A stretch of 39,604 nucleotides of DNA from Candidatus Cloacimonetes bacterium HGW-Cloacimonetes-1. Lineage in GTDB: Bacteria > Cloacimonadota > Cloacimonadia > Cloacimonadales > Cloacimonadaceae. The notes below the pieces were generated by a model. That model did not search any database, was not told where the DNA came from, and worked only from the letters and a program-made list of their open reading frames with translations. A program made the position numbers and the translations under genes. Positions 1-39,604 of this stretch are shown here, piece by piece (the stretch's first letter is position 1; every line of letters starts with the position of its first letter). Location of the stretch: positions 1 through 39,604 of the forward strand of contig PHBQ01000021.1 in NCBI GenBank assembly GCA_002841975.1. The letters are read 5' to 3'.

Positions 1-96
1 ATACAGGACCAATCACTTTAACTACTCTAAAACAGCAGCCGTTCAGCTACCATGAATATTCAGTTAGTCCATGTACGATAGACACAAAAATACCGC

Positions 97-125
97 TTGA
101 CAATTTACTGACCGTCGGTCATATT
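97..125 (+). promoter_or_regulatory. Sigma70-like promoter with embedded palindromic operator, upstream of tetR
   Basis: A consensus -35 TTGACA (97-102), a 17-base spacer and a -10-like CATATT (120-125) precede the TetR-family gene at 176. The spacer holds the perfect 13-base palindrome TGACCGTCGGTCA (109-121), which sits between the two boxes and overlaps the -10. TetR-family dimers typically bind such palindromes and repress their own promoter, so autoregulation of the tetR-TonB receptor-lipoprotein operon is the likely function. Binding itself is inference. Confidence 0.65.
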
Positions 126-175
126 GTTTCCATATGACTACACAAACATCGTAGTTGATTACAAAGGAATAAGTT

Positions 176-874
176 ATGGGAATCGAAGAACGAAAACAAC
201 GAGAACGAGAACAACGTCGCAACACGATCATCAAAGCAGCTTTAACTGTCTTTTTAAAGAAAGATGTGTCCGGAACGACGATGGAAGAAATTGCTGAAAA
301 AGCTGAACTGAGTAAAGCTACTCTGTACCTGTACTTCAAAAACAAGGAAGAGATATTCTTGAATGTACTGATTCTTGTTTATAAAAAGTATGCGGAGCTA
401 CTGGAAGCGGAAGCGAATATTGAGATCACTTCCCTGGAACGCGTCAGATCGATGGGAAGAGCCTATCTGAAGTTTTATCGAGAACACTACAACTACTATA
501 GATTGATGAACAATTTCAATTCACAGATCGATATCGATCTATCTGCCTATGAAGTAAGCCAGGAAATGTCCAAAGCCAAAAACAGAATTTGGGAAATCGT
601 ATGCGCTCCCATCACTGCGGGAATTGCAGAGGGAATCTTCAAAGCTGATACGGTACCATTGGAAGTAGGAATTACTCTGTGGACAGCCAGTACCGGTGTA
701 ATCAATCTCTGGGATCATATCCAACATTCTGCTCAATCCGTTCAGAAGCCAGCGGAAAAATCAATGGAGTCATCTTACGGGCATATGATTAATGTAAATT
801 TTGAACGCATCCTGCTAAATCTGTGGGATGCTGTGTTTCATAATATCTTAGTCGACAAGACTTTGAGCAATTAG
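176..874 (+). CDS. TetR/AcrR family transcriptional regulator
   Basis: This is a 232-residue protein with an N-terminal TetR helix-turn-helix at about residues 15-62, including the typical stretch TTMEEIAEKAELSKATLYLY followed by FKNKEEIF. The remaining ~165 residues form the helical ligand-binding and dimerisation part, which is too variable to predict a ligand. Length is normal for the family. The ATG at 176 follows an AAAGGAATAAGTT ribosome-binding region. It is the first gene of a probable operon with the TonB-dependent receptor (24 bases downstream) and the lipoprotein. A perfect palindrome in its own promoter suggests it represses this operon in the absence of a ligand. Family assignment is secure; regulon and ligand are unknown. 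Confidence 0.93.
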   Translation: MGIEERKQREREQRRNTIIKAALTVFLKKDVSGTTMEEIAEKAELSKATLYLYFKNKEEIFLNVLILVYKKYAELLEAEANIEITSLERVRSMGRAYLKFYREHYNYYRLMNNFNSQIDIDLSAYEVSQEMSKAKNRIWEIVCAPITAGIAEGIFKADTVPLEVGITLWTASTGVINLWDHIQHSAQSVQKPAEKSMESSYGHMINVNFERILLNLWDAVFHNILVDKTLSN

Positions 875-898
875 AACTACAATATACTTGAGGTGGAG

Positions 899-3235
899 AT
901 GAAAAAGTCATTATTGACAGTCCTGATTTTGACGGTGGCGATGCTGATGGAGTTATCCGCAGCCACTATCAGTGGTTTCGTAACGCGTAAGGAAAGCGAC
1001 GAACCGATGCAATATGCAAACGTTCGAATAACAGAGACAAAAGCTGGTGTTCAGACCAATAAGAAGGGATATTATGTGATAAACATACCCAAAGCCGGAA
1101 CTTATACTTTGGAAGTGAGTATGGTATCTTATCAGAGGCAAGAGATTTCATTCACGATTGTTTCCGAAGATGAAAACATCAGCCAGGCCGTTCAAATGCA
1201 AAAAGAGGGAATCGAGCTTGCCAGAGTGATGGTCATGGGAAGAAAAGAAAATGAAACTGAAGACGATACTCCCCAGATTAAGGTTAGCTTGATTCGCCAA
1301 AGTACAGAGGACATTCAAAACGTGGTGTCTGTAGCTGAATCAGACGTATTCCGGGCGATTCAAACCTTACCGGGTGTAGCACCGATCTCGGACTTTTCAT
1401 CAGGTCTTTACGTACGGGGTGGGAGTCCCGACCAAAACCTGATCTTGTTAGACGATATCGATGTGTACAACCCGAATCATTTTGGAGGGATCTTTAGTAC
1501 ATTCAATTCTGATGCAGTGGAAAGTGTAGATTTGATGAAAGGCGGTTATCCGGCACAATATGGTGGACGCTTGTCATCTGTATTGGATGTTACAAATCGA
1601 CAGGGTAATAGAAATTATCATCAAGGAACTGCCAGATTGAGTGCAATCTCCTCCAGTGCTACCTTGGAAGGTCCATGGAAACTGGGTAACCAAAGTGGAT
1701 CCTATATGGGATCATTCCGCAGAACCTATGTCGAACTGATTCAAGCTTTGATCGATGATATTCCAGATTACTATTTTTACGATGGACATGCCAAGCTGAA
1801 CTGGGATCTTGATATCAATAACAAACTGAGTGCCAGCACCTATTTTGGGAAAGACAATCTGGTCTTTGATTTTGGTCAAACTCTGAAGCTGGATTGGGGC
1901 AATCGAACCTTTACCACACAGTGGGTTCATTTGTTTAATCCCACCCTGTTCTCACACTTTATCATTGCCGGGAGTGAGTTCCGCAGTAATTTTAACCAGA
2001 TTTCAGAAGATAGTGGAGACACGTTTTCCAGAAAGAATGGGATAGACGACGTGACAGCCAAGGGAATGCTGAGTTGGAATCCCAATAACCAGCATCAAGT
2101 TGATTTTGGCTACGAGGCAAAGCTCAATGATACTTGGCTCAAGATGAAAACCAGTTATCAGTACGACACCAATTCTTTGCCGGATGTGGATGTATCATCA
2201 TTGACCAGTGCCTTGTACTTGCAGGATGTTTGGGATATAAACTCTTTGTGGACGATTCAGCCCGGGTTACGTGCCTCATGGTACAAGACCCTGGATATAA
2301 ACTTACCGAGCGCTCCAGATGCATCATATTTTAATCTCGAACCTCGTTTATCGATTCGTCGTAAACTGGGTTTATCAGAGAGTGTTTATGCAAATTACGG
2401 AAGATACTATCAATATTTGACTTTGATGTCGATGGGCATGAGTACACCATTTGATATTTGGTTCCCACTAGACGGCAGTTTAAACCCCGGAATCAGCGAT
2501 CACTATACTCTGGGTTACAAACGTCAAATCTCGGAATCCTTTGATTTTGACGTGGAAGCATATTACAAAGACTACAGAAACATCCTGGAGTATAATATCG
2601 CCACAGGTTTCAACTGGGACAACGAGAACGGGCAACTGGCAGATACTTTTCACTTGGGGAAAGGTTATACTTATGGAGCAGATTTTCAGCTGCGGACAAA
2701 TTGGCGCGGCTTGGAAGGTTTCATCGGTTATACAATCAGCAAAACTCAAAGAAAGATGAGCGGGATGAATCTCGTTCCGGAGACCGGAGAGGGCAGGTTC
2801 TTTTATCCCAGGTACGATCGTAGTCATGCCATCAATCTGGTCGAAACCTTTAACCTTAGTCAATATACCGGAAAGCAAATATTGGGTGCAGATTTCAAGA
2901 TCGGGATCAATTTTGCTTATACTTCCGGACAACCTAATCAAAGACCTGAACGTATTTTCTTTGATGGTGAGGATTTCCAGCTAATATACAGTTACACTGA
3001 TCGGGAAAGATTGCCGGAATACGTTAGATTGGATATCAGCACCAAGTACGAATATCAGAAATCATGGGGAACGATTGAGCCATATCTGGAAGCTGTCAAT
3101 GTCTTCAACCGCAAAAATGTAGGATCCCGTGATTATTATATCTCGCCCAATGCTGCCGGTGAACTGGAATTGAAACACCGCGATGGAACTCAGTTTCCCT
3201 TCATCCCATTCATTGGCGTAAATGTGAAATGGTAG
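899..3235 (+). CDS. TonB-dependent outer-membrane receptor with carboxypeptidase-like N-terminal domain
   Basis: This 778-residue outer-membrane transporter starts with a signal peptide (MKKSLLTVLILTVAMLMELS). A CarboxypepD_reg-like beta-sandwich follows at about 22-110 (ISGFVTRKESDEPMQYANV). Next comes a plug domain at about 130-230 with the characteristic VRGGSPDQNLILLDDIDVYN and MKGGYPAQYGGRLSSVLDV. The rest is a beta-barrel ending in GVNVKW, with a terminal aromatic as usual for outer-membrane barrels. The ATG at 899 is preferred over the in-frame GTG at 893 because it sits 5 bases after GAGG. TonB-dependent receptors of this SusC-like architecture import large or scarce substrates using TonB-ExbBD energy. 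The substrate cannot be read from the sequence. It lies between tetR and a DUF4249-type lipoprotein, a frequent pairing in Bacteroidota-like genomes. Confidence 0.92.
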   Translation: MKKSLLTVLILTVAMLMELSAATISGFVTRKESDEPMQYANVRITETKAGVQTNKKGYYVINIPKAGTYTLEVSMVSYQRQEISFTIVSEDENISQAVQMQKEGIELARVMVMGRKENETEDDTPQIKVSLIRQSTEDIQNVVSVAESDVFRAIQTLPGVAPISDFSSGLYVRGGSPDQNLILLDDIDVYNPNHFGGIFSTFNSDAVESVDLMKGGYPAQYGGRLSSVLDVTNRQGNRNYHQGTARLSAISSSATLEGPWKLGNQSGSYMGSFRRTYVELIQALIDDIPDYYFYDGHAKLNWDLDINNKLSASTYFGKDNLVFDFGQTLKLDWGNRTFTTQWVHLFNPTLFSHFIIAGSEFRSNFNQISEDSGDTFSRKNGIDDVTAKGMLSWNPNNQHQVDFGYEAKLNDTWLKMKTSYQYDTNSLPDVDVSSLTSALYLQDVWDINSLWTIQPGLRASWYKTLDINLPSAPDASYFNLEPRLSIRRKLGLSESVYANYGRYYQYLTLMSMGMSTPFDIWFPLDGSLNPGISDHYTLGYKRQISESFDFDVEAYYKDYRNILEYNIATGFNWDNENGQLADTFHLGKGYTYGADFQLRTNWRGLEGFIGYTISKTQRKMSGMNLVPETGEGRFFYPRYDRSHAINLVETFNLSQYTGKQILGADFKIGINFAYTSGQPNQRPERIFFDGEDFQLIYSYTDRERLPEYVRLDISTKYEYQKSWGTIEPYLEAVNVFNRKNVGSRDYYISPNAAGELELKHRDGTQFPFIPFIGVNVKW

Positions 3236-3249
3236 TAAAGAGGTTGATC

Positions 3250-4188
3250 ATGAAAAGAATATTATTAATAGTCGCAACAGCAGTCACTATGTTGCTCAGC
3301 TTAACATCGTGCAGTGATTTCACGTCTCCGGACAGGTTCGAAGGCAATGCCTATTCGATATCCGGTCTCTTGGTTGCAGGGAATAGCATCAGCCTCGATC
3401 AACCGATCTATGTGTGTCGGAGCTCATCTATCAACGATTTCAATGCCCTTGAGCTCTTTGTGCCGGATGCTACGGTGTTGATCATCGACCAGAATACTAA
3501 TGAGCAGTTTAATCTGACGCCTGCACTTCATGAATACAAAGTAAAGTATGTTGATGAAAACAATCACGTCATTATAGCCGATCATGTGTATCGAATAGAG
3601 GTAGATATCCCGGGATATGACAAAACTGTTTGGGCAGAAACTCACGTGCCTGTATCAGCAGACTTAATACGTGATTACAATAATCTCGATGTAGCCGGTG
3701 AAGGCTATTCTGTTTCAGCAAATCCAATAGACAGTTTATCGTACAACGATTTGGATGTGAGATACCCTATCGCCATGAACACCGGTAACTATAGCGGACC
3801 CGTGAACTTGTATCTGGAGTTTTTCTGCTTGGAAGAGTTCTCTACAGCCTTAGAATTTACCAATCCCATCTTTGGAACTACGAACCCCAGTTCAAACATG
3901 GAATCGGATTATTATGAAGCTGGTGAGTCTATCCGTAGGATCCATTTCATAGGAAGATATACTTCTATGCAACAGCCGGACTATCAGGATAATTACCTGT
4001 TGGTAAATGACTTCAAACAAGCATTTATCTTTTTTGGAAGGTATCGGGTCACTGCCTATGCCGTGGACGATAACTATTATAAATACTCCTACATGCCGGA
4101 AGGCTATTTGTATGGAGGTGTTCACAACGGCCTCGGTTATTTCGGATCTGCGAGTGGCGGGAAAATGTTTACTAAGGTTTACAAGTAA
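3250..4188 (+). CDS. DUF4249-like outer-membrane-associated lipoprotein
   Basis: This 312-residue protein has a lipoprotein signal peptide (MKRILLIVATAVTMLLSLTSC) with an LTSC lipobox, so the mature protein begins with a lipidated Cys at residue 21. The mature part resembles DUF4249 proteins: an early beta-rich segment (ISGLLVAGNSISLDQPIYV), then DATVLIIDQ and YRIEVDIPGYD. DUF4249 proteins usually accompany TonB-dependent receptors and probably act as surface partners. The ATG at 3250 is chosen because GAGG lies just upstream and the lipoprotein signal starts there; an ATG at 3229 would overlap the receptor gene. The upstream gene ends at 3235, so the two are probably cotranscribed. A terminator follows 23 bases after the stop. 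Function beyond the pairing is unknown. Confidence 0.8.
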   Translation: MKRILLIVATAVTMLLSLTSCSDFTSPDRFEGNAYSISGLLVAGNSISLDQPIYVCRSSSINDFNALELFVPDATVLIIDQNTNEQFNLTPALHEYKVKYVDENNHVIIADHVYRIEVDIPGYDKTVWAETHVPVSADLIRDYNNLDVAGEGYSVSANPIDSLSYNDLDVRYPIAMNTGNYSGPVNLYLEFFCLEEFSTALEFTNPIFGTTNPSSNMESDYYEAGESIRRIHFIGRYTSMQQPDYQDNYLLVNDFKQAFIFFGRYRVTAYAVDDNYYKYSYMPEGYLYGGVHNGLGYFGSASGGKMFTKVYK

Positions 4189-4211
4189 TACACTGCTCGG
4201 TCTCAGAATAC

Positions 4212-4239
4212 AACGCCGGATCTCATTCCGGCGTTTTTT
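4212..4239 (+). terminator. Rho-independent terminator after lipoprotein gene
   Basis: A nine-base-pair stem (AACGCCGGA 4212-4220 and TCCGGCGTT 4227-4235) with a six-base loop is followed by a T run, so it ends the tetR-receptor-lipoprotein transcript and separates it from the decarboxylase operon. Confidence 0.9.
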
Positions 4240-4298
4240 ACTTTTCTTTCACTTGTGCTGAAAATAGTCCTTCTGCCTTACTCTCCTTGCATACAATG

Positions 4299-4317
4299 GA
4301 GTGAATCAGATTCACTC
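4299..4317. promoter_or_regulatory. Perfect 19-base palindrome, possible operator upstream of the decarboxylase operon
   Basis: GAGTGAATC, a single A, then GATTCACTC form a perfect 9-1-9 inverted repeat without a T tract, so it does not look like a terminator. Its size and symmetry fit a binding site for a dimeric repressor such as a TetR-type protein. It lies 179 bases before mmdA. Its role is inferred from position and symmetry only. Confidence 0.45.
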
Positions 4318-4495
4318 TTCGGTAGGAATTACTGCTCCCCCTGATATGGAATAATAGGAACGCAGCATCCACAATAATCTAATTTCTCAATACAGAGAAA
4401 TGATATTATAAATTCCTTTACGAAAATGCCACATCTCATATTGTGACCTAAATTTACCAGATTTTAAGATTAAAAATAGATAAAAGGAAGAAGTA

Positions 4496-6046
4496 ATGGA
4501 AATTCCAAAATCAATTGTGGACTTAAGGTCCAGACGAGATGAAGCTATCCTGGGCGGAGGCGAAAAACGCATCGCTGAACAACATGATAAGGGTAAGCTG
4601 ACGGCTCGTGAACGGATTGAACTTCTTGTCGATCCCGATAGCTTCGAAGAGTTTGATCTCTTTGTTACTCACCAATGTACTAATTTTGGTATGGAAAAGA
4701 CCAAGTATTCCGGAGACGGAGTGGTCACAGGGTGTGGAACCATCAACGAAAGACTCGTTTACATTTTTGCCCAGGACTTCACCGTATTTGGTGGATCCTT
4801 GTCCAAAACATATGCTGAAAAGATCTGCAAGATCATGGATATGGCCCTCAAAAATGGCTGCCCGCTGATCGGCTTAAACGATTCCGGCGGTGCCAGAATC
4901 CAGGAAGGTGTAGATGCTCTGGCAGGATATGCAGAGATCTTTTGGCGCAACGTCATGGCTTCCGGGGTAATCCCTCAGATATCTGCTATCTTGGGACCCT
5001 GTGCAGGTGGCGCAGTGTATTCTCCTGCAATCACAGACTTTGTGATCATGGATAGCAAACAAAGCTATATGTTTGTAACCGGACCCAAGGTGGTGAAAAC
5101 GGTTCTCAACGAGACTGTTACCACCGAAGATCTGGGTGGTGCCATGATGCACTCTTCGAAGAGCGGTGTAGCACATTTTGTTTCTGAAGATGAAGAAGAA
5201 GCAATGCTCATCATCAAGAAACTCCTCAGCTACATCCCTTCCAACAATATGCAGGACGCTCCATACATACTAACCTCAGATCCTGTGGATAGATTTTGCG
5301 ATGAACTCAATACCATAATCCCAGAGAATCCTAACAAGCCATACGATATGCTGGATGTGATTCGTTCCCTCGTTGATGAAGGTGAGTTTCTGGAAGTATC
5401 ACGTAACTATGCACAGAACATCGTGATCGGTTATGGTCGCCTGAATGGCCACACAATAGGCATCGTGGCAAACCAACCAAAGTTTCTGGCCGGCGTGCTG
5501 GATAATGATGCCTCCATCAAAGCCGCTCGTTTCGTTCGCTTTTGTGATGCTTTCAATATTCCACTGGTGGTATTGGAAGACGTTCCCGGTTTCCTTCCGG
5601 GCACCAATCAAGAGCATAATGGGATCATCCGTAATGGAGCCAAGCTGCTTTATGCCTTTGCCGAAGCAACGGTTCCGAAGATCACTGTGATCATCCGTAA
5701 AGCCTATGGTGGAGCCTATTGCGTAATGAACAGCCGTCACATGAGAGCAGATCTTGTCTATGCCTGGCCAACTGCCGAAATAGCTGTCATGGGTCCCAAG
5801 GGCGCAGTGGAAGTGATCTTTAGAAAGGACGCTATGAACTCCGATAATCCCAAGAAGGTACTCTCTGAGAAAGAACAAGAATACCGTGATAAATTTGCAA
5901 ATCCCTTCAATGCCGCCGAGAAAGGCTATATAGATGACATCATCGAACCAGCGCGCACCAGATTCCGCTTGATCCGCGCTATGGAAATGCTTGCCAACAA
6001 AAAAGACACAATCCCCCCGCGCAAGCATGGTAATATCCCATTATAG
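4496..6046 (+). CDS. mmdA: Methylmalonyl-CoA decarboxylase alpha subunit (acyl-CoA carboxyltransferase)
   Basis: This 516-residue carboxyltransferase has the two crotonase-like halves typical of propionyl-CoA carboxylase beta and methylmalonyl-CoA decarboxylase alpha subunits. Recognisable segments are [48 protein letters not shown] and [12 protein letters not shown]. The C-terminal half has [20 protein letters not shown] and [15 protein letters not shown], which form the second acyl-CoA site. It transfers the carboxyl group from a CoA ester (probably (S)-methylmalonyl-CoA) to biotin on the carrier. The three downstream genes complete a sodium-pumping decarboxylase, so a role in decarboxylation rather than ATP-driven carboxylation is inferred. 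No biotin carboxylase is nearby. Glutaconyl-CoA or another substrate cannot be fully excluded. The start has a strong AAAGGAAG ribosome-binding site. Confidence 0.9.
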
Positions 6047-6053
6047 GATCAAT

Positions 6054-6962
6054 ATGAAGGATATAAACAACCACTGTATCGTGCTTGTAATCGCGTTCCT
6101 GGCAATGTACTTGGGCATCTCCAACCTTGTTGCCAGAGACCTGATACAACCCGCAGCTTTGATGTCTGCCGAAGCTTCCATGATAGCCGGAGAGCAAAGT
6201 GTTCTGGATAGTATTGCCATTGTCCGAACCAAAGAGATCATGCAGGAGTTTGGGTTTTCCGATTCATATCGTCTATCCGAAGTAGCAGACAGACTCAAAA
6301 TAGGCGATGTCAAGAGATGGAAAACATTTCTAGGCTTAGAACCGGAAAACAGCAAACTAGATTCGAGATCATTGCGGCAGCTGGGTATAACTCCGCTGCA
6401 AGCTGTTCTGGCGCAAGAATCTACTATTTATGGATTCAATGAGTTAAACACCGTTTCAGAGCTAAGCAAAGCTCTAACTATTCCATCGAAGTACCTAAAA
6501 CAAAAGATGGGGATCGACCCTTTGGATCGGAGTGTGGATAATTCTTCAATCCAGGCACTTGATTTTTCAGTTGATCAAATCAACCAGATAAAATTAACCT
6601 TTGATAAAGAGAAAATGGCACTAGGTGGCAGTATCACCTTTGTGGGTTTACTCGTTGTCTTCTCTGCACTGATATTGACAAGTATTATCATCGGCAAACT
6701 CCAGCATTTCAATGCCAAACAACCCAAGACAAAGCCCATTCCTACCATCAAAATCTCAAAATCCGGCACTGTCATCAGTTCGCCCCGGACAATGAGCCAA
6801 AACGTGATTGTGGCTGCTATCACAGCTCTCCATATCCACAATCAGACTATAGAAGAAAGAAAAAAACTACTTCTTACTTTCAAGCGAACACCAATCAACC
6901 TCTGGCATGCTTCAAATGTGATAAACATGCCAAATCGTGAATACATGCGAAGAAGGAGCTAA
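6054..6962 (+). CDS. OadG-like membrane subunit of the decarboxylase, with duplicated internal domain
   Basis: This 302-residue membrane protein has an N-terminal hydrophobic segment (about 8-26) and a second one at about 193-214 (GGSITFVGLLVVFSALILTS). The second is typical of OadG/MmdD gamma-delta subunits that anchor sodium-pump decarboxylases. The C-terminus (VAAITALHIH, then a basic tail) also resembles OadG-related proteins. Between the two membrane segments are two ~48-residue repeats (about 73-121 and 133-180), each with an L-SE-(x)-L-x-I start, an LGL or MGIDP turn and an S-x-(x)-L-x-(x)-L end. The ATG at 6054 is chosen over the upstream ATG at 5991, which overlaps mmdA by 56 bases. 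It lies 7 bases after mmdA and 2 bases before the biotin carrier gene. Its exact contribution is inferred from context. Confidence 0.75.
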   Translation: MKDINNHCIVLVIAFLAMYLGISNLVARDLIQPAALMSAEASMIAGEQSVLDSIAIVRTKEIMQEFGFSDSYRLSEVADRLKIGDVKRWKTFLGLEPENSKLDSRSLRQLGITPLQAVLAQESTIYGFNELNTVSELSKALTIPSKYLKQKMGIDPLDRSVDNSSIQALDFSVDQINQIKLTFDKEKMALGGSITFVGLLVVFSALILTSIIIGKLQHFNAKQPKTKPIPTIKISKSGTVISSPRTMSQNVIVAAITALHIHNQTIEERKKLLLTFKRTPINLWHASNVINMPNREYMRRRS

Positions 6963-6964
6963 AG

Positions 6965-7684
6965 ATGAAGACCTACAAACTGATCATAAATAACGAAAAA
7001 TACGAGGCTAAAATCCTGGAATATAGCGGTTCCCATGCCAAAATCAGCGTCAATGGAAACGACTATATCATCCAGATTGAAGATGATGCCCACAGCACTA
7101 TCCCCAAACTGACTCGTCCCGAGAAAGCATCTGCTATGGCTCCCAACTTCACAAAAGGAACTGATGCAAACAGCGGAGAAGTCCGCTCTCCCCTACCCGG
7201 TGTAATAGTTACAATCTCCGTAAAAGAGGGCGATATTGTCAAGAAAGGACAGCAGATTATCTCCTTGGAAGCCATGAAAATGGAATCCGAAATCGCCGCT
7301 CCCACAGACGGAAAGATTTCCAAAATCCACGTCCGTGAAAAGAACCCTGTCCAAGAGGGAGACCTCTTGATTACTATAGAATGCGACGAAGTGTGCGTGA
7401 CGACTCCCACTCCAAAATCGTCTCGTCAAACTCCAAAGCCGCCTTCTGCACAGGTTACACAATCCATAGACAATATCGTACGAGCTCCATTACCGGGAGT
7501 CGTGCTTGATCTGAAGGTGGGAATTGGTGATGTGATCGGGAAGGATGACGTTGTTTTGATTCTCGAAGCCATGAAAATGGAATCCGAAATCAGTAGCAGT
7601 CTCAGTGGTAAAGTAGTGAAGCTATTTGTTCAAAAGGGTGCGTCTGTCCAAGACGGTGATCCTTTGATCGAACTCGAGGTTTAG
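6965..7684 (+). CDS. mmdC: Biotin carrier subunit with two tandem biotinyl domains
   Basis: This 239-residue protein has two biotinyl/lipoyl-attachment domains. Each has the attachment motif EAMKMESEI, with candidate biotinylated lysines at about 105 and 204, and each starts with an (A/S)PLPGV strand (75-80, 174-179). A Pro-rich, charged linker joins them at about 145-165. The first ~45 residues form an extra N-terminal segment (MKTYKLIINNEKYEAKI) common in MmdC/OadA-type carriers. It carries CO2 from the carboxyltransferase to the beta subunit. Single-domain carriers of about 120-170 residues are the norm, so the second domain is unusual. It lies 2 bases after the OadG-like gene and 2 bases before mmdB. 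Confidence 0.88.
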   Translation: MKTYKLIINNEKYEAKILEYSGSHAKISVNGNDYIIQIEDDAHSTIPKLTRPEKASAMAPNFTKGTDANSGEVRSPLPGVIVTISVKEGDIVKKGQQIISLEAMKMESEIAAPTDGKISKIHVREKNPVQEGDLLITIECDEVCVTTPTPKSSRQTPKPPSAQVTQSIDNIVRAPLPGVVLDLKVGIGDVIGKDDVVLILEAMKMESEISSSLSGKVVKLFVQKGASVQDGDPLIELEV

Positions 7685-7686
7685 TA

Positions 7687-8814
7687 ATGAACGAATTAAT
7701 GCAATTTCTACAAACAACTGGATTTCTCACTTTCACGTGGGGAAATTTTGCCATGATCATCGTGGGTTTGGTCTTCATTTGGTTAGGTATAGCCAAAGAC
7801 TACGAACCCCTGCTATTAGTTCCTATCGGCTTTGGTGTCGTAGTGGGCAATATCCCTGGAGTAGGCCAGCAAGGTCAAGGCGTTTACAATGCTGGATCGG
7901 TGTTAAACTATCTCTATTTTGGCGTCAGTAAAGGTGTTTACCCCCCTCTCATCTTCTTGGGAATAGGTGCCATGACAGATTTCACCACATTGATAGCAAA
8001 TCCCAAATTAGTCTTACTCGGAGCAGCAGCCCAGTTTGGTATTTTTATCACCTTTATCGGCTCACTGCTTCTTGGCTTCAATATTTTGGAAGCAGCATCT
8101 ATCGGTATTATCGGTGGTGCAGATGGACCTACATCTATCTATCTGTCCTCGAAACTGGCTCCTCACCTGGTGGGACCCATTGCTATTGCCGCATACTCAT
8201 ACATGGCTTTAGTGCCCGTGATTCAGCCTCCGATTATGAGATTACTCACCACCAAGAAAGAGCGCGTAATCAAAATGAAGACTCCCAGAATTGTCAGCAA
8301 ACGTGAAAAGATCATTTTCCCGATCGTGGCTTTTATCGTGACAGGATTCATCGCTCCCGGTGGTATCTCTCTATTGGCAATGCTCTTTTTGGGCAATCTG
8401 CTCAAAGAAAGTGGTGTAACAGATCGTTTGGCAAATTCTGCCAAGACAGTATTGATAGACGTTGTGACGATATTAATAGGCTTAACAGTCGGTGCCAGCA
8501 CTGCTGCAAACGTATTTTTGACACCAAGTTCAATAAAAATCTTTGTGCTTGGTGCATGTTCGTTTATGGTTGCAACATCTGCTGGAATTCTCTTTGCAAA
8601 GTTCATGAACCTATTCCTCAAGGATAAAATTAATCCTCTGATCGGTAACGCTGGTGTTTCAGCCGTTCCAGACTCTGCACGTGTTTCACAAGTGGTAGGT
8701 CAACAGTATGATAAGACCAATTTCCTGTTGATGCATGCTATGGCTCCCAATGTCGCAGGTGTGATCGGATCTGCTGTGGCAGCCGGTGTGTTGCTGAGTA
8801 TCCTGGGAAATTAG
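7687..8814 (+). CDS. mmdB: Sodium-translocating decarboxylase beta subunit
   Basis: This 375-residue polytopic membrane protein belongs to the OadB/MmdB/GcdB family, whose members decarboxylate carboxybiotin and export sodium ions. Characteristic segments are IGVGAMTDF-type IGAMTDFTTLIANPK, IGIIGGADGPTSIYLSSKLA, VIQPPIMRLLTTKKER and the late VGQQYDKTNFLLMHAMAPNV. The conserved Asp in GGADGPT and the polar residues near the end match the family's sodium pathway. Length is typical. It is the last gene of the decarboxylase operon and is followed by a strong terminator. The sodium gradient formed could drive solute transport or ATP synthesis, but no such genes are in this window. Confidence 0.93.
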   Translation: MNELMQFLQTTGFLTFTWGNFAMIIVGLVFIWLGIAKDYEPLLLVPIGFGVVVGNIPGVGQQGQGVYNAGSVLNYLYFGVSKGVYPPLIFLGIGAMTDFTTLIANPKLVLLGAAAQFGIFITFIGSLLLGFNILEAASIGIIGGADGPTSIYLSSKLAPHLVGPIAIAAYSYMALVPVIQPPIMRLLTTKKERVIKMKTPRIVSKREKIIFPIVAFIVTGFIAPGGISLLAMLFLGNLLKESGVTDRLANSAKTVLIDVVTILIGLTVGASTAANVFLTPSSIKIFVLGACSFMVATSAGILFAKFMNLFLKDKINPLIGNAGVSAVPDSARVSQVVGQQYDKTNFLLMHAMAPNVAGVIGSAVAAGVLLSILGN

Positions 8815-8849
8815 GCGTATTAAAACGTTTAGATAAAATTCCGACTCTT

Positions 8850-8881
8850 GCCCCTTCCGTTTTGTGAAGGGGCTTTTTTTT
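8850..8881 (+). terminator. Rho-independent terminator after mmdB
   Basis: GCCCCTT (8850-8856) pairs with AAGGGGC (8867-8873) around a ten-base loop and is followed by a run of eight or more T. It closes the decarboxylase operon. Confidence 0.9.
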
Positions 8882-8903
8882 ATTCTCCATCGCCGCCCCT
8901 ACC

Positions 8904-8968
8904 GCAATCCGAGGTGACCGCCTCGTGATTCCCTCGTGAAGCCCTCGTCGAAGCCTGAGAATCGCAAC
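8904..8968 (+). repeat. CCCTCGTGA-rich intergenic repeat, copy A
   Basis: This segment starts with GCAATCCGAGG and contains three imperfect CCTCGTGA/CCCTCGT units, ending near AATCGC. A related sequence in inverted orientation lies at 22541-22603 with the same starting 11-mer and the same spaced units. Neither copy lies in a gene. It looks like a dispersed extragenic element; function is unknown. Confidence 0.7.
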
Positions 8969-9055
8969 GGAAGCATCACGCTAATACCTGAGTTTGATGC
9001 ACACAGAGCAGTATTGCAGATTTGATTGTGAAGAGGGGGTGGAAATTGTAGCGGA

Positions 9056-9604
9056 TCAGTCTGTCAAAGCTGTGACAAGGTCAGCTAAATATCTGATCGT
9101 GTTCAGGTTGCGAGTGGTGGCTTGTCGTTTTAACTTTCTTTCCCAGAAACTATTGGTGAGTTTAGTCTCTGCTGCGCCCTGAGGGCAGTGCAGATAAACA
9201 GCGAAGTCCTGTATTACAAATGAATCTGTACCATAATCAGGAAACTGTATGCCGGCAATCACTTCCGGATCCGGAGCCGCAGAAAGAATCGTGATGTATA
9301 GCGTTTTAGGATTAATCCCACTCTGCCGTAGGTATGGATTTGCTGCGTGGATACGCTTGAGGTCTGCAGCGGAGAGGACTAAAGTAGGGATGTCGTAACC
9401 AAATCGAGCTTTGATTGCAGCTTGTATTTGGCTCACATGCTCCATTTGGGGCAGCTCAGAGCCCTTGAAGACCACATTGCCACTTTGGATATAGGTCTGG
9501 ACATCGGTGTAACCCAGCCCAATAAATAGACTTCGGAGTTCTTCCATCTTGATGAGATGTTTACCGCTTACATTGATGCCTCTCAGCAGGGCTACATATA
9601 TCAC
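9056..9604 (-). CDS. DUF1697 family protein
   Basis: This 182-residue protein matches DUF1697 over its full length. It opens with MIYVALLRGINVSGKHLIKM, then has LRSLFIGLGYTDVQTYIQSG followed by NVVF, and YGTDSFVIQDFAVYLHCPQG later. It ends with FWERKLKRQATTRNLNTI, the conserved C-terminal TRNW-like region of the family. DUF1697 proteins are small cytoplasmic proteins of unknown biochemical role. It is the last gene of the long minus-strand run, 3 bases downstream of the cyclic-nucleotide-binding gene. No clear terminator is seen beyond its stop. Confidence 0.9.
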   Translation of the reverse strand: MIYVALLRGINVSGKHLIKMEELRSLFIGLGYTDVQTYIQSGNVVFKGSELPQMEHVSQIQAAIKARFGYDIPTLVLSAADLKRIHAANPYLRQSGINPKTLYITILSAAPDPEVIAGIQFPDYGTDSFVIQDFAVYLHCPQGAAETKLTNSFWERKLKRQATTRNLNTIRYLADLVTALTD

Positions 9605-9607
9605 GCA

Positions 9608-10105
9608 TTACCTTTGAACAGCTATATAAAACGCTGTGGCAAGCTTGACGAGATTGATATCCGTATCATGTAGTCTTTGGGATAATGTGCTGGCTATATT
9701 GATCATTATTTTGTATGCGGAGGATAGATACTGATCTGCAAAACGCTCATAATCAGTTTTATTCAAGATGTAGATAGTGCAATCCGAATTCGCGATAACA
9801 TTGGCTGTCCGTGGTGCACTACCCAGCAGACCATTCTCGCCAAAAGTCGGGAAGATGTCAGAACTGAGGGTAGCCAGAACTTTTTCTCGGGATTCCACAG
9901 TTTCGGCAATCTTGATTAGTTCTTTGGTGACGATCACTTTACCTTCCGTCAGGATAAACATCTCGTCGCTATTAGTATTTTCGAGGATGATTGTATCTCC
10001 CTTGGCAAAGGTTTGGGACCTCAGCATGTCTTTGATAGCAACCAGGTGTTCTTCAGGAACTCCATTGAATAGCCGAATCTTTTCCAGGGTTTCTACTGTA
10101 ATCAT
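9608..10105 (-). CDS. Stand-alone cyclic nucleotide-binding domain protein
   Basis: This 165-residue protein consists of one Crp-like cyclic nucleotide-binding domain. It has the entry helices (LEKIRLFNGVPEEHLVAIKD), the beta-roll (AKGDTIILENTNSDEMFILT) and the phosphate-binding cassette region (FGENGLLGSAPRTANVIA). The FGE...L...PRTA pattern keeps the Arg that contacts the cyclic phosphate. There is no C-terminal DNA-binding helix-turn-helix, so it is not a Crp-type transcription factor. Its start overlaps the stop of the potassium-channel gene by 4 bases (ATGA), so the two are probably translationally coupled. It may act as a separate ligand-sensing partner of that channel, which is inference. 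The cyclic nucleotide is unknown. Confidence 0.85.
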   Translation of the reverse strand: MITVETLEKIRLFNGVPEEHLVAIKDMLRSQTFAKGDTIILENTNSDEMFILTEGKVIVTKELIKIAETVESREKVLATLSSDIFPTFGENGLLGSAPRTANVIANSDCTIYILNKTDYERFADQYLSSAYKIMINIASTLSQRLHDTDINLVKLATAFYIAVQR

Positions 10106-11304
10106 GATTGCACTCTCGATGAAAGTAATATAGCAAAGTCATTATCTTGGATCATAGTATCTGGCTCTGGATTCCAGCGAATATTATTCTTTTCTTCTTG
10201 AGGTCCCGAGCCGGACATATTGAGGTTTTGCTTGATAAATTGATCAATCGCGGATGTATTATCCGAGAATATAGTTTCGATATCCAATACCGTTTCTTTG
10301 GAAATCAGACCCAATACCAAGCAATTCTGTTCTTTGTGGATATGTTCAAACAGTTCACTATAGCTTTTACCGATGAAATCTTCACTGATTTCACAGGTGA
10401 TTATAGAGCTCTCCCGAGATTTTGCCAGGCTGCTGAACAAGTTCAAGCTATTCTGTTCCAAAACGTTATTTGCCAATATATAGCCCCCGATATCGTCATA
10501 CACAATGAGATTGGAGACGCCGATGCGTTGCAGCAGATTCTTGTTTTCACTGTTGATGAGTTGCACGGTAATCTTGGCTTTGGGGGCATTGTAATGAACG
10601 GCGTTGGCAATGATCACCGATCTATCATCGGCAGACTGGGAACTGAGGGAATGATCTGCCAAAATGATAACTTGATCGGAGGTATTGATCGAGGCACGCC
10701 TCAAGATGGCTTCTTGAGTAGGTTCTCCCCGCACAAACTTGAGTTGTAAATTACAAAATCTGGTCTCAACACTCTCAAAATGTTCGGGACTCTGATTGTT
10801 TACGAGGCAAATCTCAATGCTCTGTGAATTCTTTTCTACCAGAGCCTTTAGCATAGATTCAGCGGTATTGTTCCAACCACAGATAATGATATGATGATTT
10901 GATCTAATCTGTTTCAATCCCTTTGCTCCTTTGATTTTGTCTTCCACAAAAATCGAGGCGATTAATCCTGTAAACACAGACAATAGCACAAAGCCAAAAA
11001 TTATCAGGACCATGCCCACCAATCGTCCGGTATGAGTTCCGGGTACCTTATCCCCATAACCGACCGTTGCAATGGTCACAATAGCCCACCATATGCTATC
11101 TTCAAAAGTGCGAATAGAATTGTCGTGATTACCGTTTCGCTCAATTATCCATACCAGATATGATGAAAGCACCAAAAGTACGACAATAAACAGGCAGATA
11201 ATGGCTATTCTGATGAATAATCTGCGATTCTCCGCACTCACGCGATACCTAAGATCCACTTCACGGTAATAGGCTCTGGCTTTGATGCGGCTAATGAATT
11301 TCAT
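10102..11304 (-). CDS. Two-helix potassium channel with RCK (TrkA-N) domain
   Basis: This 400-residue protein has two membrane helices (about 29-51 and 95-120) flanking a pore loop with the filter TVGYGD at 80-85, diagnostic of potassium channels. An RCK/TrkA-N Rossmann domain starts at about 137 (HHIIICGWNNTAESMLKALV) and is followed by a C-terminal ligand-binding-like part. The organisation is like MthK or Kch-type calcium- or nucleotide-gated potassium channels. The glycine-rich nucleotide motif is modified (CGWNNTAES) compared with GxGxxG, so NAD binding may be weak. It overlaps the downstream cyclic-nucleotide-binding gene by 4 bases and follows the DUF445-like gene after 4 bases. The gating ligand is unknown. 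Confidence 0.92.
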   Translation of the reverse strand: MKFISRIKARAYYREVDLRYRVSAENRRLFIRIAIICLFIVVLLVLSSYLVWIIERNGNHDNSIRTFEDSIWWAIVTIATVGYGDKVPGTHTGRLVGMVLIIFGFVLLSVFTGLIASIFVEDKIKGAKGLKQIRSNHHIIICGWNNTAESMLKALVEKNSQSIEICLVNNQSPEHFESVETRFCNLQLKFVRGEPTQEAILRRASINTSDQVIILADHSLSSQSADDRSVIIANAVHYNAPKAKITVQLINSENKNLLQRIGVSNLIVYDDIGGYILANNVLEQNSLNLFSSLAKSRESSIITCEISEDFIGKSYSELFEHIHKEQNCLVLGLISKETVLDIETIFSDNTSAIDQFIKQNLNMSGSGPQEEKNNIRWNPEPDTMIQDNDFAILLSSRVQS

Positions 11305-11308
11305 GATA

Positions 11309-11881
11309 TCAAACTATAATCAGATAGAGAACCATGTTTGAGATGCCGATTAAGATGTTGATTATCAATACAGCTATCAATAAAGGTTTGTAAACGTATC
11401 TGTTGAAATATCTCTGGAAAAAATCGATGCTGAATTTGTCGTTGTAATCGTCGAGCTGCATTTCGAGCCGGTACTGCTCAATCATACGTGGTATGGTTTT
11501 ACGCAAGATGTTTCGTACTATATCCCGGATGGCTGTGGAAATCATCATGTGAATCTTTTCCTTGATGCTTTTGGGAACCAGTTTCCAACCTTCTATAAAT
11601 TGAGTCTTTTCCCACACTGCATCAAAAACAGCTTTCTCCCATTTAGCCATATATCCGGCTTTTTGGCTCTCTGCTTGATCCAGATAATTCTGGAGGAGAT
11701 CCCGGGCTTTGTCAAAGATCCAATCTCGCTTTCGTACTAAAAAACCGGGAGTAAACAAGAGCTTCTTTCTGAACACAAAGACCGGTCTGGGATTGAAGAG
11801 AAACCATTTAACAGAAACTAACGCCGCATATCCAAATGCAACATTCCACAATATGAATATCAATGATTTGAGAAAGATCAT
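11309..11881 (-). CDS. DUF445-like membrane protein (weak assignment)
   Basis: This 190-residue protein has an N-terminal hydrophobic helix (about 5-25) and a C-terminal one (about 167-187). Between them is a charged, mostly helical region. The stretch KKLLFTPGFLVRKRDWIFDK, shortly after an LFNPRP motif, resembles the start of DUF445 (YheB/YjiN) proteins, where an LFRP motif precedes a TPG-(x)-(I/L)-(x)-(K/R)-R turn. DUF445 proteins are envelope-anchored with a long helical domain; their function is unknown. Its start codon overlaps the last base of the TPM-protein gene and it precedes the potassium-channel gene by 4 bases. The assignment is by eye and could be wrong. Confidence 0.55.
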   Translation of the reverse strand: MIFLKSLIFILWNVAFGYAALVSVKWFLFNPRPVFVFRKKLLFTPGFLVRKRDWIFDKARDLLQNYLDQAESQKAGYMAKWEKAVFDAVWEKTQFIEGWKLVPKSIKEKIHMMISTAIRDIVRNILRKTIPRMIEQYRLEMQLDDYNDKFSIDFFQRYFNRYVYKPLLIAVLIINILIGISNMVLYLIIV

Positions 11882-12657
11882 CAGAATCCTCCACCTGCAC
11901 CGCCACCACCGGAGCGACCACCGCCAAAGCCTCCAAAGCCGCCAAATCCGCCTCCGCCACTATTGCCACCACCCCAGCTACCGCCGCCACCGCGACCGCC
12001 ACCCAGAATGATTGCCCAAAGCAGGACTTCTAAGATTTTGCCTTTGGTTACTATGACCAAAAATACGAAGATGATTGCCATCACAATGAATGGTATTGGT
12101 GAATTTTTTACATTATTGTTAGATTGGTTATATGTGGGGAATCCGCTAAGCTGAATCCCCTTTTCTTTTGCTATTCTATCCAGTAGCATCAAGGATCCCT
12201 GCATCAACGCTTGATCCCATTGCTCTGCACCCTTTGGTAACAATTCCCGCATATTGCGAAAGACATCACCGGAATAGGCGTCTGTCAGATATGCTTCGGA
12301 GCCATAACCGACTTCTATCTTGATTCTTCGCTCTGCAACTGCTACCAAGATCAATACGCCCTCATCCCGGGCATTTCCTATTTTCCACGATTTCCACAAA
12401 TCTACCGCGTAGCTGTTCTCATCCCTGCCACCAATGTCTGGCATTACTGCAATCGCCAGTTCAACATCGGTTTTCTGCTTTAGTTCAATTGCCCATCCCT
12501 CGATCTGGTTCTTAGTCTCAGGCGTCAAGATCCCGGCATAGTCATTTACATAAGCAGTCGGTTTGGGATAATCTACCGCTCCTAAAATTGAGCAAAACAA
12601 TAGCAGGAAGGCAAGAGCCCATTTGGATCCGGGAAGCAAGAGGTTTTTAAAGATCAT
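11881..12657 (-). CDS. TPM domain protein with glycine-rich C-terminus
   Basis: This 258-residue protein has a signal peptide (about 1-27, ending near ILGA). A TPM (TLP18.3/Psb32/MOLO-1) domain follows at about 32-160, with YVNDYAGILTPETKNQIEGW, then VELAIAVMPDIGG and VGYGSEAYLTDA. A membrane helix follows at about 188-205, then a glycine-rich tail of about 45 residues with few other residues than Ser and Phe. This is the usual layout of bacterial YgcG-type TPM proteins, whose domain is exposed outside the cytoplasmic membrane. The biochemical role is poorly known. The start lies 11 bases inside the end of ribBA, showing tight coupling. Confidence 0.9.
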   Translation of the reverse strand: MIFKNLLLPGSKWALAFLLLFCSILGAVDYPKPTAYVNDYAGILTPETKNQIEGWAIELKQKTDVELAIAVMPDIGGRDENSYAVDLWKSWKIGNARDEGVLILVAVAERRIKIEVGYGSEAYLTDAYSGDVFRNMRELLPKGAEQWDQALMQGSLMLLDRIAKEKGIQLSGFPTYNQSNNNVKNSPIPFIVMAIIFVFLVIVTKGKILEVLLWAIILGGGRGGGGSWGGGNSGGGGFGGFGGFGGGRSGGGGAGGGF

Positions 12658-13879
12658 TCAGCAAGTGCCCCATCTTGTCTTTCTTGGTAGTCAGATATTT
12701 CAGGTTTTCATTATTTGCATGTATTTCAATAGATTCTCTTTCCACGATTTCCAAGCCATATCCCTGGAGACCTACGATCTTCTTTGGGTTGTTGGTGAGC
12801 AATTGGATTTTTCTCACTCCAATATCTTTGAGGATTTGGGCACCGATGCCATAGTCGCGCAGGTCCTCGGGAAATCCTAATGCCAGATTTGCCTGCACCG
12901 TATCAGCGCCGTTGTCCTGAAGGTGGTATGCCTTGATTTTGGCTAAAAGTCCGATGCCACGACCTTCTTGGCGCATGTAAAGAATAATCCCCTTTCCCCG
13001 CTCGGCAATCATCTCGTAGGAACGTTCCAATTGTTGACCACAGTCGCATCTCAGGGAGTGCAACGCATCACCGGTCAGGCATTCGGAGTGGACGCGCACC
13101 AGAGTTGGTTCATCTTTATCTATCTCCCCCATTACCAAGGCGATATGATATTCGTCGGAGATTGTACTCACATAAGTCATGATGTCAAACATGCCATAAG
13201 CAGTCGGCAGTTTAGCTTTGGAAACACACTCGACCAAGCGCTCTTTCTTGCGGCGGTAATGGATCAGTTCTTCGATTGTAATCATCTGTAATTGATGTTT
13301 ATCAGCAAAGGCGATTAGATCATCCAAGCGCGCCATCTCGCCATCCTCGCGGATCACTTCACAGATTGCACCCACAGGATTTAGCCCTGCCATTTTTGCC
13401 AGATCTACGGCGGCTTCGGTATGTCCGGCGCGTTTTAGCACTCCTCCCCGTTCTGCAATGAGGGGGAATACATGGCCGGGGCGCATAAATTCCTTGGCAG
13501 TACTATTGGGATCGGCAAGCTTTTGGATAGTCAAAGCTCTCTCTCCAGCCGATATTCCTGTCGTAGTGCCTTCCACAGCATCAACCGATATGGTGAACTT
13601 TGTCCCGTGTCTGTCACTATTCTCTTCTGTCATCAGTGGAATATTCAGGCGCGTGAGTGATTCTGCTTCCAGTGGGACGCAGAGGAGTCCTTTGGCATGG
13701 GTTATCATAAAATTGACGTGTTCTGCTTTTATCAAGTCGGCAGCCATTATCAGGTCGCCTTCATTTTCTCTGTTTTCATCATCGACGACTACCAACATCT
13801 GGCCTGCTTTTATGGCTTCTATTGCTTCATCGATGCTAATAAATACTCGTTTTGAGGGGTCTGTCATCAAACTTACCAT
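12647..13879 (-). CDS. ribBA: Bifunctional DHBP synthase / GTP cyclohydrolase II
   Basis: This 410-residue enzyme carries out both entry steps of riboflavin synthesis. The N-terminal RibB half has DDENRENEGDLIMAAD and HGTKFTISVDA with the RPGHVFPL and GHTEAAVDL segments, and makes 3,4-dihydroxy-2-butanone 4-phosphate. The C-terminal RibA half has the zinc-binding CLTGDALHSLRCDC and the catalytic RQEGRGIGLLAKIKAY and DLRDYGIGAQIL. Both halves keep their signature residues. ATG at 13879 or 13867 could be the start. Neither has a clear ribosome-binding site, and the first overlaps the pseudouridine synthase gene by 7 bases. No other riboflavin gene and no FMN riboswitch is seen nearby. Confidence 0.95.
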   Translation of the reverse strand: MVSLMTDPSKRVFISIDEAIEAIKAGQMLVVVDDENRENEGDLIMAADLIKAEHVNFMITHAKGLLCVPLEAESLTRLNIPLMTEENSDRHGTKFTISVDAVEGTTTGISAGERALTIQKLADPNSTAKEFMRPGHVFPLIAERGGVLKRAGHTEAAVDLAKMAGLNPVGAICEVIREDGEMARLDDLIAFADKHQLQMITIEELIHYRRKKERLVECVSKAKLPTAYGMFDIMTYVSTISDEYHIALVMGEIDKDEPTLVRVHSECLTGDALHSLRCDCGQQLERSYEMIAERGKGIILYMRQEGRGIGLLAKIKAYHLQDNGADTVQANLALGFPEDLRDYGIGAQILKDIGVRKIQLLTNNPKKIVGLQGYGLEIVERESIEIHANNENLKYLTTKKDKMGHLLNDL

Positions 13880-14904
13880 CCAGTGTTTTCTATACGTAGC
13901 ATATTAATATCTGTGGTTTGGTTGTCAACACTAAAATGCTGATCCAACCATGCTATGGTATGCAAATAATCATCCGGTAAATCACCATAGACATCCATTT
14001 CTTTCCCCGATATGGGGTGAGTAAACTGCAGTCTCCAAGCATGTAAAGCCTGCCGTAGCATCTGAGTGGAGATAAATTCGTTAACCTTTCTTTTCATGTT
14101 TTCAGGTACTATGGATAAGACATAACGACGCGAGTTATAGAGTAAATCTCCAAACACCGGATAATTCTTGTGAGCCATATGAACTCTTATCTGGTGCATT
14201 CTTCCGGTTTCGATGTTTACCTTGAGCAAGGCAAAATAGTGGTAATAGTGGATTATTTTGTAGTGCGTGAGCGACCATTTGCCATTATCGGTAACGGTCA
14301 TTTTCCGGGGATTCGCAATACTGCGGGAAATGCAGGTTTCGATTGAATCGGCTGGTGGATCCGGGATGCCACAGGCTATAGCCAGATAGGTTTTCTTGAT
14401 CTGTCTTTTGGCAAACATATCGCTCAAGAGACTCTGTACCAAGTCATTTTTGGCAATGATCATCAATCCCGATGTTCCACGGTCAAGGCGGTGCACAATC
14501 CCCGGTCGGTTCACTTCTTTGCCACTGGATAGATTTGAGCCAAAATGATATACTATGGCATTGACTAAGGTGTGATCCGGATTGCCAAATCCAGGATGTA
14601 CAATCATTCCGGGAGCTTTGTTGATTATGGCGATATCGTCATCTTCATAAACTATCTGGAGGGGAATATCCTGAGGGACAATGTCCTTTGGTTCCGGGAG
14701 AGGTAATTTGATCTCGATCAGGTCTTCAGCATTCAAAGGATAGCTCTTTTTGACGGGAATATTGTTCACCAGAATGCGGTCATCCGCTATCAGTTTCTCG
14801 ATAAAGCTACGGGAATACAGCTCTTGTATCTTTAATTCTACCAAGTATTTATCCAGACGTATAGTGTCCGGACGATCGTACTTGATACTGATCCTGCTAT
14901 GCAT
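13873..14904 (-). CDS. rluD: RluA/RluD family 23S rRNA pseudouridine synthase
   Basis: This 343-residue protein has an N-terminal S4 RNA-binding domain (about 14-70) and an RluA-type catalytic domain. The latter has the catalytic motif HRLDRGTSGL (Asp at about 141), the preceding KAPGMIVHPG and the later ETGRMHQIRVHMAHKNYPVFGD-type segment. RluD-type enzymes with S4 domains isomerise uridines in 23S rRNA. The exact target cannot be inferred, so the symbol is tentative. The start overlaps the end of the HAMP/PAS gene by 8 bases and the end overlaps ribBA. Confidence 0.88.
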   Translation of the reverse strand: MHSRISIKYDRPDTIRLDKYLVELKIQELYSRSFIEKLIADDRILVNNIPVKKSYPLNAEDLIEIKLPLPEPKDIVPQDIPLQIVYEDDDIAIINKAPGMIVHPGFGNPDHTLVNAIVYHFGSNLSSGKEVNRPGIVHRLDRGTSGLMIIAKNDLVQSLLSDMFAKRQIKKTYLAIACGIPDPPADSIETCISRSIANPRKMTVTDNGKWSLTHYKIIHYYHYFALLKVNIETGRMHQIRVHMAHKNYPVFGDLLYNSRRYVLSIVPENMKRKVNEFISTQMLRQALHAWRLQFTHPISGKEMDVYGDLPDDYLHTIAWLDQHFSVDNQTTDINMLRIENTGW

Positions 14905-15631
14905 CTGTATTGGTTTTCAGGATATAAACAGCCCCGGAGGACAATCCTTTGCGGTTACGAATGATGTAACCATTGATCAACGCTTTCCGATTGGTCGCCG
15001 GATCTTCCACCAGTCTGTTGTAGAGATTGTTACCGTTCCGCAGTGCATCTGTAATGGCAAAGATTATCCCCTCTTGGAAAACATCCTTGAGGATCAGTTC
15101 ATTCAAGTTTACACTTTCAGTGATCTGGATGAACATTGTTCTGAGGGCCTCGTTACAATAGGCTGTATCTCCATAAGCAGAGACTATGATGATCGGTTCC
15201 GAAATCAAGCTGATTAGCTGTTGAATTCTTTGATGATGCTCGTAAATCTTATCTGCTTTGAGCTGATCAAACTTCACTAGGATTGTTATCATTTTCTGCA
15301 ATGAGATGATCAGACCCTGTACGTTTTCATCCTGGCCATAAATTGATGAATCGATGTCGATGTGATAATCTCCATCAGATATCTTGTCGACCAGTACATG
15401 CAGATCTTTGAACGATCTGTTCAACCTGTACGGAATGTAATTGTATATCACTATCAGATATATGAAGATCACAAAAGTAAATATTATCACGATTGATTGC
15501 ATGTCTGCCACCAGTAGGCTCAGACGAGTTGCCCGACTGGATGCATACAACAACATCACAGATTGCAAGATTACCAAGCCCAGGAGAATCGTAATCAACA
15601 CGTGATATCTGGTTTTAATCGAGCCTTTCAT
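14897..15631 (-). CDS. Membrane protein with HAMP-like and PAS-like regions, no output domain
   Basis: This 244-residue protein has two N-terminal membrane helices (about 8-30 and 44-66). A HAMP-like linker follows at about 68-100 (LNRSFKDLHVLVDKISDGDY). A PAS-like domain occupies about 128-240 (ISEPIIIVSAYGDTAYCNEA). The layout is that of a sensor kinase cut short: no HisKA, ATPase, GGDEF or methyl-accepting domain follows before the stop. It lies 1 base after trkA and overlaps the pseudouridine synthase gene by 8 bases, so it is in the potassium-uptake operon. A role in sensing for Trk/Ktr activity is possible. HAMP and PAS were called from pattern only. Confidence 0.6.
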   Translation of the reverse strand: MKGSIKTRYHVLITILLGLVILQSVMLLYASSRATRLSLLVADMQSIVIIFTFVIFIYLIVIYNYIPYRLNRSFKDLHVLVDKISDGDYHIDIDSSIYGQDENVQGLIISLQKMITILVKFDQLKADKIYEHHQRIQQLISLISEPIIIVSAYGDTAYCNEALRTMFIQITESVNLNELILKDVFQEGIIFAITDALRNGNNLYNRLVEDPATNRKALINGYIIRNRKGLSSGAVYILKTNTDA

Positions 15632-15632
15632 A

Positions 15633-16337
15633 TTAGTCTCTCTTTACTGAAGTTTCATAAATGAGTTTATCAATATTACCTTTGGGACCCAGCAGGATCA
15701 AGACGTCGCCATCATTGACAATGTCATTGGCTCCGGGCATGTCATTCAGTCTTTTCTCTACAATGTTCTTCCCGTCATCGGTAACTGCCAGAAAACCGTA
15801 TTTAATAGCAATGACATTGACGCCCTTGGTAGTCGGCAATGACAATTCCAACAGGGTCTTACCCACAAATTCCTTGGGTGCAACCAGTTCGATAACGATG
15901 TGCCCGGAAGACAGATTGATATACTCCAGTATGTTTTTGGAGATCAAGGTTTTTGCCAATTGGGTACCCACCATCTCTTCCGGTAATAGTACATGCTGTA
16001 CTCCGATCAGTTCCAATATCCTGCCGTGCAACTGGTTTTCCACTTTTGAATAGATCACGCCCACTCCGATCTTCTTGAGTATGGCAGCCGTGAGAATACA
16101 TTCTTGAATATTACTGCCAATGCCTATGATGACTGCATCCGCTTCATTGAGGTTCAAGGTGCGCAGGATTGTCTCATCCGTGGCATCCATTTTTAACGCG
16201 GTTGTAACTTTGTTGCTGATACTATTTACAATGTCCTGATTTTTATCTATAGCAATCACATCCATACCGCTCTCAGCCAGAATTGTGGCGACTGTCCACC
16301 CAAATCCGCCTAATCCGATTACTGCGTATCTTGCCAT
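15633..16337 (-). CDS. trkA: TrkA/KtrA family potassium uptake regulatory subunit
   Basis: This 234-residue cytoplasmic protein has an RCK N-terminal Rossmann domain opening with ARYAVIGLGGFGWTVATILA (GxGxxG nucleotide-binding loop) and an acidic strand end DVIAIDKN. An RCK C-terminal domain follows at about 140-225 (VELVAPKEFVGKTLLELSLP). The length matches KtrA-type octameric regulators rather than the ~458-residue double TrkA of E. coli. It gates the neighbouring KtrB/TrkH-type transporter in response to nucleotides. It lies 11 bases downstream of that gene. The symbol ktrA would be equally fitting. Confidence 0.93.
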   Translation of the reverse strand: MARYAVIGLGGFGWTVATILAESGMDVIAIDKNQDIVNSISNKVTTALKMDATDETILRTLNLNEADAVIIGIGSNIQECILTAAILKKIGVGVIYSKVENQLHGRILELIGVQHVLLPEEMVGTQLAKTLISKNILEYINLSSGHIVIELVAPKEFVGKTLLELSLPTTKGVNVIAIKYGFLAVTDDGKNIVEKRLNDMPGANDIVNDGDVLILLGPKGNIDKLIYETSVKRD

Positions 16338-16348
16338 ATTATACTCCT

Positions 16349-18037
16349 TTAGCCAACTGCTAATTGCTCTTCGGCATACTGGATTGATGAAGTTCTGCGA
16401 CGTATAGCAAAAGCATAGATCAGAGTCAGAGGTCCAATCCTGCCAATATACATCAAAAGAGTAATCAACACTCGTCCGGTTGCACTCAATTTGCCCGTTA
16501 TTCCCATAGAGAGACCGACTGTTCCAAATGCTGAAACAGACTCAAACAGTATTTCGTCAAACTTAAATGGTTCCAACATCAACAATAGAAAGACGATTAC
16601 CAATATAATCAAAATGGACAATGTCGTCAAGCTTGTCGCTTCGCGGATGTTTGAGACGGCTATCTTACGATTAAAGATCGACAGATCTCGATGACCCTTC
16701 AGCATCGATGTGACAGACAAGATCAAAATGACAAAGGTCGAGGTCTTGATACCTCCACCTGTTGATCCCGGCGAAGCTCCGATAAACATCAAACCCATCA
16801 TCACCAACAGTGATGCAGGTCCAAATCTACCGATATTGACGGTGTTGAATCCCGCTGTTCTTGCAGTCACAGATTGGAACCAGGCCCCCAAAGCTCTCTG
16901 CCACATAGGCAGATCCTTCATCGTATGCTGACTTTCCACCACAAAAAACGCCAAAAAACCCAGCAAGAGCAAGGAAGCTGTGGTGACCAATACTACTTTG
17001 GAATGAAGAGTCAAGCGCTTTACTTTCTCCGGAACAAAGAGATATCTCTGAATATCGATAATCACTGTAAAGCCTATACCGCCCAAGATGATCAATAGTG
17101 TGATAGTCAAATTTAAATTGATATCACCCATATAGTTTTCAAATCCATTGGAATAGAAAGAGAAGCCTGCATTACAAAATGCAGAGATCGAATGAAACAC
17201 TGAGAAATACAATGCCTTCAGAGGCTCCATTTCACGCGCAAATGTCCGGTACAACAATGCCGCACCGATAGCCTCGATGATCGCCGTCACCAGCACTATA
17301 CTCTTGAGTAACTGGAACAAATTCAGCCGAGTGGATCCCCCCACTACATTCTGTAGAATATTCTCGAGCTTCAAGGTGATACGCTGCCCGATCATCAGCG
17401 CAAAAGCTGTAGAAATAGTCATTATCCCCAGTCCGCCAATCTGGATCAATACCAATATCACCAGCTGTCCAAATGTGGAAAAATAGGTCCATGTATCCAA
17501 TACCACCAAGCCGGTCACACAGGTAGCTGAAGTAGCTGTAAATAAAGCGTCTATAAAGGTAGTAACGTTGTTATTTTGAGATGCAGCAGGCAACATCAGC
17601 AATACCGTGCCGATCAATATCACAAATACAAAACTCAGCATCAAAGTTGTAGGGGGATTGGTGGACATAAATTTATAAAATTTACCCTCAAAGGAGCGAA
17701 AGATAATGTACATCAGGATGAAATAGGTTTGCCGAGTCAAGAGGAAAAAGATTACGAACTTCGCTTGATAGATCATCAAGAGAGAGCCCAATAATAGCAT
17801 AATCAAATCGGATACTATGATCTTTTGATTGGCTTTGATGTCCGACATCGAAAGACGGGTTAAAATGGTAAGCGACAATAACAATATATTTGCAATAGCT
17901 GTTATCCGTTCCACTCGTGCATAATTGTGAAGATAAAACTGGATAAGTGGTCCCAAAAACAAAACCATGAAGCTCCAGAATGCCAATATATAGGCTGATA
18001 CTTCTATGAGTTGCAGGGTTTTAACAGATGTTTTCAA
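16349..18037 (-). CDS. ktrB: TrkH/KtrB family potassium transporter with N-terminal membrane extension
   Basis: This 562-residue membrane protein has the four-repeat pore organisation of TrkH/KtrB transporters, with TSATCVTGLVVLDTW, ISAFCNAGFSFYSNG, ARTAGFNTVNIGRFG and the late SAFGTVGLSMGITGKLS pore-loop segments. The GASPGSTGGGIKTSTF region also fits the family. About 130 residues precede the usual first helix and contain three or four extra hydrophobic segments. Canonical KtrB proteins are about 440-480 residues, so this N-terminal region is an extension. Similar extended TrkH proteins are known, so the extension is not proof of novelty. It is followed by trkA and preceded by adk at 12 bases. 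Confidence 0.92.
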   Translation of the reverse strand: MKTSVKTLQLIEVSAYILAFWSFMVLFLGPLIQFYLHNYARVERITAIANILLLSLTILTRLSMSDIKANQKIIVSDLIMLLLGSLLMIYQAKFVIFFLLTRQTYFILMYIIFRSFEGKFYKFMSTNPPTTLMLSFVFVILIGTVLLMLPAASQNNNVTTFIDALFTATSATCVTGLVVLDTWTYFSTFGQLVILVLIQIGGLGIMTISTAFALMIGQRITLKLENILQNVVGGSTRLNLFQLLKSIVLVTAIIEAIGAALLYRTFAREMEPLKALYFSVFHSISAFCNAGFSFYSNGFENYMGDINLNLTITLLIILGGIGFTVIIDIQRYLFVPEKVKRLTLHSKVVLVTTASLLLLGFLAFFVVESQHTMKDLPMWQRALGAWFQSVTARTAGFNTVNIGRFGPASLLVMMGLMFIGASPGSTGGGIKTSTFVILILSVTSMLKGHRDLSIFNRKIAVSNIREATSLTTLSILIILVIVFLLLMLEPFKFDEILFESVSAFGTVGLSMGITGKLSATGRVLITLLMYIGRIGPLTLIYAFAIRRRTSSIQYAEEQLAVG

Positions 18038-18049
18038 CGATAATCCAGT

Positions 18050-18670
18050 TTACTTAAGATAATCAGTGAGGATAGATTGATACACTTCTGGCACTTCTTT
18101 ATCGGCATTGATCTCACACAATAAACTATGGAAGATGTCCTTGAGCAGATAAGTCTGCCGATAAAACTCCTTCATCCGTTTCCGAATTGCAATCGGTTTG
18201 TCGTCCGGCCGTACTTTGAGAGCAGCTCCGCATTTATCACATATATTGGCAACTTTGGGAGCAGAGCTATTGACATTGTAATCTAACCCACAATTCGAGC
18301 AAATCAACCGCCCGGATATCCGCTTGATAGCTTCTGCTTCGGAAAGATTGAGGTAATATACTCTTCGCACATCAAAATGTTGCAAAAGATACTCTGCCTG
18401 TTTCATTGTCCGGGGAAAGCCATCAAAAATGATGCCTTTGGCTTCCTTTGAGTAAGATTCGCTGATCATCTCAAAAACGATATCATCACTGACCAATTCA
18501 CCGGCCTTGATAATCTCATTGACTTCCAGCCCTATAGGGGTTTTACTCTTGATATGGGTGCGAAACAGATCGCCAATATTGATGTGCTGATATTGCAGAC
18601 GATCGCTCAGCAGCTTTGCCTGTGTGCCTTTGCCGCTGCCTTGGATCCCCAAAAATACAATAACTTCCAT
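18050..18670 (-). CDS. adk: Adenylate kinase with zinc-finger lid
   Basis: This 206-residue kinase interconverts ATP, AMP and ADP. The P-loop GIQGSGKGTQ is at the N-terminus, and FDGFPRTMKQAEYL matches the AMP-binding region. The lid has a CSNCGLDYN...CDKCG four-cysteine arrangement, as in zinc-binding adenylate kinases of many anaerobes. RPDDKPIAIRKRMKEFYRQT provides the closing Arg residues. The start at 18670 is chosen because AAGGAAAG lies just upstream; the longer reading from 18694 has no support. It is the first gene of the long run towards 9056. Confidence 0.9.
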   Translation of the reverse strand: MEVIVFLGIQGSGKGTQAKLLSDRLQYQHINIGDLFRTHIKSKTPIGLEVNEIIKAGELVSDDIVFEMISESYSKEAKGIIFDGFPRTMKQAEYLLQHFDVRRVYYLNLSEAEAIKRISGRLICSNCGLDYNVNSSAPKVANICDKCGAALKVRPDDKPIAIRKRMKEFYRQTYLLKDIFHSLLCEINADKEVPEVYQSILTDYLK

Positions 18671-18792
18671 TAATCTTTCCTTTTGTAGCATCAAATACTA
18701 TAATTGTTTACTGTCAAGAGCCTTTTTTAAACTCGGGTTGATTACCATCTCCGGGAAAGAATGTTTCGAAGGTTTTCATACCCAGCTACTAC

Positions 18793-19167
18793 TCAACGTT
18801 CCAATAATACATAAGCAATTGCATATTCTTTCTCATGAGCCAATGATACATGAATACTATGGATTTGCTTTGATTCCATAAATTGTGCACAGGCATTGTG
18901 TACAGTAATGCCAGGGTTACCATTGGGTCCGATTGTCACCTCAATGTCCTGCCAGGCTATTCCTTCACTCCAGCCGGAACCTATTGCCTTCATGACCGCT
19001 TCTTTGGCGGCAAAGCGAGCGGCAAAAGACTGTGCCGGCACGGCTTTGGAGAGACAATACTCTGCCTCTGCAGGGGTAAACACACGGTCTATAAACTGCG
19101 GCAGTCTTTGGATGATTCTGGCGATCCGCTCAATTTTGACAATATCTGTGCCGATTCCGATGACCAT
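18793..19167 (-). CDS. acpS: Holo-[acyl-carrier-protein] synthase
   Basis: This 124-residue enzyme transfers the phosphopantetheine group from CoA to acyl carrier protein. It has the conserved GIGTDIVKIERI (magnesium-binding Asp), AARFAAKEAVMKAIGSGW and VSLAHEKEYAIAYVLLE segments. The ATG at 19167 overlaps the TAA stop of ogt by one base (TAATG), which fixes the start and shows translational coupling; an earlier start would run into ogt. Length is typical. A 122-base gap separates it from adk. Confidence 0.93.
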   Translation of the reverse strand: MVIGIGTDIVKIERIARIIQRLPQFIDRVFTPAEAEYCLSKAVPAQSFAARFAAKEAVMKAIGSGWSEGIAWQDIEVTIGPNGNPGITVHNACAQFMESKQIHSIHVSLAHEKEYAIAYVLLER

Positions 19168-19640
19168 TACGACAGTATTCCTTGCTCGATGTTTAGTAGC
19201 ATCTGTTTGAGATCCAAACCGCCGGCGTAGCCTGTCAATGTCCCATTTGTTCCCACCACACGGTGGCATGGTACAATAATCGGGATGGGATTATGGTGAT
19301 TTGCAGAGCCCACAGCGCGAGCGGCTTTGGGGCGACCAATTGCCGTGGCAATAGCTGCATAACTCGTGGTACTGCCATAGGGTATCTCACACAAGGCATT
19401 CCAGACAGAGATATGAAAAGGACTTCCCAACAATTCATAGGGAAGGTCAAATTCATGCAGTTTCCCCGCAAAATATGCATCAAATTGGGTTTTTATAGAT
19501 TGCTCGAGTGAGGTCGTACTATGGGACTGCTGCTGTAAACCGGGAGTGACCTGTTTTACAAACAATATGCGCCGGATCTTGCTCTCTTCCAGCATGAACT
19601 GCAGTGAGATTTTGTCGTTATAATACAAATATTCCGTCAT
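19167..19640 (-). CDS. ogt: Methylated-DNA-protein-cysteine methyltransferase
   Basis: This 157-residue suicide repair protein removes alkyl groups from O6-alkylguanine in DNA. The acceptor Cys (about 125) is in VPCHRVVG, preceded by the helix-turn-helix-like region IPYGSTTSYAAIATAIGRPK and the arginine-finger region ARAVGSANHHNPI. The start at 19640 is chosen because the longer form from 19682 would begin inside the rplS terminator. The usual Asn in NPIP is present. It is coupled to acpS. Confidence 0.92.
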   Translation of the reverse strand: MTEYLYYNDKISLQFMLEESKIRRILFVKQVTPGLQQQSHSTTSLEQSIKTQFDAYFAGKLHEFDLPYELLGSPFHISVWNALCEIPYGSTTSYAAIATAIGRPKAARAVGSANHHNPIPIIVPCHRVVGTNGTLTGYAGGLDLKQMLLNIEQGILS

Positions 19641-19647
19641 TGTACCA

Positions 19648-19690
19648 CCCAAAAGTAAACCCCCTTCCCAAGTCGAGCTCATGAAGGGGG
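19648..19690 (-). terminator. Terminator between rplS and ogt
   Basis: On the minus strand CCCCCTTC (19690-19683) pairs with GAAGGGGG (19667-19660) around a 15-base loop, and is followed by a broken T tract. The stem is strong and lies 22 bases past the rplS stop. It ends the ribosomal operon or attenuates read-through into ogt-acpS. Confidence 0.7.
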
Positions 19691-19711
19691 TATAATGTCT
19701 TATTCCTCAGA

Positions 19712-20065
19712 CTAAGCAGTGAATCTTCTGCGTTCTTTGATTCTTCCTGCTTTACCTTTCGCACTGCGAAGATAAAATAGCTTCGCTCTACGAACTTGTC
19801 CGTGGCGAACAATCTCAAGTTTATCAATATTTGGGGAGTGCTGTGGGAAAATTCTTTCCACACCGATACCATTCGATACTTTACGAACGGTAAAGGATTT
19901 GGAAATCCCGGCACCACGCTTTTGAATCACGATCCCTTGAAAAACCTGGATTCTTTCTTTGCTGCCTTCTTTAATTTTATAATGGACCTTCACGGTATCG
20001 CCGACGCGATAGTCTGGAAAGTCGGTTCTGATTTGGTCTCTGCCAACTATTTGCAGAATATCCAT
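19712..20065 (-). CDS. rplS: 50S ribosomal protein L19
   Basis: This 117-residue protein matches L19. It has FRVGDTV-like [40 protein letters not shown] and [20 protein letters not shown]. The ATG at 20065 follows GGGAGGAAC, giving the normal length; a longer reading from 20104 has no support. The first 89 bases are also covered by the end of the upstream methyltransferase gene in another frame. It is the last gene of the rpsP operon. Confidence 0.95.
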
Positions 20066-20636
20066 TGTTCCTCCCATATATATTCTCGGAAGTAACACGA
20101 TCAAGGACTATAGCAACGGCGCTGCGAACAGATAAATGATTATAAGAGACCTTCCCCTTTATCGGAGCAAGGATATAATCTGCACAGCTATGAACTTCAT
20201 CAATTAGCCCGTATCCCGTTCCAAAGAGGATCAAGATCGGTTGGGCTTGTTTCGAAAAGGTTCCTAAACATCGAAAAGAAATTTGCTTTTGCATTTCTCG
20301 TGCTGTCGTCGTAACTAATAACGGCCGTATTCCTTCCTGCGTTGTAATCGCATTTATTGTCTCGTCAATTGACGTACAGAGTTTGACAATCGAGAGAGCT
20401 TCCACTCGCATCGGATTGTACATCAAACCACTGTTTGTTTCCCAGAAATCCGTGACACGCTGCACAATTTTGTGCTGTTCCGGATCTGGAGTAATTATAA
20501 AAAAATTCTTTATCCCATATGTAAAGGCAGATCTGGATATGTCATGGATATCCAAATTGGTTACTGATGTCACAATCGTTTCATTGTTTTTATTGAGTAC
20601 CGGATAATGCACCAAGGCGATGTATATATTTGCCAT
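19977..20636 (-). CDS. SPOUT-type RNA methyltransferase (PF09936-like)
   Basis: This 219-residue protein matches the SAM-dependent RNA methyltransferase family PF09936. It has [56 protein letters not shown] and a C-terminal SPOUT-type knot with [13 protein letters not shown] and [16 protein letters not shown]. This family commonly lies between trmD and rplS, as here. The start ATG at 20636 is 6 bases after AAGGAG; ATG 20639 (TGATG overlap with trmD) is also possible. The last ~30 residues run into rplS in another frame and look non-homologous. The target nucleotide is unknown. Confidence 0.85.
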
Positions 20637-20638
20637 CA

Positions 20639-21313
20639 TCACTCCTTGATCAAATCCGGCCGACGTGCCTTTGTCAACTGCTTTGAACTGTCTTCATTAA
20701 ACTGATTTATCAGTTTATGATTTCCGTTCCGCAAGACGCTTGGTACCTCTGAGCCCATAAAAACATCCGGCCTGGTCCAACAGGGAAAACCCAGTTTATC
20801 CTCATAAAAGGAATCGGACTGTGCGGATTCAAGATCGCTCAATACTCCCTTTTGCAAACGAGATACACTATCAATAAAAACCATGGCAGCCAATTCGCCG
20901 CCACTGAGCACATAATCTCCGATCGAGATCTCATCCGTCACCACCATATTTCGAATTCTTTGGTCGATTTCTTTGTAGTGACCACATAGCAGGATTATCC
21001 GCTTGTGTTCGGAATAAGTCTTGATGATATTTTGGTCGAGTTTCCGGCCCTGTGGAGTAAAGTAAATCACGGGAGCACTGCCCCGGGTGAGTACCGACGC
21101 CACAGCGTCATAAATCGGTTCCGGCTTCATCACCATCCCGGCAAAACCGCCGTAGGGATAGTCGTCCACCTGTCTGTTCTTGCCTATTGAAAAATCCCGG
21201 ATATCCGTCATGCGTAGCTTCAAGGCTTTCTTGCGAATTGCTCGTGCTACCATGCTGCTTTCCGAGAATCCCGAAAACATATCGGGAAACAAGGTCAAGA
21301 CTTCTATTGTCAT
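20639..21313 (-). CDS. trmD: tRNA (guanine37-N1)-methyltransferase
   Basis: This 224-residue enzyme methylates G37 in tRNA, protecting the reading frame. Matching segments are IEVLTLFPDMFSGF, DYPYGGFAGMVMKPEPIYDA, YFTPQGRKLDQNI, LCGHYKEIDQRI and DEISIGDYVLSGGELAAMV, which form the trefoil SAM-binding knot. The C-terminal WTRPDVFMGSEVPSVLRNGN is also typical. Its ATG overlaps the rimM stop by 4 bases. Confidence 0.97.
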   Translation of the reverse strand: MTIEVLTLFPDMFSGFSESSMVARAIRKKALKLRMTDIRDFSIGKNRQVDDYPYGGFAGMVMKPEPIYDAVASVLTRGSAPVIYFTPQGRKLDQNIIKTYSEHKRIILLCGHYKEIDQRIRNMVVTDEISIGDYVLSGGELAAMVFIDSVSRLQKGVLSDLESAQSDSFYEDKLGFPCWTRPDVFMGSEVPSVLRNGNHKLINQFNEDSSKQLTKARRPDLIKE

Positions 21314-21816
21314 AACTCGATCAAAGGTTGGGCATTTTGCAGTATCACAATCTTCATGGCATGAACCACGGATTGCACATAATGCTCTACATAAGGAACC
21401 AGTACTTCGGCGCCGGATGTTGTTTCGATCACCAAGATGTACTGAGCAGAATTGAAGAAGTAATCCACAACCTCACCCAGATCATTCCCATCAAATTGAG
21501 CTTTGTAGCCCAATAACATGTTCATGCTTTCATCTTCGATTTCGGACTCCGGTGCTTCGATAGCAAGGATGACTTCCTTGTGCAGTTTGCGTTCTTCTGC
21601 TATACCATCTTCTATAAATCGGATCCATGTCTTTTTATCGACAGTCTTTTTTTCACATATTGTTACGTAAAACACTCTATCACTGTTAAAGATCAAGAAA
21701 CAGTCGGTAAGTTCGGAAAAAACAGACTTGAAGTGCGGTTTTATCATTACATGATGAAAACCATCAGCGTCCCGCCCGCCAAGCCTGCCTATTCCTAAAA
21801 GGTCTTGTATTTCCAT
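21310..21816 (-). CDS. rimM: 16S rRNA processing protein RimM
   Basis: This 168-residue protein helps mature the 30S head by binding S19. The assignment rests mainly on position between khpA and trmD and on the C-terminal PRC-barrel (about 90-168), including LGEVVDYFF and the ending VLVPYVEHYVQSVVHAMKIV. The N-terminal half (GIGRLGGRDADGFHHVMIKP) is divergent from typical RimM. Length is usual. The start overlaps the khpA stop by 1 base. Confidence 0.85.
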   Translation of the reverse strand: MEIQDLLGIGRLGGRDADGFHHVMIKPHFKSVFSELTDCFLIFNSDRVFYVTICEKKTVDKKTWIRFIEDGIAEERKLHKEVILAIEAPESEIEDESMNMLLGYKAQFDGNDLGEVVDYFFNSAQYILVIETTSGAEVLVPYVEHYVQSVVHAMKIVILQNAQPLIEL

Positions 21817-22046
21817 TACTCGATTATTTCGAGTTCGGCTCTTTTTCCTTGTTTGGTGCTTACCGCATTGACGATAGTGCGGATCGCGCCGGCAGTTCTG
21901 CCACGCTTTCCGATCACTTTCCCGACATCACTTTTTGCTACGCGCAGTTCATATAGCGTGATTTTTTCACCCGCTATTTCAGTGATGTTGACTTCGCTGG
22001 GATCGTCCACCAAAGCTTTGACCATGAATTCAATAAGGTCTTTCAT
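21816..22046 (-). CDS. khpA: KH-domain RNA-binding protein KhpA
   Basis: This 76-residue protein is one KH domain with the GxxG loop in VGKVIGKRGRTAGAIRTIVN. It matches the YlqC/KhpA family that binds RNA and, with KhpB, affects cell division and morphology in some bacteria. Its place between rpsP and rimM is the usual one. It lies 17 bases after rpsP. Confidence 0.95.
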   Translation of the reverse strand: MKDLIEFMVKALVDDPSEVNITEIAGEKITLYELRVAKSDVGKVIGKRGRTAGAIRTIVNAVSTKQGKRAELEIIE

Positions 22047-22063
22047 GTATTATTCCCTGGATT

Positions 22064-22357
22064 TTACTCAGCTTCCAGTTCAGCTTTTCTATCGGCAATC
22101 TTGGTTTCGTGAATCTTCTGCAAGATGCCGGCTTTGCGCAATAAAGAACGCACTGTATCTGTAGGTTGTGCACCTACGCCGAGCCAATATATGGCTCTAT
22201 CCATTTCTATCGTCACAATGGACGGTGTAGGCTTCGGATCGTAGTGACCTATGCATTCAATGTATTTTCCATCGCGTTTAACGCGAGAATCGACAGCTAC
22301 TATTCTGTAGAATGGCAGGTTACGCGCTCCCATCCGTCTTAGTCTGAGCTTGACCAT
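22064..22357 (-). CDS. rpsP: 30S ribosomal protein S16
   Basis: This 97-residue protein matches S16: [40 protein letters not shown] and [20 protein letters not shown]. The ATG at 22357 follows AAAGGAG with 5 bases between, which rejects the longer reading from 22429. It is the first gene of the rpsP-khpA-rimM-trmD-methyltransferase-rplS operon. Confidence 0.97.
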
Positions 22358-22401
22358 TCGAACTCCTTTTGTATCTATTAGCATTTTTCCATAATTTACC
22401 A

Positions 22402-22429
22402 CCGATAAAAAACATAGCCTTTTAGTCAA
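22402..22429 (-). promoter_or_regulatory. Weak promoter candidate for the rpsP operon
   Basis: On the minus strand TTGACT (22429-22424) is followed after 16 bases by TATCGG (22407-22402). The -35 is good, the -10 is poor. Position 45 bases ahead of rpsP is reasonable. Confidence 0.3.
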
Positions 22430-22540
22430 GAAAATTCTGTAAGATACTCCGCCACATGAACTCCAAACCCTCTATTTCATCTTCTTCACTGCATAGAGAC
22501 ATGCCTTATTTATTGGGAGGTGACAGCGTCGCACTCCTCT

Positions 22541-22603
22541 CGCGATTCCCAGGTCGCCACGAGGGTTTCACGAGGGGGTCACGAGGGAATCGCCTCGGAT
22601 TGC
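22541..22603 (-). repeat. CCCTCGTGA-rich intergenic repeat, copy B (inverted relative to copy A)
   Basis: Read on the minus strand it begins with GCAATCCGAGG and continues with three spaced CCTCGTG units and an AATCGC end, in the same order as at 8904-8968. Flanks differ. Roughly three quarters of positions agree by eye. Confidence 0.7.
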
Positions 22604-22937
22604 ATTAAGGGGTATTGAGGTCGCCCGTTTTGCAAGGAGGAATACTCTCACCCAAAATGAGAATCGTAGCCTTCAATCTTCATATTATTGGTATTCATGA
22701 GTGAGTGAAAGTGCAGTGTAGATGTCAATTCGGTTAACTCTGCGCAAAATAATATACTCTTTATGTTCAGGTCAAACAGTGATAGCCGGATCCCCTTGTG
22801 AACCACACAATCAGCACCTCCCGGGGACCTTTAAATGTTACAACTGCTTACCAGTATTTGGCTTCCGCAAAATAAAAGTGTTGCCAGATATGCCCCCTGT
22901 GATATGTTGACACACAAAATGACAATTGAAGGTATAA

Positions 22938-24722
22938 ATGACACACTTTAACGACATGGGACTTCCTCCCTCAATTTTAAGTGCCTGTACGGATATGAAT
23001 TTTGTTTCTCCTACAGCAATACAAGAACTTACCATCCCTTGGTTGATGGAAAATGATGGTGATCTGATCGCTTTAGCGCAGACCGGTACCGGTAAGACAG
23101 CTGCGTTCGGATTTCCTATACTCAGTAAAACAGATTCCAATCGCAAGGTAATTCAAGCCCTGATTCTTTGCCCCACTCGTGAATTGTGTTTACAAATAAC
23201 TCGCGATCTCGACGAATATTCAAAGTACATCCCAAATCTCAAGACCTGTGCCGTCTATGGCGGAGCACCAATGTTCAAGCAAAAAGAACAGCTGAACCGC
23301 GGTAGCCAGGTCGTAGTCGGAACCCCCGGCCGAGTATTTGACTTTCTCAAACAAGGCGTTTTGAAGCTGGAAAACATCCAAAGCCTGGTGCTGGATGAAG
23401 CCGACGAAATGCTCAATATGGGCTTTAAAGAAGAACTGTTTGGAATTATGGATTTTTGCCCCAAAGACAAGCAAACTATGCTCTTCTCCGCCACTATGCC
23501 AAACGATGTGGCAACTCTGGCAAAGACCTTTATGGTCTCTCCTCACCGCATCAGCGCCGGTAAACAAAATCAAGGTGCCGAGAATATCGAACACTTTTAT
23601 TACAAAGTCCATGCCAAGGACAAATATAAAGCTTTGAAACGGATTGCAGACATGAGCCCCAATATCTACGGTATCATCTTTTGCAGAACCCGTAACGAAA
23701 CTCAGGAAATTGCAGACAAACTGCAGCACGACGGCTACAATGCCGATGCCTTGCATGGAGACTTGTCTCAGGGACAACGCGAATTGGTGATGAGCCGTTT
23801 CCGTTCCAAATACGTCCGTCTCCTGGTAGCTACAGACGTCGCCGCACGCGGCCTGGATGTGGATGACCTCACACATATTATCAACTACAATGCCCCCACC
23901 GAGACTGATGTCTATATCCATCGCTCCGGCAGAACCGGACGTGCCGGCAAAAGTGGAATCTCAATTATCATCGTTCACAGCAAAGAAATGTCTCAGCTCA
24001 AAGCTATCGAAAATAGACTGGGCAGAGAGATTACATACGCTCACGTTCCCAATGGCAGAGAGATTTGCGAAATCCAATTGCTGAAATTCATCGATACTGT
24101 CGATAATGTGGACGTCGATGAGACTCAGATCAATTCTTTCCTCGATGTGGTGTATACCAAGCTCGAGCATTTAAGCCGGGAAGACCTGATCAAACGCTTT
24201 GTATCGGTAGAGTTTAACCGCTTCCTCACCTATTACAAAGATGCCCTCGATCTCGATCTCACCCGCGAAACCAAAGTAAAGCCCTTGCAACAGCAAGTGG
24301 ACTACATTTTCGCAGCTTTCAAGCTGAATATCGGTGCCCAGCATGGTCTCACCAAGCGTGACCTCATGCGCCATGTAAACCGCCTCAAGATTACTGCCGG
24401 TATCGAAATCGGACACATCGAAATCATGAGCGATCACTCCATCATGGAACTCGATTCAGAGTACCAAGATCAAGCTCTGAAACTTCTCAATAAATCAAAC
24501 TACCGTGGTCAGAACATCACTGCCAAGGTGCTGATTCCCAAAGACGATGCACCAGATAGAAGACGTTTTGAAAAGAAACCTGCGGAAAAAACCTGGGATA
24601 GAAAGTCTGAGAGCAAATCCTCAGACCAACCTTGGGAAAGAAAAACAGTGAAAAAATCCTCGGATCAACCCTGGGAAAAACGCAGTAGAGCCCCCAAGAA
24701 AAATTATCGAAACGATAAATAA
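22938..24722 (+). CDS. deaD: DEAD-box ATP-dependent RNA helicase (DeaD/CsdA-like)
   Basis: This 594-residue helicase unwinds RNA, probably in ribosome assembly or RNA decay. The motifs are in order: AQTGTGKTAAFGFP (Walker A), PTREL, GTPGR, DEAD, SAT, the second RecA domain with FCRTRNETQEIADKL, ATDVAARGLDVDDL and HRSGRTGRAGKSG. A C-terminal DbpA-like RNA-binding domain (about 450-540) with RDLMRHVNRLKITAGIEIGH follows. The last ~50 residues are basic and low in complexity, with a repeated SSDQPWE(R/K) motif. The start follows a GAAGG site. The gene is monocistronic, with a terminator after it. Confidence 0.93.
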   Translation: MTHFNDMGLPPSILSACTDMNFVSPTAIQELTIPWLMENDGDLIALAQTGTGKTAAFGFPILSKTDSNRKVIQALILCPTRELCLQITRDLDEYSKYIPNLKTCAVYGGAPMFKQKEQLNRGSQVVVGTPGRVFDFLKQGVLKLENIQSLVLDEADEMLNMGFKEELFGIMDFCPKDKQTMLFSATMPNDVATLAKTFMVSPHRISAGKQNQGAENIEHFYYKVHAKDKYKALKRIADMSPNIYGIIFCRTRNETQEIADKLQHDGYNADALHGDLSQGQRELVMSRFRSKYVRLLVATDVAARGLDVDDLTHIINYNAPTETDVYIHRSGRTGRAGKSGISIIIVHSKEMSQLKAIENRLGREITYAHVPNGREICEIQLLKFIDTVDNVDVDETQINSFLDVVYTKLEHLSREDLIKRFVSVEFNRFLTYYKDALDLDLTRETKVKPLQQQVDYIFAAFKLNIGAQHGLTKRDLMRHVNRLKITAGIEIGHIEIMSDHSIMELDSEYQDQALKLLNKSNYRGQNITAKVLIPKDDAPDRRRFEKKPAEKTWDRKSESKSSDQPWERKTVKKSSDQPWEKRSRAPKKNYRNDK

Positions 24723-24733
24723 ATATACAGAAC

Positions 24734-24761
24734 GCCCCACCTTAGTGTGGGGCTTTTTTTT
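24734..24761 (+). terminator. Rho-independent terminator after the helicase gene
   Basis: GCCCCAC (24734-24740) pairs with GTGGGGC (24747-24753) around a six-base loop, followed by eight T. Confidence 0.92.
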
Positions 24762-25058
24762 CGGGTACTGAGTTGTTTCTTACGCAGATCAACGGGTCCG
24801 ATACATTCCTGTGTCGGCAAATACAAACCTAATTCTAAGTTACTTCCGCAGACACGCAGATCTGCGATCCTGATTTACAAGAACCTGTCACATATATGGA
24901 GTGTGAGCACGATAAAAAAAACCTTGACTATTATTAGAGATGTTGCTTTTTAAGAATTGGTATTGGAAACATCGTTACCATCATTTGGTCGAGATTGAAC
25001 CAAAATGAACATGGCATCGGCTTGAAGCACTCGGGAAAGCTGATGCTACGGAGTGTTT
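24762..25058. other. Intergenic region ahead of the secreted propeller protein
   Basis: About 300 bases without a convincing gene. It holds a TTGACT (24931 region) ahead of T-rich sequence that may be a poor promoter, and the GGAG ribosome-binding site just before the ATG at 25059. Nothing else was recognised. Confidence 0.5.
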
Positions 25059-27158
25059 ATGAAACGTTTTAGGATTTTAGCTACTTTGGTCATGCTGTAT
25101 TTCTCAGTATGTAGCTTATTCGCGCAAGCTGTTTATGAGGAATATAAGTTCGGGTCCAATAACATCAATGCGTTGCTCAAGTCCGGTAACCTGCTTTACA
25201 CGGGAACAGACAACGGCCTGATGGTACTGAATACGACCGATGACAGCATCCAGCATTATCATCTGGGAAATTCACCACTTGCTGCCTATAAGGTGACATG
25301 TCTTGCCAGGAAGTCTAACGGAACTATCTGGATTGGGACGGAAAATGGGCTTTACCGTATGGTCAATGGAGTTATCAGCAGCTATATGGGTTCATTTCTA
25401 ACGGGGAAAATCATATCACTCAACGTCGATGCTGATGATATCATCTGGCTAAGTAAGGACTATGGGTATGGCCAGGATGGACTCTACAAAATCAATCAGA
25501 GTGAAACCCTGGTACATGTGTCTCCACCGTATGAAGTTCCAAGAGCAATCTGTTCCGGTACAAACGGAGCTCTTTGGGTAGGATATACAGATCACTTGGT
25601 TGAATGGTATCCAGCCACTGGCATTCTGCATACTTGGGATACAAGCAATTCCAGCTTGCCGGATAACAATATCAAATCGATCAAATGCGATTCGCAGGGC
25701 AGTATCTGGATACTTAGCGCATTAGGCCTCACAAAGATCCCCACAGATGGGGATTGGATTGTACTTAGTGGAGACATGTCCGACCTCATCGCGGGAGGCT
25801 TGCAGATAGATATTGATAGTATGGACAGGGTGTGGATCGCCAAACGCACAATGCTGCTGAAATTGGATGATGGGGAATTAGTTTCATATCCTGCTGCACA
25901 GCTTGGGGTGAATGGTTTTTCGATCAATAGTATCCACTGCTCCGATGCTGTGTATTATGGGGCAAGAGGTCGTATTGGGACAGTTGTCAACGATACTTTT
26001 AGTGTCCGGACAGTTTTTAATACCGCCCTTTTGAATTTTGATATCTTTTCTATGGATTTAGATAATACATCTTGTCTTTGGTTATCTTATAGTAACACTC
26101 CAGGTGTAGAGTACCCGGAGCAATATTCCAGTGTCAGTGGCCAACAGATCACTCATTATCCGCTCCCCAACAACAGCAGTAGCTCCGCCCAGTTAGTTTT
26201 GACAGGCTCTCGGAATCAATATGCTGTTTTGTATTACTCAATTTATAAGTTAGATACCACTGGTTGGACATATTTGGTAAATCAAGGTTGGGTAGAAAAG
26301 TGCTTTTCCGCTGCAGGAAAGGCGTACTTCAATCCTTCTGATAATGGTATCTATATCCATGATGGTAACATCGGATGGAATATCGATATCGACTTCCCGG
26401 GTTCGCTCTATAATTATGCGGCAAGATTGACGATCGACAACGAGGAACACCTCTGGTTTATCAACAACTCCAAATTGGTTTCATACTCCGATTCTGTGTT
26501 CACGGTGCATCCCAGTATTTCAGCAATAGGTTCGATAACTTGCATTTCTCCTGATCCAAACGGCAACATCTGGCTTGGGAATCATGATGGAGAAATATGG
26601 AAATACAACGGGAACCATTACCGATTGTATCTAACCTTGCCCCGCAGCGAGCAGGTGCAGCAGATAATCTTTGGCGAAAGCGGATCAATCTGGTTCAAGA
26701 CAGAGTATGGAGTCTATGTCTGGCAGGAGCAAATGGGGTTTCAGTCCTTATTGCCAAGCATCAGCTTCGATACACCTTTGTGCAATATAGTAAAGCTTCC
26801 AGAAGGCAGGATCCTCATCTGCACCAAAACAGGTTATTTCATATATAGATTTTATCCGCCCACATCGATGGAGGATGAAATCAATGTTTCGTCAATATCC
26901 CCGAGGCAGATAGTTGCTTACCCCAATCCGAGTAGTGGAGACATGACGATCGAAACCAGCAGCGGTAAAGAGCTCTCTCATGTTCAGATCTATAATATAC
27001 GAGGTCAATTGGTTCGGGATTTCGGGGTTTCTTCCATTGGACCTATCGTATGGGACGGGAAAAATACAAATGGTTTGAACGTAGCGAATGGGATCTATCT
27101 CCTCTCAGCGAGAGTGGGTGATAGAATTGAAACCCGGAAGATTGTGAGAAGGAAGTGA
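25059..27158 (+). CDS. Secreted beta-propeller protein with C-terminal T9SS-type sorting domain
   Basis: This 699-residue protein has a signal peptide (MKRFRILATLVMLYFSVCSL, cleavage near FAQA). Many propeller blades of the two-component-regulator type follow, for example GTIWIGTENGLYRMVNG, ALWVGYTDHLVEWYPATG, SIWILSALGLTKIPTDG and NIWLGNHDGEIWKYNG. The last ~75 residues form a sorting domain with AYPNPSSGDMTIET, VQIYNIRGQLVRDFG and NGIYLLSARVGDRIETRKIV. Such domains direct export by the type IX system and surface attachment. The ATG at 25059 follows GGAG; a GTG at 25053 is less likely. The protein is probably outside the cell; ligand unknown. The next gene begins at its stop. Confidence 0.85.
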   Translation: MKRFRILATLVMLYFSVCSLFAQAVYEEYKFGSNNINALLKSGNLLYTGTDNGLMVLNTTDDSIQHYHLGNSPLAAYKVTCLARKSNGTIWIGTENGLYRMVNGVISSYMGSFLTGKIISLNVDADDIIWLSKDYGYGQDGLYKINQSETLVHVSPPYEVPRAICSGTNGALWVGYTDHLVEWYPATGILHTWDTSNSSLPDNNIKSIKCDSQGSIWILSALGLTKIPTDGDWIVLSGDMSDLIAGGLQIDIDSMDRVWIAKRTMLLKLDDGELVSYPAAQLGVNGFSINSIHCSDAVYYGARGRIGTVVNDTFSVRTVFNTALLNFDIFSMDLDNTSCLWLSYSNTPGVEYPEQYSSVSGQQITHYPLPNNSSSSAQLVLTGSRNQYAVLYYSIYKLDTTGWTYLVNQGWVEKCFSAAGKAYFNPSDNGIYIHDGNIGWNIDIDFPGSLYNYAARLTIDNEEHLWFINNSKLVSYSDSVFTVHPSISAIGSITCISPDPNGNIWLGNHDGEIWKYNGNHYRLYLTLPRSEQVQQIIFGESGSIWFKTEYGVYVWQEQMGFQSLLPSISFDTPLCNIVKLPEGRILICTKTGYFIYRFYPPTSMEDEINVSSISPRQIVAYPNPSSGDMTIETSSGKELSHVQIYNIRGQLVRDFGVSSIGPIVWDGKNTNGLNVANGIYLLSARVGDRIETRKIVRRK

Positions 27159-27160
27159 AC

Positions 27161-28990
27161 GTGAAAGATCTATTCGTATCTGCTTACAAAGGGTTTAGTT
27201 TTAGACACATGATGTTTGTCATTGCCTTGGTAGTGTTGTTTGGAAAAGCAGAAGCTTCCTTCATGATGGTTGAACTAGGCATTCCAAATCTAAGGGATGG
27301 CAACCTTGCTTTTGGTGATTTTGATAATGATGGAGATCTTGATCTGATGACCTTAGGAAGTCATACATACCAGGGCATGAATTCGACTCAAGCAAGGCTC
27401 TATCGCAATATCGGAAATTGGCAGTTTATCGACACAGGATTTGAATTTGGAGATTTCGTCCAGGGTGGGGTTTCTTGGGCAGACTTCAATAATGATGGCT
27501 GGCTCGATGTCGTACTCAGCGGAGCCGAGTCTATATCCGGTTATTCCAAACCAATCAAGTTATTCCAAAACGATGCGGGACAGGGTTTCATTGCTGTTGA
27601 TTTTACCTTTCACAATACATCCAATAGCAATCACATCTGGGCAGATGTGGATAACGACTTTGATATGGATCTGATCATTATTGGAAGAGTCAGCAATGTT
27701 TTCATGTTTGGAGACCTCTGTATGTACTACAACCTTGGTAATGGCGAATTTCAATACGACTCTCTTGCAGCTCTGCCAAACTTCCTTGGAAGTGAGACCG
27801 GTTACCTCAGCGCAGTCGATTTTAATCGGGATGGATATCTGGATCTGACTATCGGAGCAATACGCGTTTATGGTGGTACCGGATCTTCGAGGACAATAGC
27901 CTGGCGACGAACTTCCACCGGAACCTATGAAAGCGTGTTTGGAAATGAGATTGGAGGTGGCGGCGGATTTCAGTGGTTTGATTATGATTGCGATGGTACT
28001 CTGGACTTTCTTTATACCGGCTATCAAGCCAATATTGGAGATGCGACGATCTTGCTACTCAACGAAAATGGACTTTTCACGAATACAACTCATAGCTTTC
28101 CCGCCACTGAAGATGGCGATCTGGCGACTGCGGATTATGATAATGACGGCGATGCGGACATTTTTATTACCGGAGGCACTTTTTTATCGGCACTGGCAAA
28201 TCTATACCGCAACGATGGCTCCGGGATTTTTACCGAAGCAGGTCAAGGGTTACAACCTGTATATAGAAGCTATGCGTTTTGGGTAGATATTGATAACGAC
28301 AATGACCTGGATCTGGCCTATACAGGTTATGATGGCTATGGTTGGACGATGTTTTACCGCAATGAAAATGTAGTACAGAATCAGCCTCCCTCTGCACCAG
28401 TTCTTAGTTATGACCAGGTAAATGGTTTTGTGATCTCTGGTGCAACGGACAGTGTAACTCCACAGCATTCCCTCACCTATGACCTGAAGATCGGCACCAG
28501 CCCCGGAGCAGCGGACGTTTACCACCCCATGGCGGATTTAGAGACTGGGTTTCGTAAAGTACCTGGACCTGGGCGTCCAAGCTTTAGAGAACATAGATTG
28601 ACTGCCGGTGGAATATACTATGCATCTGCCCAAGCTATAGATGGTGGATTCATGGGTTCGATCTGGGGACCTGAGATCGTGATCGATTTGAGTGTAGCCT
28701 TAGATGACCAAATCCAAAATATACCTTCTCCAGCAATGTATCCCAATCCCTTCTCAGACCAGATAAACATCCGCCTGGCAGCACTCCCATCAAATAACAT
28801 CAAAGCAGAGATATACAACATCAGAGGTCAGAAGATCCGTTGCCTGAAAGCACAAAACGCAAGTGGTGTAACCAATTATACTTGGGATGGTATGGACGAA
28901 TCTGGTTTGAGGGTTTCCAATGGAGTCTATTATCTCCGATTAGCTCATAATAAGCACATCAACACAAGCAAGATCCTGTTGATCAAGTAA
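27161..28990 (+). CDS. Secreted FG-GAP/VCBS repeat protein with C-terminal sorting domain
   Basis: This ~609-residue protein has an N-terminal hydrophobic signal region (MMFVIALVVLFGKAEA). At least seven FG-GAP/VCBS repeats with calcium-binding DxDxDGxxD loops follow, such as GDFDNDGDLDLMTLG, ADFNNDGWLDVVLSG, VDFNRDGYLDLTIGA and VDIDNDNDLDLAYTG. Then comes a fibronectin-like linker and a C-terminal sorting domain (MYPNPFSDQINIRL, AEIYNIRGQKIRCL, SNGVYYLRLAHNKH). Start is uncertain: GTG at 27155 overlaps the preceding TGA, while GTG at 27161 has better spacing from AAGGA. It probably forms a calcium-stabilised surface propeller. It pairs with the upstream gene, which shares a related sorting domain. 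Confidence 0.83.
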   Translation: MKDLFVSAYKGFSFRHMMFVIALVVLFGKAEASFMMVELGIPNLRDGNLAFGDFDNDGDLDLMTLGSHTYQGMNSTQARLYRNIGNWQFIDTGFEFGDFVQGGVSWADFNNDGWLDVVLSGAESISGYSKPIKLFQNDAGQGFIAVDFTFHNTSNSNHIWADVDNDFDMDLIIIGRVSNVFMFGDLCMYYNLGNGEFQYDSLAALPNFLGSETGYLSAVDFNRDGYLDLTIGAIRVYGGTGSSRTIAWRRTSTGTYESVFGNEIGGGGGFQWFDYDCDGTLDFLYTGYQANIGDATILLLNENGLFTNTTHSFPATEDGDLATADYDNDGDADIFITGGTFLSALANLYRNDGSGIFTEAGQGLQPVYRSYAFWVDIDNDNDLDLAYTGYDGYGWTMFYRNENVVQNQPPSAPVLSYDQVNGFVISGATDSVTPQHSLTYDLKIGTSPGAADVYHPMADLETGFRKVPGPGRPSFREHRLTAGGIYYASAQAIDGGFMGSIWGPEIVIDLSVALDDQIQNIPSPAMYPNPFSDQINIRLAALPSNNIKAEIYNIRGQKIRCLKAQNASGVTNYTWDGMDESGLRVSNGVYYLRLAHNKHINTSKILLIK

Positions 28991-29172
28991 AAAGCTACAC
29001 TGGTCAAGAAGAGGACGATTCCCGAAATCCTGATCTATCTAGCTACTTGATCGCAAAGGTATTCTGATACGGCATAAGAGAGAGATATATTCCCCTCTAT
29101 ACGAATATCGGGCTTGACATCTTGTGCCTGCCTGAATGGCATAGTTCAAATAGAAATCCCGGATAGGAGTTT

Positions 29173-30018
29173 ATGGTAAAAATAAGTCTGATAATTTCCG
29201 TGTACAATAGGTTGGAGCTTTTAAAAAGCTGTTTGTTAGCAGTATCTATTCAGAGTCGTAAACCGGACGAAATCATCATTACTGATGATGGATCCGAGGA
29301 AGACATAATTGGCTTTGGACGAGTAATGCAAGCCGAACTGAAAGTTCCTATCCATATCATCCGTCATGCACATGCAGACTTTCGTTTGTGTAGAAACCGC
29401 AATAACGGAGTACATTTCTCGACTGGGGATATCCTAGTCTTTATCGATCAAGACATTTTGATCACGCGAAATTATCTGGCAGAAATCGAGCAACAAATGA
29501 GGCCGGGACGTTTCTTGAGCGGATACCCCATACGCCTGTCTCAAGAGCAATCTACCTTGTTGACAGATGCAATGATATTGGACTGTAATTATAGTTCGAT
29601 CCTGCTACCCTCACAACTCCGCAAGATCAGGAAGCAGTATCGCAAGGATCATCTCAACCGTTTCTTATACAGATGTGGGAGGCTTGCACCTTGTGGAGCA
29701 AAGCTACGCGGGGGAGTGAGTGCGATCCGCAGGGAAGATTACATCCGCGTCAATGGTTATGATGAGCGTTATGTGGGCTGGGGAAACGAAGATGATGATA
29801 TGGGGCGCAGGCTACTGGCGACCGGAACTATCGGTTACAATTTTACCTATTCTGAATACCCAATCCACATCTATCATCCTCCCTATCATCAAAATGGTAT
29901 CCGAGTCAATCAAGAATACTCATCACGCAGAAGGAAGCAGATCACACGGCACAACTACCAATGTGAAGTCGGACTTTCTGCCCCCAGACCGGATGTGGAA
30001 ATCTTCAATCTTACTTGA
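29173..30018 (+). CDS. Family 2 glycosyltransferase with galactosyltransferase-like C-terminus
   Basis: This 281-residue GT-A fold enzyme opens with KISLIISVYNRLELLKSCLL and has IITDDGSEEDI, then FIDQDILIT (metal-binding DQD in place of DXD). The late RREDYIRVNGYDERYVGWGN followed by EDDDMGRRL is the galactosyltransferase-type C-terminal motif found in chondroitin polymerase-like and other GT2 proteins. It adds a sugar to a glycan or lipid carrier in the cytoplasm. It converges with the minus-strand glycosyltransferase gene, overlapping it by 8 bases at the stops. Substrates are unknown. Confidence 0.88.
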   Translation: MVKISLIISVYNRLELLKSCLLAVSIQSRKPDEIIITDDGSEEDIIGFGRVMQAELKVPIHIIRHAHADFRLCRNRNNGVHFSTGDILVFIDQDILITRNYLAEIEQQMRPGRFLSGYPIRLSQEQSTLLTDAMILDCNYSSILLPSQLRKIRKQYRKDHLNRFLYRCGRLAPCGAKLRGGVSAIRREDYIRVNGYDERYVGWGNEDDDMGRRLLATGTIGYNFTYSEYPIHIYHPPYHQNGIRVNQEYSSRRRKQITRHNYQCEVGLSAPRPDVEIFNLT

Positions 30019-30943
30019 TCAGCTTATAGTTTTTAAAAGTTCCGATATGCCCCACCACCTTTTCCAAGAGTGAGATCAAACGATACTTTAGCAGCTCGTG
30101 TTTGTGTGGTTTGCGGTAGGGGTTTGGCTTGCCCGTGTATTGCAATTTATCCTGCCAGTCAAAGCGTTCGATCATGTCCTGCATCACCGTCGGATGAGTT
30201 CCCTTGAACTGCCCCAACAGGCTTAAAGGACCATAATCAAAGTACTCCGGTGCCTTGGAATAATAATCTTCAGCGCGGGATTTCCCCCAGTGCACAGAAT
30301 CCAGAGAGCGTCGTTTGTTCTGCATCAAATGCGGTGGGCGAACCCAACCGTAATGATAGATTTTGGCATCGACCCTGGCCACTTGAAGCTTGCGGGTATC
30401 GGTTTCCTGCCGTGGATTATCGTAAGTATCAAACCAGCGGAAGGACTGGGCACTTTGATAAGAGTGAATCTTGGGCAGGTTGCGCACTATGCGTATTTCG
30501 TTGGGGTACCAGCCATGTCCGTCGTGATAATGTTGATAATCTCCCCAAAAGTGGACGTAGTCAAAGAGTAAGCCTTCGATCCGTTCATCACCCAGGAGTT
30601 CTTCGCATCTCTTCTCTATAATCGGAAGATACTTCTCGTGTACTACTTCATCTGCTTGCACATAAAAGAGCCAGTCACCCGTGCATTCTTTCATCGCAAT
30701 ATCAGTTTGATAGCTATTGATCATGCCGCGCTTGAAGTATTTCTCTTCCCAGATGGTGTCGATGATGCGGATCTTGGGATCATCTATCGCCGCTATCAAT
30801 TCCCTTGTATGATCGTCCGCATCGCCCTTACCGATAGCTATCACAAATTCGCTACAGATCGGCAGGATAGATTTGATCGCTTCAACAGTCGGGTAATAAA
30901 GCTTTTCACCATTTCGGACAAAAGAAAAACCACTGATTTTCAT
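30011..30943 (-). CDS. Glycosyltransferase, GT2-like
   Basis: This 310-residue protein starts with KISGFSFVRNGEKLYYPTVE and has SEFVIAIGKGDADDHTRELI and ECTGDWLFYVQADEVVHEKY, with QADE in place of the DXD metal site. These are features of a family 2 glycosyltransferase subgroup related to lipopolysaccharide core synthesis enzymes. The C-terminal part (about 210-310) is rich in His, Lys and Trp and has no motif recognised. It lies 8 bases after the ABC exporter gene and is probably cotranscribed with it, so a role in making the exported glycolipid is likely. Confidence 0.85.
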   Translation of the reverse strand: MKISGFSFVRNGEKLYYPTVEAIKSILPICSEFVIAIGKGDADDHTRELIAAIDDPKIRIIDTIWEEKYFKRGMINSYQTDIAMKECTGDWLFYVQADEVVHEKYLPIIEKRCEELLGDERIEGLLFDYVHFWGDYQHYHDGHGWYPNEIRIVRNLPKIHSYQSAQSFRWFDTYDNPRQETDTRKLQVARVDAKIYHYGWVRPPHLMQNKRRSLDSVHWGKSRAEDYYSKAPEYFDYGPLSLLGQFKGTHPTVMQDMIERFDWQDKLQYTGKPNPYRKPHKHELLKYRLISLLEKVVGHIGTFKNYKLIK

Positions 30944-30951
30944 AACACCTT

Positions 30952-32874
30952 CTATGCTTCAAATTGCAGATTATTGAGAAAACGATAGCGTTCGCAGGTT
31001 TGGAGCAGCTCTTCATGCTTTCCAATTCCTACGATCTCGCCTCTTTCGAGGACTACTATGCAGTCACTGGAAAGTACGGTAGATAATCTATGGGCAATAA
31101 TTATGACTGTTCTGTTGCGGGTGGCAGCATTGATCGCTTCCTGGACATTGCGTTCGGATTCAGTATCCAAGGCACTGGTGGCCTCATCAAAGATCAAGAT
31201 GGGGGGATTCCCCACGATAGCACGTGCAATGCAGAGCCTTTGTCTTTGACCACCGGAGAGATTGGCACCCTTGGTATCCAGGATTTGGTCGTATTTATTC
31301 GGTAGCTGCTGGATGAATTCATCGGCATGGGCAATGCGTGCTGCGGCTGCAATCTGTTCATCGCTCACATCGTCCCAAGTGCCATAAGCTATGTTCTCCC
31401 GCACAGACTTGGTAAAGAGAATGGACTCCTGAGTGACAATGCCAAAGAGGCGTCGCAGATCGTCCAACAGGATGTCTCTGATGTCTATCCCATCGATCTT
31501 GATAGCACCGGATTTGACATCGTACATGCGATTGATCAGGTTGGCAACGGTGGTCTTTCCCCCGCCACTGGAACCGACGAAGGCAATCTTTTGCCCTTTG
31601 GGGATCTGCAGGTTGATGTCTTTTAAAATAGGTTTATCCTGTTTGTAATAAAAGCCCACATGTTCAAAATCTATACTGCGGTCAAAGCTCTTTTTGGATA
31701 CAGGATTTTCCGTGTCCTGGATCGTGCTTTGTTGATTCATCACCAAGGATATACGATCTAATGACACGACCGCTTTTTTGACGTCGGTGTACATCTGAGT
31801 GAGCGATTTGAGCGGTGCAAGCATTGAAAAGAGAGCAAACAGGAAAGTAGTAAAGCTGCCAAGGCTAAAACCACTCTTGGGATCGACTATCATGGCTCCG
31901 CCAATGATGATGACCACGATCCCAGTGATGGTGGAATTGATCTCTGAAATCGGCACATTTAAAGAAGCATAGATCTGAGAGCGCTGCCACATCTTGAGAT
32001 GTTTGCTGTTGATGGCTTGAAAGACGCGAAACTCTTGATCTTCACGGCGGAAAGCCTTTACTATTTTCATGCTGTTCAGCACTTCTTCCACATTGGAAAA
32101 CATCGTGCTCAGCTGCTCCTGGATCCGCTTTGAGTATTTCTTGATCTTTTTACCCAAGACCCCCACCGTTACCGAAAACACGGGTAGGACGAGAGCACTC
32201 ATCAAAAAGAGTCGGGAATTCAGATACAACGCTATGCGCATATATACCAATATCGTGATGATGTCCCGAATGGAATTGAGCAGGGAATTGATAAACTGGT
32301 TACTGACGTTTTCTACGTCATTTACCATGCGTACAATGGAATCTCCCACCTGGTTTTGATTGTAAAACTCCAGAGATTGATTCAAATAACGATCAAACAT
32401 ATAGTTGCGTACGTCACGGATAGTATTGCCCCGTAGGTAAACAAAGAACATACGGTTGGCAAAATAGCTGATGTTTTTCAGCAACATCAATACAAAGATC
32501 AGGACGCATAGCATGTAGAGCAGGGATAGAGAATCCGTCTTTAGCATGATCTGCTGGATATCTGTCCAGAGGGGAGTAAAGGCATCCAAACTGCGGATCG
32601 AGAAGAGGCTGCCATACTGGGCAGTAAAATCCGTCACTGCCTTTCCGCAAGCTATCAAAAACTGGTCATAATGCTGATAGATAATGCCCGTTTTACCGGG
32701 TTTGAAGACATAATCAAAGAGGGGAATCATGAGCGTGATGCTGATTCCGCTAAAAATGGCAAAACAAAACATCGTGATCAGTCCCATTATCATGTGGAAC
32801 CAATACTTAAACATCATCCGGTAAATCTGGATGAGGTTACTCCATTTACTGAGAGATTGATTTTCAGATTTCAT
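30952..32874 (-). CDS. MsbA-like ABC exporter (fused membrane and ATPase domains)
   Basis: This ~640-residue half-transporter has six membrane helices over about 1-380 and an ATPase domain from about 405. Walker A is GSSGGGKTT at about 433, the signature LSGGQRQR, Walker B ILIFDEATSALD, and the switch HRLST. Layout and context beside glycosyltransferases suggest a lipid or glycolipid flippase, dimeric in the inner membrane. The ATG at 32874 is chosen because the longer reading to 33063 runs through the tRNA-Arg gene and its terminator. No strong ribosome-binding site precedes 32874, so a later Met (about residue 20) is possible. Confidence 0.88.
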   Translation of the reverse strand: MKSENQSLSKWSNLIQIYRMMFKYWFHMIMGLITMFCFAIFSGISITLMIPLFDYVFKPGKTGIIYQHYDQFLIACGKAVTDFTAQYGSLFSIRSLDAFTPLWTDIQQIMLKTDSLSLLYMLCVLIFVLMLLKNISYFANRMFFVYLRGNTIRDVRNYMFDRYLNQSLEFYNQNQVGDSIVRMVNDVENVSNQFINSLLNSIRDIITILVYMRIALYLNSRLFLMSALVLPVFSVTVGVLGKKIKKYSKRIQEQLSTMFSNVEEVLNSMKIVKAFRREDQEFRVFQAINSKHLKMWQRSQIYASLNVPISEINSTITGIVVIIIGGAMIVDPKSGFSLGSFTTFLFALFSMLAPLKSLTQMYTDVKKAVVSLDRISLVMNQQSTIQDTENPVSKKSFDRSIDFEHVGFYYKQDKPILKDINLQIPKGQKIAFVGSSGGGKTTVANLINRMYDVKSGAIKIDGIDIRDILLDDLRRLFGIVTQESILFTKSVRENIAYGTWDDVSDEQIAAAARIAHADEFIQQLPNKYDQILDTKGANLSGGQRQRLCIARAIVGNPPILIFDEATSALDTESERNVQEAINAATRNRTVIIIAHRLSTVLSSDCIVVLERGEIVGIGKHEELLQTCERYRFLNNLQFEA

Positions 32875-32887
32875 ATTCGGTACATAC

Positions 32888-32910
32888 AAAAAAAGCCAGC
32901 AAATGCTGGC
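32888..32910 (-). terminator. Terminator downstream of tRNA-Arg
   Basis: On the minus strand GCCAGC (32910-32905), loop ATTT and GCTGGC (32900-32895) form a six-pair hairpin followed by seven T (32894-32888). It lies between tRNA-Arg and the ABC exporter gene and ends the tRNA transcript. Confidence 0.85.
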
Positions 32911-32920
32911 AAGTAAAAAA

Positions 32921-32997
32921 TGGCACGCCCTAAGGGATTCGAACCCCAAACCTTCTGATCCGTAGTCAGATGCTCTATCCAGTTGAGCTAAGGGCGC
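32921..32997 (-). tRNA. tRNA-Arg(ACG)
   Basis: The minus strand gives a complete 77-base cloverleaf: acceptor GCGCCCT, D arm TTAGCTCAACTGGATAGAGC, anticodon stem-loop TCTGACTACGGATCAGA (anticodon ACG) and the T arm with GGTTCGAATCC. The 3' CCA is encoded. The first acceptor pair reads G-T (1-72) and the discriminator is G. The A34 anticodon needs tRNA adenosine deamination to read all CGN codons. Confidence 0.95.
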
Positions 32998-33032
32998 ACA
33001 CAGTATGGTCATGAAAAATATCAGGCTCTTTC

Positions 33033-33038
33033 TGTCAA
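33033..33038 (-). promoter_or_regulatory. Possible -35 box for tRNA-Arg
   Basis: The minus strand has TTGACA (33038-33033) about 35 bases before the tRNA 5' end. A poor TTCATG follows at 17 bases. This distance is right for a tRNA promoter, but the -10 is weak. Confidence 0.3.
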
Positions 33039-33073
33039 GTGCAAAGTTGCAATACATGAGCAAATATTTGTTC

Positions 33074-33102
33074 TTGACATGACGGGGGCTACGAAATGTA
33101 AT
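33074..33102 (+). promoter_or_regulatory. Sigma70-like promoter of the CheB-CheR operon
   Basis: TTGACA (33074-33079), a 17-base spacer and TGTAAT (33097-33102) form a near-consensus promoter 40 bases ahead of the CheB-CheR fusion start. Confidence 0.7.
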
Positions 33103-33141
33103 ACAAACTATTGATACTGTGCGTGTCAGTTGAGGAACAAT

Positions 33142-36100
33142 ATGAAATCATCAAAACCAAAACCGAGCCGGACCTCCGGAAACACCTCGGAAAACAGTTT
33201 ACCGGAAGATCCCAAATCTCCGGCTGGAACATTCCCCATCATTGGGATTGGCGCATCTGCAGGTGGCTTGGCTACCTTTGAAGCCTTTTTTTCTGCCATA
33301 CCTCCCTCCGTTGATTGTGGTATGGCATTTGTGATAGTCCAGCATTTATCACCCGATCACAAAAGCCTCCTCTGTGAGCTGATCCAGCGCTACACCACTA
33401 TGCAAGTTCACGAGATTACGGACAATATAGAGATCTTTCCGGACCATGCATATATTATTCCTCCCAGCAAAAATATCTCACTAAATGACGGTAAACTCCA
33501 GTTATCTGATATTGGTACAGAACGTGGACACCGAAATCCGATCGATTTCTTTTTCCGTTCCCTAGCCGCAGATCAGCAAGAAGGAGCCATCTGTATTATC
33601 TTATCCGGAACCGGGAGTGACGGCACTTTGGGTGCCAGAGCCATCAAGGGTGCGGGTGGCTTGGTATTTGCCCAAAGCCCAGAGACAGCAGAATTTGATG
33701 GCATGCCACACAGTGTCATCTCCGCCAAGTTGGCAGATTTTATCCTCCCTCCCGCCAAGATGCCCGGTCAATTGATTTCTATGATAGATAAAATCCAGTC
33801 GGGATTTACAATCCACACCCGGATTAATCTGGATGGTTCCGAGACTATTCTGGCAAAGATCCTGAATAAAGTGAGAAACTACACCGGTCACGATTTTTCA
33901 GAGTATAAGATCAATACCATTCTCAGGCGGATCGAGCGCCGTATGGTGATCAATCACACCTCATCTCTCTCCGGGTATCTCTCTCTGCTCCAGGATGACA
34001 CTGCTGAAGTGAGTGCATTGTATGCAGATTTCTTGATCGGGGTGACCAGCTTCTTTCGTGATCACGAAGCATTTGATTATTTACAGGAGCATATCCTTAA
34101 TCTCGTCATAGGAGACAAACCGCTGGGCTCGCAAATCCGGATCTGGGTGCCTGCCTGTTCCACCGGAGAAGAAGCTTATTCTTTGGCTATCTTGCTATAT
34201 GAGTATATTCAAAATCGGGGCATGGACTACAGGTTCCAGATCTTTGCTACAGATATAGACAGAACCGCTGTCAACAGCGCCCGCATAGGTGTTTACCCGG
34301 AGAACATTGCTATCGATATCACCCCCCATCGTTTACATAGTTTTTTCTCTTTCACTCCCGAGAAACACCAATACAAGGTAAAGAAGAATATCCGGGATTT
34401 GATAGTATTCTCGGAGCACAACCTCCTCAAGGATCCTCCCTTTTCCAAGATAGATCTGATCAGTTGCCGCAATCTCTTAATCTATCTGAATAACACATTA
34501 CAAAATGAGGTAATCTCGACCTTTCATTATGCGCTGAATCCTCATGGAATATTGTTCCTGGGTACTGCCGAAACGACTGGCAGTAAATCCGACTTATTCA
34601 CTCCCCTACAAAAGAAATTACGTTTTTATCAACGCACAGATGACCCCAAAGGGCATCAACATCCCCCAATGAAACCCTATAACCAAAGATCATTCGAGTC
34701 CAATCCTGCCGCCATAACGGCACCTACTCCAGAGAAAACATGGAGTTTATCTGCCCTTGCCGAAGCGGAACTGATGAAACTGTATGCACCGGCAGCGGTG
34801 ATCGTCAATTCCACGTGGGACGCCCTATATTTCCATGGCAGGACTGGGAAATACCTGGAACCTTCACCCGGTGAAGCCCGGTCTAAGATCATAGATATGG
34901 CACGCGAGGGTTTGGAAAAAAACCTGATCAATGCCATCCAACGAGCATCCGTGAGTAAGACAACGGTCTCATATCCCGCCACCAGAGTAAAGACCAATGG
35001 TGACTATACAACCATCAACCTGATCGTCTGCCCCCTGTCCGGGGATCACAAACTCAATGCTAAAACCGATGACGACCTCTATTTGGTAATATTTGAAGAG
35101 CTTGCGGCCGATGTTGCAGATCCGAAACAAAGCAAACCCACCAATCAATCCATCAAGGCTAATGCCAAACTCCTCCAATCGATCGCAACTCTGAAAACTG
35201 AACTGGCTGCCAAAGATGAATATCTGCAAAGTACTTTTGAAGAAATGGCGACCACCACCGAAGAGATGAAATCTACCAATGAAGAGCTCCAATCGGTCAA
35301 TGAAGAACTGCAATCTGCCAACGAGGAACTGGAAACTTCCCGTGAAGAACTCCAATCGGTCAATGAAGAGCTCTCCACCGTGAATGCCGAACTGCAGGAT
35401 CGCATCCAGTATCTCACCAAAATAGAGAACGATCTCAGTAACTTGATGTACAGCACCGGGATCGGAACCGTCTTCCTCGATGTTCATCAGTTGATCAAGC
35501 GTTACACACCACCCGCCACGAATGTGATTAAGCTGCGCAAAAGTGATCTGGGTCGCCCCATAGGCGACATTGTCACATATTTGCAGGATTACGATTGTTT
35601 GAGCGAAGATATTCAAAATGTACTGAATTCCCTGATCCCTGTTGAAAAAGAGATTCAAACAAAAGATCAATCCTGGTATTTACTGCGCATCATACCATAT
35701 AGGACTCTGGACAATGTGATAGACGGAACAGTGGTAAACTTTATCGATATCACTACTACCAAAAATGCGCAAACCATTATCAATCAATTCGCTACCTTGA
35801 AACGACTGACCGCAGTTGTCCTGGATGCCAACGATGCTATCATGATGCTGAATATGGATGGGCAAATCCTGGCCTGGAACCCTGCCGCCACCAGAATGTA
35901 TGGCTACAGCGAAGATGAAGCTTTGACGATGAATGTTTATGCACTGATCCCGGATGATCAAAAAGAACAAATGCGAAATACTCTCAATAATGCTGGCAAT
36001 ATTCCTGTGCAACAGTATATTATAAACAGGATATGTCGTGATGGTGGCATCGTCGATGTCTTGGTCACTACCACACGCCTGCTCAATGCAGATGGTGTGC

Positions 36101-36165
36101 CCTATGCCATTGCCACCACCGAACATTTAGCCGCACCAAATTTGAACAAACAGCCGATATTATGA
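33142..36165 (+). CDS. CheB-CheR fusion protein with coiled coil and PAS domains
   Basis: This 1007-residue protein joins a CheB methylesterase domain (about 33-215) to a CheR methyltransferase (about 225-495). CheB catalytic residues are visible: Ser39 in GIGASAGGL, His68 in IVQHLSPDHKS, Asp160 in LSGTGSDGTLG. CheR has DHEAFDYLQEH and the SAM-binding PACSTGEEAYSLAI. A coiled coil of EEL(Q/E)S(V/A)NEELQ repeats spans about 690-760. PAS-type domains follow to the end, including DANDAIMMLNMDGQILAWNP. There is no receiver and no kinase. The ATG at 33142 follows GAGG; TTG at 33130 is unlikely. A histidine kinase follows at 25 bases. Such proteins usually act in signalling outside classical chemotaxis. 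Confidence 0.93.
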   Translation: MKSSKPKPSRTSGNTSENSLPEDPKSPAGTFPIIGIGASAGGLATFEAFFSAIPPSVDCGMAFVIVQHLSPDHKSLLCELIQRYTTMQVHEITDNIEIFPDHAYIIPPSKNISLNDGKLQLSDIGTERGHRNPIDFFFRSLAADQQEGAICIILSGTGSDGTLGARAIKGAGGLVFAQSPETAEFDGMPHSVISAKLADFILPPAKMPGQLISMIDKIQSGFTIHTRINLDGSETILAKILNKVRNYTGHDFSEYKINTILRRIERRMVINHTSSLSGYLSLLQDDTAEVSALYADFLIGVTSFFRDHEAFDYLQEHILNLVIGDKPLGSQIRIWVPACSTGEEAYSLAILLYEYIQNRGMDYRFQIFATDIDRTAVNSARIGVYPENIAIDITPHRLHSFFSFTPEKHQYKVKKNIRDLIVFSEHNLLKDPPFSKIDLISCRNLLIYLNNTLQNEVISTFHYALNPHGILFLGTAETTGSKSDLFTPLQKKLRFYQRTDDPKGHQHPPMKPYNQRSFESNPAAITAPTPEKTWSLSALAEAELMKLYAPAAVIVNSTWDALYFHGRTGKYLEPSPGEARSKIIDMAREGLEKNLINAIQRASVSKTTVSYPATRVKTNGDYTTINLIVCPLSGDHKLNAKTDDDLYLVIFEELAADVADPKQSKPTNQSIKANAKLLQSIATLKTELAAKDEYLQSTFEEMATTTEEMKSTNEELQSVNEELQSANEELETSREELQSVNEELSTVNAELQDRIQYLTKIENDLSNLMYSTGIGTVFLDVHQLIKRYTPPATNVIKLRKSDLGRPIGDIVTYLQDYDCLSEDIQNVLNSLIPVEKEIQTKDQSWYLLRIIPYRTLDNVIDGTVVNFIDITTTKNAQTIINQFATLKRLTAVVLDANDAIMMLNMDGQILAWNPAATRMYGYSEDEALTMNVYALIPDDQKEQMRNTLNNAGNIPVQQYIINRICRDGGIVDVLVTTTRLLNADGVPYAIATTEHLAAPNLNKQPIL

Positions 36166-36190
36166 TTATGTTTATACCTAGGGAGGCAAT

Positions 36191-37891
36191 ATGAAACCTA
36201 AGCTAACTGATTCCGAAAAATCAAAGAGACTCCGTGAGCATGCCGAGCAGATGATAGGCAAAGAGGTGAACCCTGAGAGTGTAGATATCCACAGTATGAC
36301 TCCGGAAGCAATTGCCTCTCTGGTCCACAATCTGCAAGTCCATCAAATCGAACTCCAACTTCAAAATGAAGAATTGCACAACATCCAAGCCGACCTGGAA
36401 GAATCTCAAGCAAAGTACTATGACCTCTACAATAACGCACCCGTTGGCTACTTAGCGATAGACGAAGCCGGAATTATTGTGGAAACTAATGATACTTTCT
36501 GCAAGCTGATTAGTTATTCCAGACAGCAAGTCTTAAATCAAGCTATCACGGATTTCATAGCACCCTCCGATCAAGATTTATACTATTTGCACAATAAGCG
36601 TTTACAAACCTCCCGGGATCATCAAATCTGTGAATTGCGCATGATCCGGAACAGCGGAAAACCTTTCTGGGCCAGAATGTCTGCCGTTACTCATTATGGT
36701 TATGACAAGAAATCTCTGCTTTGCTTGGTTACGGTTAGCAATGTCACCCTCTCCAAAGATCAGGAAATCCTCATCACCAAACAAGCCGGCTTGCTTCAGG
36801 CTTTGATAGACAGCCCTGAAGCAGCAATATTTTCTCTGGACATGGACTATCGTTACACTGCATTCAATCATAAGCATCAAACCGAAATGATGAAAGTGTG
36901 GAAGGCTGAGATCAAGATTGGTGACCGCATCCTGGACTTTATGACAATCCCGGAACTGGCAACCCAAGCACAACACAGTATGGATCGAGCCTTGCGGGGA
37001 GAGAGTTTTTACGAGGAAGCATATCAATCTGATCAATGCATTTATTACGAGTTACACTGGAGCCCCGTCTTCTCAAAAGATTCTGATGTAGTAGGTCTGA
37101 CCTGCTTTGTGCATAATATCACGCAGCGAAAACAAGTCGAAGCCATCATCAAAGACAGCAATGCCTATCTGGAACAAAGGGTGCAAGAGCGAACTCATCA
37201 ATTGGAAAGTGCCAATCTGGAATTAGAAGCTTTTGCCTCCGCAGCCGCTCACGATCTCCGAGGTCCCCTGCGTAGTATCACCGGCTTTTCCCAAGTTCTG
37301 CTGGAGGACTATGGATCTGTTTTGGACGACAATGCCCTCAAATTGTTAGCCACGATCAAGAGAAATGCAGATCTCATGGATTCACACGTTGTCTCATTGG
37401 TTCATCTGGCCAGAGTCTCCGGAACGGATCCCAATATCAGCCGTATAGACATGAACAGATTGCTCAAGACTGTCCATAAAAACATCCAAAGTGAGCAAGA
37501 AACTCCGCCCTACGATTTGGTCATTGCGCCCCTACCTCCTGCCTACGCAGACCCCGATCTCATTTACATCGTATGGTCAAACCTGCTGTCCAACGCCGTC
37601 AAATTTATGCAAAAGCAATCGATCAGGACTATCACCATCACAGGTGTGAAACGCAGCGATTTTGTAGAATATTGTATCCGTGATACCGGTGCGGGGTTTG
37701 ATCCCAAAAGTGCCGGTAAACTCTTTGGAGCATTTCAACGTTTGCACTCCGCTACCGAATATCCCGGCATTGGCATTGGGCTCTCCATGGTCAAGCGGAT
37801 TATAAGCAAACATGGTGGCAAAGTGTGGGCGGAAAGCGAAGTGGGCAAGGGTGCTTCCTTTTACTTCACTATTCCTATAGAGAAATATTGA
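36191..37891 (+). CDS. PAS-containing sensor histidine kinase
   Basis: This 566-residue kinase has no membrane helix, so it is probably cytoplasmic. The start follows GGGAGG. An N-terminal region with HNLQVHQIELQLQNEELHNI leads into PAS (about 78-190, NNAPVGYLAIDEAGII), then a second PAS (about 200-320). The HisKA domain has the phosphoacceptor His at about 354 in AHDLRGPLR, and the ATPase has NLLSNAVKF, DTGAGFD and GIGIGLSMVKRI. The preceding PAS ends in a helix (VQERTHQLES). It lies directly after the CheB-CheR fusion and probably shares its pathway. No response regulator is in the window. Confidence 0.93.
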   Translation: MKPKLTDSEKSKRLREHAEQMIGKEVNPESVDIHSMTPEAIASLVHNLQVHQIELQLQNEELHNIQADLEESQAKYYDLYNNAPVGYLAIDEAGIIVETNDTFCKLISYSRQQVLNQAITDFIAPSDQDLYYLHNKRLQTSRDHQICELRMIRNSGKPFWARMSAVTHYGYDKKSLLCLVTVSNVTLSKDQEILITKQAGLLQALIDSPEAAIFSLDMDYRYTAFNHKHQTEMMKVWKAEIKIGDRILDFMTIPELATQAQHSMDRALRGESFYEEAYQSDQCIYYELHWSPVFSKDSDVVGLTCFVHNITQRKQVEAIIKDSNAYLEQRVQERTHQLESANLELEAFASAAAHDLRGPLRSITGFSQVLLEDYGSVLDDNALKLLATIKRNADLMDSHVVSLVHLARVSGTDPNISRIDMNRLLKTVHKNIQSEQETPPYDLVIAPLPPAYADPDLIYIVWSNLLSNAVKFMQKQSIRTITITGVKRSDFVEYCIRDTGAGFDPKSAGKLFGAFQRLHSATEYPGIGIGLSMVKRIISKHGGKVWAESEVGKGASFYFTIPIEKY

Positions 37892-37912
37892 TAAACAGCA
37901 GATTGCAGGTCT

Positions 37913-38563
37913 ATGCAAGTTATTCGTTCAAACCGTAAAACCGCTTCTCTGCAAGTCAATCGCAATGCCGAATTGATCGTCCGGGTTCCGCTCCTGGCAT
38001 CGGATGCCGAGGTACAGCGGATCTTGCGATTAAAGCATGACTGGATCACCCAAAAAATAGAGCTCATGCAGGCACGGCAGGCAGAGCGCGCACCAAATGG
38101 TAAGCTCGAGCAATTGCTGTATTTGGGCAAATCATATCGGGTCGATTACATTCAAGACACACGACCTTACGTCAGTTTACAAGATCACTTCATTGTCTCC
38201 AATTTGGGCACAGAGCAACTGCGCCAATTCATGCCCCAATGGTATCAAATGTATGGCATACGCTATATGCAGGCTCGGATAGTGGAGCTTTCCAAACTTC
38301 ATGGCTTCCCAACTCCAAGAGTAAAAATCACCAAAGCGGTCAGCAAATGGGGCTCCTGTAGTACTGCCGGTAGAGTGTGCTTTAGCTGGAGACTCCTAAT
38401 GGCAGCTCCGGAAATTATCGACTATGTGATCATTCACGAGCTCTCACATCTGATTCATCAAGATCATTCCCCAGCCTTTTGGGCTCATGTCCAAAGCATA
38501 GTACCGGATTACAAAAAGCACTACAAGTGGCTCAAAGAACACGGGCATTTATTGAATCTCTGA
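37913..38563 (+). CDS. YgjP/DUF45 family metalloprotease
   Basis: This 216-residue protein has the YgjP signature KAVSKWGSCSTAGRVCFSW and IDYVIIHELSHLIHQDHSPA, with the zinc site HELSH at about 174-178 and a further His in HQDHSPAFW. The family is related to M48/WSS1 zinc peptidases. The function of YgjP proteins is not settled. It begins 22 bases after the kinase stop, so may be cotranscribed. Length is near the family's usual ~230. Confidence 0.92.
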   Translation: MQVIRSNRKTASLQVNRNAELIVRVPLLASDAEVQRILRLKHDWITQKIELMQARQAERAPNGKLEQLLYLGKSYRVDYIQDTRPYVSLQDHFIVSNLGTEQLRQFMPQWYQMYGIRYMQARIVELSKLHGFPTPRVKITKAVSKWGSCSTAGRVCFSWRLLMAAPEIIDYVIIHELSHLIHQDHSPAFWAHVQSIVPDYKKHYKWLKEHGHLLNL

Positions 38564-38630
38564 ACCATTGGCTGTAAACTTTACCTGAGGTCGCTGTGGC
38601 AGATTGAAGCTTTCTGGATCATCCTCGCGG

Positions 38631-38750
38631 CTATCTGAAATGCCGTTCCGATGGAACTCATTTCGTTGTGATTATATGCCCTTTGTTCTATCTAAAATGC
38701 CGTTCCTACGAAACTCAAATGTCCCTCCCGCTGGCTGCTATCTAAAATCA
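38631..38750 (+). repeat. Degenerate tandem repeat of ~50-57 bases
   Basis: CTATCTGAAATGCCGTTCC (38631) recurs as CTATCTAAAATGCCGTTCC (38688), both followed by GAAACTCA/GGAACTCA-like sequence, and a truncated CTATCTAAAATCA occurs at 38738. Spacings are 57 and 50 bases. Function is unknown. Confidence 0.6.
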
Positions 38751-38829
38751 AACTGGTGCGAATGCTGGTGTGTATGTCACTTCTATTTTCACAGCATAGT
38801 ACACACGTATCCCAAGCTAGTAATGACTC

Positions 38830-38856
38830 GACTTCCCGGCGCAGGCCGGGATCCAG
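38830..38856 (-). repeat. REP-like palindromic element 1
   Basis: TCCCGGC (38834-38840) pairs with GCCGGGA (38845-38851) around GCAG. Read on the minus strand the context is CTGGATCCCGGC...GCCGGGAAGT, matching the layout of element 2 with a different stem sequence. Confidence 0.6.
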
Positions 38857-38955
38857 CTCTTTTTAAATGATTATGTAAGAGGCCTTTAAGCTTGATATTT
38901 GTTGCGCATAATTCATCCTGTTATCAGCTTAATTGTACCCCGGCAATTAGTACTT

Positions 38956-38982
38956 CTGGATCCCAAATCAAGTTTGGGAAGT
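38956..38982 (+). repeat. REP-like palindromic element 2
   Basis: TCCCAAA (38961-38967) pairs with TTTGGGA (38973-38979) around TCAAG, in the context CTGGATCCC...GGGAAGT. It shares the CTGGATCCC start and GGGAAGT end with element 1 but lies on the opposite strand, suggesting one family with compensating changes in the stem. Confidence 0.6.
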
Positions 38983-39050
38983 AGGTAGTCTCGGGCCGGG
39001 TCTGGGATGTGTGAGAACTTTAGATTCTGCTATTCGTTCAGGTCGATACT

Positions 39051-39503
39051 TGTGTCGCCCACGAGGGGCTCTATCGAATAATGAACCATAACGAGGGTCT
39101 ACGTGCCTGCGGCACTACGAACCCGTCGCTATCGGATGTCGCCCACGAGGGGCTAAAACAAGCATATAACTGCGTTCTATCTGCCGTTGGGGTCCCCACC
39201 GGGCAATTAATTGGACTGTGGAGTAAAAATCGGAACTTAGCAGCCGCTCCCTGCGAATCTCAGCAGTCCGTAATGGCACACGCCTCGTGTGCCACAGTCG
39301 AGGCGACTGTGATTACGATGGTGCAGCGCAGCGGAACCTTTTTATTTCGCATACCTTTAAACCTCGGAGAGGTGCAGGCTGTTGACAAATTGTCAGCCCG
39401 GCAGGGCGACATCCGATAGCGACGGGTTCGGAGCATTGCGCCAGCAGTGCGTAGACCCTCGTTAATGTTACAATCCCCAATTGAGCCCTTCACGGGCGAC
39501 ACA
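39051..39503. repeat. Structured element with nested inverted repeats
   Basis: Outer arms: TGTGTCGCCCACGAGGGGCT (39051-39070) against the reverse complement at 39484-39503, 17 of 20 matching. Inner arms: 39089-39144 against 39404-39464, sharing TAACGAGGGTCTACG at one end and a ~26-base block GAACCCGTCGCTATCGGATG... at the other. An 18-base piece of the outer arm recurs directly at 39136-39153. The interior has two adjacent hairpins (39275-39293 and 39293-39311) whose loops are complementary, and palindromes at 39361-39373 and 39383-39395. No transposase and no reading frame recognised. Confidence 0.65.
39275..39311 (+). repeat. Twin hairpins with complementary loops
   Basis: GGCACACG-CCT-CGTGTGCC (39275-39293) is directly followed by CACAGTCG-AGG-CGACTGTG (39293-39311, sharing one base). 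Both stems are perfect. The loops CCT and AGG, with the flanking bases GCCTC and GAGGC, are complementary, so a kissing interaction or an alternative pairing of the two is possible in RNA or single-stranded DNA. Confidence 0.6.
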
Positions 39504-39604
39504 ATCTTGGATTGTCATTCCATGTAATCATGTATGTATGCTGGATTCTGTGCCGTCCTGCCGGACTCAGATCTGAACTGGGGATCCTGATCACGGCACT
39601 TGCG

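Follow-up and report, generated by a model that had tools for sequence, protein, structure and literature searches.

Three-hairpin REP-like repeats, probably linked to subclass-1.2 IS200-like transposases, in a Cloacimonetes genome and beyond

Introduction

The two arms of a large symmetric structure near the end of a Cloacimonetes contig are very likely non-autonomous REP-like units, members of a repeat family tied to transposases of TnpAY1 subclass 1.2 (HuH/Y1 enzymes of the IS200-like kind). Such units probably move as single-stranded DNA through the action of TnpA, and they probably mark a family of small mobile DNA elements that had escaped notice. How REPs and domesticated transposases spread and persist has been a long-standing puzzle. 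Here, a subclass that had been described as having neither insertion sequence (IS) nor REP features is found to be accompanied, in many phyla, by a conserved repeat of complex structure whose copies can number more than a hundred in a genome.

Composition of the symmetric stretch

Within the window, i.e. the whole 39,604-nucleotide stretch of DNA that was analysed, a sequence-only reading had singled out a nested inverted-repeat element of about 450 bp with internal hairpins and no reading frame. The symmetry is real. Inverted arm pairs are present at 39050-39089/39465-39504 (73% complementary), 39084-39103/39450-39469 (90%) and 39115-39144/39404-39433 (97%), as are the internal hairpin at 39103-39115 (GTGCCTGCGGCAC) and its counterpart at about 39433-39450. 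Folded as a single strand, positions 39040-39520 reach -233.6 kcal/mol, compared with -158.4 +/- 6.7 kcal/mol for shuffled sequences (z = -11.25), which is well outside chance. The open reading frames listed across the stretch (112 and 80 amino acids) are unsupported as genes. A search of Rfam at gathering and permissive thresholds gave no family match and one chance hit only, and the window element had no match in phage and plasmid DNA.

The idea of a single element did not hold. A genome-wide copy search (2.78 Mb, 128 contigs), as that reading had proposed, returned 89 blast matches; since each of them covers one module and none the whole, the symmetric object is a pile of repeats, whose arms recur elsewhere independently. 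On each side, the outer arm, the inner arm and the internal hairpin form one unit of about 105 bp, and the two units lie inverted with respect to each other, with their H1 ends inward and 240 bp apart (Table 1). The roughly 240 bp between them consist of the repeat M1, a T-shaped double hairpin and an H-C-H-like repeat, all of which are dispersed in the genome. The 450-bp structure is a mosaic, probably built up as repeats inserted again and again or recombined, rather than a single designed structure. The earlier suggestion of a non-autonomous mobile element can be kept for the arms, which are dispersed, have unrelated flanks and have relatives at a transposase gene; for the 450 bp as a whole, it lacks support.

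Two further explanations for the whole stretch can be weighed at this point. The overall symmetry, with the z-score given above, would suit a single cruciform or a replication or recombination site in which the symmetry itself is functional. This is very improbable, however, as the whole arrangement is found at no other locus, copies match one arm or module only and the middle is made of unrelated dispersed repeats. We give equally little credence to an assembly chimera or contig-end artefact. The structure does lie 100 bp from the contig end (39604), where repeats often break assemblies, but its arms differ from each other (78% identical, with inner hairpins of 13 and 18 nt) and equivalent units are found inside dozens of contigs. 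A match to a known IS end or to an rRNA or attC family had also been named as something that could account for the element. The attC sites of integrons lie in cassette arrays, have conserved RYYYAAC and GTTRRRY core boxes and occur with an integrase. There is no rRNA or Rfam match, and the evidence presented below points to an IS-end-like relation, one that concerns a transposase subclass without described ends.

Table 1. Repeats and hairpins located in the window
Feature	Position	Strand	Basis or remarks
Class-a three-hairpin unit, copy 1	39050-39154	-	R1 39050-39153, 87 bits; R2 39051-39155, E = 0.025
H1 hairpin of copy 1, AGCCC-CTCGT-GGGCGACA	39137-39154	-	Pattern match
Central hairpin C of copy 1, ATAG foot before it	39092-39128	-	Alignment A2 and covariation
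Inner hairpin in C of copy 1	39103-39115		13 nt
H3 hairpin of copy 1, GACAC tail	39053-39070	-	
M1, other dispersed repeat	39156-39243	none	81% identity to locus L231 over 90 nt
Part of M1	39162-39186		Recurs in L185 and L214
M2, T-shaped double-hairpin repeat	39268-39318		Hairpins 39274-39294 and 39293-39311; many copies, 90-98% identity
Third H-C-H-like repeat, class-d related	39319-39389	+	Blast copies 83-89% identical
Hairpin ACCTCGGAGAGGT	39361-39373		Equals H1 of class-d units
Class-a three-hairpin unit, copy 2	39395-39504	+	R1 92 bits; R2 39393-39503, E = 0.001
H1 hairpin of copy 2, AGCCC-GGCA-GGGCGACA	39395-39411	+	
Central hairpin C of copy 2	39420-39461	+	ATAG foot 39416-39419; inner hairpin 39433-39450
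H3 hairpin of copy 2, AGCCC-TTCAC-GGGCGACA, then CAA	39484-39501	+	
C80-type hairpin repeat	38631-38649	-	Pattern, 1 mismatch
C80-type hairpin repeat, second copy	38688-38706	-	Pattern, 0 mismatches

The three-hairpin unit

When 30 copies were aligned together with their flanks, a sharply bordered block of about 105 bp matched from end to end amid unrelated surroundings. The block opens with a hairpin of the form AGCCC-loop-GGGCGACA and closes with a second one of this type, after which comes C. The terminal hairpin by itself occurs 98 times in the genome, and a reversed control pattern 0 times. From 60 stretches of this genome, 63 complete units were collected and sorted into four classes (a, b, c and d), those of the window belonging to class a. 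The order of parts is the same in all classes: H1, which has a short loop, a spacer ending in TAGC, the longer central hairpin C, a linker (about 20-25 nt) and finally H3. The TAG at the foot of the central hairpin is nearly invariant and the base before it varies (G, T, A or C), the units of this genome having ATAG or TTAG. At the unit borders, AA follows the 3' tail, with no strong base preference otherwise. The genes around the units are convergent in 10 cases, tandem in 9, divergent in 7 and of undetermined orientation in 37.

A covariance model built from this genome only (R1) recovers 80 or more units from it. In a MAFFT alignment (A2), RNAalifold gives the same hairpins; paired cells amount to 98.5%, compared with 84.3% after shuffling and no more than 47% after sliding, and the covariation score is 0.406 versus 0.151. 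Since H1 and H3 had served to select the units, the central hairpin alone counts as independent structural evidence. It covaries strongly and holds most of the changes that affect both sides of a stem.

Close inverted pairs of units mostly have their H3 ends inward (19 '+-' versus 2 '-+' pairs, with gaps of up to 60 nt), the polarity seen around tnpA genes and in REPIN-like doublets. The two units of the window have the reverse polarity. At three places (G015, G001 C22 and G021 C25), adjacent units overlap by 20-21 nt, which means that one outer hairpin is common to two units and that (H-C)n-H arrays are formed. Some units are chimeric and join hairpins of different classes (L182, L190, L197 and L200), which suggests that units recombine or that templates are switched between them. 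The exact class-a DNA pattern had no match in 84,980 named genomes; within that collection, class a is therefore confined to this lineage.

Transposases of this genome

The genome has six Y1_Tnp matches, three of which are small proteins encoded on contigs C80, C17 and C74. These are 142-154 amino acids long, carry DHIH or DHVH, WQ and YIxxQxEHH motifs, match both Y1_Tnp and IS200 models, and can be aligned with IS200-type transposases of known structure in both the HuH and the tyrosine region. Subclass 1.2 of TnpAY1 has been characterized by DH[IV]H, WQ and Y..Q..HH motifs and a length of about 148 amino acids (Quentin et al., 2018, PMC6006769, Table 1). Judged by their motifs, the three genes belong to this subclass and have their catalytic motifs intact. 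Their products are 35-52% identical in pairwise comparisons, so they are not recent copies of one another.

Each of the three genes lies between inverted repeats. The C74 gene sits between two inverted class-d units, and the C17 gene is bracketed by inverted class-b units as well as by arrays of these. The C80 gene is enclosed by a hairpin repeat of its own, the third such repeat, in inverted orientation. This repeat has about 30 copies in the genome (32 pattern matches, compared with 1 in the control), and the window contains two. Classes a and c have no tnpA of their own in this draft genome. Locus L181 (G000 C17:7900-11050) has about nine class-b units, partly in tandem arrays of about 99 bp, on both sides of the subclass-1.2 tnpA.

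The genome also has class-2 RAYT genes (C84, C27 and C24; L061-L063), which were considered as partners and are not preferred, no inverted flanking pair having been seen at them. The C84 gene lies near a class-a unit and the C27 gene near an M3-like repeat.

The same architecture at foreign tnpA genes

The comparison was extended to 80 related TnpA proteins, taken from named genomes in many phyla; 76 of the proteins have the Y..Q..HH motif. A grammar parser for the three-hairpin order reached a score of 30 or more in 45% of the flanks, compared with 0.3% when dinucleotides were shuffled and 0.7% for other stretches. Inverted flanks (score 30 or more) were found at 83% of 72 tnpA genes, versus 1.2% of 949 shifted positions at the same loci; of the remaining loci (about 17%), which show none, several are close to contig ends. 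Most flanks adjoin the gene, and in most loci the units lie about 0-26 nt from the tnpA stop codon. The hairpin order is kept, with quite different stem sequences, and in this form the architecture is found beside tnpA genes of subclass 1.2 in over ten phyla.

Two covariance models link the foreign flanks to the units of the window from opposite directions. Model R2 took as input foreign flanks only, its rows having been picked by the grammar parser. Up to E = 5, it returned from the 39.6-kb window only the two class-a units (Table 1). In the other direction, R1 was run on the 80 foreign loci. Among the 89 matches listed, 86 were tallied and 56 of these adjoin tnpA, with a precise polarity: plus in 27 of 30 and minus in 3 of 30 upstream of the gene, and minus in 26 of 26 and plus in 0 downstream of it. 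In another Cloacimonetes genome, UBA5210, the flank of tnpA is very near the R1 model (76 bits), and eight units are found. Among plasmid and phage proteins, TnpA of the subclass-1.2 kind had good coverage on two plasmids only and in no phage.

These placements bear on whether the units are structured RNAs (terminators, mRNA stabilisers or small RNAs) that are under selection in transcripts, their proximity to tnpA being secondary. Strong folding and covariation would look alike in RNA, and REPs elsewhere act in transcripts (PMC3733652). However, the units have no Rfam match, and a fixed inverted placement around one type of transposase across phyla, together with high dispersal, would be unexpected for a housekeeping RNA. 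We therefore regard this explanation as improbable and the transposase-linked repeat as the better account.

Dispersal and co-occurrence with tnpA

The units are dispersed well beyond the transposase genes. R1 finds tens of units in several genomes of the same family, and R2 finds dispersed units in all but one of 32 genomes from other phyla that carry tnpA (31 of 32), with up to 132 units scored. The E-values of these models are rough. In a set of 32 relatives chosen by the presence of tnpA, units occur in 11 of 13 genomes with a subclass-1.2 tnpA and in 3 of 19 without it (p = 0.0002). When all 51 relatives that were scored are taken together, the association is weaker yet present (Fisher p about 0.001-0.007). 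Five genomes (G002, G006, G015, G029 and G054) have many units and no detected subclass-1.2 tnpA: either the gene was lost, the assembly is incomplete or the units are mobilised by another TnpA. Two genomes (G017 and G057) have tnpA and few or no recognised units.

Copy numbers also matter for another explanation, that the units are true IS ends, with tnpA and its two inverted units forming an autonomous element and the solo units being deletion relics (MITEs). The compact succession of unit, tnpA and inverted unit, with the short distances from the stop codon given above, would agree with this, as would the gene-less doublets of the same polarity. On the other side, there are only 1-4 tnpA genes per genome but tens of units, the three tnpA genes of this genome are too divergent to be recent copies, and subclass 1.2 has been reported as low-copy, divergent and without IS properties (PMC6006769). 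We consider true IS ends a possible but rather unlikely explanation, and prefer that of REP-like units.

Comparison with known systems

A close parallel is with the REP, REPIN and REPtron systems of the class-2 TnpA-REP/RAYT transposases. In both cases, short hairpin repeats are dispersed in the genome, inverted copies flank a HuH/Y1 tnpA, there is one repeat family per tnpA, inverted doublets occur and a TAG-type foot precedes the central hairpin. The differences lie in size (a single hairpin of 20-40 bp versus a three-hairpin unit of about 90-110 bp here), in the transposase (class 2 with Y...NP versus subclass 1.2 with Y..Q..HH), in the foot (GT[AG]G, here relaxed to NTAG) and in the additional direct-repeat hairpins H1 and H3.

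With IS200/IS605 elements (subclass 1.1), the units share subterminal hairpins and a small TnpA of a related type, in which HuH and Y..Q motifs are present, and the left- and right-end hairpins of those elements have equal polarity, as do H1 and H3 within a unit. However, IS200/IS605 elements have no terminal inverted repeats and one hairpin per end, whereas long inverted flanks are the rule here. They also occur with nearly identical multiple tnpA copies, whereas here tnpA genes are few and divergent and most units are gene-less.

TIRtrons (TIRYT; Di Nocera 2013) resemble the present loci in that tyrosine transposase genes have long terminal inverted repeats, some of which are self-complementary and dispersed. 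Their transposases belong to subclasses 2.1, 2.2 and 2.5 (PMC6006769) rather than 1.2, and their reported motif, GGGGWSAS, differs from the consensus found here. Some hairpins here have CGTC- or TGTC-like tags by the stem (GGGCGTCA, TGTCGCCC), as in the CGTC-tagged REPs, whose stems of 8-9 bp have AT in pairs one and two and which carry a CCA tail and are not associated with a transposase (Di Nocera 2013); these stem, tail and transposase features set the units apart from them.

Mosaic clusters are also familiar from E. coli, where BIMEs combine REP hairpins with other short motifs. They resemble the structure in the window in this clustering and differ from it in the repeats and in the transposase subclass.

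Proposed mechanism and significance

Homology to the TnpA of IS200/IS605 and to TnpA-REP (PMC6006769; PMC8266576) is the basis for the mechanism that we propose. TnpA would bind the folded hairpins on single-stranded DNA, e.g. on the lagging-strand template, and its tyrosine would cut near the conserved tails (the tail of H1 being GACA-like). The enzyme would then transfer the unit, or a copy of it, to another intergenic location. Insertions beside or into existing copies would lead to mosaics such as the 450-bp structure of the window. By analogy with the end hairpins of IS200, the common type and polarity of H1 and H3 may explain both the unit borders and the arrays with shared hairpins.

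In the published classification, subclass 1.2 has the entry 'no' in the REP column and is described as lacking IS properties, with low and divergent copies (PMC6006769). Units of the kind described here flank its genes and are dispersed, and it is the description that needs revising, not the membership. On balance, we lean toward viewing subclass 1.2 as the enzyme of a widespread system of three-hairpin single-stranded-DNA mobile repeats, one that spans more than ten phyla and stands apart from the known REP and IS200 systems.

A search of the open-access literature by sequence and by term gave no prior description of such units with subclass 1.2. The three-hairpin unit and its partner subclass appear to be new; REP-type repeats with a Y1 transposase were already known. 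The units provide an independent system for testing how REPs are disseminated, a covariance model with which to find them, and an explanation for many hitherto unexplained intergenic repeats in the genomes of Bacteroidota, Planctomycetota, Acidobacteriota, Verrucomicrobiota and related groups.

Other repeats in and around the window

Several smaller repeats were noted alongside the units. The sequence CTTGGATTGTCATTCCATGTAATCATG follows H3 in the window (39505-39604) and in L178, L200, L218, L202 and L212, loci that are otherwise unrelated, and may be a further module downstream of H3. The T-shaped double hairpin M2 has near-identical copies (up to 98%) and is found in tandem at about 88 bp in the relative G039. 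The two C80-type repeats of the window, at 38631-38660 and 38688-38717 on the minus strand, read GTTCC-loop-GGAAC followed by GGCATTTTAGATAG. A palindrome at 38830-38859 (GACTTCCCGGCgcagGCCGGGATCCAG) is like the CGTC-tagged REPs and has a CCA-like tail, a type that has been reported without a transposase.
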